Shown here: one piece after another, positions 1 through 64,000 of the stretch
How positions within the stretch are numbered: the first letter of the stretch is position 1
Layout of the letters: each line of letters starts with the position of its first letter
Assembly: GCF_014201585.1 (NCBI RefSeq)
Contig: NZ_JACHES010000005.1
Span: 132,248 to 196,247, forward strand
Direction: 5' to 3'
From: Anoxybacillus tengchongensis
GTDB lineage: Bacteria > Bacillota > Bacilli > Bacillales > Anoxybacillaceae
DNA: 64,000 bases
The notes under the pieces: generated by a model
Databases searched by the model: none
Seen by the model: the letters and a program-made list of their open reading frames with translations, nothing else
What the model was told of the DNA's origin: nothing
Translations under genes and position numbers: made by a program

Positions 1-2
1 CG

Positions 3-398
3 CCGTTTACAACCGATGGTACATCGTTGTTCGTGCTAGTGAATGCTCCGCCGCTTACGAAAGATGGGCGTATGCAAGTCGATGAACAAGCATATAAGCA
101 GCTCGTGTATGAAAGGCTTCGGGCATATGGGTTGGACATTGTACCAGATGTCGAACAAGTGATCACTCCGCTTCATATTGCGGAACAGTTTGGCGCATAT
201 CGCGGGGCGTTATATGGGATGGCGTCCAATCGACGTCGGGATACGTTTTTACGTCCGTCGAACGCATGTCGGCAGGTGAAAGGGTTATATTTTGTTGGCG
301 GGACGACCCACCCAGGAGGCGGGTCGCCGATGGTTGTCATTAGCGGACAAAATGTCGCGAACCATTTGCTCGGTGCTAAGCTGTCGCTCCCTTTTTGA
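3..398 (+). CDS. Phytoene desaturase-family (CrtI/CrtN) oxidoreductase, C-terminal part
   Basis: The frame is open at the left edge (first full codon at 3), so this is only the last ~131 residues of a longer protein. The visible part has the C-terminal end of CrtI/CrtN-type flavin-dependent carotenoid desaturases: GTSLFVLVNAPP, then FGAYRGALYGMAS, then the FAD-contacting GLYFVGGTTHPGGGSP close to the end. In the family this enzyme dehydrogenates or oxidises apo-carotenoids or phytoene using FAD at the membrane. A TTG at 27 could be mistaken for a start, but homology clearly continues upstream. The 3' end overlaps the convergent MATE gene by 23 bp. Exact substrate (CrtI, CrtN or CrtNb type) cannot be told from the tail. 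Confidence 0.85.
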   Translation, partial: PFTTDGTSLFVLVNAPPLTKDGRMQVDEQAYKQLVYERLRAYGLDIVPDVEQVITPLHIAEQFGAYRGALYGMASNRRRDTFLRPSNACRQVKGLYFVGGTTHPGGGSPMVVISGQNVANHLLGAKLSLPF

Positions 399-1719
399 CG
401 AACGATTTTGTGCGCCATACGTTTGATTTCCAACGCCAATAGACGAGCAAGCCACGTAACCATTCGTCCGCAGTAAACGCGAGCCAGATACCGACTAAGC
501 CGAGATCGAGCGAAATGCCAAGCACATAAGCAAGCGGAACGCTCACCCCCCACATTGAAGCGATGCCGATATAGACGGGAAATTTCACATCGCCGGCCGC
601 GCGTAAAGAGTTAATGATGACGAGATTAAACGAACGCCCTGGTTCAAGAAGCATCGTAAGTAAAATGAGCGTTCCGCCTGTTTCAATCATCTGTTTGTTA
701 CTTGTGAAAATGGAAAACAGTTGATCAGAAAAAACGGAAAACAACGCTGCTATCGTAAACGAAATGATGACTGCAAGACGCAAACTTCGTAAGCAACGGG
801 TATACGCTTCATGAAAGCGTTCTGCCCCAACGAGATGACCGATCATGATTTGCGTCCCTTGCCCAATGGCGACGCTAAATAAAAAAATAAACATCATGAT
901 GTTTTGTGTGTATACTCTCGTCGTTAACGCCTCAGTGCCGAGCATTGTAATGAAATAGGTGATGGCAAGTTGTGACGTATTGTAAGCGACATGCTCGCCA
1001 GCCGATGGGATGCCAATTTTTAATAATTGTTTGATGTAACTAAATGCAAACGCCTCTTTCGATAAAAGCGGGAGAGGGTGCGGGAGACGTTTCATGATGA
1101 GCAAAAATCCAATGACAAGCCCGATGATACGGCTAATCGTTGTTGACCAAGCGACCCCTTCAACACCTAAAACCGGTAAGCCAAACGGTCCGAACAACAC
1201 GAAATAGTTGCCGATGATGTTTAATATGTTCACCCCAATTGTAATATTCATCATATCGCGTGTAAAACCGTAGCTACGTAAAATGGCGCCAAGCGTCATA
1301 ATAAGCGCTTGCACAAACGAAAAGCCACCAACAATCCATAAATAAGCACGCGCATCAGCCATCAACTCGTGTGGAACGTTCATTAGTTGAAGTAAACGAT
1401 CGCTTCCTGCCCAAAGCGCAATGCTTAATATGACGCCAAATAACAAATTCGCCCAAATGGAAGCCGCTCCAATATAGGAAGCTGTTTTTTCATCATTTGC
1501 TCCAGCATATTGCGCAATTAAAATCGATGTGCCGGTCGCGATAAAACCAAACATGACAACGACCATAAACAATAGTTGATTCGCAACACCGACAGCCGCC
1601 ACCGCTTCATCAGCATATTGACTGAGCATAAACGTATCGGCATTGCCCGTCAACATATGAAGCGTCAATTCAATAAAAATGGGCCATGTGAGCGCAAATA
1701 AAGAAAGCTTTTTTGCCAA
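376..1719 (-). CDS. MATE-family multidrug/Na+ efflux transporter
   Basis: About 447 residues and a dozen hydrophobic segments, the usual MATE size and shape. The N-terminus (MAKKLSLFALTWPIFIE, then HMLTGNADTFMLSQ) is typical of this family, which exports drugs or metabolites in exchange for Na+ or H+. I chose the TTG at 1719 because it is preceded by AAAGGGG at good spacing and gives the family's usual N-terminus. The open frame runs on to 1923, but that extension is non-hydrophobic, unlike the family, and would overlap the divergent AraC gene. It converges on the carotenoid gene with a 23-bp overlap. The substrate is unknown. Confidence 0.88.
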   Translation of the reverse strand: MAKKLSLFALTWPIFIELTLHMLTGNADTFMLSQYADEAVAAVGVANQLLFMVVVMFGFIATGTSILIAQYAGANDEKTASYIGAASIWANLLFGVILSIALWAGSDRLLQLMNVPHELMADARAYLWIVGGFSFVQALIMTLGAILRSYGFTRDMMNITIGVNILNIIGNYFVLFGPFGLPVLGVEGVAWSTTISRIIGLVIGFLLIMKRLPHPLPLLSKEAFAFSYIKQLLKIGIPSAGEHVAYNTSQLAITYFITMLGTEALTTRVYTQNIMMFIFLFSVAIGQGTQIMIGHLVGAERFHEAYTRCLRSLRLAVIISFTIAALFSVFSDQLFSIFTSNKQMIETGGTLILLTMLLEPGRSFNLVIINSLRAAGDVKFPVYIGIASMWGVSVPLAYVLGISLDLGLVGIWLAFTADEWLRGLLVYWRWKSNVWRTKSFVKKGATA

Positions 1720-1842
1720 ACAAGACAACCCCTTTACGATTTCCGACTTACAAACTGTTTTTAGTTTAATGGATTGTATATAATAGTGAAAAGAGAAAAA
1801 GGCGATGACTTTTGTACATTTCCGACTTAAAGGGGAGATTGT

Positions 1843-4441
<2,599 letters not shown>

Positions 4442-4462
4442 TCAAACACTCCTTTCAACTGT

Positions 4463-4482
4463 AAGCGCAATCGATTGCGCTT
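4463..4482. promoter_or_regulatory. Perfect 20-bp palindromic operator, probably for the LacI-type maltose regulator
   Basis: The sequence AAGCGCAATCGATTGCGCTT is a perfect palindrome with a central CpG, the typical form of LacI/GalR-family operators. It lies in the neopullulanase leader, 25 bp before its ATG, where a bound repressor would block transcription. A related, less symmetric site lies at 4648-4665 in front of malE. Assignment to the regulator at 12217 is inferred from family and position. Confidence 0.7.
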
Positions 4483-4606
4483 TTTATCACATATTTGTAC
4501 ACTCTTTCTGTTTTGAATGAAGGAAGCGGATACATTGCTTATGTCAAGCGTAAAATGAACGGAACTAAAAAGTCAACATTCATTCAAAAAAAGATGAAAA
4601 AAATAG

Positions 4607-4634
4607 TTGTCAAAACGGAAAATGATTGTATAAT
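4607..4634 (+). promoter_or_regulatory. Sigma-A promoter of the maltodextrin transport operon
   Basis: TTGTCA (4607-4612) and a perfect TATAAT (4629-4634) are separated by 16 bp. Predicted transcription start is near 4641. The start codon of malE is at 4713, leaving a leader of about 70 nt that holds both the operator-like and cre-like sites. Confidence 0.72.
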
Positions 4635-4647
4635 GAAGATAAAGGTT

Positions 4648-4665
4648 GTGCAATCGTTTTCGCAA
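4648..4665. promoter_or_regulatory. Second operator-like site for the LacI-type regulator
   Basis: GTGCAATCGTTTTCGCAA is centred on CpG. Reading outward from the centre, the left half matches the perfect palindrome at 4463-4482 at 7 of 8 positions and the right half at 6 of 8. It starts about 7 nt after the predicted transcription start, a position suited to repression of malE. Confidence 0.5.
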
Positions 4666-4668
4666 AAA

Positions 4669-4682
4669 TGAAAGCGTTTGTA
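4669..4682 (+). promoter_or_regulatory. cre-like site (CcpA catabolite repression)
   Basis: TGAAAGCGTTTGTA matches the Bacillus cre consensus TGWAARCGYTWNCW at all but the 13th position. It lies about 30 nt into the predicted malE transcript, where roadblock repression by CcpA-HPr(Ser-P) is usual for sugar-uptake operons. Confidence 0.5.
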
Positions 4683-4712
4683 CGTATTGCTTAAAACACA
4701 GGAGGGGTCGAA

Positions 4713-6005
4713 ATGAAAAAGACGGTATCCATTTTTTCATCGCTTGCATTACTTGCAGGTGTGATGGCAGGTTGTGGTCCACAAGATGAGGCAAAGCCGA
4801 AAGAAAATGAAAATGAGGGAAAAACAGAAGTATCAGAAGACGGCATGCCGCCAAAACCAGAAAAACTTGTCGTTTGGGAAGACGTGAAGCGCGGTGTGGC
4901 GTTAGAGCCAGCGATTAAAGCGTTCGAAGAAAAGTATGGTATTAAAGTCGAGTACAAAGAAGTGGAAATGGCGACAAAACAGCGCGATCAACTGCGTTTA
5001 GACGGCCCGGCTGGCACAGGTCCTGACGTCATTACTGTTCCACATGACCAAATCGGTCAGCTCGTTACAGAAGGACTTATTCGCGAAATTCAAGTCGATC
5101 AATCGGTATTAGATACGTTTACAGAATCTTCGATCGCAGCGCAAATGTATGATGGAAAGTTATACGGACTTCCAAAAGCGGTAGAAACTCCTGTATTCAT
5201 TTATAATAAAAAATTAATGGACAAAGCGCCGGAAACGATGGATGAGTTGTATCAATTCTCTAAAGAATTTACAAAAGGCGAACAATACGGTTTCTTAGCG
5301 CTTTGGGATAACTTCTATTTTGCACACGGTGTGATCGCTGGTATGGGCGGTTACGTATTTAAAAACAATAACGGTGCGTTAGATCGCAACGACATCGGTT
5401 TAAATAATGAAGGAGCAGTCAAAGGAACAGAATATATTCAAAAATGGTATAAAGAATTGTTCCCGAAAGGTATTATCGGTGAAAACGGCGGTTCAGCTAT
5501 GGACGGCTTATTCAACGAAGGAAAAGCAGCATCTGTCATGAACGGTCCGTGGGCATTCCAAGGTATGCGTGATGCAGGCATCGATATCGGTGTCGCACCA
5601 ATGCCGAAATTGCCAAACGGTGAGCCTGTGAAAACATTTATGGGTGTAAAAGGATGGCACGTATCTGCGTTCTCTAAACATCCTGAATGGGCAACAAAAC
5701 TAATCGAGTTTATTACAAACGAAGAAAATGCGAAAAAACGTTTCGAGTTAACGCGTGAAATTCCGCCTGTGAAGTCGCTCATTAACGATCCGTTAATCGC
5801 AGAAGATGAAGGGGCAAAAGCGGTTGCGATCCAATCTCAATACGCGATTCCAATGCCAAACATTCCTGAAATGGCAGAAGTATGGGGACCAATGGCGACA
5901 GCACTTCAACTTGTGGCAAACCAAAAAGCGGAGCCAAAACAAGCGCTTGATGAAGCTGTAAAAACAATTAAAACGAACATTGAAACAAACCATCCAAGCA
6001 AGTAA
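4713..6005 (+). CDS. malE: Maltodextrin ABC transporter, substrate-binding lipoprotein
   Basis: 430 residues. A lipoprotein signal peptide ends in LLAGVMAGC, with C21 as the lipidated residue. A charged linker follows (about 22-50), then a family-1 solute-binding fold: KLVVWEDVKRG, AGTGPDVITVPHDQIGQL, LYGLPKAVETPVFIYNK, AASVMNGPWAF and a C-terminal VWGPMATALQ region. It captures maltose/maltodextrins outside the membrane and delivers them to the MalFG channel. ATG follows AGGAGGGG. First gene of the importer operon; a strong stem-loop separates it from malF, commonly giving binding protein in excess. No ATPase gene (MsmX/MalK type) is in the cluster; in Bacillus this subunit is shared and encoded elsewhere. 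B. subtilis name would be mdxE. Confidence 0.92.
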   Translation: MKKTVSIFSSLALLAGVMAGCGPQDEAKPKENENEGKTEVSEDGMPPKPEKLVVWEDVKRGVALEPAIKAFEEKYGIKVEYKEVEMATKQRDQLRLDGPAGTGPDVITVPHDQIGQLVTEGLIREIQVDQSVLDTFTESSIAAQMYDGKLYGLPKAVETPVFIYNKKLMDKAPETMDELYQFSKEFTKGEQYGFLALWDNFYFAHGVIAGMGGYVFKNNNGALDRNDIGLNNEGAVKGTEYIQKWYKELFPKGIIGENGGSAMDGLFNEGKAASVMNGPWAFQGMRDAGIDIGVAPMPKLPNGEPVKTFMGVKGWHVSAFSKHPEWATKLIEFITNEENAKKRFELTREIPPVKSLINDPLIAEDEGAKAVAIQSQYAIPMPNIPEMAEVWGPMATALQLVANQKAEPKQALDEAVKTIKTNIETNHPSK

Positions 6006-6010
6006 GAAAT

Positions 6011-6041
6011 AAGCGGTACCTCTCTTGTAGAGGTACTGCTT
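6011..6041 (+). terminator. Stem-loop between malE and malF (attenuating or mRNA-stabilising hairpin)
   Basis: AAGCGGTACCTCT (6011-6023) pairs with AGAGGTACTGCTT (6029-6041), 13 bp with one G-T pair and a CTTGT loop. Only a broken T-rich run follows, so partial termination or 3'-end protection of the malE message is more likely than a full stop. Confidence 0.65.
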
Positions 6042-6116
6042 CAACTTTCTTTTATTTGTTTAGTTATTCACATTCAAGTGCGCTCCTCGCCATTGTTTAG
6101 AAAGGAGACAAAATCA

Positions 6117-7400
6117 ATGGAAACACCAATGTATCAATCGAACCATCGGAAAATTGCCCTCGGTTTATCACTTATTCCGGGATTTGGACAACTGTATAAT
6201 CGTCAATACGTGAAAGGTATCTCATTTTTTATTTTAGCTGCTTCGTTTTTTATCGTTTTTAAAGATTTATTAAATATGGGATGGTGGGGAATCTTTACGC
6301 TCGGTGAAGTTGTCGGACGTGACCATTCCATTTTCTTGCTTGTTGAAGGGATTTTAGCGGTTATTATTTCGGTATTTGGACTTGGGTTTTATGCGTTTAA
6401 TTTGCGCGACGCCTATAAAAATGGGCAAAAGCGCGATTTAGGGTTGAAAATTAGCTCGTTGCGTGAGCAATATCGCGCGCTCGTGGACAACGGCTTTCCA
6501 TATTTAATGATTTCACCAGGTTTCATTTTACTTGTGTTTGTCGTCATTTTTCCGATTATTTTCGTCGTGTTATTGGCGTTTACAAACTATGATTTGTATC
6601 ATTCTCCGCCAGCAAAACTTGTTGATTGGGTTGGATTTCAAAATTTTATTGACTTAGTGAAGCTCGATCTTTGGCGGAAAACGTTTATTAATGTACTTGC
6701 TTGGACGATCGTTTGGACGTTTGGGGCAACAACGTTACAAATTGCGCTCGGTATTTTCCTAGCCATTATCGTGAACCAAAAAGATTTAAAAGGAAAAGCG
6801 ATCATTCGGACGATTTTCATTTTACCGTGGGCCGTTCCAGCGTTTGTAACGATTCTCGTTTTCTCAGGTATGTTTAACGAATCGTTCGGTGTGATTAATA
6901 AAACGATTTTAGCATCGCTCGGCATCGGGCCGATTGAATGGATGACAGATCCGTTTTGGACGAAAGTAGCACTTATCCTCATTCAAACGTGGCTCGGCTT
7001 CCCGTTCGTCTTTGCCATGACAACAGGGGTATTGCAAGCGATTCCGAACGAATTGTATGAAGCGGCGACAGTCGATGGCGCTTCAAGTTGGCAAAAGTTT
7101 ACGAAAATTACACTTCCGCTCGTGTTGTATGCGACAGCGCCAATTTTAATTACGCAATATACGTTTAACTTCAACAACTTTAACATCATTTACTTGTTTA
7201 ATGGTGGCGGCCCTGCGGTATCTGGGCAAAATGCAGGTGCGACAGACATTTTAATTTCGTGGATTTATCGTTTAACGATGACGTCTGCGCAATATTCGAA
7301 AGCAGCAGCGATTACGTTATTGCTTTCTCTCGTTGTCGTATCTGTGGCATTATGGCAGTTTAGAAGAACAAAATCATTTAAAGAAGAGGATATGATGTAA
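6117..7400 (+). CDS. malF: Maltodextrin ABC transporter permease MalF/MdxF
   Basis: 427 residues from the ATG at 6117, which follows AAAGGAG; the frame extends 13 codons further up but without a ribosome-binding site. An N-terminal region of about 130 residues holds a short TM2-like element (LSLIPGFGQLYNRQYVKG) and two or three extra membrane segments. The standard permease part follows, with six segments and the EAA loop (EAATVDGASSWQKFTKITLP) that contacts the ATPase. With MalG it forms the membrane channel for maltodextrins. The gene ends 1 bp before malG. The extended N-terminus is also known in B. subtilis MdxF. Confidence 0.92.
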   Translation: METPMYQSNHRKIALGLSLIPGFGQLYNRQYVKGISFFILAASFFIVFKDLLNMGWWGIFTLGEVVGRDHSIFLLVEGILAVIISVFGLGFYAFNLRDAYKNGQKRDLGLKISSLREQYRALVDNGFPYLMISPGFILLVFVVIFPIIFVVLLAFTNYDLYHSPPAKLVDWVGFQNFIDLVKLDLWRKTFINVLAWTIVWTFGATTLQIALGIFLAIIVNQKDLKGKAIIRTIFILPWAVPAFVTILVFSGMFNESFGVINKTILASLGIGPIEWMTDPFWTKVALILIQTWLGFPFVFAMTTGVLQAIPNELYEAATVDGASSWQKFTKITLPLVLYATAPILITQYTFNFNNFNIIYLFNGGGPAVSGQNAGATDILISWIYRLTMTSAQYSKAAAITLLLSLVVVSVALWQFRRTKSFKEEDMM

Positions 7401-7401
7401 T

Positions 7402-8244
7402 ATGGATATGAAAAGACAAAAACTCATTCGGTTGACGTTGTCGTATGCAGTCATTATAGCGATGACGATCATTATCGTCTATCCGCTTCTTTGGGTCGTT
7501 GGCTCGTCATTTAACCCGGGGCAAAGCTTATCAGGGTCGAAAATGATTCCAGATAACGCCACGCTTGCCCATTATAAGAAGTTGTTTGATACATCGCAAA
7601 GCGATTATCTCACTTGGTATTGGAACTCGTTAAAAATTTCGACGTTAACGATGATTTTTTCCGTCATTTTAGTTAGTTTAACAGCATATTCGTTTTCGCG
7701 TTATCGGTTTATTGGACGCCAAAATGGGTTGATGACGTTTTTAATTTTGCAAATGATCCCAAACTTTGCAGCACTCATTGCGATTTTCATTTTGGCACTT
7801 TTAACGGGATTAGTCGATACGCATTTAGGGTTAATTCTTGTATACGTCGGCGGTGCCATTCCGATGAATACGTGGCTGATGAAAGGATATTTAGATACGA
7901 TTCCGAAAGAGCTCGATGAATCAGCGAAAATTGACGGAGCAGGGCATTTGCGTATTTTCTTTCAAATTGTTTTACCGCTTGCGAAACCGATTATCGCGGT
8001 TGTGGCGCTCTTTACGTTTATCGCGCCGTTTGGAGATTTCATTTTAGCGAGCGTGCTACTTCGCAGTAAAGAAAAATATACGCTTGCGGTCGGATTGTAC
8101 GATTTAGTCGCAAAACAATTTGGTAGTGAATTTACAACGTTTGCGGCAGGATCCGTTTTAATTGCGGTGCCGATCGCTATTCTCTTCCTTTCATTCCAAA
8201 AGTATTTCGTCTCTGGCTTAACGGCAGGTGGAACAAAAGGGTGA
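7402..8244 (+). CDS. malG: Maltodextrin ABC transporter permease MalG/MdxG
   Basis: 280 residues with six predicted membrane segments. The EAA loop near residues 168-190 (ELDESAKIDGAGHLRIFFQI) is the ATPase-docking motif of sugar permeases, and the end (FLSFQKYFVSGLTAGGTKG) is characteristic of MalG. It pairs with MalF immediately upstream (1-bp gap), which suggests coupled translation. A stem-loop follows before the amylase gene. Confidence 0.93.
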   Translation: MDMKRQKLIRLTLSYAVIIAMTIIIVYPLLWVVGSSFNPGQSLSGSKMIPDNATLAHYKKLFDTSQSDYLTWYWNSLKISTLTMIFSVILVSLTAYSFSRYRFIGRQNGLMTFLILQMIPNFAALIAIFILALLTGLVDTHLGLILVYVGGAIPMNTWLMKGYLDTIPKELDESAKIDGAGHLRIFFQIVLPLAKPIIAVVALFTFIAPFGDFILASVLLRSKEKYTLAVGLYDLVAKQFGSEFTTFAAGSVLIAVPIAILFLSFQKYFVSGLTAGGTKG

Positions 8245-8250
8245 GAAACG

Positions 8251-8285
8251 GAAGGAAAGAATCGCTTAGGTTCTTTCCTTTCTTA
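8251..8285 (+). terminator. Putative terminator or attenuator after malG
   Basis: AAGGAAAGAA (8252-8261) pairs perfectly with TTCTTTCCTT (8271-8280) across a 9-nt loop, with a pyrimidine-rich run after it. The stem is AT-rich and the T-run is interrupted, so partial read-through into amyA is likely. Confidence 0.5.
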
Positions 8286-8341
8286 CTATTTCGAGATATA
8301 TTATCATAAGAAGCTTTGGAATGAATGGAGAGTGAAATGAA

Positions 8342-9856
8342 ATGAAACGTGTATTTCGCGCGCTACTTATTTTTGTTTTGTTGTTGTCCGTAACGACGCC
8401 AGCGAGTGCGAAAACGGAGCGAACGTGGCAAGATGAACGCGTGTATTTTATTATGGTCGACCGTTTTAATAACGGCAATCCGAAAAATGACTATGAAGTG
8501 AACGTACATGACCCGAAAGCGTATCATGGCGGTGATTTGCAAGGAATTATTGACAAGCTTGACTACATAAAAGAGATGGGTTTTACAGCGATTTGGCTGA
8601 CCCCGATTTTTGCGAATGAAAAAGGCGGGTATCACGGTTATTGGATTGAAGACTTTTACAAAGTGGAAGAACATTTCGGCACGCTCGATGATTTTAAACG
8701 GCTTGTAAAAGAAGCGCATAAGCGCGATATGAAAGTCATTTTAGATTTTGTCGTCAATCATACAGGATACAATCATCCGTGGCTAAACGATCCAGCGAAA
8801 AAAGATTGGTTTCATGAGAAAAAAGACATTTTCAATTGGGCGAATCAACAAGAAGTCGAAAACGGCTGGCTATTTGGTCTCCCCGATTTAGCACAAGAAA
8901 ATCCGGAAGTGAAAGCGTATTTATTGGATGTCGCGAAATGGTGGATTCAAGAAACGGACATCGACGGCTATCGTTTAGATACGGTCAAACATGTGCCAAA
9001 GTGGTTTTGGGACGAATTTTCTAAAGAAGTGAAATCGGTGAAACAAGACTTTTTCCTTCTCGGTGAAGTGTGGCATGACGATCCACGCTACGTTGCGGAA
9101 TATGGGAAGCATGGGATTGATGCATTAATTGATTTTCCGTTTTATAAGGAAGCGTCTGCTATTTTTTCAAACGTCGATCAATCGCTTGAACCGCTTTACA
9201 ACGTATGGAAGCGAAACGAGGCGTTTTATGAACGTCCGTATTTGCTTGGCACGTTTTTAGATAATCATGATACTGTTCGTTTTACACGATTAGCATTGCA
9301 AAATCGCATTAATCCGGTGACGCGTTTAAAGCTTGGATTGACGTATTTGTTTTCAGCACCAGGCATTCCGATTATGTACTATGGAACAGAAATAGCCCTT
9401 GATGGCGGGGAAGATCCAGACAACCGTCGTTTAATGAACTTCCGTACCGATAAAGAGCTCATTGACTATGTGACAAAGCTCGGTGAATTGCGCGAGAAGC
9501 TTCCGTCGCTTCGCCGAGGTGATTTTGAGTTGCTTTATGAAAAAGACGGCATGGCGCTCTTTAAACGAACGTACGAAAACGAAACAACGGTCATTGCGAT
9601 TAATAACACGTCAAAAACGCAAAAAGTGACGCTCGATGACGAACTGGAACAAGGAAAGGAATTGCGCGGGTTGCTTGCAGGCGATTTAGTGCGCAGCAAA
9701 GACGGCAAGTACGACATCATTTTAGATCGCGAAACGGCGGAAATTTACGTGCTTGCGCCAAAAACGGGATTAAACATTCCGTTTATCGCGGCACTTGTTG
9801 CGGTATATACGGCATTTGGACTGTTTTTATACTTCGCGAAAAAACGAAAAGCATGA
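8342..9856 (+). CDS. amyA: Membrane-anchored alpha-amylase (GH13)
   Basis: 504 residues. Signal peptide (1-~23, ending TPASA), then a GH13 barrel: DFVVNH (135-140), GYRLDTVKH with nucleophile D213, GEVWHD with acid/base E242, and NHD with D310. After a beta domain the protein ends with a hydrophobic helix (about 480-498) and KKRKA, so it should stay fixed in the membrane with the catalytic domain outside. It cuts starch and long dextrins at the cell surface for the importer upstream. Size and layout fit the amylases known from Anoxybacillus (ASKA/ADTA type) and their Geobacillus relatives. ATG chosen after GGAGAG. Confidence 0.93.
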   Translation: MKRVFRALLIFVLLLSVTTPASAKTERTWQDERVYFIMVDRFNNGNPKNDYEVNVHDPKAYHGGDLQGIIDKLDYIKEMGFTAIWLTPIFANEKGGYHGYWIEDFYKVEEHFGTLDDFKRLVKEAHKRDMKVILDFVVNHTGYNHPWLNDPAKKDWFHEKKDIFNWANQQEVENGWLFGLPDLAQENPEVKAYLLDVAKWWIQETDIDGYRLDTVKHVPKWFWDEFSKEVKSVKQDFFLLGEVWHDDPRYVAEYGKHGIDALIDFPFYKEASAIFSNVDQSLEPLYNVWKRNEAFYERPYLLGTFLDNHDTVRFTRLALQNRINPVTRLKLGLTYLFSAPGIPIMYYGTEIALDGGEDPDNRRLMNFRTDKELIDYVTKLGELREKLPSLRRGDFELLYEKDGMALFKRTYENETTVIAINNTSKTQKVTLDDELEQGKELRGLLAGDLVRSKDGKYDIILDRETAEIYVLAPKTGLNIPFIAALVAVYTAFGLFLYFAKKRKA

Positions 9857-9872
9857 TGATGGGGGAGAGAAC

Positions 9873-12200
9873 ATGCTAGAGGATACGAGTTTTGCGATTC
9901 GACCGATCGATCAAGCGGACGAAAAAGAAGTGTGGCAACCGATTGGAGATGTGCAAAAAATTGAAGGTAAAAAACAAATATTTGCATTGACGTGCGACGA
10001 AGCAGTTGTTAATATTCATTTTTATCGTGGCGATATCGTTCGGGTGACGATCGATCCGTTCGATGGGAAGTACGATTCGGTTAGCCCAGCGGTCATCGCA
10101 ACGCCAGAAAAAGTAGACGTGCACGTTCGTGAAGGAGAAGATGGCTGGGAGTTGCAGACAAAACGATTAACGGTCGTCATCGAGCGAAGCCCGTTTCGGT
10201 TAGCGATATACGACAATGAAGGAACGCTGCTTGTGCGCGATGAACAACCTGTATGTTTTCAAGCAAAAGGGCGTATGCGCTGTGCACACGCGCTCACCCC
10301 GACCGATGTCGTATATGGATTAGGAGAAAAAACAGGTGTGTTAAATAAGCGCGGTGCAGTATGGACGATGTGGAATACGGATGTGTACGCGCCGCACAAT
10401 TTAGAAACAGACCCGTTATATCAGTCGCATCCGTACATGATGGTGTTAAAAAACGGGCATGCGCACGGCATTTTTTTCGATCATACGTACAAAACAACGT
10501 TTGATTTACGCCATGAATTGTTTTATACGTTTACATCAGATGGTGGGGCGCTTAATTATTATGTGTTTGCTGGGCCACATCCGAAAGATGTGTTAGCGCA
10601 ATATACGCATCTTGTTGGACGCATGCCGCTGCCACCGAAATGGGCGCTCGGGTATCATCAATCGCGTTATAGTTATGAAACAGAGCAGGAAGTGCGTGAA
10701 CTTATCGATACGTTTCGGGCGAAACATATTCCGCTTGATGCGGTATATTTAGACATTCATTATATGGATGAATATCGTGTTTTTACGTTTGATCAAAAAC
10801 GGTTTCCACATCCGAAATCGTTGATTCAATATGCAAAGGAACAAGGGGTTCATATCGTGCCGATTGTTGATCCGGGCGTGAAAGTTGACGCGGAGTATGA
10901 TACGTATCGTGATGGAGTGCAAAAAGATTATTTTTGTAAATATGCTGACGGAACGTTGTACAAAGGAGACGTTTGGCCGGGGACGAGCGTGTTTCCAGAC
11001 TTTTTAAAGAAAAAAGTGCGCAAATGGTGGGGCGAGCAGCATACGTTTTATACGGACATCGGCATTGAAGGTATTTGGAACGATATGAATGAGCCATCGG
11101 TATTTAACGAGACAAAAACGATGGATGAACAAGTCGTCCATGACGGATGGAAAACGCATCGCCAAGTGCATAACGTATACGGGATGATGATGACAGAGGC
11201 GACGTATCACGCATTGAAAAAGCAACTGAAAGGAAAACGCCCGTTTGTGTTGACGCGCGCAGGATTTGCCGGTATTCATCGCTACGCAGCTGTATGGACA
11301 GGCGATAATCGTAGCTTTTGGGAGCACCTTGAGCTGTCGATACCAATGTGCTTAAACTTAGGATTATCCGCAGTGGCGTTTTGCGGGGCAGATGTCGGTG
11401 GGTTTGCACATGATGCGAATGGAGAACTGCTCGTTCGATGGACGCAAGTTGGGGCATTTTTCCCGTATTTTCGCAATCATTGTGCGATTGGTTTTGCTCG
11501 GCAAGAACCGTGGGCATTTGGGGAAACATACGAACAAATCGTAAAACGATATATTGAATTGCGATACGAATGGTTGCCACATTTATATTCGTTATGCTTT
11601 GAAGCGTATCAAACAGGTGTGCCGATGATGCGCCCGCTTATGATGGAATATCCGAACGATCGCGAAACGTGGAACGTCTCGGATCAATTCATGGTTGGCG
11701 ATCAAGTGATGATCGCACCAATGATACGTCCATATACAGCGCATCGCATCGTTTATTTCCCAGAAGGACGTTGGATTGATTATTGGACAAAAGAAGTGTT
11801 TGAAGGCAGTCGGCGGTATATCGTGGAAGCTCCGCTTGATCGTTTGCCGATATATGTAAAAGAAGGGGCGATGATTGCTCACGCCGATGTGAAGCTATCG
11901 ACGGCTATGGCTGATGAACAAATGACATTGTACGTGTATACAATGAAAGAAGGAACATCGACATACACGCTTTATGATGATGACGGAACAACGTTTGCGT
12001 ATGAAAAAGGGGAATATATCCGCATGCATATTCGAGCGACGTTTGTTGATCATACCGTTCATTTTGACGTAAAAACAGATGGGACGTACCAACCAACATG
12101 GCAATTGCATGTCGCGTTTGTTGGGGACGTGCCGACAACGATTGTTGTCAATGGGGAACAACGAGTCATCGACGAAGCGACAAACACGTTTGTTTTGTAA
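9873..12200 (+). CDS. malA: Alpha-glucosidase, GH31, cytoplasmic
   Basis: 775 residues from the ATG at 9873, which follows GGGGGAGAG; an in-frame extension to 9795 overlaps amyA and lacks such a site. No signal peptide. The GH31 nucleophile motif IWNDMNEPS (D404) and acid/base region WTGDNRS (D478) are present, in a barrel preceded by an N-terminal beta-sandwich (1-~240). It releases glucose from the non-reducing ends of imported maltose and maltodextrins, completing the pathway of surface amylase, ABC importer and cytoplasmic neopullulanase. It lies 16 bp from amyA and 16 bp from the regulator gene, so probably in one operon. Confidence 0.92.
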   Translation: MLEDTSFAIRPIDQADEKEVWQPIGDVQKIEGKKQIFALTCDEAVVNIHFYRGDIVRVTIDPFDGKYDSVSPAVIATPEKVDVHVREGEDGWELQTKRLTVVIERSPFRLAIYDNEGTLLVRDEQPVCFQAKGRMRCAHALTPTDVVYGLGEKTGVLNKRGAVWTMWNTDVYAPHNLETDPLYQSHPYMMVLKNGHAHGIFFDHTYKTTFDLRHELFYTFTSDGGALNYYVFAGPHPKDVLAQYTHLVGRMPLPPKWALGYHQSRYSYETEQEVRELIDTFRAKHIPLDAVYLDIHYMDEYRVFTFDQKRFPHPKSLIQYAKEQGVHIVPIVDPGVKVDAEYDTYRDGVQKDYFCKYADGTLYKGDVWPGTSVFPDFLKKKVRKWWGEQHTFYTDIGIEGIWNDMNEPSVFNETKTMDEQVVHDGWKTHRQVHNVYGMMMTEATYHALKKQLKGKRPFVLTRAGFAGIHRYAAVWTGDNRSFWEHLELSIPMCLNLGLSAVAFCGADVGGFAHDANGELLVRWTQVGAFFPYFRNHCAIGFARQEPWAFGETYEQIVKRYIELRYEWLPHLYSLCFEAYQTGVPMMRPLMMEYPNDRETWNVSDQFMVGDQVMIAPMIRPYTAHRIVYFPEGRWIDYWTKEVFEGSRRYIVEAPLDRLPIYVKEGAMIAHADVKLSTAMADEQMTLYVYTMKEGTSTYTLYDDDGTTFAYEKGEYIRMHIRATFVDHTVHFDVKTDGTYQPTWQLHVAFVGDVPTTIVVNGEQRVIDEATNTFVL

Positions 12201-12216
12201 GAGATGGGGGATTTTT

Positions 12217-13251
12217 ATGACAGTAACGATTAAAGATGTAGCGAAGCGAGCAAATGTGGCGCCATCGACTGTTTCCCGCGTCATCGCAGATAGCCCGCGC
12301 ATTAGTGAGAAAACGAAGAAAAAAGTGCGTGAGGCGATGAAAGAGCTTGGCTATCATCCGAATTTTATCGCGCGCAGTTTAGCAAATAAGTCGACGCAAG
12401 TGATCGGGCTCGTTATGCCAAGTTCAGCAGATAAAGCGTTTCAAAACCCGTTTTTCCCAGAAGTTATCCGTGGCATTAGCAAAGCGGTGCATGATCGGCA
12501 ATATGCATTGCAGTTATCGACAGGGGAAACGGAAGCGGAAATTTACGATGGCGTTGTGCATATGGTGCAAGGAAAGCGCGTTGATGGTGTAATTTTGCTG
12601 TATTCGCGTGCGAACGATAAAATTATGGCTTATTTACAAAAAGAAGATGTGCCGTTTGTTGTCATTGGAAAACCGCATAAAAAAGCAGAGGAAATTACGC
12701 ACGTTGATAACGATAACGTGCGTGCGGCGCGCGAAGCGACAGAATATTTAATTGAACTTGGTCATGAGCGCATCGCGTTTGTCGGTGGAAACGTCAATCT
12801 CATTGTGACGATGGATCGTTTGCGCGGTTATGAAAAAGCGTTAAAATCTGCAGGGCTTGTATACAGAAAAGATTACATTGTGCATGAAGAATTTTTAAAA
12901 GAAGGCGGACAAGAGGCGATGAAAGAGTTGCTTTCACTTGCTGAGCCGCCAACCGCACTCGTCGTGGCGGACGATTTAATGGCGCTCGGTGTGTTAAATA
13001 CGCTCGCTGAAATGGGATTAAGCGTGCCGGGAGATGTATCGATCGTCAGTTTTAACAACGTACTTTTATCGGAAATTTCTCGTCCACCGCTTACATCGGT
13101 AGACATTCATATTTTTCAACTTGGCTTTGAAGCGGCAAGAAATTTAATTCAACAAATCGAAAACCCGAATGAGCCAATTAAACGAATCATCATCCCACAT
13201 ACGATTGTGAAACGATTTTCGTGCGATTACTACAAAGCGCCTTCTGAATAA
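12217..13251 (+). CDS. malR: LacI/GalR-family transcriptional regulator of maltose genes
   Basis: 344 residues. The N-terminal DNA-binding domain is classic LacI (TIKDVAKRANVAPSTVSRVI, then SLANKSTQVIGLVMP at the hinge), followed by a periplasmic-binding-like sugar sensor (about 60-340). ATG at 12217 is 6-7 nt after a GGGGG run. It is last in the amyA-malA-malR run and therefore probably represses the divergent neopullulanase and the malEFG genes via the CpG-centred palindromes at 4463 and 4648. The name is assigned from context; the inducer (maltose or a maltodextrin) is inferred. Confidence 0.88.
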   Translation: MTVTIKDVAKRANVAPSTVSRVIADSPRISEKTKKKVREAMKELGYHPNFIARSLANKSTQVIGLVMPSSADKAFQNPFFPEVIRGISKAVHDRQYALQLSTGETEAEIYDGVVHMVQGKRVDGVILLYSRANDKIMAYLQKEDVPFVVIGKPHKKAEEITHVDNDNVRAAREATEYLIELGHERIAFVGGNVNLIVTMDRLRGYEKALKSAGLVYRKDYIVHEEFLKEGGQEAMKELLSLAEPPTALVVADDLMALGVLNTLAEMGLSVPGDVSIVSFNNVLLSEISRPPLTSVDIHIFQLGFEAARNLIQQIENPNEPIKRIIIPHTIVKRFSCDYYKAPSE

Positions 13252-13266
13252 GAAGGTGCTTTTTTA
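13236..13266 (+). terminator. Rho-independent terminator of the maltose operon
   Basis: AGCGCCTTCT (13236-13245) pairs with AGAAGGTGCT (13251-13260) with one G-T pair, then TTTTT. The left arm lies within the last codons of malR. Confidence 0.85.
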
Positions 13267-13347
13267 TAAAACAGGCTAGGCGAGAAGAAAAAAATGGTGT
13301 ATCATATTCTTAACATTCGTGCTCTTTGAAAAACAATATACGATGAA

Positions 13348-13560
13348 GCAAGTACGGTGCATACGTCCGTATGCTTAAAAGGGAAGAACGGTGCAAAGCC
13401 GTCGCGGTACCCGCCACTGTGATGGGGAGTTTCGTTGCAATATGCCACTGATTTTTGGGGAAGGCGCAACGAGATGATGAACCTAAGCCAGGAGACCTGC
13501 CTGCTTGCGATACGTCGGCTGCCTACGGGAATATAGGTAGACGTGCGGGGACGATGAAAA
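13348..13560 (+). promoter_or_regulatory. Cobalamin (AdoCbl) riboswitch
   Basis: The B12 box GCCAGGAGACCTGCC is at 13487-13501. Upstream are the expected conserved pieces: GGTGC near 13356 and again at 13390, GGGAA at 13381, and CCGCCACTG at 13411. Together these give the paired-arm layout of the cobalamin riboswitch. Ends are approximate. With the terminator at 13610 it would shut down the 17-kb biosynthetic operon when adenosylcobalamin is plentiful. It fills most of the 408-bp gap between malR and the first cobalamin gene. I could not identify a convincing -35/-10 pair upstream. Confidence 0.93.
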
Positions 13561-13609
13561 ATAAACAACAATTGTGAAAGTTTTATTGTTTGAATCTTTC
13601 GTTTTTTCT

Positions 13610-13637
13610 GCACCTCTACCTAGAGGTGCTTTTTTAT
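13610..13637 (+). terminator. Terminator hairpin of the cobalamin riboswitch expression platform
   Basis: GCACCTCTA (13610-13618) pairs perfectly with TAGAGGTGC (13621-13629), followed by TTTTTTATTTTT. It stands between the aptamer and the first gene, so it is the likely ligand-controlled terminator. Confidence 0.85.
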
Positions 13638-13659
13638 TTTTAAAAAAGGAGCGACATAT

Positions 13660-14022
13660 ATGGCGACATGGGATTTACAAGGAACGAAACATCATGTGTT
13701 GATTTGTAACGGAGGGAGTTGTATGCGAAAAGGTGGAGAGGAGGTGACGCAAGCGATTCGTGATGAAATTGACAGGCTACAATTACATGAGTACGTTCAT
13801 ACAACGCGGACACGATGTAACGGTCGCTGTGAAGATGCGTGCGTCGTTATCGTTTATCCTGAAGGAATTTGGTATCGTGCCGTTGATGAGCAGATCGGAA
13901 AGGACATCGTACGAAAACATGTACGCGATGGTGAAATGTTGCATGAATATGTGACGTACACATACGATGAAGGCTTTGTCATGCCTAAATATAGCGTTGC
14001 GACAAGGGGGAAGAAAAAGTGA
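13660..14022 (+). CDS. cbiW: Thioredoxin-like [2Fe-2S] ferredoxin, CbiW-like
   Basis: 120 residues. Cysteines are arranged as CNGGSC near the N-terminus and [18 protein letters not shown] in the middle, the thioredoxin-fold [2Fe-2S] ferredoxin pattern. In the known B. megaterium anaerobic cobalamin operon a protein of this kind (CbiW) is the first gene, as here. It probably supplies electrons to a redox step of the pathway, such as one involving the iron-sulfur domain of CbiH60; its exact partner is unproven. ATG follows AAAGGAG. Its stop overlaps the GTG of cbiM by 4 bp. Confidence 0.8.
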
Positions 14023-14771
14023 AGAAACCGTTGTTTTGGATTGTTAGTATGTGCGCTACGGTCTATATTTTATTTGCACTTTCACCTTCCGCATATGCGA
14101 TGCACATTATGGAAGGGTTCTTACCTTGGCAATGGGCGCTCATTTGGTGGTTGCTATTTTTACCGTTTTTCTTTATTGGTTTACGTACAATGACGCGTCT
14201 GATGAAACAAAAGCCGGAGGTGAAATTACTCCTTGCACTCGCTACAGCGTTTACATTTGTTTTGTCGGCATTAAAAATTCCATCTGTCACAGGCAGTAGT
14301 TCGCATCCGACAGGGACGGGGTTCGGGGCGCTTTTATTCGGACCGTTTGTTATGACGGTCATCGGTACAGCAGTATTATTGTTTCAAGCGTTTTTGCTTG
14401 CGCATGGTGGATTGACAACGCTTGGGGCGAATGCATTTTCGATGGCTGTCGTTGGTCCATTCGTTGCGTACGGCTTGTTCGTTTTATGTAAAAAGTGTGG
14501 AATATCGTTGCGTATGTCCGTCTTTTTAGCGGCGATGATGGCTGATTTGGCGACATACGTCATGACGTCGTTTCAACTCGCCCTAGCATTTCCAGATGTA
14601 ACGAGTGGCGTATGGGGCGCATTTTTAAAATTCGCTTCAATTTTTGCGGTGACACAAGTACCACTTGCGATTACGGAAGGACTCTTTACTGTTGTCGTAT
14701 GGAACTTTTTGCATACGTACTCGGAGCGAGAGTTAGATGTGTTAGAGGAGAGGGGAGTGTTTTTTAAATGA
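14019..14771 (+). CDS. cbiM: Energy-coupling-factor cobalt transporter, S component CbiM
   Basis: 250 residues, GTG start overlapping the previous stop (GTGA). A signal peptide (1-27, ending SPSAYA) precedes MHIMEGFLP, whose exposed Met-His N-terminus is the metal-binding feature of CbiM proteins. Several membrane segments follow, including the [11 protein letters not shown] motif near residue 90 that lines the metal site. With CbiN, CbiQ and CbiO it imports Co2+ for the corrin ring. Confidence 0.95.
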
Positions 14772-15037
14772 GCAATCGTATATTGTTGTTCATTGCCGCA
14801 TTGTTGATCGTGTTGCCGCTATTTATTGTGAAAAATACGGAGTTTGCTGGAGCGGATACGCTTGCGGAAAAAATGATTCAACAAATCTCACCACATTATG
14901 AACCTTGGTTTGATGTCGTATTTGAACCACCGAGTGGAGAAGTAGAGACGTTATTATTTTCTTTACAAGCTGCGCTTGGTGCTGGGGTAATCGGCTACAT
15001 CATCGGTTTATACAAGGGAAGAAAAAGAAATGGTTAG
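14768..15037 (+). CDS. cbiN: Cobalt transporter accessory subunit CbiN
   Basis: 89 residues with one membrane segment near each end (about 5-22 and 67-83) and an extracytoplasmic loop between them holding the conserved [25 protein letters not shown] stretch. CbiN is the small partner that assists Co2+ loading of CbiM. It overlaps cbiM by 4 bp and cbiQ by 8 bp, which suggests coupled translation. Confidence 0.93.
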
Positions 15038-15752
15038 TTGGCTTGATCAATGGGCGTATCGGAATCGCCTTTCGAAATTAAATGCTACATTTAAGCTAAT
15101 ATTTGCGCTTATTTTGCTCATATGGGCGCTTCTTGGGACGAATGTTGTCCGCTTAATCATTATCGTTTGGTTGCTCGTTTGGTTGCTTGGATATGCACGT
15201 TTGCCTTCGAGTGTTTGTTTACGCGTTTGTATGCTCATATCGCTCGTTATTCTCGGAAGTAGCATACCGCTTCTTTTTTCATTTGATGGCGCAATTCACT
15301 TCATAAGTGAAAGCTTTTCATATGTAAGTACAGTTTTTTTACGGGCGTTTACAAGTTCGCTTGTTCTCTTTTTCCTTGCAGCAACAACACCATTTTTTCG
15401 TATTGCTCACGCATTAAGCAAATGGCACGTTCCTAAAGCATTTATTGAACTGTTGTTGTTGACGTATCGTTTTATTTTTATAGTAGAAAAAACAGCAAAA
15501 GAACTGTTTGTTACGGTGCAAATAAAACGTGGGGAGCGGGATTGGCGCTTTGCTTCACTAGCTGTTGCACAGTTGTTACGTCAAACATTACATCATTATG
15601 AGGCGATGATGATTGCACAACAGGCGCGCAACGTTTCTTTTGCTGTTCCAATGTGTGCAGATGAACAGTTGCCAAGAAGGTATGTCATCGAAGCGTTTAT
15701 TGGAATTGTTGTTCTATTTATTTTGGAGGGCTTATATGCTACGGTTTCATAA
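15030..15752 (+). CDS. cbiQ: Cobalt transporter T component CbiQ
   Basis: 240 residues. Hydrophobic segments near the N-terminus and in the middle are followed by a cytoplasmic helical region with AKELFVTVQIKRGERDW and EAMMIAQQARNVSF. The latter corresponds to the Ala-Arg coupling motif (ARG-type) of T components that docks on the ATPase; here it reads QARN. It transmits ATP hydrolysis by CbiO to CbiM. Its 3' end overlaps cbiO by 17 bp. Confidence 0.88.
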   Translation: MVSWLDQWAYRNRLSKLNATFKLIFALILLIWALLGTNVVRLIIIVWLLVWLLGYARLPSSVCLRVCMLISLVILGSSIPLLFSFDGAIHFISESFSYVSTVFLRAFTSSLVLFFLAATTPFFRIAHALSKWHVPKAFIELLLLTYRFIFIVEKTAKELFVTVQIKRGERDWRFASLAVAQLLRQTLHHYEAMMIAQQARNVSFAVPMCADEQLPRRYVIEAFIGIVVLFILEGLYATVS

Positions 15753-16515
15753 TGTTCATTATACGTATCGGAACGGCGCATACGTGTTAAAAGGAGTATC
15801 ACTTACAATTGAACGAGGAAAAAAATATGCGCTCATCGGAAAAAACGGTTGTGGGAAAACGACGTGGTTGCTTCATGCAAACGGTATTTACCGACCGACC
15901 AAAGGGGATGTGTATTGGGAAGGAGAGAAAGTAGCAGATCGTCAGCAATGGCGAGATTTGCGAAAGCATGTTGGTGTCGTTTTTCAAAACCCAGAACATC
16001 AATTTTTAGCACCGATGATTGAGGAAGAACTAGCGCTTAGTTTAGAAGGAAATCACGAGCAAATGGCACAAATTATGAAACAATTTTCGCTTGAGAAGTG
16101 GCGCGATATACCGATACATCATTTAAGTCTTGGACAAAAAAAATGGTTATCGCTTGCGGTGGCGATGGCGCCCAAGCCTCATTTACTTATTGTCGATGAA
16201 CCATCTGCTTATTTAGATGTTTCGCAGAGCGAGCGCTTAGTCATGAAACTAAATGAGCTGCATAAAGAGGGTACAACGCCCGTTGTCATTACGCACGATC
16301 TTGATTTCGTTTGGCAATGGGCGGATGAAGTGTTTGTTATGCATGATGGTCGCATCGTTTTGCATGGAACACCGGCCTTTGTATTTACAAAAACGAACAT
16401 ATTTTATGAGCTTGGTTTGCCGCTTCCACTTCTTTTACGCATATGGCTGAAGGAAAACAAGATGTGTACAGAACAGCAATTGTTTGAATGGATTGAACGA
16501 TGGAAAAGGGAGTGA
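15736..16515 (+). CDS. cbiO: Cobalt transporter ATPase CbiO
   Basis: 259 residues from the ATG at 15736, behind TTTGGAGGG; the frame is open further up inside cbiQ but without a proper site. Walker A GKNGCGKTT (about 35-43), Q-loop VVFQNPEHQF, Walker B LLIVDEPSAYLD and the switch histidine in VVITHDLDF are present. The ABC signature reads LSLGQKKW instead of the usual LSGGQ(K/Q)(R), a change of the second glycine to leucine. It powers the CbiMNQ importer from the cytoplasm. Confidence 0.92.
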   Translation: MLRFHNVHYTYRNGAYVLKGVSLTIERGKKYALIGKNGCGKTTWLLHANGIYRPTKGDVYWEGEKVADRQQWRDLRKHVGVVFQNPEHQFLAPMIEEELALSLEGNHEQMAQIMKQFSLEKWRDIPIHHLSLGQKKWLSLAVAMAPKPHLLIVDEPSAYLDVSQSERLVMKLNELHKEGTTPVVITHDLDFVWQWADEVFVMHDGRIVLHGTPAFVFTKTNIFYELGLPLPLLLRIWLKENKMCTEQQLFEWIERWKRE

Positions 16516-16520
16516 AAAGG

Positions 16521-18047
16521 ATGGCTGGAAAATTGTTTGTTGTCGGCTTTGGTCCGGGAAGTGTCGATCATATGACAAAGCGAGCTCGCGAGGCGATTGA
16601 AGAAAGCGATGTTATTGTCGGCTATAAAACGTATGTCGATTTAGTCATGGATCTCATCGATGGAAAAGAAGTCATTAGCACGGGAATGACAGAAGAAGTG
16701 AGCCGGGCTCAAGAGGCGATTAAACAGGCGGAACGTGGTAAAAAAGTGGCTGTCATATCAAGTGGAGATGCAGGGTTGTACGGTATGGCGGGGCTCATTT
16801 ACGAAGTGTTAATTGAAAAAGGATGGGAAAAAGAAACAGGCATTGAAGTGGAGATTATTCCGGGTATTTCAGCCATTCATTCTTGCGCCGCTTTATTAGG
16901 GGCACCCATTATGCACGATTCATGCACGATTAGTTTAAGCGACCATTTAACGCCATGGAACGTCATTGCAAAAAGAATAGAAGCAGCTGCCGCAGCGGAT
17001 TTCGTTATTGCGCTATACAATCCGAAGAGCGGTCGCCGTACGCAACAAATTGTCGAGGCGCAGCGTATTTTATTAACATACCGTTCACCAGACACGCCCG
17101 TTGGTCTTGTGAAAAGTGCGTACCGCGAGCGGCAACATATTGTATTAACGAGTTTAGGGGAAATGTTAGAGCATGACATCGGCATGTTAACGACGGTCAT
17201 TATCGGAAATTCTTCCACGTTCGTTCATGACGGTCTGATGATTACCCCTCGTGGCTATGAGCGAAAATATAAGCTATCAAGCGCTGTCCAACCGTTAAAA
17301 CTGCACGAGCGATTGCGACCAGAAGCGGAACCATGGGCGTTAACGAACATGCGCTCATTAGCGGAAGAAGCGTATGAAAAAGTGGCTGCTCCAAAGAAAC
17401 AAACAACGGAACGGTTGGAAGTAGCAGTTAGTCCGGGAGTGGTAAATAAAACATTTACGCCAAAGCAAATGATGGATCTCGCTCGCATCGTCGGCGAGCA
17501 AGGGATGATTACGTATACGGCGGATCATTATTTAAAAGTAACGGTGGAAACAGAACGACCAGACGACATCGTCCGTGAACTTTTAGAAGCAGGTTTAACG
17601 GTTGCACCAACGGGAAATGTGTGTGTTATAAAAGCGTGTGACTTTTGTGAGGGAGAAAAAAAAGATGCGATTCCTTATGTCGAGCAACTGCATAAACAAT
17701 TTGGCGGCATGGATTTGCCAAAAGAACTGCGCCTTGGATTTAACGGGTGTGGCATGGCATGTTACGGGGCTGTCCATGAAGATATCGGAATTGTTTATCG
17801 TAAAGGGGCGTTTGATTTATTTTTAGGTGGGAAAACAGTAGGAAGAAATGCACATCCTGGACAGCTTGTCGCCGAAGGCATTCGTCCAGATGACATTGTG
17901 GAAACGATCGCTCGTATTATTGTGCAATATAAAGAAGAAGGATATGCAAACGAGCGATTTCATAAGTTTTTTGAGCGAAAAAAAGAGGTCGGTGGCTTTG
18001 CTTATGGACAAACGATCAAAGCAGAGCCTGCGGCATGTGGGGAGTGA
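16521..18047 (+). CDS. cbiH60: Cobalt-factor III C17-methyltransferase fused to a C-terminal iron-sulfur domain (CbiH60)
   Basis: 508 residues, about twice the size of plain CbiH. Residues 1-~245 are the SAM-dependent tetrapyrrole methyltransferase (FVVGFGPGSVDHMT, SSGDAGLYGMAG, EIIPGISAIHSCAALLGAP, ALYNPKSGRRTQQ). Residues ~300-508 resemble sulfite/nitrite-reductase-type half domains with candidate [4Fe-4S] cysteines in CVIKACDFCEG and FNGCGMACYG. The family methylates C17 and contracts the ring to cobalt-precorrin-4; the extra domain is thought to carry a cluster used in the ring-contraction chemistry. The ATG at 16521 has GGGAG upstream; an in-frame ATG at 16500 lacks a site. Matches CbiH60 of B. 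megaterium. Confidence 0.92.
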   Translation: MAGKLFVVGFGPGSVDHMTKRAREAIEESDVIVGYKTYVDLVMDLIDGKEVISTGMTEEVSRAQEAIKQAERGKKVAVISSGDAGLYGMAGLIYEVLIEKGWEKETGIEVEIIPGISAIHSCAALLGAPIMHDSCTISLSDHLTPWNVIAKRIEAAAAADFVIALYNPKSGRRTQQIVEAQRILLTYRSPDTPVGLVKSAYRERQHIVLTSLGEMLEHDIGMLTTVIIGNSSTFVHDGLMITPRGYERKYKLSSAVQPLKLHERLRPEAEPWALTNMRSLAEEAYEKVAAPKKQTTERLEVAVSPGVVNKTFTPKQMMDLARIVGEQGMITYTADHYLKVTVETERPDDIVRELLEAGLTVAPTGNVCVIKACDFCEGEKKDAIPYVEQLHKQFGGMDLPKELRLGFNGCGMACYGAVHEDIGIVYRKGAFDLFLGGKTVGRNAHPGQLVAEGIRPDDIVETIARIIVQYKEEGYANERFHKFFERKKEVGGFAYGQTIKAEPAACGE

Positions 18048-18052
18048 TGAAA

Positions 18053-18874
18053 ATGAAAGCTGTTTTATTTGTTGGACATGGAAGTCGAGATGAAGAAGGA
18101 AACGAACAAGTACGTCAGTTTGTTCAAACCATTTGTCCACAAATTGATGAGACGTTTTATGTGCATACATGTTTTTTAGAATTTGGTGTTCCATCAGTCA
18201 TTGATGGCATTGCCCATTGTGTAGAACAAGGGGCAACAGATGTTATTGTCATTCCAATCATTTTACTTCCAGCTGGACATTCCAAGCTGCACATACCGGC
18301 AGCGATTGACGAGGCGAAAGAGCGCTATCCACACGTTTCATTTACGTATGGGCGACCACTTGGTATTCATAATGATACGTTTACGATTTTAAACGACCGA
18401 CTGCAAGAAGCAGGAGTTGTTACGGATGAGCAAACAGCAATCATTTTGCTTGGACGCGGAGGAAGCGACCCCGATGCGAATAGCGATTTATATAAAATTG
18501 CTCGCTTATTTTGGGAGCGAAATAAACAGGCGATCGTTGAACCTGCGTTTATGGGTGTCACAAATCCGTCATTAGATGAGGCTGTCGTAAGATGTGTTAA
18601 GCTCGGAGCAAAAAAAATCGTTGTTTTACCTTACTTTTTATTTACAGGCGTGCTTATTAAGCGATTAGAAAAGAAAGTTTCTGAGTTTCAAAGCATGTAT
18701 CCGCATATGTCATTTGTATTGGCGCATTATTTTGGCTTTCATCCGTCGCTACAAACGATTGTGCTTGATCGGTTACAAGAAGTGCTTAGTCATTCGGTTC
18801 ATATGAATTGTGATACGTGCCAATATCGGCTTCATATGGCTGAACATCACCACCACCATCATCATGATCATTGA
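18053..18874 (+). CDS. cbiX: Sirohydrochlorin cobaltochelatase CbiX with histidine-rich tail
   Basis: 273 residues, the long two-domain form. Each half carries a chelatase fold: LFVGHGSRDEEGN at the start with catalytic His10, PAGHSKLHIPAAIDEA, then ILLGRGGSDPDAN and VVLPYFLFTGVLI in the second half. It inserts Co2+ into sirohydrochlorin, the committed step of the cobalt-early route. The C-terminus ends with MNCDTCQYR, a candidate CxxC iron-sulfur or metal site, followed by a run of seven histidines plus DH, probably for metal storage or delivery. The ATG at 18053 is 8 nt after GGGGAG; two upstream in-frame ATGs are less well placed. Confidence 0.95.
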   Translation: MKAVLFVGHGSRDEEGNEQVRQFVQTICPQIDETFYVHTCFLEFGVPSVIDGIAHCVEQGATDVIVIPIILLPAGHSKLHIPAAIDEAKERYPHVSFTYGRPLGIHNDTFTILNDRLQEAGVVTDEQTAIILLGRGGSDPDANSDLYKIARLFWERNKQAIVEPAFMGVTNPSLDEAVVRCVKLGAKKIVVLPYFLFTGVLIKRLEKKVSEFQSMYPHMSFVLAHYFGFHPSLQTIVLDRLQEVLSHSVHMNCDTCQYRLHMAEHHHHHHHDH

Positions 18875-18884
18875 GGTGAGATGA

Positions 18885-19661
18885 ATGATTATTATGTTGT
18901 CGGGAACGAGCGATGCAAGGCAATTAGCGTTAGCCATTCGTGACGCAGGGTATGACGTATTGGCTACAGTTGTCACCGAACACGCCGCAGAACAAATGTC
19001 ATATGTCGGATTGCGTGCGCATATCGGACGTTTAAACGCGCATGAAATGGTTGAGATCATAAAACAACATAAAGCGAAAGCGATCGTTGATGCGAGCCAT
19101 CCATTTGCAGAAGAAGCGTCGCAACAAGCGATGCAAGCAGCAGAGGAAGCGAACGTTCCGTATATCCGCTATGAACGAAAAGAAAGCGTCATTATGTATG
19201 ATCGCGTTACATTCGTCGATAGCTACGAAGCGGCAGCAGAGTACGCAGCGAAAAAAAGAGGGGTCATCATGCTTACGACAGGAAGCAAAACGTTGCATAT
19301 TTTTGCAGAAAAGTTGCTCCCGCTTCCTGATGTTCGTCTCATTGCACGTATGTTGCCACGGAAAGACAATATGGAAAAGTGCGAACAATTACGCTTTCCG
19401 CAAGAAAATATTATTGCGATGCAAGGACCGTTTACGAAGCAACTAGATATGGCTTTGATGAAACATTTTGGTGTGACGCTCCTTGTAACGAAAGAAAGCG
19501 GACGAGTGGGATTTGTCGATGAAAAAATTGCAGCAGCGCAACAACTTGGCATTGAAACGGTTGTCATCCGCCGTCCGAAACTTTCTTATCCCGTCGTTTA
19601 TCATGAGTTTTCTGACGTCATTCGTGCGTTGGAAGAAATGAAAGAGAAAGGAGAAAAATAA
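18885..19661 (+). CDS. cbiJ: Cobalt-precorrin-6A reductase
   Basis: 258 residues with the CbiJ/CobK pattern: IIMLSGTSDARQLA at the N-terminus, VDASHPFAEEAS, PYIRYERK, IMLTTGSK, ARMLPR, and VTKESGRVGFVDEKIAAA near the end. It reduces the corrin ring of cobalt-precorrin-6A with NAD(P)H. Start follows GAGGTGAG and lies 10 bp after cbiX. Adjacent to cbiC, as in B. megaterium. Confidence 0.93.
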   Translation: MIIMLSGTSDARQLALAIRDAGYDVLATVVTEHAAEQMSYVGLRAHIGRLNAHEMVEIIKQHKAKAIVDASHPFAEEASQQAMQAAEEANVPYIRYERKESVIMYDRVTFVDSYEAAAEYAAKKRGVIMLTTGSKTLHIFAEKLLPLPDVRLIARMLPRKDNMEKCEQLRFPQENIIAMQGPFTKQLDMALMKHFGVTLLVTKESGRVGFVDEKIAAAQQLGIETVVIRRPKLSYPVVYHEFSDVIRALEEMKEKGEK

Positions 19662-20309
19662 ATGGATTTTCGAACAACGTTTCGCCCATTAACTGTTCAG
19701 CCAGAACAAATTGAACAAAAAAGCTTTCAAATCATTGATGATGAGATAGGAGAGCACTCATTTGCTGAACAGCAATACGCTATCGTTCAACGCGTCATTC
19801 ATGCAAGCGCCGATTTTGAGTTAGGAAAGAGTCTTTTATTTCATCCTCGTGCGATTGAAGCGGGCATTTCAGCGATTCGCGCGGGAAAAAAAGTCGTTGC
19901 TGATGTACAAATGGTACAAGTTGGAATAAACAAAGCACGTCTTGAAAAATATGGTGGGAGTGTGCACGTGTATATTTCTGATGATGATGTCATGAAAGAA
20001 GCGAAGCGATTAAACACGACGCGTGCGATTGTTGCGATGCGCAAAGCGGTGAAAGAAGCGGACGGAGGCATTTTTGCCATTGGCAATGCACCAACCGCTT
20101 TGCTTGAATTAATTCGATTAGTGAAAGAAGGAGAGGCACGCCCAGGTTTAATTATCGGTCTCCCTGTCGGCTTTGTCTCAGCAGCGGAATCGAAAGAAGA
20201 GTTAGCGAAACTGGATATTCCATTTATTACGAACATCGGAAGAAAAGGAGGGAGTACGGTGACAGTGGCCGCGTTAAATGCCTTGTCTATTTTAGCGGAG
20301 CGAGGATAA
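19662..20309 (+). CDS. cbiC: Cobalt-precorrin-8 methylmutase
   Basis: 215 residues. Family features include the early ADFELGKSLLFHPRAIEAGI segment, GKKVVADVQMVQVGINK and GIFAIGNAPTALLELIRL, then LIIGLPVGFVSAAESKEEL, which contains the substrate-binding loop. It moves the C11 methyl group to C12 to give cobyrinate. The ATG at 19662 directly follows the cbiJ stop, preceded by AAAGGAG. Confidence 0.95.
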   Translation: MDFRTTFRPLTVQPEQIEQKSFQIIDDEIGEHSFAEQQYAIVQRVIHASADFELGKSLLFHPRAIEAGISAIRAGKKVVADVQMVQVGINKARLEKYGGSVHVYISDDDVMKEAKRLNTTRAIVAMRKAVKEADGGIFAIGNAPTALLELIRLVKEGEARPGLIIGLPVGFVSAAESKEELAKLDIPFITNIGRKGGSTVTVAALNALSILAERG

Positions 20310-20311
20310 GT

Positions 20312-21424
20312 ATGGAAAAGGGAAAATTACGTGAGGGGTATACGACCGGGGCATGTGCAACGGCTGCGACAAAAGCGGCGTTATGTGCGCTTATTACCGG
20401 CATCAAACAAACAGAAGCGACAATTATGTTGCCGATCGGGCGGGAAGTCACTTTCCCGATCGTTTCTTGTGAAATGGAGAAAGATCGAGCGAGTGCGACC
20501 GTGGTGAAAGATGGGGGGGACGACCCTGATGTGACGCACGGTGCTTCCATTGTTGCGACAGTTAGCTGGATCGACGAAGGCATTCTTATTGATGGAGGAG
20601 AAGGGGTCGGTAGAGTAACAAAGCCCGGACTTCCCGTTCCAGTTGGCGAAGCGGCCATTAATCCGGTACCACGGCAAATGATGACCGATGTTGTTCACGA
20701 GTTGCTTACGGAATACGGTGTGAAGCGTGGGGTACGCATTGTTATTTCCGTACCGAACGGAGAAGAAATTGCGAAGAAAACGTTAAATGGTCGTCTCGGC
20801 ATTATTGGCGGCATTTCTATTTTAGGCACCCGCGGCATCGTCGTCCCGTTTTCGACATCTGCTTATCGAGCAAGTATTGTGCGTGCGCTTGAAGTTGCCG
20901 TCGCGTGTGGTTGTGACCATGTGGTTATTACTACAGGAGGACGAAGTGAAAAATATGCGATGATGCAATATAGCCATCTTCCAGAAGAAGCGTTTATTGA
21001 GATGGGAGATTTCGTCGGTTTTACGCTGAAACAATGTAAGCGTCTCGGTATGAAAACTATATCGCTCGTTGGGATGATGGGGAAATTTTCAAAAGTCGCT
21101 CAAGGAGTAATGATGGTGCACTCGAAAAGTGCTCCTGTCGATTTTCATTTTTTAGCAGATGTTGCGAAGCAAGCAGGTGCTCCGCCACCTCTCATTGAAG
21201 CGGTGAAACAAGCGAATACAGCGTCACAAGTTGGAGATATGATGTACGCAGCAGGATATATGTCGTTTTTCGATTTGTTATGTGATTATTGTTGTCAACA
21301 TGCGTTGCGGGAAGTGCATGGTGGAATGGTCATTGAAACGACGCTTTATACGTTAAAAGGACAACGGTTAGGAAGGGCGGTGCGAAACGATGGAGCGAAT
21401 GAAATTAATCGGAATTGGAGCTGA
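20312..21424 (+). CDS. cbiD: Cobalt-precorrin-5B C1-methyltransferase
   Basis: 370 residues. The start ([19 protein letters not shown]) is the hallmark of CbiD, followed by [28 protein letters not shown] and [11 protein letters not shown]. It adds the C1 methyl group in the anaerobic pathway after deacylation by CbiG. It lies 2 bp after cbiC and its last 35 bp overlap cbiET. Confidence 0.96.
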
Positions 21425-22595
21425 TGGGACAGATTCTCTTCCTTCCCTGTATGAACGATGGATTCATGAGAGCGAGCGGCTCGTGGGCGGAGAAAGGCAG
21501 CTGTCTTTTTTTCCTCACTACAAAGGGGAAAAAATTGTTATTCGAAGCAACTTATCATCACTTTTTGAAACGCTTGTAAACGAGCCGAAAAAAACGGTCG
21601 TTTTAGCATCAGGTGATCCGTTATTTTACGGAATCGGTAGTTATTTAGCGAAAAAAGTTCCGATTGAAGTATATCCCTCTATCAGTTCACTCCAATGGGC
21701 GTTTGCGAAAATAGGGGAAAGTTGGCATGATGCGTACGTTGTTAGTTTACATGGACGTTCGATGAAAGGGTTTGCTCAGCGTATAGATGGAAAAGAAAAA
21801 GTAGCTATTTTAACAGATGAAACGAACGATCCGCGTGCGATTGCTTCATATCTTTTAGAATATGGAATGACGGAATATGAGGCGTTTGTTGGCGAAAATC
21901 TTGGTGGGGAGAACGAGCGTTGTCGCTTTTTTACATTAGAGGATATGATGCATACATCGTTTTCCCCATTAAATATCGTCGTTTTACGACGTGTAAATAA
22001 AGAACCGAGCTGGACGTTTGGTATAGAGGATGAAGAGTTTTTTCAGAGAAAACCAGAAAAAGGGCTCATTACGAAAAAAGAAGTGCGTGTATTAAGCTTG
22101 CAAGCACTTCGCCTCCATGAAAAAAGTGTCGTATGGGACATTGGTACGTGCACAGGATCGGTCGCTATTGAAGCGGCGAAAATCGCTCGGGAAGGAGCGG
22201 TATTTGCTGTTGAGAAAAACGCGTTAGATATTGAAATATGTCGGAAAAATATGAAAAAATTCCGCACAGACTTTACACTCGTGCACGGTCGAGCGCCAGA
22301 ACATTTAGAGCAGTTTCCTGATCCAGATGCCGTCTTTATTGGGGGGACATCAGGAAGTTTACGGGATATTATTGCAGTTTGTTGCACGCGGTTAAAACAA
22401 GGGGGACGCATCGTCATCAATGCGGTCACAATCGAAACGTTATATGAAGCGACAGATGCGTTACGTCATCACGGTTACGATGTCGATATTTTGCTCGCTC
22501 AGTTTTCACGAAGCAAGCCAATTTTACAATTGACACGGTTTGATGCATTAAACCCGATATATATTATTTCAGCACGAAAGGGGGAAAGCAAGTGA
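21390..22595 (+). CDS. cbiET: Fused cobalt-precorrin-7 C5/C15-methyltransferase and decarboxylase (CbiET)
   Basis: 401 residues combining CbiE (1-~195; [45 protein letters not shown]) and CbiT (~205-401; [17 protein letters not shown], then the SAM motif [15 protein letters not shown] and [10 protein letters not shown]). The fused enzyme methylates C5 and C15 and decarboxylates the C12 acetate. ATG 21390 chosen; an in-frame ATG at 21399 is less well spaced. Stop overlaps the GTG of cbiL by 4 bp. Confidence 0.94.
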
Positions 22596-23293
22596 TCGGT
22601 ACGTTATATGGCATTGGTGTCGGACCGGGCGATCCAGAACTATTGACAGTCAAAGCATTTCGGCGATTGAAAGAAGCGCACGTGATTGCTTATCCAAAAA
22701 AGACGAATGGCAGTAAAAGTTATGCGCAACAAATTGTTGATGCGTACTTTTCTTCAGCGGAAAAAGAGATGCTTGGTCTCGTTTTTCCAATGACGAAAGA
22801 CGAAAATGTATTGCGTGAAAAATGGAATGAAACAGTCGAAACGGTATGGACTTATTTGCGTGAGGGGAAACATGTGGCGTTTGTGACAGAAGGCGATCCA
22901 CTTTTATATAGCACATTTATTCATTTTATGCGCACGATGCAAATAAAATATCCAGACGTGTCAATTGAAATTGTTCCCGGCATTTCATCTATAAATGGCG
23001 CAGCAGCACGCCTGCAGTTGCCGCTAGCGGACGGCGATGAAACGATCGCTATCGTTCCCGCACGCGATGATTATGATGCGATGAAAAAAGCGATTCAAGA
23101 GCACGAGTGCGTCGTATTTTTAAAAGTAGCAAAAGTCATGCCACTCCTTCTCTCTCTTTTAAAAGAGATGAATTTGGTGAAGCAAGCGGCAGTCGTGACA
23201 AAAGTGACGTCTCATGAAGAGGTCATATGGGACATTGAGCAATTAGAACATGTGTCGTTGCCATATTTAACGTTAATGGTGGTGAGAAAGTGA
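22592..23293 (+). CDS. cbiL: Cobalt-factor II C20-methyltransferase
   Basis: 233 residues. SAM-dependent tetrapyrrole methylase features: [17 protein letters not shown] at the N-terminus, [15 protein letters not shown], and [20 protein letters not shown]. CbiL methylates C20 of cobalt-sirohydrochlorin, the first methylation after cobalt insertion. GTG start overlaps cbiET by 4 bp, and the stop overlaps cbiF by 4 bp. Confidence 0.94.
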
Positions 23294-24057
23294 AAATATA
23301 TATTGTTGGAGCTGGTCCGGGAGCGAGCGATTTAATTACAGTCAGAGGAATGAAGTTGTTGCAGCGAGCGGATGCCATTTTTTATACGGATTCGCTTGTC
23401 AATGATGAATTGCTTACATATGCAAAAAAAGACGCGCGCATTTTTCGGACATCGGGCATGCATTTAAAGCAAATTGTCTCACTTATGTGTGAAGAAGTGA
23501 GAAGCGGGAAGATGGTCGTTCGTCTTCATACAGGTGATCCATCAATTTATGGAGCAACGATGGAACAAATCGTACTTTTGAAAAAAGAAGGCATTGACGT
23601 CGAAATTGTTCCGGGAGTTAGTTCTGTATTCGCTGCTGCCGCTGCGGCGCAAATGGAGTTGACCGTACCTAATTTGACGCAAACGGTTATTTTAACACGT
23701 GCGGAAGGAAGAACACCGGTTCCAGAAAAGGAGAAGCTCACTTTGCTCGCTGAACATCATTGTACGATTGCTCTTTTTTTAAGTGCAACGTTAACAAAAA
23801 AAGTGACAGCTGCATTTCTTGAAGCTGGCTGGAGTGAGCATACCCCTGTCGTTGTTGTATATAAAGCGACGTGGCCGGACGAAAAAGTCGTGCGTTCGAC
23901 TGTTGGTACGCTTCATGAAGATATGCAGCGCCATGGCATTCGACAACATGCACTTATTTTAGCAGGTTGGGCCCTTTCTAACGAACTTGATGAATCATGT
24001 CGTTCTAAATTGTACGATGAAACATTTACACACGGCTATCGTAAAGGAGAGAAGTAA
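23290..24057 (+). CDS. cbiF: Cobalt-precorrin-4 C11-methyltransferase
   Basis: 255 residues. Methylase motifs IYIVGAGPGASDLITVRG, VVRLHTGDPSIYGATMEQ and EIVPGVSSVFAAAAAAQMELT, the last typical of CbiF/CobM. It methylates C11. GTG start within the cbiL stop; 1-bp gap to cbiG. Confidence 0.95.
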   Translation: MKIYIVGAGPGASDLITVRGMKLLQRADAIFYTDSLVNDELLTYAKKDARIFRTSGMHLKQIVSLMCEEVRSGKMVVRLHTGDPSIYGATMEQIVLLKKEGIDVEIVPGVSSVFAAAAAAQMELTVPNLTQTVILTRAEGRTPVPEKEKLTLLAEHHCTIALFLSATLTKKVTAAFLEAGWSEHTPVVVVYKATWPDEKVVRSTVGTLHEDMQRHGIRQHALILAGWALSNELDESCRSKLYDETFTHGYRKGEK

Positions 24058-24058
24058 A

Positions 24059-25138
24059 ATGTATGCCGTTGTAGCGATTACGAAACATGGGGTAGAAATC
24101 GCAAGAAAACTGTATGACCAACTTCCGCATGCGCACATTTATTACACTGATAAATTTGCAAAAGGCGACGAAGCGAAAAAAGGCATTCATTTATTTTCGG
24201 GAAACGTTCGCTTTCTGTTGGCGGAATTGTTTTCCGCATATCGCGGGCTCATTCTTATCATTTCACTCGGTGCTGTTGTGCGCATGATTGCTCCGCTATT
24301 AAAAGATAAAAAAACAGATCCTGCCGTTGTAGTGATTGATGATAAAGCAGAACATGTCATTAGTGTATTATCTGGTCATTTAGGAGGAGCCAATGAGCTG
24401 ACAAGAAAAGTGGCGAATTTGCTTGACGCTCGTCCGGTCATTACGACAGCATCCGATGTACAGCGAACGATTGCGGTTGATTTATTCGGTCGCTCGTTCG
24501 GGTGGGAATGGGAAAATGAAAACAATTTGACGCCTGTGAGCGCTGCGGTTGTTAATGAGCAACATGTTGCGATTGTACAAGAATCAGGAGAGCGCAATTG
24601 GTGGACGTATGATACGCCGATTCCATCAAACATTCGGCAGTATGCTTCGGTTGCCGAAGCGCTTGAAGCGGAGCCGGATGCGGCGCTCGTTGTGACGCAT
24701 CGCTTGCTTGAAAAAGAAGAAGAAGACATTTTACAAAACGGGGTGTTGTATCGTCCGAAAGTGATTGTCATCGGCATCGGATGCAATCGCGGAACGAGTG
24801 CAGAAGAGATTGAACGAGTGATTTGCGATACGTTGCAGCAGCTCCGCTTCTCTATGAAAAGCGTGAAAGCATTATGCACAATTGATTTAAAAAAGGACGA
24901 GGAAGGTTTATTAGCTGTCGCAAATAAATATAACTGGCCGCTTATTTTTTACACGGCAGAACAATTAAACGCTGTCCCGATCGACGAACCGTCTGAAACA
25001 GTGTTTCGTTATGTAGGGGCATACGGCGTCAGCGAACCTGCCGCGAAGCGATATAGCGGACAACAACAACTTGTTTTAACGAAGAAAAAAAGCGGTAACG
25101 TGACGATTTCCGTTGCGCTATGGGAGGGAGAGCGGTGA
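24059..25138 (+). CDS. cbiG: Cobalt-precorrin-5A hydrolase
   Basis: 359 residues from the ATG at 24059, behind AAAGGAGAG; an upstream in-frame stretch lies inside cbiF. Conserved CbiG blocks: LILIISLGAVVRMIAPLL, DPAVVVIDDKAEHVISVLSGHLGGAN, ITTASDV and VIGIGCNRGTSAEEIE. It opens the delta-lactone and releases the two-carbon fragment as acetaldehyde. GTGA overlap with cbiA. Confidence 0.94.
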   Translation: MYAVVAITKHGVEIARKLYDQLPHAHIYYTDKFAKGDEAKKGIHLFSGNVRFLLAELFSAYRGLILIISLGAVVRMIAPLLKDKKTDPAVVVIDDKAEHVISVLSGHLGGANELTRKVANLLDARPVITTASDVQRTIAVDLFGRSFGWEWENENNLTPVSAAVVNEQHVAIVQESGERNWWTYDTPIPSNIRQYASVAEALEAEPDAALVVTHRLLEKEEEDILQNGVLYRPKVIVIGIGCNRGTSAEEIERVICDTLQQLRFSMKSVKALCTIDLKKDEEGLLAVANKYNWPLIFYTAEQLNAVPIDEPSETVFRYVGAYGVSEPAAKRYSGQQQLVLTKKKSGNVTISVALWEGER

Positions 25139-26493
25139 GAAGAATTGTCGTGGCGGGAACGGGAAGTGGTGTTGGGAAAACAACGGTGACGCTCGGATTA
25201 ATGAGCGCATTTAAACAAAAAGGATATGTTGTTCAAGGATTTAAATGTGGACCAGATTACATTGATCCAACGTATCATACCGCCGTGACGGGGAGACGTT
25301 CGCGCAATTTAGATAGTTGGATGGGGAATGAAAACGTTGTGCGCGACGTATGCAAAAGAGGAAGCGAAGGAGCGGATCTTTCCATTATTGAAGGGGTTAT
25401 GGGGCTATTTGATGGAAAGTGGGCGACAACAAATGAAGGATCGACTGCGGAAATTAGCATCATGACCGAAAGCCCTGTCTTATTAGTCGTTGATTGTTCA
25501 GGAATGGCGCGTAGCGCCGCAGCGATTGTACGCGGCTTTCAATCGTTTCATGAGCGCGTTCGAATCGTTGGCGTCATTGCGAATCGGGTCGGAAGCGAAG
25601 GGCATTTTCGGCTTGTGAAAGAAGCGATTGAACAACAATGTCACATTCCTGTCGTCGGCTATTTGCAAAAAGAGAGCGATGTAACGATTCCAGAGCGCCA
25701 TTTAGGTCTTGTTCCATCTGTCGAACGAGGAGAACTTCAGCCGTTTTTTGATGAGCTTGGCAAGCGAACGTCTAAAACGGTTGATTTGGATGCAATATGG
25801 GAATTGGCGGAGGCGAATGATCTATCAAGCGCGCCTTTTTTTAAACCGAAGCAAACGTATGACGTGCGTATTGCCATCGCGAAAGATGCCGCATTTCATT
25901 TTTACTACGAAGAAAATTTGGAGATGCTTCAGGCGTATGGAGCGACGCTCGTGTACTTTTCACCGCTTGCCGGCGAACGTGTACCAGATGACGTTGACGG
26001 TTTGTACATTGGAGGGGGATTTCCAGAGGAATTTGCCGCGGAACTGGCGCGTCATGAAGAAGTAAAACAGTCGATTGTCGAAGTGATTGAAAGTGGTTTG
26101 CCGACGCTTGCGGAGTGCGGGGGATTTATGTATTTAACAGAAGGGATCGTGACGACAGCTGGGCAATATTACGAAATGGTCGGCGTCATTCCTGGGCATG
26201 TGCGCATGCAACGAACGCTTGCGGCGCTCGGCTATCGCGAAGTGATGGGAGCAGAAGGAAACTTTTTGTTTGAACAAGATCGAGCGAAAGGGCACGAATT
26301 TCATTATTCAACATTTATTCCGAGAACGGAAGGGAAGTTTGCGTATGAAGCAAAAGGGTTGCGCGGATGCAAAAAAGATGGTTATATGGACAAACGCCTC
26401 GTCGCTGGTTACGTTCATTTTTATTTTCCATCCAACCCTTCGATTGTTGAACGATGGCTGAAAACGTGTGAAGAGGTGAAGTGCGATGCGTAA
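25135..26493 (+). CDS. cbiA: Cobyrinate a,c-diamide synthase
   Basis: 452 residues from GTG 25135, behind GGGAGGGAG and overlapping the cbiG stop. N-terminal ATPase domain with P-loop GTGSGVGKTTVT, then GFKCGPDYIDPTYH; C-terminal glutamine amidotransferase domain with nucleophile Cys in LAECGGFMYL. It amidates the a and c side chains of cobyrinate using ATP and glutamine. Overlaps cbiP by 8 bp. Confidence 0.96.
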   Translation: MRRIVVAGTGSGVGKTTVTLGLMSAFKQKGYVVQGFKCGPDYIDPTYHTAVTGRRSRNLDSWMGNENVVRDVCKRGSEGADLSIIEGVMGLFDGKWATTNEGSTAEISIMTESPVLLVVDCSGMARSAAAIVRGFQSFHERVRIVGVIANRVGSEGHFRLVKEAIEQQCHIPVVGYLQKESDVTIPERHLGLVPSVERGELQPFFDELGKRTSKTVDLDAIWELAEANDLSSAPFFKPKQTYDVRIAIAKDAAFHFYYEENLEMLQAYGATLVYFSPLAGERVPDDVDGLYIGGGFPEEFAAELARHEEVKQSIVEVIESGLPTLAECGGFMYLTEGIVTTAGQYYEMVGVIPGHVRMQRTLAALGYREVMGAEGNFLFEQDRAKGHEFHYSTFIPRTEGKFAYEAKGLRGCKKDGYMDKRLVAGYVHFYFPSNPSIVERWLKTCEEVKCDA

Positions 26494-28000
26494 GGCGCTT
26501 CCGATTATGTTTCAAGGAACACATTCGGATGCTGGAAAAAGTGTCATTGCGACCGCTTTTTGCCGCATTTTTGCACGAAACGGCTGGAAGACGGCACCGT
26601 TTAAATCACAAAATATGTCGCTCAATTCATATGTGACAGTCGATGGAAAAGAAATCGGGCGCGCGCAAGGGGTACAAGCGGAAGCGGCAGGTGTGTTGGC
26701 AACGACGCATATGAACCCGATTTTAATTAAGCCGAGCCGCGATCAAGAAGCGCAAATTGTCGTGCATGGAAAACCGTATGCAAATATGAAAGCGACCGCT
26801 TATCGCAACGAGTTTTTTAATATCGGTCTTGAGCTCGTTCGACAGTCGCTCGACACATTGATGCAACAATACGATCGTCTTGTCATTGAAGGAGCTGGCA
26901 GCCCAGCGGAAGTAAATTTAAACGATCGCGAGCTCGTGAATATGCGCGTGGCGCGTATGGCGAATGCGCCTGTCGTGCTTGTTGGCGATATTGAGCGCGG
27001 TGGAGTGTTTGCGAGTTTAGTTGGCACGTTGCAGCTATTAGAGGAAAAAGACCGCAAGCGTGTCATCGGGGTCATTATTAATAAATTTCGCGGCGATGCT
27101 TCGCTTCTTCAGCCTGGATTGCGTTGGTTTGAACAATATACAGGTGTGCCGGTGCTCGGTGTTGTGCCGTACGTGCCGATGCGAATCGATGCTGAAGATT
27201 CGGTCGTGCTTTCCCGGTATGCGACAAAAAAAGACGATACGAAAGCGATTGATGTTGCGGTCATTCAATATCCGCGCCTGTCGAACTTTACAGACGTCGA
27301 TCCGTTTTTTGCTGAACCGGATTGTTCGGTGCGGTTTGTGACCGATGTGTCGGTATTAGGAGAGCCCGATATACTTATTTTGCCCGGAAGTAAAAATACG
27401 ATTGAAGACGTTCAATTTTTAAGAGAAACAGGGTTGTTTTCTGACATCCAGCGTTTGTATGAGCGAACGGATGTGACGATCATCGGCATTTGCGGCGGCT
27501 ATCAAATGCTTGGTGAGCGCATCAAAGATCCGTTTCATGTCGAAACACCGCTCGATGATATAGATGGATTAAGTTTGTTGCCGGTGGCAACGACGCTTTC
27601 GTGTGAAAAAACGACGGTGTTATGCGAAGGAAGATTAACCTATAAAAACAAAACGTTTCATGTAAAAGGATATGAAATTCATATGGGACGTTCGATCGTG
27701 AAACACGGTGAGCCACTTATTTTGCTCAACGGAAAAACAGATGGGTGTAAAACGAAAGATGAGCGCGTGATCGGAACGTATATGCACGATTTGTTTCATA
27801 ACGATGCGTTTCGTCATTACTTGTTAAATGATATGCGGTGCAAAAAACAGCTTCCACCACTAGTGGAGCGACCGCTTTATCGGCAATTACGTGAGCAAGC
27901 ATTCGATGATCTGGCAAATTGCATTGAAACACATGTCGATGTAAAAGCGATTGAACAAAAAATGATCGCATTTCAAGGGGGAGAGGATCATGCTTTATAA
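26486..28000 (+). CDS. cbiP: Cobyric acid synthase
   Basis: 504 residues. N-terminal synthetase domain (IMFQGTHSDAGKSVIATAFCRIF; APFKSQNMSLNSYVT; VIEGAGSPAEVNLNDRELVNM) and a C-terminal class-I-like amidotransferase domain with Cys in GICGGYQMLGE and the HMGRS substrate region. It amidates side chains b, d, e and g. Its presence here differs from the B. megaterium cob operon order I recall, which goes from cbiA to the uroporphyrinogen methyltransferase gene. Overlaps cobT by 11 bp. Confidence 0.95.
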   Translation: MRKALPIMFQGTHSDAGKSVIATAFCRIFARNGWKTAPFKSQNMSLNSYVTVDGKEIGRAQGVQAEAAGVLATTHMNPILIKPSRDQEAQIVVHGKPYANMKATAYRNEFFNIGLELVRQSLDTLMQQYDRLVIEGAGSPAEVNLNDRELVNMRVARMANAPVVLVGDIERGGVFASLVGTLQLLEEKDRKRVIGVIINKFRGDASLLQPGLRWFEQYTGVPVLGVVPYVPMRIDAEDSVVLSRYATKKDDTKAIDVAVIQYPRLSNFTDVDPFFAEPDCSVRFVTDVSVLGEPDILILPGSKNTIEDVQFLRETGLFSDIQRLYERTDVTIIGICGGYQMLGERIKDPFHVETPLDDIDGLSLLPVATTLSCEKTTVLCEGRLTYKNKTFHVKGYEIHMGRSIVKHGEPLILLNGKTDGCKTKDERVIGTYMHDLFHNDAFRHYLLNDMRCKKQLPPLVERPLYRQLREQAFDDLANCIETHVDVKAIEQKMIAFQGGEDHAL

Positions 28001-29015
28001 ACAAATCGGGGAAGAAGTGCGCAACTATATTGATCAACTAACAAAGCCGCGTGGCAGTCTCGGACGGCTTGAGGAACTAGCGATCGAGGTTGCGAAAATG
28101 ACAGGGGAACGTTTTCCGCGCGTGACACCGCCGGGCGTGCTCGTCTTTGCAGCCGATCACGGCATCGCAAAAGAAGGGGTGTCTGCTTATCCGCAAGAAG
28201 TAACGGCGCAAATGGTGCTTAATTTTGCACGTGGCGGAGCCGCGATTAACGTATTTAGTAAACAAATTGACGCCACGTTTGCAGTTGTCGATGTTGGTGT
28301 GGCGGTTGATATTCATGAAGAAAGCGTCATCAATGAAAAAGTGGCGTACGGAACGAACAATTTTGCGTACGAAAAAGCGATGACGAAAGAAGACGCAGAG
28401 CGAGCAGTGCAAGTCGGATATCGGCAAGGAAACCGAATGATTGACAGCGGTATTCGTTGTTTGATCGTTGGGGAAATGGGAATCGGAAATACGACAACTG
28501 CAAGTGCATTGTTAGCGGCAATGAGCGGTCGCCACGTTGCAGAGCTTGTCGGGAAAGGAACAGGCATTCATAATGAGGCGGTGAAACATAAACGGGCAGT
28601 CATTGAACGAGCACTTATGCTTCATCAGCCGAAAGCGTCTGATCCGATTGATTTATTGACAAAAATCGGCGGACTTGAAATTGCAGCGATGGCAGGGGCG
28701 ATGATTGCAGCGGCGGAGCGGCGCATTCCAATTTTGCTTGACGGTTTTATTTGTACCGTTGCCGCACTTGTTGCGACACGTTTTGATGAAGACGTCGTTC
28801 ATTATATGATTGCTAGTCATGAGTCTGTGGAGCCAGGGCATCGCATCGCCCTTCAGTTGTTAAACAAAGAGCCGCTCGTTCGTTTACATATGCGCCTTGG
28901 CGAAGGAAGCGGAGCAGCGGTCGCCTTTCCGATTGTCAATATGGCAATGGCGATGCTTCGTATGGCGACATTTTCGTCAGCTAACGTATCAACTGGGAGC
29001 GATCATCATGAATAA
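27990..29015 (+). CDS. cobT: Nicotinate-nucleotide--dimethylbenzimidazole phosphoribosyltransferase
   Basis: 341 residues. Family blocks: LTKPRGSLGRLEELAIEVA, VLVFAADHGIAKEGVSAYP, VTAQMVLNFARGGAAINVF, GEMGIGNTTTASAL and the C-terminal HMRLGEGSGAAVAFP with the catalytic glutamate. It activates the lower-ligand base as its alpha-ribotide. It is the only nucleotide-loop gene in this operon; cobU, cobS and cbiB are not in the window. Overlaps cobA by 8 bp. Confidence 0.95.
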   Translation: MLYKQIGEEVRNYIDQLTKPRGSLGRLEELAIEVAKMTGERFPRVTPPGVLVFAADHGIAKEGVSAYPQEVTAQMVLNFARGGAAINVFSKQIDATFAVVDVGVAVDIHEESVINEKVAYGTNNFAYEKAMTKEDAERAVQVGYRQGNRMIDSGIRCLIVGEMGIGNTTTASALLAAMSGRHVAELVGKGTGIHNEAVKHKRAVIERALMLHQPKASDPIDLLTKIGGLEIAAMAGAMIAAAERRIPILLDGFICTVAALVATRFDEDVVHYMIASHESVEPGHRIALQLLNKEPLVRLHMRLGEGSGAAVAFPIVNMAMAMLRMATFSSANVSTGSDHHE

Positions 29016-29757
29016 AGGAAAAGTATACATTGTTGGTGCAGGTCCTGGTGATCCGAAGCTGATTACTTTATATGGACGGGAGTGTATCGAAAAGGCGGAC
29101 GTTATTATTTACGATCGGCTCGTCAATACGCAGTTGTTAACTTATGCGAAAGAAGAAACAGAGTTTTTATATTGTGGCAAAGAGCCAAAAAAGCACGGAA
29201 ACATTCAACAACAAATTCACAAATGGCTTGTGGAATATGCAATGAAAGGAAAAACGGTCGTTCGGTTAAAAGGTGGTGATCCGTTTATGTTCGGTCGCGG
29301 CGGCGAAGAAGCAGAATATTTACGAGCACATGGCATTCCGTATGAAATCGTGCCGGGTGTGACAGCTGGTGTGGCAGCGCCAGCATATGCGGGCATTCCG
29401 GTGACGCATCGCAACTATGCGGGTGGAGTCACGTTTATTGCGGGACACCAAAGCGGGGAACGTGATCGCATTCGCTGGGATGCGCTCAGTCATGCGACGG
29501 ATACAATTGTATTTTATATGGGGATGGGAAATATCGGTTACATTTGTGAACAGCTGCAACGTCATGGAAAAGATGGCCATACACCTGTCGCAGTAATTGA
29601 ATGGGCAACGACAAATAAGCAGCGGACGGTCGTTGGCACGTTACAAACGATTGTTGACATCGTACAAGAGAAAAAACTTTCTTCTCCTGCCATTATTGTC
29701 GTCGGGGATGTTGTGAAGCTGCATGATCGGTTAAAGTGGGTGGAAGAAACGTGGTGA
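29008..29757 (+). CDS. cobA: Uroporphyrinogen-III C-methyltransferase
   Basis: 249 residues from ATG 29008, behind GGGAGC. Methylase motifs: VYIVGAGPGDPKLITLYG, VVRLKGGDPFMFGRGGEEAEYL, EIVPGVTAGVAAPAYAGIPVTHR and the C-terminal PAIIVVGDVVKL. It makes precorrin-2, feeding sirohydrochlorin to CbiX. It lacks the dehydrogenase/ferrochelatase half of CysG, so a separate precorrin-2 dehydrogenase is needed from elsewhere in the genome. Also called sirA or sumT. Confidence 0.95.
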   Translation: MNKGKVYIVGAGPGDPKLITLYGRECIEKADVIIYDRLVNTQLLTYAKEETEFLYCGKEPKKHGNIQQQIHKWLVEYAMKGKTVVRLKGGDPFMFGRGGEEAEYLRAHGIPYEIVPGVTAGVAAPAYAGIPVTHRNYAGGVTFIAGHQSGERDRIRWDALSHATDTIVFYMGMGNIGYICEQLQRHGKDGHTPVAVIEWATTNKQRTVVGTLQTIVDIVQEKKLSSPAIIVVGDVVKLHDRLKWVEETW

Positions 29758-30272
29758 TTGTTTATACGGGAGACGGAAAAGGGAAAACGACTGCAGCAGT
29801 CGGTCTTGCTGTTCGCGCGGCAGGACATGGAAAAAAAGTGATTGTCATTCAATTCATTAAGTCGCCGCACCGTCCATATGGTGAGGCGAAAGTATTACAG
29901 CAGCTCGGCATTGGCGTGCATCAAACAGGTGTAGGATTTACATGGACGAAAACGCCGACCGAGCATCGCGAAGCGTTACAAAAAGGGTGGGCGCTCGCGA
30001 AAGAACGTGTGCTGTCAGGAGAGTACGATATCGTTATTTTAGATGAGCTAAACGTCGCGTTAGCGATTACATCGTTTCCGATTGATGATGTTTTGCCACT
30101 TCAAGATGTTGTGCATACGTTGCTGAATAAGCCAGCGCATACGCATGTTGTCGTGACAGGAAGAGGTGCAAAAGAGGACATCATTCAACTTGCTGATTTA
30201 GTGACGGAAATGAAAGAAGTGAAACATTACTATCATCAAGGCGTTCAAGCGATGAAAGGGATTGATTTATAA
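29754..30272 (+). CDS. cobO: Cob(I)yrinic acid a,c-diamide adenosyltransferase (CobO/BtuR type)
   Basis: 172 residues from GTG 29754, overlapping the cobA stop as GTGA. P-loop YTGDGKGKTTAAVGLA at the N-terminus, VIQFIKSPHRPYGE, VLSGEYDIVILDELNVAL and TGRGAKEDIIQLADLVTEM are typical of the BtuR/CobO/CobP group. It attaches the 5'-deoxyadenosyl ligand to Co(I) corrinoids using ATP. Alternative GTG starts at 29736 and 29751 cannot be excluded. Last gene of the operon, just before the shared terminator. Confidence 0.93.
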   Translation: MIVYTGDGKGKTTAAVGLAVRAAGHGKKVIVIQFIKSPHRPYGEAKVLQQLGIGVHQTGVGFTWTKTPTEHREALQKGWALAKERVLSGEYDIVILDELNVALAITSFPIDDVLPLQDVVHTLLNKPAHTHVVVTGRGAKEDIIQLADLVTEMKEVKHYYHQGVQAMKGIDL

Positions 30273-30280
30273 AGAATGGA

Positions 30281-30320
30281 TATTGTGAAAAAGCTGATGG
30301 CGATCAGCTTTTTCACAATA
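30281..30320. terminator. Bidirectional terminator shared by the B12 operon and metH
   Basis: An 18-bp perfect stem, TATTGTGAAAAAGCTGAT (30281-30298) with its exact complement at 30303-30320 and a 4-nt GGCG loop. The A5/T5 tract sits inside the stem, so each strand reads an oligo-T stretch. It follows cobO by 8 bp and overlaps the last codons and stop of metH on the other strand. Confidence 0.8.
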
Positions 30321-33300
30321 CGTTAAAGTATCTTGCCTCCGGATGGGCGAAGACGATCGCTGAAACGGACGCCTCTGGTTCCATCATATAGCCTTCCGTT
30401 AAATGAATGCCGATTTCTTCTGGGCGTAAAAGGCGGAACAGCTTTTCTTGGTCTTCAAGATTTGGACAAGCAGGATAACCGAAAGAAAAACGTTGTCCTT
30501 GGTATTTTGCCGCAAACCGTTCTTCCATTGTAAAATCAGGCGAATCAGGAAAGCCCCAACGGTCGCGCATAATTTGATGAACGCGCTCGGCTAATCCTTC
30601 CGCTAGTTCAAGCGCTAACGCTTGAATCGCGTGGCTTTTTAAAAACTGCCCTTCTTCTTTGAAACGTTGGGCTAAATCGCGCACGCCTCGGCCAGCGGTG
30701 ACGGCAAATAGTCCGACGTAGTCGATTTGTTCATTAGAAAGATAGTCGGCTAAACATAAATACGGTGCTTTCGTTTGTCTTGGAAACGTAAATGTCTCGA
30801 TAACCGTTTGTTGATCGCGTGGGTCGTAAATGATGACCGTATTGCCGTCGCTTTTTGCTGGGAAAAATTGATATACCGCTTTTAGTGCAAGTGACGTTGT
30901 TTGTTTGGCTTCAGCGAGCAGTTCGTCGATCAACTCTTTTAACATCGTCGCTTTTTCATTTCCTTCCGCCAGCAGCTTTTTTACGCTTCCTTTTAAACCG
31001 AGATGGTGACCAAGAAGCATTTGCCAATTGACGTACGGTTCAATATGGGAAAGCGGAATGTGTTGCAATATATGTCGCTCTGTATCGGTCGGAACATAAA
31101 CGGGTGCTGGCTTCACGTTCGATTTTGTCATAACGGCGACGGCGCTTTGTCGTTTTGTGACATGTTCGATTTTTTCTTTTTTCTCATAGGTGATGTCTTG
31201 TTGGACGATGCGATTCGCAAGCGTAAGTCCTTCCATCGCGTCTTTCGCATATAAAACGATGCCGTCATATTCTGGGGCAATTTTTGTATCGGTAAATTTG
31301 CGCGATAGCGCTGCACCGCCGACTAAAATCGGTAGCGAAATGCCCGCTTGTTTTAAGTCTTGCGCAGTGAGCACCATTTGTTGTGCGGATTTCACAAGCA
31401 ACCCCGATAAGCCGATCATATCGGGCTGTTCGTGACGCACCGCTTCGATGAGCTGTTGCGGTGTTACTTTAATGCCTAAATCGACGACGCGAAACCCGTT
31501 GTTGCTTAAAATGATGTCGACTAAATTTTTGCCGATGTCGTGCACATCGCCTTTGACGGTCGCAAGCAACACTTTTCCTTTCACGCTCGTTTCATTTTTC
31601 TCCATATGCGGTTCTAAAAAGGCGACTGCTGCTTTCATCACTTCTGCGCTTTGCAGCACTTCGGCAACGATAAGCTGGTTATCATTAAACAAGCGACCGA
31701 CTTCATCCATTCCGTTCATGAGCGGCCCGTTAATAATGTCAAGCGGGCTGTACGTTTGTAAAGCGAGCGTCAAATCTTCGATCAGTCCGTCTTTCGTTCC
31801 TTCAATGACGTATGTGGCGAGCCGTTCTTCTAACGTCATATGGACGTTTGCTTGTTTTGGCTGTTTTGTTTTATCGCGATAAAATTGAATAAACGCGTTT
31901 AACGTTTCATCATTCGTGTCAAATAACAATGCCTCGGCTAAGCGTACTTCTTCTTCTGGAATGGAAGCGAATCGCTCTAATTTTTCTGTATTGACGATTG
32001 CATAATCAAGTCCGGCTTGTGTGCAATGGTATAAAAAGACGGAGTTTAACACTTCGCGTCCGACAGGTGGCAAACCGAAGGAAACGTTACTAATGCCGAG
32101 CATCGTTAAACAGTTTGGCAAATGTTGTTTAATGAGCCGAATGCCTTCGATCGTCTCTTTTGCTGCGCCAATATATTGTTCGTCTCCTGTGCCGATCGGA
32201 AAAACGAGCGGATCGAAAATAATGTCGTGTGGTGAAACACCGTATTTGTTGACGAGCAAATCGTACGAACGAAGGGCGATGTCTAGCTTTCGTTTTGCGT
32301 CAATCGCCATCCCTTGTTCGTCAATCGTGCCGACGACGACCGCTGCCCCGTATTGATGAAGAAGCGGAACAATTTTTTCAAACCGCTCTTCTCCGTCTTC
32401 TAAATTAATGGAGTTAATGATCGCTTTTCCTTGCGAATACGACAATGCGCAGGCGATGACGTCTTCATCGGTCGAGTCGATCACAAGCGGCACTTTCACT
32501 TTTTTCACGACTTGTTGAATAAATTGCTCCATATCTTCTTTTTCATCGCGGTCAGGGTCCGCTAAACAAATGTCGATAACGTGCGCCCCGTTTTTTACTT
32601 GAGCGCGGGCAATTTCTGCCGCTTCTTCATATTTTCCTTCGGCGATGAGCCGCTTAAATTTGCGCGAGCCGATGACGTTCGTTCGTTCGCCGACAAAAAG
32701 CGGGCGCATCGTTTCGTCGTAAATAAGCGCATCGATGCCAGAGACGGCGTGCACCGCAAACTGCTTCGGAATCGTGCGCGGTGGGATGTCACGCACAGCT
32801 TCGGCAATGGCGCGAATATGTTCCGGCGTCGTTCCGCAGCAGCCGCCGACGATATTTAACCATCCTTTTTCGGCAAATTGGCGAATTTTTTTCGCGAGCA
32901 TGTCCGGTGTTTCGTGATAATGTCCTTCTTCGTCTGGAAGACCGGCATTCGGATAACAGCTGACGGCCGTGTTCGCTAATGAAGCGAGCGAGCGCAAATG
33001 ATCGGTCATAAATTCAGGACCTGTTGCGCAGTTTAAACCGACCGCAAATGGCTTCATATGTTGAATGGAAATAAAAAACGATTCGATCGTTTGCCCGGCA
33101 AGCGTTGTTCCCATCGGTTCAATCGTTCCAGAAATCATAAGCGGCACTTGCTTTCCAACCGTTTTGAACGCTTCGGTAATGCCGAGAAAAGCAGCTTTCA
33201 CGTTTAACGTATCTTGGCACGTTTCTAACAACAACAAATCGACGCCGCCAAGCAGTAAGCCGCGCGCTTGTTCTTCGTAGGAAGAAACGAGTTCAGCAAA

Positions 33301-33702
33301 CGTTGCTCCCCCTGTGACGGACAGCGTTTTTGTCGTCGGACCTATCGAGCCAGCGACAAAGCGCGGGTGTGCAGTCGTCGTATATTTTTCTGCCGCGCGT
33401 TTCGCGAGTTTCGCGGCTTCGATATTTAATTCAAGCGCCAAATGGCCGAGGTTGTATTCGTCTAAGACGATGCGTGTCGCTCCGAACGTATTCGTTTCAA
33501 CGATGTCTGCTCCTGCGGCAAAATAAGCTTCATGAATATGTGAAATGACGTGCGGAGCAGTGAGTGTTAAATATTCGTTACATCCTTCGTACGCTTCACC
33601 GCCAAAATCGTCCGCTGTTAAGTTGGCTGCTTGAATCATCGTTCCCATCGCACCGTCAATAATTAAAATTTTTTTCTCAAGCTGTTCAAATAAACTAGCC
33701 AT
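30313..33702 (-). CDS. metH: Cobalamin-dependent methionine synthase
   Basis: 1129 residues from ATG 33702; the frame extends 13 codons more, into yitJ, without a site. Domains in order: homocysteine domain (1-~310; [31 protein letters not shown] zinc cysteines), folate domain (~340-600; [17 protein letters not shown]), cobalamin cap and binding domain (~630-870; [15 protein letters not shown] is the DxHxxG motif whose His coordinates cobalt), and the SAM-dependent reactivation domain (~900-1129; [23 protein letters not shown]). It transfers methyl from methyltetrahydrofolate to homocysteine in the cytoplasm. It overlaps yitJ by 8 bp and should share its S-box control. Confidence 0.96.
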
Positions 33703-35548
33703 GATAAACCGTCCTTTCTTTTGTGAGCCGCTCTTTTTCATGAATGTAGCGAACGAGTTCGACCGTCATATCGTAACGTAAAAATGGTGTAATTAAATAA
33801 ATGCCTTGGAATAAATCGAATGCTGCATCGATGAGTGATTTGGCGATCGCCAAGCCTTCTTTTGTTGATTGAACAGGATCGTTGGCGCACGTAGCCATGC
33901 GGGCACGAATGTCGTCTGACAGCGTAATGCCTGGCACTTCATGATGTAAAAAGTCAGCGTTGCGCGCGCTTGTAATTGGCATGATGCCGATGTAAATCGG
34001 CGTTGGTAAATGTTTTGTCGCTTCATATACGTCTTTGATTTGTTTTTCGCTATACAGCGGTTGTGTTAAAAAGTAGTGCGCCCCGCATTCAATTTTTTTC
34101 TCTAGCCGCTTGACCGCTTTATCTAAGTGGCGCACGTTCGGGTTAAAGGCCGCAGCGATGGAAAAGTTCGTTTTTTGTCCGAGCGGTTTACCCGAGTACG
34201 AAAGCCCTTCGTTAAATTGCCGAATTAACGAAATGAGGTCAAACGATGATAAATCATATACGGACGTTGCGCCAGGGAAATCGCCTACTTTGGACGGGTC
34301 GCCTGTTAAAGCGAGTACATCGGTCATGCCGAGCGTATGAAGTCCCATTAAATGCGACTGTAAACCGATTAAATTGCGGTCGCGGCACGTAATATGAATA
34401 AGTGGGCGCATATTTAGTTGTTGTTTGACGATTGTTCCGACAGCGACGTTGCTAATGCGAGGTGTCGCAAGCGAGTTGTCGGCAAGCGTTAGTGCGTCAA
34501 TATGTGCGTCTTTTAATGCTTTTGCGCCTTCTAAAAATTTCGTTAAGCCGAGTTTTTTTGGCGGATCGAGCTCGACGATAATCGACCGTCGCGTGCGTGC
34601 AATATCGGCAAGGGAAGGTTGTTTCGTTTGTTCTGCTTCTTGAACGACAATGGTATGCCGTTGTTTCACTTCTTTTTTATATACAGGTGTGCGATCGGGA
34701 AGGGCGCGAGCAATCGCGGCAATATGTTTTGGCGTCGTGCCGCAACAGCCGCCAATGAGTCGAACCCCTTGATCACGAAACGCCCGTGCCGTTTCTTCAA
34801 AATATTGTTCGCTCGTTTCGTAAATGAATCGACCGTCGCGATATTGTGGCAAACTCGCATTCGGGTACACCGATAAAAAGGCGCGCGTTGGAATCGGTAC
34901 TTCTTCGAGCGAGCGCAACATATGATACGGACCGAGATGGCAGTTTAAGCCGACGACATCGGCACCAAGTTGTTCTAATTGACGAAGCGCCTCGGTAAGC
35001 GGCATGCCATGTTGCAAGACGCCAATGTCATGAAGCGTGACGTGGGCGATGATCGGCAACGTCGTTTCTTTACGAGCGATGGAAAGAACGGTTTGTAATT
35101 CTTCGAAATCGTAATACGTTTCAAGTAAAAGCCCGTCAACGTCTTCGCTTAACAGGACATACAACTGTTCCCGAAACGTCCGTTTCACTTCTTCAAGCGA
35201 AATCGTACTTTTGTTTGTGCTGCGCAATCCTCCGATCGTACCGAGGACGTAGGCACGTCCTTTTGCTGCTTGTTTTGCAAGTTGGACAGCCGCTTTATTG
35301 ATTTCTTTTACATCGTCCTGCAAACCGTAGCGAGCAAGTTTCACATAGTTGGCGCCGTACGTGTTCGTTTGGATCACTTCAGCGCCTGCTTCGATATACG
35401 CTTCGTGAATATGAACGATTTCTTCCGGTTTTGTTACGTTTAATTCTTCAAAGCAACGGTCGATGCCGTGCGCATATAATAACGTTCCCATCGCTCCGTC
35501 GGCGATGACGATGCGTTGTTTTAAATCGTCTAACAGTCCCACGTCCAT
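33695..35548 (-). CDS. yitJ: Bifunctional homocysteine S-methyltransferase / 5,10-methylenetetrahydrofolate reductase
   Basis: 617 residues. N-terminal homocysteine methyltransferase domain (1-~290; [36 protein letters not shown] with zinc-binding cysteines) and C-terminal MTHFR domain (~320-617; [47 protein letters not shown]). It makes 5-methyltetrahydrofolate, the methyl donor used by MetH next to it. The methyl donor for its N-terminal domain is not evident from sequence. ATG 35548 follows ACGGAGG. It is first in a two-gene operon behind a SAM-I riboswitch. Confidence 0.95.
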
Positions 35549-35565
35549 TCCTCCGTTTCTTTTTC

Positions 35566-35600
35566 AAACTAAAACGTCTTCTTCATAAGAAGAAGACGTT
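35566..35600 (-). terminator. Terminator of the SAM-I riboswitch expression platform
   Basis: A 12-bp perfect stem, AACGTCTTCTTC with GAAGAAGACGTT (35573-35584 and 35589-35600) and a 4-nt loop. On the minus strand it is followed by TTTTAGTTT. It lies between aptamer and yitJ start codon. Confidence 0.88.
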
Positions 35601-35604
35601 GTGC

Positions 35605-35712
35605 GCTCCTTCTTATCTTCCAAGCGAATCGCTTGTCTGGACTTAGCACCTTGACGATCGTCAGGTTGCTGAAGGTTCATCGGGCCAGTCCCTCCCCTTC
35701 TCTCGATAAGAT
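35605..35712 (-). promoter_or_regulatory. SAM-I (S-box) riboswitch aptamer
   Basis: Read on the minus strand: CTTATCGAGAGAAGG (P1 5' side), GGGACTGGCCC, GATGAACCTTCAGCAACC, then AAGGTGCTAAGTCCAG, closing with GATAAGAAGGAG (P1 3' side). These are the conserved S-box elements in order. When S-adenosylmethionine is high it should favour the downstream terminator and shut off yitJ-metH. Confidence 0.96.
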
Positions 35713-35732
35713 GTTGTATGAAGTTACTCATA

Positions 35733-35761
35733 AATGTAACTGATTTTTTAGAAATATTCAA
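35733..35761 (-). promoter_or_regulatory. Sigma-A promoter of yitJ-metH
   Basis: On the minus strand TTGAAT (35761-35756), a 17-bp spacer, then TACATT (35738-35733). Predicted start near 35726, just ahead of the S-box aptamer. Confidence 0.65.
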
Positions 35762-35773
35762 CTATTTTATTTG

Positions 35774-35803
35774 AAAATAAAAAAGAAGGCGTGTTGCCCT
35801 CTT
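35774..35803 (-). terminator. Terminator of yitK (yajQ family)
   Basis: On the minus strand AAGAGGGC pairs with GCCTTCTT (one G-T pair) with a 5-nt loop, followed by TTTTATTTTC. It starts inside the stop codon of the gene. Confidence 0.78.
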
Positions 35804-36293
35804 AACGATAGTTGACGAATTGGACGTCGATTGGCAAGTCTGCTTCGCGAATGGCGGCGATCACTTTTTGTAGATCGTCTTTACTTTTGCCGCTGACGCG
35901 AATTTGATCTTCTTGAATTTGACTTTTTACTTTCAAGCCTGTATTTTTAATGATTGTGTTAATTTTTTTCGCGTTGTCTTTGTCGATGCCTTGGACGAGT
36001 TTGGCACGTTGGCGCACCGTTCCGCCAGAAGCAGGTTCTATTTTTCCGTATTGAATGTTTTTCGTTGGCACACCGCGCTTAATGAGCTTGCCGATGAGCA
36101 CGTCTTTGAGTTGTTCGAGCTTAAATTCATCATCAGAAATGAAAATGAGTTCATCTTTTTCAAGCGAAATGTCGCTTTTGCTTCCTTTAAAATCATAGCG
36201 GTTTTGAATTTCTTTTAACGCGATGTTGATGGCGTTTGTTACTTCTGACAAATCGACTTTCGACACAATATCAAATGAACTTTCTTTTGACAT
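35802..36293 (-). CDS. yitK: YajQ-family nucleotide-binding protein (YitK)
   Basis: 163 residues, exactly the usual YajQ length, from ATG 36293 behind TTGAGGTG; an upstream in-frame extension to 36356 lacks a site and crosses the promoter. Conserved features: [19 protein letters not shown] at the start, [14 protein letters not shown] and the C-terminal [12 protein letters not shown]. YajQ proteins have two ferredoxin-like folds and bind nucleotides; some bind cyclic di-GMP. Position next to yitJ matches B. subtilis. The biological role is unclear. Confidence 0.93.
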
Positions 36294-36327
36294 ATACATC
36301 ACCTCAATATAAATTCGTTGTGTTTCC

Positions 36328-36356
36328 ATTATAGTCGATTGTTGACATATGAACAA
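36328..36356 (-). promoter_or_regulatory. Sigma-A promoter of yitK
   Basis: On the minus strand TTGTTC (36356-36351), a 17-bp spacer and a perfect TATAAT (36333-36328). Predicted start near 36321, giving a short leader. Confidence 0.72.
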
Positions 36357-36383
36357 CTTTACAAAATCTTTATATATAAAAAG

Positions 36384-36411
36384 TAAACAAACTGTCGAAT
36401 GTTGTCGATAT
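36384..36411 (+). promoter_or_regulatory. Sigma-D-like promoter of the BMP lipoprotein-chemoreceptor pair
   Basis: TAAA (36384-36387), 16 nt, then GTCGATAT (36404-36411). The sigma-D (motility sigma factor) consensus is TAAA, about 15 nt, then GCCGATAT, so the -10 matches at 7 of 8 positions. An overlapping TATAAT at 36409-36414 has no good sigma-A -35 partner. The downstream chemoreceptor fits sigma-D control. Confidence 0.6.
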
Positions 36412-36460
36412 AATAAATGAAGTAGGATTTGATCGAAAGATAAGGAGATGAGGGAATTTT

Positions 36461-37426
36461 ATGAAAAAAATCATTTCACTCATGATGGCATTCGTTTTGT
36501 TGCTTGCCGCTGGGTGTTCACAAACGAGCTCCTTTCAGCCGAAAGAGCGTGTGAAAATTGGCATTATGTTATCAGACGTCGGACTTGGCGATCAATCATT
36601 TAGCGACTCGGCATTTCAAGGGTTAATGAAAGCGAGAGATGAGCTCGGCATCTTTTTTGACTACCGTGAGTTAAAAGAAACAGGAACGTATGAAAAAGGG
36701 TTAACAGAACTTGTTGAAGCAGGAAACGATCTCGTCATCGGACTTGGCTTTATGGTGCAACAAGATTTAGAAAAAGTCGCAAAAAAATATCCGAAACAGC
36801 AATTTATATTAATTGACGCGGTATCTAACCTCCCAAACATTACGTCCATTACGTTTAAAGAAGATGAAGGGAGCTTTTTAGCAGGTGTTGTCGCAGCAAT
36901 GCTGACGAAAACAAACAACGTCGGCTTCGTTGGTGGAGCGGATGTGCCATTGATTCGGAAGTTTGCGAACGGCTTTATTCAAGGGGTAAAAGCGGTGAAG
37001 CCAGAAGCAAACGTGCAAGAAGTGTATGCCGGCAATTTTGGCGATGACAAGCTTGGAGCACAAATTGCCAAACAAATGATTGCCAACGGCGCAGATGTGT
37101 TGTATGCGGCGGCTGGGTTTACAGGTGTCGGGGTGCTACGCGAGGCGGAGATGAACAAAAAGTACGCGATCGGTGTCGATAGCGACCAATATTTTTATGC
37201 GGAAAAAGCGGTGGTCACATCGATGTTAAAAAATGTAGATGTTGCGTTATATACGGTCATTAAACAGTATGTTGAAAAGAAAGAAGTGCCAAAAGGAACG
37301 GTCGAACTTGGGTTAAAAGAAAACGGCGTCGATTTAGCACCGATTCGTGTCGTGACGCTCAGTCCAGAGCAACAGGCGACGCTTGAAAAATGGAAAGAAA
37401 AAGCGACAAACGGCATCACGCAATAA
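36461..37426 (+). CDS. BMP-family substrate-binding lipoprotein
   Basis: 321 residues. Lipoprotein signal ends LLLAAGC (C19). The rest is a basic-membrane-protein (BMP/PnrA, Med-like) periplasmic-binding fold: KIGIMLSDVGLGDQSFSDSAFQGL, QQFILIDAV, SFLAGVVAAMLTKTNNVGFVGG, DVLYAAAGFTGVGVL, YAIGVDSDQYFYAE. BMP proteins usually bind nucleosides for an ABC importer, but no permease or ATPase gene is nearby. Instead a chemoreceptor gene starts 12 bp later, so it may present its ligand to that receptor. It is a distant paralogue of Med at 58397. The ligand is unknown. Confidence 0.88.
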   Translation: MKKIISLMMAFVLLLAAGCSQTSSFQPKERVKIGIMLSDVGLGDQSFSDSAFQGLMKARDELGIFFDYRELKETGTYEKGLTELVEAGNDLVIGLGFMVQQDLEKVAKKYPKQQFILIDAVSNLPNITSITFKEDEGSFLAGVVAAMLTKTNNVGFVGGADVPLIRKFANGFIQGVKAVKPEANVQEVYAGNFGDDKLGAQIAKQMIANGADVLYAAAGFTGVGVLREAEMNKKYAIGVDSDQYFYAEKAVVTSMLKNVDVALYTVIKQYVEKKEVPKGTVELGLKENGVDLAPIRVVTLSPEQQATLEKWKEKATNGITQ

Positions 37427-37438
37427 AGGAGGGATACG

Positions 37439-39091
37439 ATGTCGATTAAACAACGATTATTATTTCATTCATTAGCAACGCCAGTCATTGCCGGCGCTAT
37501 TATTGTGTTTATTATTATAAATATGCTTTCGATTCAATCGTCCAACCAAGATTTCGTGCCGCTTATGATGAAGGCGCAACATTTACAAGCAGAGCTGAAA
37601 GCGACGAAGCAAAGTTTAAGCAACTATGCGTATAGCCCAACAGAAGGAAATAAACAAGAAGTACTTATTCATTTGGAAGAATCAGAAAAGTTGCTTCGCG
37701 TATTAAATAAAGGACTGACCCAATCGTACATTCGTGCTGCACTTGAACAAGCGAATAAAAAATTTGACGTGCTAGCTAAAGAATCGAAAGCGGCACTTGA
37801 TGGGCGGAACGTAGCAGAAATTCGCCGCCAATCGATGCGAGCAGAAGGGGTATTAAACGATATATATGTCGTCAACACATATGTGAGCGAATATTATACG
37901 TACATGCAACAAACGTTACAAAAACAAATTTCAGGCGTTATTACGATTTCGATTATTGCGATTGCAGTGGTGTTATTGTTTGCAGGATTTAGCGGATTTA
38001 GACTAACACAAAAAATTACGGTGCCGCTAAGAAAAATCGCTGAAAATGCGAAACAAATTGCAAGCGGCGATTTGCGTATTGAGACTGTGAAGTATAGCGG
38101 GAGAGACGAGCTTGCTGATTTAAATGAAGCATTTGCAACGATGGCTGATCAGCTGAATGGCTTGCTTCAATCGGTTGATACAGTCAGTAAGCAAGTAGAG
38201 GCGTTTGCGAAAGAAATTGATGAGGAAACAAAAACGTTAACAGAAATTAATAATCAAGTAGCTGTATCAACAAACGAATTGTCCGCTGGAGCGCAAAGCA
38301 TTTCTGAAGATTTACAACATGCGGTACAACTCATTGAACGAATGGAACATACTGTACAAGAAAACGTTGGGCGCACTGAACAAACGGCTCGTTATAGCGA
38401 TGAAGCGGTCGAAGCGATTGTGCACGGTCAAGCGGCGTTAGCGGAACAAAAAGCGTTTATTGATGAAAATGCACAGGCGACTGCCTCTATTGAACAATCG
38501 ACGGAACAGTTTGCGACGTATGCAAGAAAAATTGAAGATATGGCAAAAGCAGTATCCGACATTGCAACGCAAACGAACTTATTGGCGTTGAATGCGGCGA
38601 TTGAAGCGGCGCGAGCAGGAGAAGCAGGAAAAGGGTTTGCGGTTGTCGCTGAAGAAGTGCGCAAACTTGCGGAAGAATCATCGAAAGCGACAAGCCAAAT
38701 TTTTGAGATGGTTCACCTCATTCAATCGGGGTTAACGAACGTCACCGAAGCCGTTCGTCGTGGGGTAGATATTGCTGAAGCACAAACGAAAGCCATTGAA
38801 ACGACGACAGAGGCGTTTAGTGCTATTGAGAAAAAAGTACACCATATTACGACCGATATTCAAGCGCTTGTCATCGGCATGAATGAATCGAAAGAGCTTG
38901 GCAAAAACGTCTTGCAAAACGTTGAAAGCATTAGTGCGGTCGTTGAACAATCGGCAGCAGGCAGCGAAGAAATTGCCGCGTCGATGGTGGAGCAGTTAGA
39001 AGCGTTCAAAAAAATGAGCGAAAAAGTGACGACGTTGCGTCAACTTACAGATGATTTACAACGGACGATGGCAAAGTTTCAAATGAAATAG
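37439..39091 (+). CDS. Methyl-accepting chemotaxis protein
   Basis: 550 residues. First membrane segment about 14-30, an extracytoplasmic helical sensor (~31-165; repeated charged helices, four-helix-bundle-like), second membrane segment about 165-187, HAMP (~188-240; [18 protein letters not shown], then [17 protein letters not shown]) and a long cytoplasmic coiled coil with the invariant [13 protein letters not shown] [38 protein letters not shown]. It controls CheA and flagellar rotation. The sensor is small (~135 residues) and close to the BMP lipoprotein gene, suggesting indirect ligand sensing through that protein. Start ATG behind AAAGGAGGG. Confidence 0.93.
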
Positions 39092-39125
39092 AAAAAGATG
39101 CTCCGCGCGAGCATCTTTTTCTTTA
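39091..39125. terminator. Terminator after the chemoreceptor gene
   Basis: GAAAAAGATGCTC (39091-39103) pairs perfectly with GAGCATCTTTTTC (39109-39121), 13 bp with a CGCGC loop and T5 tracts on both strands. It probably serves the convergent small gene as well. Confidence 0.85.
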
Positions 39126-39248
39126 CAAATGATTCGTTTCTTTTGAGTAGGCGCGTTTGCCAGCTTGACGGTTTTTTTCGCGCTCCATATTTTTTTCGTG
39201 TCGTTTGGCATTATTGTCTTTTGCTTTTTTGTCGTTATCGCTTGTCAT
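39123..39248 (-). CDS. Small hydrophilic protein, DUF3941-like
   Basis: 41 residues (begins MTSDNDKKAKDN and ends YSKETNHL), extremely rich in Lys, Asn, Arg and Glu. ATG 39248 is preceded by AAAGGGGGCAAG at good spacing. The composition and the RQAGKRAYS segment resemble the DUF3941 small proteins of Bacillales, which have no known function. It lies between the chemoreceptor (convergent) and degV (same strand) and is too short for most gene finders. Confidence 0.8.
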   Translation of the reverse strand: MTSDNDKKAKDNNAKRHEKNMEREKNRQAGKRAYSKETNHL

Positions 39249-39277
39249 ATTCTTGCCCCCTTTGAAAAGTAGTGTAA

Positions 39278-40141
39278 TCATTGCTCGAGTTGTTTATTCA
39301 AGAAAAAGAGGGCGATCGTGCCTGGACCAGCATGCGCTCCGATGGCGCCGCCAATTTCAGAAATGAAAAATTGTTTGCAACCGAACGTTTCTTCAATCAT
39401 CGCTTTTAGTTCGAGCGCCGTTTGTTCGTCATCGCCGTGACTAATGCCGATGAGTTGGTTTTGCACGTCTGCTCCGCGCTCTTGCATAAGTTCGACCATG
39501 CGCTTCAGTACTTTTTTCCGTCCGCGCACTTTTTCAATCGGAATTAACTTTCCGTCCTCGACGTGAAGAAGCGGTTTAATGTTTAATACTCCACCGACAA
39601 ACGCCGCTGTTTTGCTGACGCGCCCGCCACGTGCTAAATATTGCAAATCATCGACCGTAAAAATATGTTCCATATGACGACAATACGTTTCAATGGTTGT
39701 CACGACATGTTCATACGGCATGTCGCTTTCCGCAAGCTCAACCGCTTTTTTCACGACAAGCCCAAGACCGAGTGAGGCGCATTTCGAGTCGATGACCGTC
39801 AATTTTGCGTGAGGGTATTGTTCAAGCACATCGTTTTTTATCATGACAGCTGTTTGATATGTACCTGACAAAGCGGAAGAAAAGGCAATATAAATGGCAG
39901 GGATGTTTTCTTTGGCGAATGTCGTAAATAGCTCTTCCATTTGTGAAGGTTTTGCTTGCGACGTTTTCGGTGCATCCCCATTGCGCATCGCATCGTACAC
40001 TTGCTTTGGTTGAATGGTTAGTTGGTCGTCGTAGTCGCGGTCGTTTATATGTACAGCTAACGGTAAAAAAGCAATTTGTTTTTCTTGTATAAAAGAAAGT
40101 GGCAAATCGCACCCGCTATCCGCTATAATTTTAATATTCAT
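39278..40141 (-). CDS. yitS: DegV-family fatty-acid-binding protein (YitS)
   Basis: 287 residues from ATG 40141, with AGGGGTG at good spacing; the ATG at 40147 would be too close to that site. DegV features: [75 protein letters not shown] and the end [13 protein letters not shown]. DegV (FakB) proteins bind a fatty acid for phosphorylation by FakA. The gene is divergent from yitT, as at the yit locus of B. subtilis. No fakA gene is nearby. Confidence 0.92.
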
Positions 40142-40172
40142 TTCCATCACCCCTATGTATGTACTTATTTTA

Positions 40173-40201
40173 AGTGTAGCGATTATGATGAAAAAAAACA
40201 A
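40173..40201 (-). promoter_or_regulatory. Sigma-A promoter of degV/yitS
   Basis: On the minus strand TTGTTT (40201-40196), a 17-bp spacer and TACACT (40178-40173). Predicted start near 40166. Confidence 0.6.
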
Positions 40202-40228
40202 TCTTAGTGCTTTGTAGGAGGATGTTCT

Positions 40229-41062
40229 GTGGACGTAAAAAAACTATTTGTCGTCATCATCGGTGGATTATTAAACGCCATCGGCATGAATTTATTTTTA
40301 ATTCCAGCGAACGTATATACGAGCGGGTTTGCTGGAGCTGCACAGCTTATTTCTAAAGTTGTCGGCGACTACACACCTTATGCGATTTCGACAGGTTTGT
40401 TGCTTTTTGTATTTAACATTCCTGTCGCTATTTTAGGATGGAAAAAAGTAGGGAAGTCGTTTACGTTTTATAGCTTTTTGAGCGTTGTATTTATGTCGCT
40501 ATTTCTCGAACTCATTCCCGTTCGTTCGCTTTCTGAAGATATTTTATTAAATGCGGTATTCGGTGGGGTCATTGCAGCTGTCGGAACGGGTTGGACGTTA
40601 AAATGGGGGGCGTCGACAGGGGGACTAGATATTATTGCGCTCGTGTTGTCGCGCGTAAACGATCGATCTGTTGGGACGTACATTTTTGCGCTTAACTCGA
40701 TTATTATTTTAACGGCTGGATATATGTACGGTTGGGAGAAGGCGCTATATACGCTCGTGACGTTATATGTGACAACGCGCGTCATTGATGCGATTCATAC
40801 GCGCCATCAAAAATTAACAGCGCTTATTATTACGACAAAAGGGGAAGAGATGAAACAAGCGATCAAATCGCAAATGATTCGAGGCATTACTGTCATTCCA
40901 GCAAAAGGTGCATTTTTAAATGAAGATAAAGATATGTTAATGATCGTCATTACACGTTATGAATTGTTTGATTTAAAGCGCATTATTAAAGAAGTCGACC
41001 CGAAAGCGTTCACGAACATCATGCAAACGACAGAAGTCGTCGGGTTTTTTAGAAAAGAGTAA
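40229..41062 (+). CDS. yitT: YitT-family membrane protein (DUF2179 domain)
   Basis: 277 residues, GTG start behind TAGGAGGATG. Five or so membrane segments over 1-~170 ([46 protein letters not shown]), then a soluble C-terminal DUF2179 domain (~180-275; [46 protein letters not shown]). Function of the family is not established. Same position beside degV as in B. subtilis. Confidence 0.93.
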
Positions 41063-41088
41063 AAGCTGCGCGACGTGCGCAGCTTTTT
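41061..41088. terminator. Bidirectional terminator after yitT
   Basis: AAAAGCTGCGC (41061-41071) pairs with GCGCAGCTTTT (41077-41087) across a 5-nt loop, with A and T tracts on both sides. It serves yitT and the convergent small gene, whose stop lies within it. Confidence 0.85.
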
Positions 41089-41260
41089 ACAAAGTATCAA
41101 GTTCATCTTGTAAATCGTGTAGTTGTCTTCGCTCGGCGTCGTTAGCGTTCGCAAAAGCGGATGAAAGCGTATTTTTTGCGACAGCGATCGCGCGTTCTGT
41201 GCGCTCTGCTTTCGCTTTGGCAACCGCCTTTTTCGCTTGTTGAAATAACGGATTCCCCAT
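41087..41260 (-). CDS. Small helical protein, DUF3813-like
   Basis: 57 residues from ATG 41260, preceded by GGGGGA at 8 nt; a 21-codon in-frame extension has no site and overlaps the next gene. The whole chain looks alpha-helical and rich in Ala, Lys and Glu (NPLFQQAKKAVAKAKAE; FANANDAERRQLHDLQDELD). It resembles the short DUF3813 proteins of Bacillus; family assignment is from memory. Its start lies 1 bp after the stop of the next small gene on the same strand. Confidence 0.78.
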   Translation of the reverse strand: MGNPLFQQAKKAVAKAKAERTERAIAVAKNTLSSAFANANDAERRQLHDLQDELDTL

Positions 41261-41261
41261 A

Positions 41262-41414
41262 TTAAAATCCCCCAAGATTTGCATGATCCGCTTTTTCTGC
41301 TTTGCGTCGTTCCGCTTCTTCATACGTCATATGATATGGAATGCGCTCATCATGTTTATACACTGCATCGGCACCTTGTTGAACGAAACGTTTTGATTTA
41401 TTTCGTTTACCCAC
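41262..41414 (-). CDS. Small conserved hydrophilic protein of unknown function
   Basis: 50 residues from GTG 41414 behind AAGGGGGAA. Sequence begins MGKRNKSKRFVQQGADAVYKHD, has IPYHMTYEEAERRKAEKADHAN and ends LGGF. Strongly charged, no membrane segment, no signal. I do not recognise a named family. The frame upstream of the GTG is open to 41474 but has no site. It is followed after 1 bp by the DUF3813-like gene, so the two are probably co-transcribed. Two tandem imperfect palindromes lie 30-70 bp upstream. Confidence 0.72.
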   Translation of the reverse strand: MGKRNKSKRFVQQGADAVYKHDERIPYHMTYEEAERRKAEKADHANLGGF

Positions 41415-41502
41415 ACGACATTCCCCCTTGTTTGCCGCTTGTGACGCATATGGCGTCGCATATAGTTTGCGCATATGGCGCTACAATACGTGAGGGAATT
41501 TT

Positions 41503-42309
41503 TTATAACTTTAATAATGATTGCAAATAAATAGCGATGCCATCTTCTTCATTTGTTTTTGTCACATCGTCTGCGATTGCTTTAAGCGGTTCAATCGCAT
41601 TGCCCATCGCAACGCCTACGCCTGCCCATTTTAACATCTCGATATCGTTATCTTCATCGCCAAAAGCGATGACACGCTCGCGTGGGATGCCGTAAAAAGA
41701 AGCAATTTTTTCAAGACCGACCGCTTTATGAATGCCGGTACGGACGATTTCGATGACGTGCCACGGGGCTGTCCAACTGCGATGGTCGATGACGTTTGCG
41801 TGCACTTCTGACAAATATGTGCGAATGTGCTCAACGTTTTGTTCGTCAGATAAAATTAAAATGCTTGTCGGCTCTTTACGTAAAATGTCATGCAAGTTTC
41901 CGATATATACGTTTGGGTTCCCTAAATTAAATAAATCAAGCAACTGCTCGTCATGTTCATGAAAATAAACATCATCCATCACTTCGGCTAAAATGTTGCG
42001 CACGTTGTACTTTCGGCTTACTTCAACAATTTCTCTTACCGTTTCTAACTGCAATGGCGTATGGTACATCCCCCAACTGTCGTCTTTCGGATGATGGACG
42101 AATGCACCGTTAAAATTAACGATCGGTGTCGTTAAGTCGAGTTGTTCATAATACATTTTGCTGGCACGATACGGTCGTCCTGTCGCAATGACAACGATAT
42201 GACCGGCTTGCTTTGCTTGTTGAATGACATCGTATGTACGATCAGAAATCGTTTTATTCTCTTTTAATAACGTGCCGTCTAAATCAAGCGCAATTAAATG
42301 TTGTTCCAT
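41503..42309 (-). CDS. yitU: HAD-superfamily Cof-type phosphatase (YitU)
   Basis: 268 residues from ATG 42309 behind AAGGGGAACG; the longer frame to 42363 lacks a site. HAD motif I ALDLDGTLLKENKTIS at residues 7-22, motif II region VIATGRPYRAS, Cof-type cap in the middle, and motif IV VIAFGDEDNDIEMLKWAGVGVAMGNA. The group dephosphorylates sugar phosphates, flavin precursors or similar; substrate not predictable. Divergent from the yitV-like gene, as in B. subtilis. Confidence 0.92.
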   Translation of the reverse strand: MEQHLIALDLDGTLLKENKTISDRTYDVIQQAKQAGHIVVIATGRPYRASKMYYEQLDLTTPIVNFNGAFVHHPKDDSWGMYHTPLQLETVREIVEVSRKYNVRNILAEVMDDVYFHEHDEQLLDLFNLGNPNVYIGNLHDILRKEPTSILILSDEQNVEHIRTYLSEVHANVIDHRSWTAPWHVIEIVRTGIHKAVGLEKIASFYGIPRERVIAFGDEDNDIEMLKWAGVGVAMGNAIEPLKAIADDVTKTNEEDGIAIYLQSLLKL

Positions 42310-42417
42310 CGTCGTTCCCCTTTTCGTTAAAATCGTTTCTTTATTAGTGTATCGTTTTTCCAAAATATTTGTCTATATGGTAAGATAATGTTAAAACATA
42401 AACTGGGAGATGAGAAC

Positions 42418-43173
42418 ATGGTGTCAATTATTCGCGAGTCGATCGCAAACGTTCCGTGTTTGCATGTAGTGAAAGAAGATGATAAACATCATATGCGCCC
42501 ACTTGTCATTTTTATTCATGGATTTACGAGCGCGAAAGAGCATAATCTCCATTTCGGCTATTTGCTTGCGGAAGCTGGATATCGTGTCGTTTTGCCGGAT
42601 GCGTTGTATCATGGGGAACGTCCAAATCCGCTTTCTGACAATGAATTACATTTGTCGTTTTGGGATATTGTGTTAACGACTATTCGCGAATTAGAACAAA
42701 TAAAAAATGAGCTTGTGGCGCGAGAACTTGTTGATCCAAAGCGCATTGGCGTCGTTGGGACATCGATGGGGGGCATTGTGACGTTCGGTGCGTTGACGCA
42801 ATATGACTGGATTCGCGTAGCAGGTTCGCTTATGGGAAGCCCGTGCTATCAAACGTTTTTTGATTTGCAATTGCAGTTTGCCGAGCGAAAAGGGATGACA
42901 TTGCCACTTTCTAAACAGCAACTCGACGCGTTACGCAACACATTAACGGTATACGATTTATCGCTACAACTAGAAAAATTAAACGGTCGTCCGCTTTTCA
43001 TTTGGCATGGAAAACAAGATGACGTCGTTCCGTTTGATTATACATACGCCTTTTATAAACAAATCGAACCGTTTCATCAGCCGCTTACAATGCTAGTTGA
43101 TGAACATGCGGGGCATAAAGTGACGCGCGAGGCGTTTTTACAAACGGTTCAATGGTTTGTCACACATTTATAA
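42418..43173 (+). CDS. yitV: Alpha/beta hydrolase (YitV-like esterase)
   Basis: 251 residues from ATG 42418 behind TGGGAGATGAG. The alpha/beta hydrolase pattern is complete: oxyanion region IFIHGFTSAKEHN, nucleophile elbow GVVGTSMGGIVTFGA (GTSMG), acid near WHGKQDDVVPFDYT and histidine in EHAGHKVTREAF. Likely a serine esterase in the cytoplasm; substrate unknown. No terminator is visible before the FNR-controlled promoter of ywiC. Confidence 0.9.
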   Translation: MVSIIRESIANVPCLHVVKEDDKHHMRPLVIFIHGFTSAKEHNLHFGYLLAEAGYRVVLPDALYHGERPNPLSDNELHLSFWDIVLTTIRELEQIKNELVARELVDPKRIGVVGTSMGGIVTFGALTQYDWIRVAGSLMGSPCYQTFFDLQLQFAERKGMTLPLSKQQLDALRNTLTVYDLSLQLEKLNGRPLFIWHGKQDDVVPFDYTYAFYKQIEPFHQPLTMLVDEHAGHKVTREAFLQTVQWFVTHL

Positions 43174-43178
43174 AAATA

Positions 43179-43221
43179 TGTGATGAGAGTCACAAAAAAA
43201 GAGGGAAGGTGATGATACAAT
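43179..43221 (+). promoter_or_regulatory. FNR box and -10 of the ywiC promoter
   Basis: TGTGA-TGAGAG-TCACA (43179-43194) matches the FNR/CRP-type consensus TGTGA-N6-TCACA perfectly. A -10 element TACAAT is at 43216-43221. With the start predicted 7 nt after it (43228), the box centre is exactly at -41.5, the position required of class II FNR activation. The fnr gene lies just downstream of ywiC. No -35 element is needed and none is evident. Confidence 0.8.
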
Positions 43222-43243
43222 CGAAGATGAAGGAGGGGATGTG

Positions 43244-43951
43244 ATGGTTATTCCAAAACAACACGGCGCTTGGGCGATGTTAATTATTCCGTTTTTGTTT
43301 GGTATCGATATCGGTCAGGCGACGTGGCTTCATCTTCCACTTTTTATCGCATGGTTTTTTCTTTATTTAGCGACGTATATATGGACGTTAATCGTGAAAA
43401 AACAAGCGAACGCTCGTCATAAACAATGGTTTGCCACATATATGTTGATCGCGCTCGTCTTTGTCGCAATTCCACTTGCTTACAAACCGACGCTTTTGTA
43501 TTTCGGTTTAGTTATGATTCCATTTTTTGTCGTCAACATGTATTTTGCGAAAAAGAAAAAAGAGCGTTCGTTTACAAATGATGTCGCTGCAATTATCAAC
43601 TTTTCGATTGGCGGGCTTGGAAGTTATTACATCGGTACAGGGAACATCGATGAAAAAGCATGGTTGTTGTTTGTTGTCTCGATGTTATTTTTCATCGGAA
43701 GTACATTTTACGTCAAAACGATGATTCGCGAAAAAAATAACCCACGCTATAAGTGGGCATCATGGTTGTTCCATATCATCATCATTGTCGCATGTGTGGC
43801 AACGGGAAACGGTTGGCTTGCTCTCGCGTATGTACCAAGCGTCGTGCGTGCCATTTATTTTTATGGAAAAGCGATGTCGATTAAAAAAGTAGGGATTTAT
43901 GAAATTGTAAATGCTGTTTATTTTGCGCTTGTTATCATGATTATTTATTAA
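43244..43951 (+). CDS. ywiC: YwiC-like integral membrane protein
   Basis: About 235 residues with many membrane segments and few charged stretches. Begins VIPKQHGAWAMLIIPFLFG, the family's characteristic N-terminus (KQHGAWA). Start taken as ATG 43244 behind AAGGAGGGG; a GTG directly before it at 43241 is possible. YwiC proteins accompany fnr and nitrate/anaerobic genes in Bacillus, and the FNR-type promoter here supports a role in low-oxygen life. Molecular function unknown. Convergent with fnr on a shared hairpin. Confidence 0.9.
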   Translation: MVIPKQHGAWAMLIIPFLFGIDIGQATWLHLPLFIAWFFLYLATYIWTLIVKKQANARHKQWFATYMLIALVFVAIPLAYKPTLLYFGLVMIPFFVVNMYFAKKKKERSFTNDVAAIINFSIGGLGSYYIGTGNIDEKAWLLFVVSMLFFIGSTFYVKTMIREKNNPRYKWASWLFHIIIIVACVATGNGWLALAYVPSVVRAIYFYGKAMSIKKVGIYEIVNAVYFALVIMIIY

Positions 43952-43972
43952 GCCGACAAATGTGTCGGCTTA
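43949..43972. terminator. Bidirectional terminator between ywiC and fnr
   Basis: TAAGCCGACA (43949-43958) pairs perfectly with TGTCGGCTTA (43963-43972) around a 4-nt loop. It contains both stop codons. Short T-rich runs flank it. Confidence 0.75.
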
Positions 43973-44653
43973 TTTCATGTTACATATATCAATGGGGCAG
44001 CCTTCACAGCGAATTTCATCTTTTAAAAATTGCACATCGTGAATCGTGATTTTCCCTTTCTCGACGGAAATGATCTCAAGCTCTTTTAATTCTTTTAATA
44101 AGCGGCTGACGACTTCGCGGGCGCTGCCGCAAAAGTTGGCAAGCTCTTGGTTTGTCATTGGGAAGTCGATTAAAATGCCGTCGTCTGTTTCGACCCCATA
44201 GCTATTTGCTAACCGAATAAGTGTGGAATACAGTGCCCCTTTTTTTCCGTGTAAAATTAAATCGCGTATTTTCGTTTGCATCCGCTGTAATTGTAAATGA
44301 ATCCATTGCATAAATTGCAACGCAAACACATGATCTATCAACAATTTTTCTTCGAGTTGCTGCTTGTTAATCACAGCTAACGTTCCTGTTTCCATCATTT
44401 TTGCGCTGACGGTACATGTGCACGTCAACTGGAACGGAACGATCTCCCCAAACGCATCGCCTTGCTCACAAATGCGAAGCAACAGTTCGCGTCCTTCCTC
44501 GGTCGTTTTGCTTAATTGTACTTTTCCTTTGCATACAATATATAGTTCGTTTGTCGTTTCCCCTTCGCGAAAAATATATTCTCCTTTTTGTATGTCGATG
44601 ATATGGTGAGGGAGGGAAAGAAGCTCGGATAAGGAGATCGGTCGAATTGTCAT
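43970..44653 (-). CDS. fnr: FNR-type oxygen-responsive transcriptional regulator
   Basis: 227 residues, ATG 44653 behind AAAGGTGG. N-terminal cyclic-nucleotide-like beta-barrel (~18-110; GEYIFREGETTNELYIVCKGKVQLS), dimer helix, and C-terminal Crp-type HTH (~150-200; MTNQELANFCGSAREVVSRLLKEL). The C-terminus carries C216-x2-C219-x4-C224 (CEGCPIDIC), the same arrangement that binds the [4Fe-4S] cluster in B. subtilis Fnr; there are no N-terminal cluster cysteines of the E. coli kind. It activates anaerobic genes when oxygen is low. A matching box precedes ywiC. Confidence 0.93.
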   Translation of the reverse strand: MTIRPISLSELLSLPHHIIDIQKGEYIFREGETTNELYIVCKGKVQLSKTTEEGRELLLRICEQGDAFGEIVPFQLTCTCTVSAKMMETGTLAVINKQQLEEKLLIDHVFALQFMQWIHLQLQRMQTKIRDLILHGKKGALYSTLIRLANSYGVETDDGILIDFPMTNQELANFCGSAREVVSRLLKELKELEIISVEKGKITIHDVQFLKDEIRCEGCPIDICNMK

Positions 44654-44754
44654 ACGCTAACCACCTTTTGTTGTTATCTAATTCCATTAAAAAGAAAAAT
44701 ATATATGGCGTCAATAAAGGAAGTGGAAAAACGAAAAAATATTTAAATATACAT

Positions 44755-44783
44755 TTGATTTTATTTTTATGCAGTATTATAAT
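44755..44783 (+). promoter_or_regulatory. Sigma-A promoter of the arginine operon with a candidate ARG box
   Basis: TTGATT (44755-44760), 17 bp, perfect TATAAT (44778-44783). Between them, on the minus strand, positions 44775-44758 match 13 of 18 positions of the Bacillus AhrC ARG-box consensus (ACTGCATAAAAATAAAAT). An ArgR/AhrC hexamer bound there would block the promoter when arginine is abundant. Promoter confident; operator assignment less so. Confidence 0.68.
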
Positions 44784-44827
44784 GATAACTAAATTTATAA
44801 AATATACAGAAAGTGGGGAACGGTTTG

Positions 44828-45853
44828 ATGAAAGTCTCCATTATTGGAGCGACAGGATATGGGGGAATTGAGCTCATTCGCTTATTGCAACATCATCCGT
44901 ATATGCATGTCGCTTCCGTCCATTCATCTTCACAAAGTGGTGTTTTGCTACACAATGTATATCCGCATATGAAAGAACGTTTTGTATTGCGCGATATCCG
45001 AATCGACGAAATGGAAGGAGAGCTCGTTTTTTTAGCGACGCCGCCGGGCGTATCGAGCGAATGGACGCCAAAATTGCTTGCGGCAGGATATAAAGTCGTC
45101 GATTTATCTGGAGACTTTCGTTTGCGTGATGGGAGCGTATATGCGAAGTGGTATAAAAAAACGCCGCCGAGCGAAGAAGTGTTGAAACAGGCAGTATACG
45201 GTTTAACGGAATGGAATCATGAACACATTGCGAAGGCGAACTTAATCGCCAATCCTGGATGTTATCCGACAGCAACGTTGCTCGGATTAGCGCCACTTGT
45301 TATTGAAAAATGGATTGTGCCGCATTCCGTCATCGTTGATGCGAAATCAGGCGTATCTGGCGCAGGACGAGGCGTTTCGCTTGGCGTTCATTTTGCAGAG
45401 ACGAATGAAAACGTAAAAATATACAAAGTCAATACACATCAGCATATCCCAGAAATTGAACAAATGTTAGGTGATTGGAACGAACATATCGGACCGATGA
45501 CGTTTAGCACGCATTTAATTCCGATGACGCGCGGCATTATGGCGACGATTTATGCGGAGGCTGCATGCGCATTATCGCATGAAAGAATCATAGAGTTATA
45601 TAAAGAAACATATAAACATTGCCCGTTCGTGCGCGTTCGGGAAGCGGGATCTTTTCCGTGCACGAAAGACGTGTACGGCTCAAACTATTGCGATATCGGG
45701 ATCGCTTATGATGAACGAACAAACCGCATCACCGTTGTGAGCGTCATCGACAATTTAGTGAAAGGTGCAGCGGGGCAGGCTATTCAAAATGCAAATGTGA
45801 TGTGCGGATTTGATGAACAAACGGGATTGACGTCAATGCCGCTGTATCCGTAA
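44828..45853 (+). CDS. argC: N-acetyl-gamma-glutamyl-phosphate reductase
   Basis: 341 residues from ATG 44828 behind AGTGGGGAA; 15 bases of open frame upstream are not used. NADP-binding start VSIIGATGYGGIELIRLL and the catalytic cysteine in LIANPGCYPTATLLGLAPL; substrate region DAKSGVSGAGRG. It reduces N-acetylglutamyl phosphate to the semialdehyde, step 3 of arginine synthesis. First gene of argCJBD-carAB-argF. Confidence 0.96.
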   Translation: MKVSIIGATGYGGIELIRLLQHHPYMHVASVHSSSQSGVLLHNVYPHMKERFVLRDIRIDEMEGELVFLATPPGVSSEWTPKLLAAGYKVVDLSGDFRLRDGSVYAKWYKKTPPSEEVLKQAVYGLTEWNHEHIAKANLIANPGCYPTATLLGLAPLVIEKWIVPHSVIVDAKSGVSGAGRGVSLGVHFAETNENVKIYKVNTHQHIPEIEQMLGDWNEHIGPMTFSTHLIPMTRGIMATIYAEAACALSHERIIELYKETYKHCPFVRVREAGSFPCTKDVYGSNYCDIGIAYDERTNRITVVSVIDNLVKGAAGQAIQNANVMCGFDEQTGLTSMPLYP

Positions 45854-45867
45854 ATGGAGGGATAAAA

Positions 45868-47094
45868 GTGAAAGTGAAAGAAAAAAAAGTGAAATATATA
45901 GCCGATGGAACGATTGTCACGCCAAAAGGATTTCAAGCAGCAGGTGTGCATGCGGGCTTACGTTATACGAAAAAAGATTTAGGGGTGATCGTTTGCGATG
46001 TGCCAGCGACGTGCGCGGCAGTATATACGCAAAACGTGTTTCAAGCTGCACCGTTGCAAGTAACAAAGCAAAGCATCGCTGTTGAAAACAAGCTGCAAGC
46101 AGTAATCGTCAACAGCGCGTATGCCAACGCATGTACAGGAGAACAAGGCTTAAAAGATGCGTATGAGATGAGAAAATTGTGTGCGGAGACGTTCGGGCTC
46201 CATGAGCATCTTGTCGCTGTGGCATCGACAGGGGTGATTGGTGAATGTTTGCCGATGGAAAAAATTCGTGCAAGCGTTCCAAAGTTGAAACCAACAGCGG
46301 AATGGACTGGAGCGGTTGATTTTCAAACAGCGATTTTAACGACCGATCTTGTCATGAAAAAAACGTGCTACGAAACGATCGTGGACGGTCAAGTGGTGAC
46401 CGTTGCAGGAGCGGCAAAAGGATCGGGAATGATTCATCCGAATATGGCGACGATGCTTGCTTTTCTTACGACGGATGCAAACGTTCCGTCAGATGTGCTG
46501 CAACATGCGCTTCGTTCGATTACAAATGTGTCGTTTAATCAAATTACTGTTGATGGAGAAACGTCAACGAACGATATGGTCATCGTCATGGCGAGCGGAT
46601 TAGCAGGCAATGAACCGCTTTCTCCTCAACATCCGGATTGGGAAAATTTTTATGAAGCGCTTCGCCAAACGTGTGAACATTTAGCGAAACAAATTGCGCG
46701 TGACGGTGAAGGGGCAACGAAATTAATTGAAGCGCGTGTGAAAGGTGCAAAAACAGATGAAGAAGCAAAATGGGCAGCCAAACATATTGTCGGTTCGAAT
46801 TTAGTGAAAACAGCGGTGTATGGAGCGGATGCAAACTGGGGAAGAATTATCGGCGCGATCGGTCATAGTGGAGCAACGATCAATCCCGACTGTGTTGACG
46901 TATGGATTGGCTCCATTCAAATGTTAAAGCAAAGCCAACCGGTACCGTTTTCAGAGGAAGAGGCGAAAGCGGCCTTAATGGAAGATGTTGTCGTCATTAC
47001 GGTCGATTTACATCTCGGTGAAGGAGAAGGTATCGCGTGGGGGTGCGATTTAACGTATGACTACATTAAAATTAATGCGAGCTATCGCACGTAA
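45868..47094 (+). CDS. argJ: Bifunctional ornithine acetyltransferase / N-acetylglutamate synthase
   Basis: 408 residues, GTG start behind GGAGGG. The self-cleavage site HPNMATMLAFLTTDANV splits the precursor before the nucleophilic Thr. Other signatures: VNSAYANACTGEQGL, AVASTGVIGECLPMEKI, ITVDGETSTNDMVIVMASG. It recycles the acetyl group from N-acetylornithine to glutamate and, in the bifunctional form usual in thermophilic bacilli, also uses acetyl-CoA. Confidence 0.96.
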   Translation: MKVKEKKVKYIADGTIVTPKGFQAAGVHAGLRYTKKDLGVIVCDVPATCAAVYTQNVFQAAPLQVTKQSIAVENKLQAVIVNSAYANACTGEQGLKDAYEMRKLCAETFGLHEHLVAVASTGVIGECLPMEKIRASVPKLKPTAEWTGAVDFQTAILTTDLVMKKTCYETIVDGQVVTVAGAAKGSGMIHPNMATMLAFLTTDANVPSDVLQHALRSITNVSFNQITVDGETSTNDMVIVMASGLAGNEPLSPQHPDWENFYEALRQTCEHLAKQIARDGEGATKLIEARVKGAKTDEEAKWAAKHIVGSNLVKTAVYGADANWGRIIGAIGHSGATINPDCVDVWIGSIQMLKQSQPVPFSEEEAKAALMEDVVVITVDLHLGEGEGIAWGCDLTYDYIKINASYRT

Positions 47095-47106
47095 GGGGGG
47101 AGCGGT

Positions 47107-47865
47107 GTGATTGTTATTAAATGTGGCGGCAGCGTGCTTCATGAGTTATCCCCATCGTTTTTTACGAGCGTAAAACAACTGAGAGAAAACGGGCTTGATG
47201 TTGTCATCGTTCATGGCGGCGGGCCAGACATTGGGCAGTTGTTGAAGGCGCTCAACATTCCGTCTGAATTTGTGAACGGATTGCGAAAAACGACAAAAGA
47301 TGTGTTAGCCGTTGTCGAAATGGTGTTAAACGGAAAAGTGAATCAAACGCTCGTCTCTCTTTTGCAAGCGAACGATATTCGCGCAGTCGGATTATCGGGT
47401 GTGGATGATCGCCTTTTACAAGCAAGTCCAATCGATCTCGATGCGCTCGGCTATGTCGGTGAAGTCGTGAACGTTCGTGGGAAGCTTGTGCATACGTTGT
47501 TGCGTCACGGATACGTTCCCGTCATTGCGCCAATCGGTGTAGATGAACGTGGGCAAACGTATAACATTAACGCAGATACAGCCGCAGCGGCTGTGGCGCA
47601 GGCACTTTCGGCTGATAAACTCGTTTTTGTCACAGATGTGGATGGCATTTTAAACAATGGGGAAGTTGTGAAAGAAGCAACAGCACATATGATTGAAGCG
47701 ATGATCGCAGATGGAACGATTTCAGGTGGGATGATTCCAAAAGTCAAAGCCGCCCTTCATGCGCTCAACTCGGTCAATGAAGTGGCGATTGTAAGCGGAA
47801 AAGTTCCATTTTTTAAAGAAGGAACGTGGCGTGGAACGATGATGAAGAAAGAGGTGTATGTATGA
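47107..47865 (+). CDS. argB: Acetylglutamate kinase
   Basis: 252 residues, GTG start behind GGGGGGAGCG. Amino-acid-kinase pattern: [12 protein letters not shown] at the N-terminus, [75 protein letters not shown]. It phosphorylates N-acetylglutamate. Lacks the N-terminal helix of the arginine-inhibited kinases (short form), so feedback control may lie elsewhere; inference. Overlaps argD by 4 bp. Confidence 0.96.
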
Positions 47866-49019
47866 TTTTTCCTACTTATCAACGTTTTCCGATTACGGTT
47901 GCAAAAGCGGAAGGCACGAAAGTAATCGCGACGGATGGAAAACAATATATCGATTTTGTTGCAGGCATTGCGGTATGCAATCTCGGTCATCGCCATCCTA
48001 TTGTGCAGCAAACGTTAGAAGCGCAGTTAAACGAAGTATGGCACGTGTCCAATTTATTTCATCTTCCGATTCAAGAAGAAGTCGCTTCCCTTCTTGTTCA
48101 ACATTCCGTTGGCGATGCGGTGTTTTTTTGCAATAGTGGAGCGGAGGCGAACGAAGCAGCGATCAAGCTTGCACGTAAACATACAGGACGGTCGAAAATC
48201 ATTACGTGCGAACAGTCTTTTCACGGCCGTACGTTTGCGACGATGTCAGCGACAGGGCAGGCGAAAATTCACGATGGCTTCGGCCCGTTGTTACCGACGT
48301 TTGTGTATGTGCCGTTTAATGATATAGATGCCCTTGAGAGAGAAATGGATGAAACAGTTGCAGCTGTGATGGTCGAAGTTGTGCAAGGTGAAGGCGGTGT
48401 TGTCGTCGGAGAAAAATCGTTTTTGCAGGCGGCAGAACAGCTTTGCCAAACGTATGGTGCGTTGTTCATTGTCGACGAAGTACAAACGGGCATCGGTCGA
48501 ACAGGAACGTTGTTTGCTTATGAACAATTTGACATTTCACCAGATGTCATTACCGTTGCGAAAGGGTTAGGAAGCGGATTTCCTGTTGGGGCGATGATCG
48601 GAAAAAAACATGTTGTCGCAACGTTTAGCGCAGGGGTGCACGGTTCGACGTTTGGCGGAAATGCTTTAGCGATGGCAGCAGCGAAAGCAACGCTTGAGAT
48701 CGTCACTCAGCCTTCGTTTTTACAAGAAGTACAGGAAAAAGGAATGTATTTCAAAAATAAATTAGCTGAGCAATTAAAAGACGTTCATATCGTTCAAGAT
48801 GTGCGCGGTTTAGGGTTAATGATCGGCATTGTATGTAGCGAACCAGTCGCAAACATTTTGCCGCATATTCATGAAAAAGGGTTGCTCGCTTTAGCAGCGG
48901 GACCGAACGTCATTCGTTTATTGCCACCGCTCATTGTGACGAAACAAGAACTGGATCAAGCAACCGACATATTACAAGAAGCGTTAACATCGTATGAACG
49001 CAATTTTTTATACGCATAG
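47862..49019 (+). CDS. argD: N-acetylornithine aminotransferase
   Basis: 385 residues from ATG 47862, behind AAAGAGGTG and overlapping the argB stop. PLP-dependent class-III transaminase: [49 protein letters not shown] and the PLP lysine in [18 protein letters not shown]. It converts N-acetylglutamate semialdehyde to N-acetylornithine. Confidence 0.96.
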
Positions 49020-49068
49020 ATGAATAAAAATTCTATTTATTTAATAAACATTCGTTTGGGGTGTTGAA

Positions 49069-50136
49069 ATGGAAGCATATTTACATTTGCAAAACGGCAA
49101 AACGTTTATGGGGAAATTGGAAACAACATGGGCGGGAGATGTTACGGGAGAAGTCGTTTTTTTTACAGGGATGACAGGATATCAAGAAGTGTTAACCGAT
49201 CCGTCGTATAAAAATCAAATCATCGTTTTTACGTACCCACTTATCGGAAATTATGGCATTAACGAAGTTGATTTTGAAAGCAAACAGCCACATGTCAAAG
49301 CAGTCATCGTTTATGAAGTAGAAGAAACGGGCTATCATTACGAAGCGACATATAGTTTCAAACAATATTTGCAAAAATGGAACGTTCCGCTTCTCACTCA
49401 TGTGGATACGCGGGCGGTTGTGAAGCAAATTCGTGAGCATGGAGCGATGCCTGCCGTCATTTCAACGAGTCAACAAGCGATCGTGCAAATGGAGGAACAA
49501 GCACCTGTTCCGCTCGTCAGCACATCAGAAATACGAACGTACGGAGAAGGTCATATGCACGTTGTTTTATTTGATTTTGGCTACAAAAAATCAATCATTC
49601 AATCGTTAATCAAGCATGGCTGTCGCGTGACCGTCGTTCCGTACAATACGACGTTACAAACGGTAGAACAACTTGATCCAGATGGGGTGTTGTTATCAAA
49701 CGGACCGGGGGATCCAAAACAGTTGTCACATCATTTGCCGAACATTTTATCGGTCATTGAACGCTACCCAACGCTTGCGATTTGTCTCGGACATCAGCTC
49801 GTGTCGCTTGCTTACGGTGGAGATACGGAAAAATTGCCGTTTGGGCATCGCGGAGCGAATCAACCGGTATATGATGCGAAAACGAAAAAAGTGTTGATGA
49901 CGTCACAAAATCACGGCTATGTCGTCAAAGCGGAAAGTTTAGTAGATACACCGCTTTCCGTTCGTTTTATCAACGTTAACGACGGTTCGGTGGAAGGAGT
50001 CGTCCATGAAACGAAGCCGATTTTATGTGTGCAATATCATCCGGAAGCGCACCCTGGACCAAACGATACGCAGTTTATTTTTGCCGAATTTGTCGACATG
50101 ATGAAAGCAGCAAGGAAGGAGACAGTGTATGCCTAA
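49069..50136 (+). CDS. carA: Carbamoyl-phosphate synthase, glutamine-hydrolysing small subunit (arginine-linked)
   Basis: 355 residues. N-terminal small-subunit domain (MEAYLHLQNGKTFMGK; FTGMTGYQEVLTDPSYKNQI; HVDTRAVVKQIREHGAMP) and C-terminal class-I amidotransferase with nucleophile in AICLGHQLVSLAYGG and the His-Glu pair in CVQYHPEAHPGP. It supplies ammonia to CarB. Being inside the arg operon it is the arginine-specific enzyme, as in B. subtilis, where a separate pyrimidine-regulated copy also exists. Overlaps carB by 8 bp. Confidence 0.95.
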   Translation: MEAYLHLQNGKTFMGKLETTWAGDVTGEVVFFTGMTGYQEVLTDPSYKNQIIVFTYPLIGNYGINEVDFESKQPHVKAVIVYEVEETGYHYEATYSFKQYLQKWNVPLLTHVDTRAVVKQIREHGAMPAVISTSQQAIVQMEEQAPVPLVSTSEIRTYGEGHMHVVLFDFGYKKSIIQSLIKHGCRVTVVPYNTTLQTVEQLDPDGVLLSNGPGDPKQLSHHLPNILSVIERYPTLAICLGHQLVSLAYGGDTEKLPFGHRGANQPVYDAKTKKVLMTSQNHGYVVKAESLVDTPLSVRFINVNDGSVEGVVHETKPILCVQYHPEAHPGPNDTQFIFAEFVDMMKAARKETVYA

Positions 50137-53100
50137 AGATACAACGTTACGTTCGATACTTGTCATCGGTTCTGGTCCGATCGTCATTGGGCAAGCAGCG
50201 GAGTTTGACTATTCAGGAACGCAAGGGTGTTTAGCGTTAAAAGAAGAAGGATATCGCGTCATTTTAGCGAACAACAACCCAGCGACAATTATGACAGATG
50301 AAGTGCATGCGGATGCTGTATATTTTGAGCCGCTCACCGTTGAAAGCATGGAAAAAATTATCGCAAAAGAGCGACCCGATGGGCTGTTGGCTACGCTTGG
50401 CGGTCAGACGGGACTGAATTTAGCATTTGCGCTGCATGAGCGTGGTATTTTGCAAAAATATAACGTTCGTTTGCTCGGCACACCGATTGAATCGATTAAG
50501 CGTGGGGAAGACCGCGAAGCGTTTCGTGCGTTAATGTACGAATTAAATGAGCCTGTGCCAGAAAGTGAAATTGTGACGACTGTCGAAGAAGCGGTCCAAT
50601 TCGCAAAACAAATCGGATTTCCGATTATCGTTCGCCCTGCATATACGCTTGGTGGAACAGGCGGAGGAATCGCCCAAACGATGAATGAACTCGTTGACAT
50701 TGTGACGAAAGGATTGCATGAAAGTCCGATTGCGCAATGTTTAGTAGAACGAAGCGTCGCTGGTTTTAAAGAAATTGAATATGAAGTGATGCGCGATCAC
50801 ACAAATACGTGCATTACGATTTGTAACATGGAAAATATTGATCCTGTCGGCATTCATACGGGCGATTCGATCGTCGTTGCTCCGTCGCAAACATTGACGG
50901 ATGTCGAATATCATATGTTGCGTTCAGCTGCCATTAAAATTATTTCGGCGCTTGGCATTGTTGGAGGTTGTAACATTCAATTTGCGCTCGATCCGAAAAG
51001 TAAAAAGTACTATTTAATTGAAGTAAATCCGCGTGTGAGCCGGTCATCTGCGCTCGCATCGAAAGCGACAGGTTATCCGATCGCTAGAATGGCAGCGAAA
51101 TTAGCGGTCGGCTATACGCTCGCGGAGCTGATCAATCCGGTGACTGGACATACGTATGCGAGCTTTGAACCTGCGCTCGATTATGTTGTTGTCAAATTTC
51201 CGCGCTTTCCGTTTGATAAATTTTCGTTTGCTGATCGTCGTCTCGGCACACAAATGAAAGCGACAGGAGAAGTGATGGCGATTGACCGCAATTTCGAGCG
51301 AGCGTTGCAAAAAGCACTTCATTCGCTTGAATTAGATCATATTAGTTTATATTCGCCAACCATTGCGAAACAGTCGACAAAGGCGTTAATTGACATCGTA
51401 AAAAAGGGAGATGATCGACGCTTTTTTGCGATATTAGAGCTGCTTCGACGCGGTATGTCAACGGAACAAATATATGAATGGACGAAAATCGACTTATATT
51501 TTTTAACGCGTTTTGCCCGGCTTATTGCGCTTGAACAACAGGCGAAAGAAACGACGCTTTCACTCATTGATGAACAAACGTTTCGAACGTTGAAAGAAAA
51601 AGGTTTTTCTGATGCGTATTTAGCGCATATATGGAACGTTGACGAAAAAGATGTACGAGAAAAAAGAAAAGCATACGGCATTGTACCTGCTTATAAAATG
51701 GTCGATACGTGTGCGGCGGAATTTTCAGCAGAAACATCGTATTATTACTCGACATATTTTGGTGAAAGCGAAGTGCAAACGAGCGACAAACCGAAAATGC
51801 TTATTCTCGGCTCAGGTCCGATTCGCATCGGCCAAGGTGTTGAATTTGATTACAGTTCCGTTCATTGCGTGTACGCTTTACAGCAAGCAGGCTATGAAGC
51901 CATTTTAATGAACAACAATCCAGAAACGGTAAGCACCGACTTTACAGTTGCGGATCGTTTATATTTTGAGCCGCTTACCGTTGAAGATGTATTGAATGTT
52001 GCAGAAGCGGAAAACGTTGAAGCGGTTATCGTACAATTTGGCGGTCAAACGGCCATCAATTTAGCAAATAAGCTTGAAGCTTATGGCGTTTCGATCATCG
52101 GTATGAATAGCGATACGATCGATCAGTTAGAAGATCGGGAACGATTTTATGCGCTACTTCAGTCGCTTGACATTCCGCATGTCAAAGGGACGATGGCAAA
52201 CAATGAGGAAGAGCTTCAAATAAAAGTAGAAGAAATTGGATACCCACTGTTACTTCGTCCATCGTATGTCATTGGCGGACGAGGAATGCACATTGTTTAT
52301 GATAAACAACAGCTTTCTGAGCTTGTCGAGCAAGGTCTTGTATATCCTGTATTAATTGACGAATATATGCGTGCAAAAGAAGGCGAGCTTGACGCTATTT
52401 GTGACGGATATGACGTGTTCGTGCCAACGATCATTGAACATGTCGAAAAAACGGGCGTTCATTCTGGCGATAGTTATGCGTTTCTACCTGCCCAATCGTT
52501 TACGGAAGAAGAAAAAGAAAAAATGATCGATTATGCGAAACGCATCACAAAAAAGCTTCATTTTAAAGGGTTAATGAACGTTCAGTTTATTGTACGAGAC
52601 GGGGAAGTGTACGTATTAGAAGTGAATCCGCGCGCCAGTCGAACTGTTCCGATTGTAAGTAAAGTCACAGGCGTGCCAATGGTTCAACATGCGACAAACA
52701 TATTGCTTGGGAAATATTTGTCGGAAGACGTCAAACAAACCGTTTTACTCCCGTATGTTGTCTTGAAATATCCGGTATTTTCGACATATAAATTGCCTGG
52801 TGTCGATCCGCTCGTTGGGCCGGAAATGAAATCGACAGGCGAAGGCATTAGCATCGCAAAAACGGTAGAAGAAGCTGCATTAAAAGCGTTTTATCCATAT
52901 CTCGTAAAGAAAAAAGGGGCGTACGAAATATACGTCGATGCGCCAAAGCATGCGACATCGCTCATTCAACAAGCGCAACGCCACGGTCTAAAGGTTGTGA
53001 CAGACGAGCCGTTTGAACAATGGATAGAGAAAAAAGAAGGACTTATATTTGTTAGTTTATTGCGTGATGAAAAAAGCACGTGGCGACGTAAACAGGCGCT

Positions 53101-53233
53101 TGCCCGTCATATGCTCGTGGTGACGGAAGAAGAAACAGCACATTTATTTTTACAAGCGTGGTCTGTCCAAGATTTTTCTGTTTGTTCGATTCAAGATTGG
53201 TTAAAAAATTTAGGTGAAGTGGTGAGAAAATGA
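50129..53233 (+). CDS. carB: Carbamoyl-phosphate synthase large subunit (arginine-linked)
   Basis: 1034 residues, slightly shorter than the ~1070 of pyrimidine-type enzymes, as in the B. subtilis arginine enzyme. Two homologous ATP-grasp halves: [21 protein letters not shown] (first) and [20 protein letters not shown] (second, ~550), each followed by an ATP-grasp domain ([30 protein letters not shown]). The shortened C-terminal region (~930-1034) replaces the full allosteric domain. It makes carbamoyl phosphate from bicarbonate, ammonia and two ATP. Overlaps argF by 4 bp. Confidence 0.95.
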
Positions 53234-54174
53234 ATATGACAGCAACGATTCAATTAAAAGGGAAAGATTTTTTAACATTAGCGGACTATTCAAAAGAAGA
53301 AATCGAGTATTTGCTTCATTTAGCGCTTGAATTAAAAGAAAAGCAACAAAACGGCGAACGGTATACGCCGTTAAGCGGCAAAACGTTGGCGATGATTTTT
53401 GAAAAACCGTCTACGAGAACGCGCGTCTCATTTGAAGTGGGGATGGTGCAACTCGGCGGGCATGCGCTTCATTTAAGCAGTCGCGATTTGCAAATTGGGC
53501 GCGGAGAAACGATTGCAGATACAGCACGCGTATTATCGGAATATGTTGACGGCATTATGATCCGCACATTTGAGCATGAAAAAGTAGAAGAACTCGCCCA
53601 GTATGCGAAGATTCCGGTCATTAACGGGTTAACTGACGACGATCATCCGTGTCAAGCGCTCGCTGATTTATTGACAATTTATGAAGTAAAGGGAAAACTA
53701 CAAGGACTAAAACTTGCTTACATTGGCGATGGAAACAATATGGCACATGCGTTAATGCTTGCGGCAGCAAAAGTGGGCATGGATTGTGCCATTGCTTCAC
53801 CGAAAGGATATGAACCGAAAGAAACGATCGTAAAAAAAGCAAAACATATCGCCGGCGAAAACGGAGCGACGATCGTTGTCACAAACGATCCGTACGAAGC
53901 CATTGCGAATGCGGATGTTGTATACACAGACGTATGGGCAAGCATGGGGCAAGAAGCGGAAGCGAATGAGCGCATACACATTTTCGCCCCGTTTCAAGTA
54001 AATGAAGCGCTCGTTCAACAAGCGAAACAAGATTTTATGTTTCTACATTGCTTGCCAGCACATCGCGGAGAAGAAGTGACGGAAGATGTGATCGATGGGA
54101 AACAGTCGTACATTTTCCAACAAGCAGGCAATCGCCTTCATGCACAAAAAGCGTTGCTCGTTTCGTTACTGTAA
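53230..54174 (+). CDS. argF: Ornithine carbamoyltransferase
   Basis: 314 residues. Carbamoyl-phosphate loop [16 protein letters not shown], ornithine-site signatures [25 protein letters not shown] and the catalytic [13 protein letters not shown]. It joins carbamoyl phosphate from CarAB to ornithine, giving citrulline. Last gene of the operon; argG and argH are not in the window. A second in-frame ATG lies 6 bp in. No clear T-run terminator follows. Confidence 0.96.
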
Positions 54175-54207
54175 CAGTTGGATGTCCATCCGTTATTTCT
54201 CATCATG

Positions 54208-54236
54208 TTTACGAAACAAAACGGACATATTATAAA
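54208..54236 (+). promoter_or_regulatory. Sigma-A promoter of yjzC
   Basis: TTTACG (54208-54213), 17-bp spacer, TATAAA (54231-54236). Predicted start near 54243, 20 bp before the ATG. Confidence 0.5.
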
Positions 54237-54263
54237 ATGATGAGATGATGAGGAGGGATACGG

Positions 54264-54443
54264 ATGGGACAAAGTAGACATTTCCGCCCGGGTCAAAAAG
54301 CGCCAAACAACGGTATATATATCGAAATTGGTGAGACAGGGGATCAAGTAAAAAATCCGAAGAAATTAAAACTAAAAGCAGGTGACCGTTTCCCTGAAAC
54401 GTCAAATCATAACCGCATTTGGACATACTTTCCGAAGCCGTAA
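54264..54443 (+). CDS. yjzC: Small conserved protein YjzC
   Basis: 59 residues (begins MGQSRHFRPGQKAPNNG; ends HNRIWTYFPKP), ATG behind AGGAGGG. YjzC proteins are short, basic and conserved across Bacillus in this position after argF; they have no known function. The KLKAGDRFPETSNHNR segment is the most conserved region. Too short for many ORF searches. Confidence 0.9.
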   Translation: MGQSRHFRPGQKAPNNGIYIEIGETGDQVKNPKKLKLKAGDRFPETSNHNRIWTYFPKP

Positions 54444-54475
54444 GCCATCCTTGCATAAGGGTGGCTTTCTCGTTA
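54442..54475 (+). terminator. Terminator of yjzC, overlapping the clpB promoter
   Basis: AAGCCATCCTT (54442-54452) pairs with AAGGGTGGCTT (54457-54467), one T-G pair, GCAT loop, then TCTCGTT. The T-run is weak. The clpB -35 element TTGCAT (54451-54456) sits on its loop. Confidence 0.65.
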
Positions 54476-54479
54476 TAAT
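54451..54479 (+). promoter_or_regulatory. Sigma-A promoter of clpB
   Basis: TTGCAT (54451-54456), 17-bp spacer, perfect TATAAT (54474-54479). Predicted start near 54486, just upstream of the CtsR operator. Confidence 0.72.
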
Positions 54480-54493
54480 ACGTAATAGATAAA

Positions 54494-54510
54494 GGTCAAA
54501 TAAAGTCAAA
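54494..54510 (+). promoter_or_regulatory. CtsR operator of clpB
   Basis: GGTCAAA-TAA-AGTCAAA (54494-54510) fits the CtsR heptad repeat RGTCAAA-NAN-RGTCAAA at every defined position. A third partial heptad GTCAAA follows at 54511-54516. The site starts about 8 nt after the predicted transcription start, so CtsR would block clpB until heat or protein stress releases it. Confidence 0.88.
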
Positions 54511-54528
54511 GTCAAAGGGGTGAACGTG

Positions 54529-57111
54529 ATGAATATGCAACAAATGACGGAAAAAGTGCAAGAAGCACTTATGCGCGCGCAATCGTTAGCGGTCGAAAAA
54601 CAACATCAAGAAGTGGACGTCGAACATGTATGCATCGCGCTTTTCGAACAAGAAGATGGGCTTGCTCGGCGTATTTATGAAAAAATGGGCGTTTCCGTTT
54701 CTCAATTGATGGAGGAATGGAACAAGCAGCTTAACAAAAAGCCACAAGTCATTTCGAGTTCAGAAGCAGGAAAAATATATGTAACAAGTCGTTTGCAACA
54801 ATGGCTTGTGCGCGCGGAACAAGAAGCGAAACAAATGAAAGATGAATATATATCCGTTGAACACTTGTTGCTTGCACTCGTTGCTGACAAAGAAGCGCAA
54901 CCGATTTTGTCGCGCTATGGCATGGACCGAGAGAAGCTACTACAAACGATTATGGGAATAAGGGGGAATCAACGCGTGGTTAGTCCAAATCCGGAGGCTA
55001 CATATGAAGCACTGCAAAAATACGGTCGCGATTTAGTGGCAGAAGTGAAAGCGGGAAAAATTGATCCGGTCATCGGCCGCGATAGCGAAATTCGTCGTGT
55101 CATTCGCATTTTATCGCGCAAGACGAAAAACAATCCTGTGTTAATTGGAGAGCCGGGCGTCGGTAAAACAGCGATCGTCGAAGGGCTTGCGCAACGCATC
55201 GTCCGAAAAGACGTGCCGGAAGGATTGAAAGATAAAACGATTTTTGCACTCGATATGAGTGCTCTTATTGCCGGTGCGAAGTTTCGCGGCGAATTTGAAG
55301 AACGGTTAAAAGCAGTATTAAATGAAATAAAGAAAAGTGAAGGACGCATTATTTTATTTATTGACGAACTGCATACGATCGTCGGGGCAGGACGAACAGA
55401 CGGTGCATTGGATGCCGGCAACATGTTAAAGCCGATGCTTGCTCGTGGGGAATTGCATTGTATCGGAGCGACGACGCTTGATGAATACCGTCAATATATT
55501 GAAAAAGATCCAGCGCTTGAACGTCGTTTCCAACAAGTACTCGTCGAAGAGCCGACGGTCGAAGATACGATTTCGATTTTGCGCGGATTAAAAGAGCGAT
55601 TTGAAATTCATCACGGTGTCAACATTCATGACGGTGCGCTTGTGGCGGCGGCGACATTATCAGACCGTTACATTTCCGATCGGTTTTTACCTGATAAAGC
55701 GATCGACTTAGTTGATGAAGCGTGCGCGATGATTCGCACAGAAATCGATTCGATGCCGACAGAATTGGACGAAGTGATGCGCAAAATGATGCAGCTTGAA
55801 ATTGAAGAAGCAGCGCTCAAAAAAGAACAAGATGAAGCGAGCAAACAGCGCCTGCAAGCGTTATCGCAAGAGCTAGCGAATTTGCGCGAAAAAGCAAATG
55901 CGATGAAAGCGCAATGGGAAAAAGAAAAAGAAGCGATTCAACACGTACGCGCGTTGCGTGAACAGTTAGAAAAAGCAAAGCGTGAGTTAGAAGAAGCAGA
56001 AAACAATTACGATTTAAATAAAGCGGCGGAACTCCGCCACGGACGCATTCCACAGCTTGAAAAGGAATTGAAGCAGCTCGAACAGAGCGAAAAAGAGCGA
56101 CGACTGCTACGAGAAGAAGTGACGGAAGAAGAAATTGCAACGATTGTGTCGAAATGGACGGGCATTCCGGTGACAAAGCTCGTCGAAGGTGAACGGGAAA
56201 AATTGTTGCGGCTTTCCGACATTTTACACGAGCGCGTCATCGGGCAAGACGAAGCGGTCGAGCTAGTGAGTGATGCAGTATTGCGTGCGCGTGCAGGCAT
56301 GAAAGATCCGAATCGTCCGATCGGTTCGTTTCTTTTCCTCGGTCCGACAGGTGTCGGAAAAACAGAATTGGCGAAAGCGTTAGCGGAAGCGCTTTTCGAT
56401 AGTGAACAACAACTGATTCGCATCGATATGTCCGAATATATGGAAAAACATGCGGTGTCTCGTTTAATTGGAGCGCCTCCGGGATATGTTGGCTATGAAG
56501 AAGGCGGTCAACTCACCGAAGCGGTGCGCAGAAAACCATATTCGGTCATTTTGCTTGATGAAATTGAAAAAGCGCATCCAGAAGTGTTTAACATTTTACT
56601 GCAAATGTTAGATGACGGTCGCATGACGGACTCGCAAGGAAGAACGGTCGACTTTAAAAATACAGTCGTCATTATGACGTCCAATATTGGATCACATACG
56701 TTGTTAGAAGCGGTCGATGCGCATGGCGAGGTAAACGAAGAAGCGCGCGAACAAGTGTTGAAACAATTGCGTATGCATTTTCGTCCAGAGTTTTTAAACC
56801 GCATTGACGATATTGTATTATTTAAGCCGTTAACAGTACGTGAAGTAAAAGGCATTGTCGATAAGTTTATGAAACAGTTAGAAGAGCGGCTAGCGGAGCG
56901 TCATATGACAGTGACATTGACGGACGAAGCGAAAACGTACATTGCGACACATGGGTTTGACCATGTATATGGTGCGCGTCCATTAAAACGATTCATTCAA
57001 AAACATATTGAAACAAAACTTGCGCGTGAAATTGTTGCCGGGCGTATTGCCGACTATAGCGCAGTAACAATCGATGTCGAAGGGGATGAATTGGTCGTAA
57101 AAAAAGGATAA
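54529..57111 (+). CDS. clpB: ATP-dependent disaggregase ClpB
   Basis: 860 residues from ATG 54529 behind AAAGGGGTG; GTG 54520 overlaps that site. N-domain (1-~145), first AAA+ module (Walker [14 protein letters not shown] near 205; Walker [16 protein letters not shown]), long middle coiled coil (~400-525, [11 protein letters not shown] through [15 protein letters not shown]), and second AAA+ module ([28 protein letters not shown]; sensor region [12 protein letters not shown]). The middle domain separates it from ClpC; no ClpP-binding loop. With DnaK it rescues aggregated proteins after heat stress. B. subtilis 168 lacks clpB, so this is an insertion relative to its yjzC-yjzD order. Confidence 0.96.
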
Positions 57112-57138
57112 ACGGACAAATGCCGTTTATCCTTTTTT
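57100..57138 (+). terminator. Terminator of clpB
   Basis: AAAAAAGGATAAACGG (57100-57115) pairs perfectly with CCGTTTATCCTTTTTT (57123-57138), 16 bp with a 7-nt loop. Its left arm contains the last codons of clpB. Confidence 0.9.
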
Positions 57139-57170
57139 AAAAGATAAGAAAGTATAAAATCTCAGATTCA

Positions 57171-57287
57171 TGTCTAGCTCCAAGCGCCATCGGCTCGAGT
57201 CGCTCCGTCCCACACTGCGGCGGCGACAGCCTCCTCGGTGGGACTCGTGCGCTCTTCGCCGATAGGCGGGCGCTTTTCGCTTTTCTT
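57171..57287. repeat. GC-rich imperfect palindromic intergenic repeat (REP/MITE-like)
   Basis: About 115 bp with base composition much richer in G+C than its surroundings. Outer arms AAGCGCCATCGGC and GCCGATAGGCGGGCGCTT are complementary with small bulges, and inner arms GTCCCAC and GTGGGAC pair as well, so the RNA or single strand folds into one long hairpin. It starts TGTCTAGCTCCAAGCGCC and ends GCTTTTCGCTTTTCTT. I recall closely similar short elements scattered between genes in Geobacillus/Anoxybacillus genomes. It occupies the 175-bp gap between clpB and yjzD and carries no ORF. Confidence 0.68.
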
Positions 57288-57465
57288 AATGATGCACAGG
57301 GTCGTTTGGAATGAGTTGTGCAATCAATAAAATGAGAACGGTTGCAACGACAGCCAACGTTGTACCTGTTGAGAAATGGTACGCCGCACCGATCATCGAG
57401 CTAACGACGTATGTCACCATGTTCACTAATAAAAACGTCCAAAAAAACGTCCAAAAAATGCGCAT
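57286..57465 (-). CDS. yjzD: Small membrane protein YjzD (DUF2929-like)
   Basis: 59 residues, ATG 57465 behind AAAGGAGGGAG. Two hydrophobic helices (about 4-26 and 36-53): MRIFWTFFWTFLLVNMV and LAVVATVLILLIAQLIP. Size, two-helix layout and position between yjzC and yjaU match YjzD of B. subtilis. Function unknown. Its stop abuts the palindromic repeat, so the repeat could act as its transcript end. Too short for many ORF searches. Confidence 0.87.
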   Translation of the reverse strand: MRIFWTFFWTFLLVNMVTYVVSSMIGAAYHFSTGTTLAVVATVLILLIAQLIPNDPVHH

Positions 57466-57604
57466 GTAACTCCCTCCTTTGCACTCTTTTTTTATCTTAT
57501 CACAAATGATGGATAAGCGAAAACGAAAAATTATAAAGCCTAGTACACGAAAAAGAAAATCGCATACGATATATTGTACAATGATGTGCTTAAGGTGGAC
57601 GGTT

Positions 57605-58306
57605 ATGACAGAGAAGCAACGATTTTTCCAATTTAGCGAGCAATGGTGTGCGATTCATGTTCCAGATCGACCGAACGGATTTGCTTTACTTATTTTAGGA
57701 GACGTATCTCATTTTGTCGATGACAAGACGAGCTTATGGATGCAACATGTTGGAAAAAACAAGTTGTTACACGATTTATTACAGTATGGATATACGATTT
57801 TTTACTCACATTTGTACGGCGCAAATTGGGGAAGTCCTAAAGCCGTCAAACTAGCGAAACAGCTTATTCATTACGTATTAAAAACAGAAATTTTAAATGA
57901 ACGCATTTACGTGTTGGCAGAAGGAATGGGGGCGCTTGTTGCCCTGCAATTAATGAACGACTTGGGTGATCAAATACGCGCGATTGCGCTATTAAACCCT
58001 TGTTTATCTTTACAGGCGCAGGTGCAATATGAAAAAGAACATAAATTTTTTTATAAACGGCTTATGCGTCAATTGAAACAAGCGTATGGACAAGAAGAAA
58101 TGGAACGATGTATCCCACCGGTTTCTCCGCCCATTGTGCCGCTGAAAATTTGGCAAGTGTCAGGCGTGAATCCATATCCGCCAACGATTCATGCACGAGC
58201 GTATGCTCAAACGTTTCACGTTCCTGTTTCGTACCATTTGCCTGAAAAAAAGTATACGTTTGCACAAGCGATCCACAAGTTTTACGAACAATATAATGAT
58301 GTATAG
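57605..58306 (+). CDS. Alpha/beta-hydrolase-like protein without a serine nucleophile (YjaU position)
   Basis: 233 residues from ATG 57605 behind TTAAGGTGG; the longer frame to 57479 has no site. The overall pattern is of an alpha/beta hydrolase: LLILGDVSHFVDD in place of the oxyanion strand, then IYVLAEGMGALVALQLM where the GxSxG elbow should be. There the expected serine is glycine (AEGMG), and a clear catalytic His near the end is not evident. It may therefore be a non-catalytic or binding version. It occupies the place of B. subtilis yjaU, upstream of med. A terminator follows directly. Confidence 0.8.
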   Translation: MTEKQRFFQFSEQWCAIHVPDRPNGFALLILGDVSHFVDDKTSLWMQHVGKNKLLHDLLQYGYTIFYSHLYGANWGSPKAVKLAKQLIHYVLKTEILNERIYVLAEGMGALVALQLMNDLGDQIRAIALLNPCLSLQAQVQYEKEHKFFYKRLMRQLKQAYGQEEMERCIPPVSPPIVPLKIWQVSGVNPYPPTIHARAYAQTFHVPVSYHLPEKKYTFAQAIHKFYEQYNDV

Positions 58307-58331
58307 TCCCCATACCCGTGGGGATTTTTTC
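58307..58331 (+). terminator. Terminator after the YjaU-like gene
   Basis: TCCCCA (58307-58312) pairs with TGGGGA (58319-58324) with a 6-nt loop, then TTTTTTC. It begins right after the stop codon. Confidence 0.8.
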
Positions 58332-58396
58332 TTTACCAACTAGAAACAAAGCAAGTAAAATAAGAGATGAAACGGAAAAAGGAGTGTTGCATATTG

Positions 58397-59350
58397 ATGA
58401 GGCGATATATATTTTTGATCTTTGCACTACTTTTTATTTTATCGGCATGCGCTCCTGTCCAGATGTCATCGGGGAAGTTGCAAAAAGTCGGCCTGCTTGT
58501 TCCTGATACGATTGATGATCAAGTGTGGGGAACGAAAGGATATAAAGGGTTGCTTCGCGTTCAAGCGAAATTTGGTGTCGATGTGTTTTATCGTGAAGGG
58601 GTAAACTCAAAGGCCGCGACTAAACAAGCGGTAAAAGAATTTCATCAAAAAGGCGTCAATTTAATTTTTGGGCATGGGAACGAATATGGGGAATATTTTG
58701 ATGACATCGCGGAAAAATACCCGAACATACATTTTGTATTTTTTAACGGAGAAGCGAAAAAGAAAAATGTAACGAGCTTTCAGTTTAAAGGGCATGCGAT
58801 GGGCTTTTTTGGCGGTATGGTCGCAGGGCATATGACGAAAACGAATAAAATCGGTGTTATTGCTGCGTTTGAATGGCAACCGGAAGTGGACGGTTTTTTT
58901 GAAGGAGCATTATATGAAAACGAAAACGTTCACGTTGATGTAGAATATGTGCAAAGTTGGGATGACATTGATGCAGCGATGGCAATTGTTGAGCGAATGA
59001 TCGCTGATGGGGTCGATATCGTATATCCTGCTGGCGATAAATTTAGCGTACCGATCATTGAAAAAATGAAAGAACATGGGCTATATGCGATTGGCTATGT
59101 GACAGACCAAGCAGATTTAGGGGAACGTACTGTGCTGACGAGCACCGTCCAACATGTCGATGCATTATATGAGCTCGTTGCGCAAAAGTTTATCGACAGA
59201 GAGTTAACGTCAGGAACGACATATGTTGATTTTCAAGACGGTGTCGTTGAACTCGGCACGTTTAGCCCGCTTGTCGATGAATCGTTCCAACAAAAAATAA
59301 CAGAAGCCATTGAACGATATAAAAAAACGGGGAAATTGCCAAATGAGTGA
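58397..59350 (+). CDS. med: Med, BMP-family lipoprotein (positive effector of comK in B. subtilis)
   Basis: 317 residues from ATG 58397; a TTG at 58394 has better spacing to the upstream GGAG and may be the true start. Lipoprotein signal ends FILSAC (C18). BMP/periplasmic-binding fold: VGLLVPDTIDDQVWGTKGYKGL, NLIFGHGNEYGEYF, FKGHAMGFFGGMVAGHMTKTNKIGVIAAFE. In B. subtilis Med raises ComK and affects competence. There med is followed by comZ; here only a terminator and the fabH promoter follow, so comZ is absent from this position. Confidence 0.9.
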   Translation: MRRYIFLIFALLFILSACAPVQMSSGKLQKVGLLVPDTIDDQVWGTKGYKGLLRVQAKFGVDVFYREGVNSKAATKQAVKEFHQKGVNLIFGHGNEYGEYFDDIAEKYPNIHFVFFNGEAKKKNVTSFQFKGHAMGFFGGMVAGHMTKTNKIGVIAAFEWQPEVDGFFEGALYENENVHVDVEYVQSWDDIDAAMAIVERMIADGVDIVYPAGDKFSVPIIEKMKEHGLYAIGYVTDQADLGERTVLTSTVQHVDALYELVAQKFIDRELTSGTTYVDFQDGVVELGTFSPLVDESFQQKITEAIERYKKTGKLPNE

Positions 59351-59377
59351 GGTGGGGAATACCTCCTCATTTTTTTA
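59348..59377 (+). terminator. Terminator of med
   Basis: TGAGGTGG (59348-59355) pairs with CCTCCTCA (59362-59369) with one mismatch, then TTTTTTTATT. The stem starts in the med stop codon. Confidence 0.78.
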
Positions 59378-59422
59378 TTGCACGAAACGAGAAAAGAAAG
59401 TAAAATTAGTACCAAGTAATAA
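59378..59422 (+). promoter_or_regulatory. fabH-fabF promoter with FapR operator
   Basis: TTGCAC (59378-59383), 17-bp spacer, TAAAAT (59401-59406). Overlapping the -10 and the predicted start (near 59413) is TTAGTACCAAGTAATAA (59406-59422), which differs only at a few positions from the FapR palindrome TTAGTACCTRGTACTAA. FapR, sensing malonyl-CoA, represses fabHA-fabF in B. subtilis from the same place. Confidence 0.85.
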
Positions 59423-59452
59423 AGTTTGATAATAAAAGGAGACGATATTTCC

Positions 59453-60385
59453 GTGAATGCAGGAATTATTGGAATTGGACGATATTTGCCAGAGCGTATT
59501 GTGACGAATAAAGAATTAGAACAACGAATGGATACGTCTGATGAATGGATTCGGACGAGAACAGGCATTGAAGAACGGCGCATTGCTTCAGACGATATGG
59601 ATACGTCCGATATGGCATATATCGCAGCGAAGCGCGCGCTTGATGATGCGGGTATTTCTCCCGAACAAATTGATTTCATTTTAGTAGCAACGGTCACACC
59701 AGATCGCGCGTTTCCGTCTGTTGCATGTATGCTGCAAGAAAAGCTTGGCGCAGTGCGCGCGGCGGCGCTTGATGTGAGCGCAGCATGTGCAGGATTTATG
59801 TATGCGATGGTGACGGCGAAACAATTTATCGAAACGGACACGTACAAATATGTGCTCGTTGTTGGGGTAGAAAAATTATCGAAAATCGTCGATTGGACGG
59901 ATCGGAACACAGCGGTGTTGTTTGGAGACGGTGCAGGCGCTGTTGTGATGGGAAAAGTTTCGGAAGGTCGTGGCATCGTGTCGTTTGAGCTCGGTGCGGA
60001 CGGAACAGGCGGAAAATATTTATACGAAGACGATTATGTCGTGATGAACGGACGGGAAGTATTTAAATTTGCCGTGCGTCAAATGGGAGAGTCGTGCATT
60101 CGTGTGCTAGAAAAAGCAGGGTTGACGAAGGCGGACGTTGACTTTTTAATTCCGCATCAAGCGAACATTCGCATTATGGAAGCGGCGCGCGAACGGTTAG
60201 AGCTACCAGTTGACCGCATGTCGATTACCGTGAATAAATACGGAAATACATCCGCTGCATCCATTCCGATTTCGCTCGTCGAAGAAGTAGAAGCTGGACG
60301 CATTCAAGATGGCGATTTAATTATTATGGTCGGTTTCGGCGGTGGATTAACTTGGGGCGCTATTGCGTTGCGCTGGGGCAAATAA
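59453..60385 (+). CDS. fabH: 3-oxoacyl-ACP synthase III
   Basis: 310 residues from GTG 59453 behind AAAGGAG. Begins with [16 protein letters not shown]. Catalytic triad: C112 in [11 protein letters not shown], His in [10 protein letters not shown], Asn in [12 protein letters not shown]. It condenses acyl-CoA (branched primers in bacilli) with malonyl-ACP to start fatty acid synthesis. In an operon with fabF 29 bp later. Confidence 0.96.
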
Positions 60386-60414
60386 CGATGTATGATGAAA
60401 CAAAGGAGTGATGT

Positions 60415-61659
60415 GTGGTGACGAAAAGACGAGTGGTTGTCACGGGGTTAGGAGCAGTGACGCCGTTAGGAAATGATGTTGAAACGACGTGGAAACATAT
60501 CGTTGCCGGACAATCAGGCATCGGTCCGCTCACACGATTAAACGCGGACGATTTTCCTGCGAAAGTGGCAGCGGAAGTGAAAGATTTTCAAGTTGAACAG
60601 TTTATGGATAAAAAAGAAGCGCGTAAAATGGATCGCTTCACACAATACGCAGTCGCGGCTTCGATGATGGCCGTAAAAGATGCGAATTTACAAATTACAG
60701 AAGATAACGCTGCACGCGTCGGCGTATGGATCGGTTCAGGCATCGGTGGGATGGAAACGTACGAAGAACAGCTAAAGACGTTTTTAGAAAAAGGGTATCG
60801 CCGCGTGAGCCCGTTTTTCGTTCCGATGATGATTCCAGATATGGCGGCAGGGCAAGTGTCGATTATACTTGGCGCAAAAGGAATGAACTCATGTACAGTG
60901 ACCGCTTGTGCAACAGGAACGAACTCGATTGGCGATGCGTTTAAAGTTATTGAGCGCGGTGATGCGGACGTCATGATTACAGGCGGAACAGAGGCGCCGA
61001 TTACGCATATGGCGTTTGCAGGATTTAGCGCCGCAAAAGCGCTCTCGTTTAATCCAGACCCGAAAACAGCATGCCGTCCGTTCGATCAACATCGAGATGG
61101 ATTTATTATGGGCGAAGGGGCTGGCATTATTATTTTGGAAGAACTAGAACATGCGCTAAAACGCGGTGCGCGCATTTATGCAGAAATTGTCGGCTACGGT
61201 GCGACAGGGGATGCGTATCATATTACGGCACCAGCACCTGGCGGAGAAGGCGGTGTACGCGCGATGCGCCAAGCGCTTCGTGATGCGAATATGCAACCAG
61301 AAGACATCGATTACATTAATGCACACGGAACGAGCACAGAGTATAACGATAAATATGAAACGATGGCGATTAAAGAAGTATTTGGTGAACATGCGTACAA
61401 ATTAGCGGTCAGCTCGACAAAATCAATGACTGGTCATTTGCTTGGCGCAGCTGGCGCGATTGAAGCGATTTTCTCCGTTTTATCGATTTACGACGGCGTC
61501 ATTCCGCCGACGATTAATTATGAAACGCCAGATCCAGAATGCGACTTAGATTACGTGCCAAACGTGGCGCGCAAACAAGACGTGCGTGCCGTATTAAGCA
61601 ATTCGCTCGGTTTTGGTGGACATAATGCGACAATTATTTTCAAAAAATATGAAGGATGA
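60415..61659 (+). CDS. fabF: 3-oxoacyl-ACP synthase II
   Basis: 414 residues, GTG 60415 behind AAAGGAG (a second GTG directly follows). KAS II triad: C165 in [14 protein letters not shown], His in [11 protein letters not shown], His in [19 protein letters not shown]. It carries out the elongating condensations of fatty acid synthesis with malonyl-ACP. Followed at once by a strong hairpin. Confidence 0.96.
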
Positions 61660-61679
61660 GGCTCTCCTCATCCTTTTCA
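61652..61679 (+). terminator. Terminator of fabH-fabF
   Basis: AAGGATGAGG (61652-61661) pairs perfectly with CCTCATCCTT (61666-61675), CTCT loop, followed by TTCACATTTT. Overlaps the fabF stop. Confidence 0.82.
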
Positions 61680-61729
61680 CATTTTCCTTTCGTTTGTCGT
61701 ACAATGCGATAACGAAAGGAGGGAGTGTC

Positions 61730-62452
61730 ATGGGAGTGATTAACACAAAAAACTGGTTTGAACATGACAAATGGCGAGAAAAAATAAAAGAAGACGTACA
61801 GCGCCATTTATTTGCGCATGGGATGGCGCGGCGCAATCAACATGACATCATGAAACAGCTTGAACAAAAAAACGTATGGGCGTTTGTTGCCAACAAGTTT
61901 GCTGAGCTAAAAAAAGAGTGGAATGGGCCAGATGTGCCGATTTATATTTTCCCTGCTGATGCTACCAACCGTTCGCTCCAACATGAATTTGGCGGAAAGT
62001 CAGGCGTCGCTTTTCGCGATCAACTATTTTTATTTTTGCTTCCTCATGTTCCGAATGAACATATTTACGCCCTCCTCATCCACGAATACAATCACGTTTG
62101 CCGTTTACATGTGGATCCGAAAAATGAGCGCGACTATACGCTCCTTGACCGCATCGTCATGGAAGGATTAGCCGAAAACGCGGTGTATGAGCGACTTGGG
62201 AGCAAATATGTCGCGAAATGGACGACATATTACACAGAGGAACAACTAAAGCAGTTTACGAAAAAATGGATCGTGCCAAACATGTCGCTTCGTCCAGACG
62301 ATGCGCGTTACCGTGCGCTTTTATACGGTTCAACATTTTATCCGCGCATGCTCGGCTATGCGGTCGGGTATGACATTGTGAAGCGAGCGTTGGAAAAAAA
62401 GACGATAATCGAATTATTGACAATGGAATCAGAACAAATTTTTTTTATGTAA
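61730..62452 (+). CDS. yjaZ: Predicted zinc metalloprotease, DUF2268 (YjaZ)
   Basis: 240 residues from ATG 61730 behind AAAGGAGGG; the frame runs upstream into fabF without a site. The metal motif HEYNH (HExxH) occurs in YALLIHEYNHVCRLH, followed about 30 residues later by IVMEGLAENAVYE, where the Glu may be the third ligand. No signal peptide or membrane segment. Predicted cytoplasmic peptidase of unknown substrate. Same place after fabF as in B. subtilis. Confidence 0.88.
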   Translation: MGVINTKNWFEHDKWREKIKEDVQRHLFAHGMARRNQHDIMKQLEQKNVWAFVANKFAELKKEWNGPDVPIYIFPADATNRSLQHEFGGKSGVAFRDQLFLFLLPHVPNEHIYALLIHEYNHVCRLHVDPKNERDYTLLDRIVMEGLAENAVYERLGSKYVAKWTTYYTEEQLKQFTKKWIVPNMSLRPDDARYRALLYGSTFYPRMLGYAVGYDIVKRALEKKTIIELLTMESEQIFFM

Positions 62453-62507
62453 CGCATCGTTTCCCGGTTTGTTCATACATATAGTAGTGGACAAGGGGGA
62501 CAAATGT

Positions 62508-62714
62508 ATGCGTTTCTTTTTTTATTTGCTTGGGTTTGGGATGTCGGTCATTGGTGGAACGACGATGATTGCGTATTTAAACATTATGGCATCGCGTGCA
62601 GATTGGAAAGAATATTTGTTATTTATTAGCACAAAAGTGGAATGTTATTTTTTACCTATCGGCTTATTCATGACGTGGCTAAGTATTTTTTTCCCATTTC
62701 GTGATGATGGTTAA
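62508..62714 (+). CDS. Small two-helix membrane protein of unknown function
   Basis: 68 residues from ATG 62508 behind AAGGGGGA. Two hydrophobic segments (about 2-25 and 43-62) flank a short polar loop (SRADWKEY); ends FPFRDDG. I do not recognise a named family. It lies where B. subtilis carries the app oligopeptide transporter genes between yjaZ and yjbA, which are absent here. Confidence 0.75.
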   Translation: MRFFFYLLGFGMSVIGGTTMIAYLNIMASRADWKEYLLFISTKVECYFLPIGLFMTWLSIFFPFRDDG

Positions 62715-62790
62715 ATTTAGGGTGAAATGGAATAAAATGAACGACCTCTGACCATACTGTGAACAAATCGTTTGAAGTGAGGGGTTATGC

Positions 62791-63531
62791 ATGTTATATC
62801 TTCACGATGTTTGGGTAAATTGGTTTGAAGGAGAAGAAAATGGATATAACGTTTGCCACTTTTATGAGTGGAGAAAAGATGATGCGATTGAGTTATTAGA
62901 TCAAGTTCCAGTATTAAAAGTGAGCCCACAACTGTTTTACTACTTGGAAAATAGTCTATCGGAAATTCCTAAACCGTTGCTTGAAGATGTGTATCAAAAA
63001 GCGTATGTGCGCAAAAATCATGAACGCATTCAGCTTGATTATTGTTTTATTGCCACAGATGGCTATGGCATCGTTGCGATTGATACGATTGGCTATCACA
63101 TTCCGATTCGTAAAAGCCGACTCATTCCACGTCAAGAACAGCTCGTTTATGAGATGATGAAAGAGCAAGATGTGCGCATATATCCGTTTCAACAAAGTGA
63201 AAAAGAATATCATATTTTATCGCCCCATCCTGCGCTCATGAGCGGATTGACGCGCAAAGAGCGACAATTGAAGCAGCTGTTATTTATGGCGCTTGATCAA
63301 TTGTACGGAACGAAAAATGTCGCTGAAGTGCGCTATTGGTATACGGAGTGGGCGCCAGAAAAGTATGCATACATTCAACAAATGTCGTTTGAAGAAGCGT
63401 GGAACGGCTTGTACGAAGAAGCGAAATACGGATGGTCGGACCGCCATGCGCATTTGTGCGAACGGCTCGTGAAAGGACAACCGTTTTTTGAAAAACTATG
63501 GGAAATGGAACAAGAACCGAAAGTGAATTAA
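62791..63531 (+). CDS. yjbA: YjbA family protein (DUF3603)
   Basis: 246 residues, ATG behind TGAGGGG. Soluble, no signal or membrane segment. The N-terminus ([19 protein letters not shown]) and the middle ([29 protein letters not shown]) resemble the Bacillus YjbA family of unknown function. Position next to trpS matches B. subtilis. No catalytic motif visible. Confidence 0.87.
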
Positions 63532-63561
63532 AAAACTCAGCCCCACACGGAGCTGAGTTTT

Positions 63562-63563
<2 letters not shown>
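63531..63563. terminator. Bidirectional terminator between yjbA and trpS
   Basis: AAAAACTCAGC (63531-63541) pairs with GCTGAGTTTTT (63552-63562) with a 10-nt loop, with A and T tracts on both sides. Serves yjbA and the convergent trpS. Confidence 0.88.
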
Positions 63564-63999
<436 letters not shown>

Positions 64000-64000
64000 C

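Follow-up and report, generated by a model that had tools for sequence, protein, structure and literature searches.

A conserved Bmp lipoprotein-chemoreceptor gene pair of Bacillales, a probable two-part chemosensor with a nucleoside as its most likely ligand

Introduction

Indirect sensing through binding proteins is already known. The maltose- and ribose-binding proteins of Escherichia coli, which serve both uptake and receptor stimulation, are the classical shared arrangement, and a review on binding proteins in signalling reportedly counts 13 receptor-binding families. In Halobacterium salinarum, the genes of BasB/BasT and CosB/CosT are adjacent, and BasB and CosB belong to families other than Bmp. 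These binding proteins were co-purified with their transducers, and two further pairs of this organism, OE2170R-Htr6 and OE2196F-Htr18, were reported with ligands not assigned (PMC3579733). The solved complex of XylFII-LytS from Clostridium beijerinckii has the binding protein resting on the helices H3 and H4 of LytS (PMC9769921). Nucleoside chemotaxis of E. coli was judged to be indirect, thymidine seemingly being sensed via Tap and an unnamed binding protein (PMC12584664).

Plant roots exude nucleosides, and chemotaxis towards them was reported for Bacillus pumilus and others without a known receptor (PMC11120975). According to the same report, guanosine, 2-deoxyadenosine, 2-deoxyguanosine and thymidine attract B. 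pumilus b-13, with response maxima in the range of 0.01-1 mM, the threshold of B. subtilis 168 for 2-deoxyguanosine is 1-5 mM, and the mechanism of sensing is not known (PMC11120975). In the Bmp family, the pockets of BmpA and BmpD were described with two stacking phenylalanines and with Asp and Lys residues that contact the ribose (PMC13325309, PMC7093131).

Here, we analyzed a gene for a Bmp lipoprotein and a chemoreceptor gene that lie together in a window of Anoxybacillus tengchongensis DNA (the whole stretch under analysis, 64,000 nucleotides). The pairing of a Bmp protein with a dedicated chemoreceptor did not appear among the top-ranked results of our literature searches.

Results

The locus consists of a Bmp/PnrA-like lipoprotein gene (36461-37426, 321 aa) and, 12 bp further on the same plus strand, a gene for a methyl-accepting chemotaxis protein (37439-39091, 550 aa), as described in the initial annotation. 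The first product has a signal peptide ending in LAAGC, with Cys19 as the lipid anchor, and its assignment rests on the pocket residues detailed below and on PF02608 (E 1.3e-67, 228.4 bits for a curated cut-off of 24.1). Its ribosome-binding site, AAGGAGATGAGG (36442-36453, plus strand), was read directly in the sequence. The second product is a chemoreceptor by its domains, with HAMP (residues 189-240, 38003-38158, E 3e-11) and MCPsignal (residues 334-501, 38438-38941, E 8.7e-34), both encoded on the plus strand, behind a sensor that spans the membrane by predicted helices. Past the stop codon of the receptor there is a strong terminator hairpin of 14 pairs (39090-39122, fold z -6.4), so that both genes resemble a single transcription unit. 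The pair is flanked upstream by a divergent DUF520/YajQ gene and downstream by a convergent DegV gene. Within the window, the claimed absence of permease and ATPase genes next to the pair was confirmed; since no such gene adjoins and the Bmp subfamily is receptor-linked, we discarded a transport operon at this locus. Elsewhere in the window (30313-35548), a 617-aa gene that, by eye, resembles a combined homocysteine methyltransferase and methylenetetrahydrofolate reductase is directly followed by a 1142-aa MetH-like gene.

The window genome (2.73 Mb in 29 contigs) possesses a SigD-type factor, CheW-domain proteins and 18 receptor genes, counted from 20 search rows of which 2 are pieces. The 8 open reading frames tested upstream of the 17 other receptors did not include a binding protein. 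As observations apart, one further chemoreceptor gene has a nitric oxide synthase oxygenase gene immediately in front of it, in the same orientation (L267, G000:C7:85300-88900), and histidine kinase genes adjoin two other chemoreceptor-type genes, also on the same strand (L259 and L265; G000 C9).

The receptor ectodomain (approximately residues 35-163, 37541-37927, plus strand) was predicted by AlphaFold2 to be a four-helix bundle (pLDDT 86.1), which agrees with the small helical sensor proposed at the outset. The predicted model has the fold of the 4HB_MCP sensor domains and matches the LytS sensor. Pfam models of the 4HB_MCP clan gave no match for the window sensor; in its relatives, 4HB_MCP_1 was matched by 5/63 and HBM by 6/63, weakly (best E 2.8e-4). 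A mean-field DCA of 213 pairs (effective number 111) gave scores above those of one permuted pairing; as such a permutation also removes shared ancestry, we do not count this difference as evidence.

To follow the inheritance of the pair, we searched 41 genomes of the family, from nine genera, using as queries the Bmp protein and, separately, the receptor residues 1-210. Both genes were present in 22 genomes (Bmp identity 69-100%), the same 22 by both queries, and neither in the other 19. At all 22 loci, the receptor gene followed the Bmp gene by 12 to 23 bp on the same strand. Pair-bearing and pair-free genomes were mixed within five genus codes (g1, g2, g3, g4 and g6), suggesting that both genes seem to have been gained or lost jointly, more than once.

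At the level of the order, a profile of the 22 sensors, built from linked receptors and thus liable to miss a distant unlinked cousin, matched 142 of 299 genomes at 1e-3. In 112 of these, the match covered almost the entire profile and reached 6.4e-21 or better; the remaining ones were partial, at 3.3e-6 or worse, and the line for this sensor type was drawn in that gap. A Bmp frame lay immediately upstream in 112/112 genomes with this sensor type, spread over 32 family codes and including 7 genomes of the window's own family. The gap between the two genes was -4 to 56 bp in 111 of them and 451 bp in one (L080, G072), where the Bmp match ends halfway as if the frame was broken; a few receptor frames were short or contained stops (G069, G072, G142). 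In the reciprocal search with a Bmp profile, 109 matches were obtained at 441-520 bits, the next one being of the NupN type at 306 bits, and all 109 close Bmp relatives adjoined this receptor. The only three receptor-only genomes in that comparison were L080, with its broken frame, and L139 and L140, with a divergent yet adjacent Bmp gene. The order- and phylum-level searches with the sensor, Bmp and NupP profiles scored 7-10 candidates per genome where more existed, which makes their absences less sure than those of the family searches, of the survey of the G272 genus and of the NupP re-check.

A wider set of loci was formed by the best 80 of 517 matches to the Bmp alignment over genome contigs. 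It includes Anoxybacillus, Parageobacillus, Geobacillus icigianus, Mesobacillus, Cytobacillus, Metabacillus, Priestia megaterium, Lysinibacillus, Ureibacillus, Peribacillus, Paenibacillus, Gracilibacillus, Bacillus safensis, B. pumilus and others. The sensor adjoined the Bmp gene in 80/80 of these loci, with a gap of -4 to 35 bp, and the receptor frame measured 545-560 aa in 78, a stop shortening it in L168 and L195. The B. pumilus record (L230, strain GM3FR and not b-13) carries an intact pair. The G272 locus shares 95% identity with the B. safensis locus, and the sensor was found in 20/44 genomes of the G272 genus, 6 of these 20 being checked for the Bmp neighbour. At the phylum level (398 genomes), nine strong sensor matches were all in the window's class and all had Bmp upstream; for 14 weak matches, a Bmp frame was not found in 1.5-kb flanks. 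Overall, the conserved adjacency that had been suggested as a check was observed for 112/112 sensors and 109/109 Bmp relatives, and the Bmp-receptor pair is a conserved unit.

Two particularities of the records were observed. The broken Bmp frame of L080 and the shortened receptors of L168 and L195, in otherwise normal pairs, reflect either decay or assembly error. A contig titled Chryseobacterium sp. ISL-80 (L169, JAGGQZ010000006.1) carries a Bacillales-type pair with a Bmp protein 66% identical to that of the window, and its title looks wrong.

We compared the paired Bmp protein with its relatives. In the window genome, an ATPase and two permease genes lie beside another Bmp gene, 45% identical to that of the window, a set that is NupNOPQ-like by resemblance. 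A second Bmp-family gene of the window itself (approximately 58400-59344), which is probably Med, judging from the gene order, is 27% identical to the first and is devoid of the nucleoside-pocket pattern; a Med-type identity of the paired Bmp protein was ruled out on these grounds. In a tree of 32 receptor-linked and 8 transporter-linked Bmp proteins, built without L139, L140, Med, the archaeal sequence and some near-copies, one branch with an SH-aLRT of 100 split the two groups and the window protein fell outside the transporter-linked (NupN) branch; in an earlier tree including long-branch rows, the receptor-linked proteins did not form one clade. The two groups are separated by 13 branch-specific positions.

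In the flanks of the best 80 of 517 loci (up to 5 kb a side), no NupP- or NupQ-like frames were found. A NupO-like ATPase frame was present at 15/80 loci, 14 times at E 1e-32 or weaker and, for L178, at 6e-111 on the opposite strand and more than 3 kb away. Two control Bmp genes, one on a Cytobacillus plasmid and one on a plasmid of a haloarchaeon, are each accompanied by genes for an ATPase and two permeases. An ABC permease or ATPase as the true partner of the Bmp gene, named in the initial annotation as one of the findings to speak against its reading, was not seen, as this subfamily is not conserved with them. A NupP orthologue was detected at E 1e-50 or better in 252/299 order genomes, and at least 13 of the 112 pair genomes are without one (best permease match E 1.4e-8, none in 4), these 13 having been picked by eye and then re-searched with all candidates scored.

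The BmpA numbering was transferred to the window protein by motif and spacing, not by direct alignment with BmpA, and gave F47, F193, D119, D240 and K257 as the equivalent pocket residues. Among the 112 pair genomes, F193 is kept in 106 and each of the other four in 109; the best 80 loci keep all five, except for a Tyr in place of F193 in three. The closest solved relative by sequence is 7x0r (Lbp), which was modelled with guanosine (PMC9601137). Position 49 of the pocket loop is Asp in 112/112 genomes and in 80/80 loci, compared to Gln in 10/11 transporter-linked proteins, and the NCBIfam model of a putative vitamin B6 binding protein matches weakly (79.7 bits for a cut-off of 400). The kept pocket residues and the guanosine-modelled relative point to a nucleoside as the likely ligand. 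In L139 (G258) and L140 (G052), all five pocket residues are changed with the Bmp gene still beside the same receptor type; these proteins may bind another ligand, a possible ligand switch.

In front of the pair, a sigma-D-like promoter (36384-36411, plus strand) could be read with exactly the letters reported before, TAAA at 36384, 16 nt and GTCGATAT at 36404; the label follows the sigma-D consensus. Over the 64-kb window, the pattern occurs once compared to 0.62 matches expected by chance, which is not significant, and a promoter call from this pattern alone was rejected. The motif is convincing because it is conserved across the family loci: 10-12 of 12 positions are kept at 22/22 loci, approximately 61-100 nt before the Bmp start, and shuffles equalled the score in 3.7% of cases or less at any of them. 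In the wider set, 36 of 80 loci score at least 10/12 and 44 below, compared to approximately 2% of shuffled or other windows. A SigD-type factor was above the cut-off in 41/41 family genomes, and a motility-linked expression of the pair is likely. As a general mark of receptors in the window genome, the sigma-D promoter was rejected, since the 17 other receptors score 7-9/12, with start codons chosen by script and possibly wrong.

Discussion

We consider it probable that this pair is a dedicated two-part chemosensor, most likely for a nucleoside, which is co-expressed with motility and has no role in uptake. On the outer face of the membrane, the anchored Bmp lipoprotein would bind a small ligand, most likely a nucleoside, and its ligand-closed form would dock on the predicted four-helix bundle of the receptor ectodomain, with helices 3 and 4 as a possible site. 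Docking would then alter CheA activity via HAMP and the signalling hairpin. The Bmp-receptor unit would be made together with the motility genes, and uptake would be left to the NupNOPQ-like transporter elsewhere in the genome, with its own Bmp protein. The dedicated indirect sensor of the initial annotation stands as a claim about genes, through co-conservation and the lack of an ABC partner; its ligand, the contact of the two proteins and the chemotactic effect are what we infer.

Sensing and uptake could share the Bmp protein, which would then serve a NupOPQ-type transporter as a second substrate-binding protein and stimulate the receptor as well. The NupNOPQ-like set of the window genome and the NupP orthologues of 252/299 order genomes (E 1e-50 or better) fit such an arrangement, which we nevertheless hold to be quite improbable: a NupP orthologue is missing from 13 or more of the pair-bearing genomes (E 1.4e-8 for the best permease match, and no match at all in 4), and the transporter already owns a Bmp protein, on a separate branch marked off by the 13 branch-specific positions. 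The receptor might also sense a ligand of its own, the Bmp gene being merely co-transcribed, as the four-helix-bundle sensors McpS and MCP2201 bind organic acids directly, according to the titles of their structures. Co-transcription requires neither an adjacency in 112/112 genomes nor a joint presence or absence within five genera of a single family, and a Bmp protein of this type was never found without the receptor in 109 cases, so that we regard direct sensing as highly improbable.

A Bmp-based sensor for a ligand other than a nucleoside, for example a vitamin, a base or a modified sugar, is a doubtful reading with several observations in its favor: D49 in 112/112 genomes and 80/80 loci where 10/11 transporter-linked proteins have Gln, the weak match to the NCBIfam model for putative binding of vitamin B6 (79.7 bits, well below the cut-off of 400), and the pocket residues lost in L139 and L140. 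Against it, 106-109 of 112 proteins retain the aromatic pair and the Asp and Lys residues of the pocket described for BmpA (PMC13325309), and 7x0r, the closest solved relative, was modelled with guanosine (PMC9601137).

The dedicated nucleoside sensor could have a broader meaning. The pair, found in many bacilli of soils and hot springs, is a strong candidate for the sensor that steers such bacteria towards nucleosides, and with its presence in 112/299 genomes and 32 family codes it provides concrete genes to delete for nucleoside taxis. To our knowledge, B. subtilis 168 is without the pair. B. subtilis, E. coli and Xanthomonas also respond to nucleosides and therefore the pair cannot be the sole route. 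We see an even chance that Bacillales rely mainly on this pair for nucleoside chemoreception, as an obligate receptor of two proteins whose Bmp part diverged from the branch of nucleoside transporters, gave up transport and became a sensing-only outer half. If so, the pocket loss in L139 and L140 would represent a module switching to other ligands, and the response of B. pumilus b-13 at 0.01-1 mM, versus above 1-5 mM for B. subtilis 168 (2-deoxyguanosine), would be explained in part. Such a sensor would add the Bmp family to the proteins of indirect chemosensing and would illustrate, in clear genetic terms, how a binding protein can leave transport for a role in signalling, and the branch-specific residues make a docking face testable.

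In comparison with the transport proteins of its own family, NupN (of NupNOPQ) and PnrA/TmpC/BmpA/BmpD, the window Bmp protein has the Pfam family and the pocket residues in common; those proteins are parts of ABC transporters, whereas its branch pairs with a chemoreceptor. With E. coli Tap, which responds to deoxyribonucleosides, the proposed sensor would share nucleoside sensing via a binding protein, although for Tap the binding protein is not named and no gene pair is described in the report (PMC12584664). BasB/BasT and CosB/CosT likewise pair a binding protein with a chemotaxis transducer, and the window pair has the same conserved adjacency of binding protein and receptor without transporter genes; they differ in being archaeal and in their ligands, branched amino acids and osmolytes. 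XylFII-LytS is similar in combining a Gram-positive binding protein with a four-helix-bundle sensor, the LytS fold matching the predicted window sensor, and differs in its receiver, a histidine kinase, in its ligand, xylose, and in a binding protein of another family. It is well supported at the gene level that the window pair would work like BasB/BasT and XylFII-LytS, the partners here being a protein of the Bmp family and a chemoreceptor of Bacillales.
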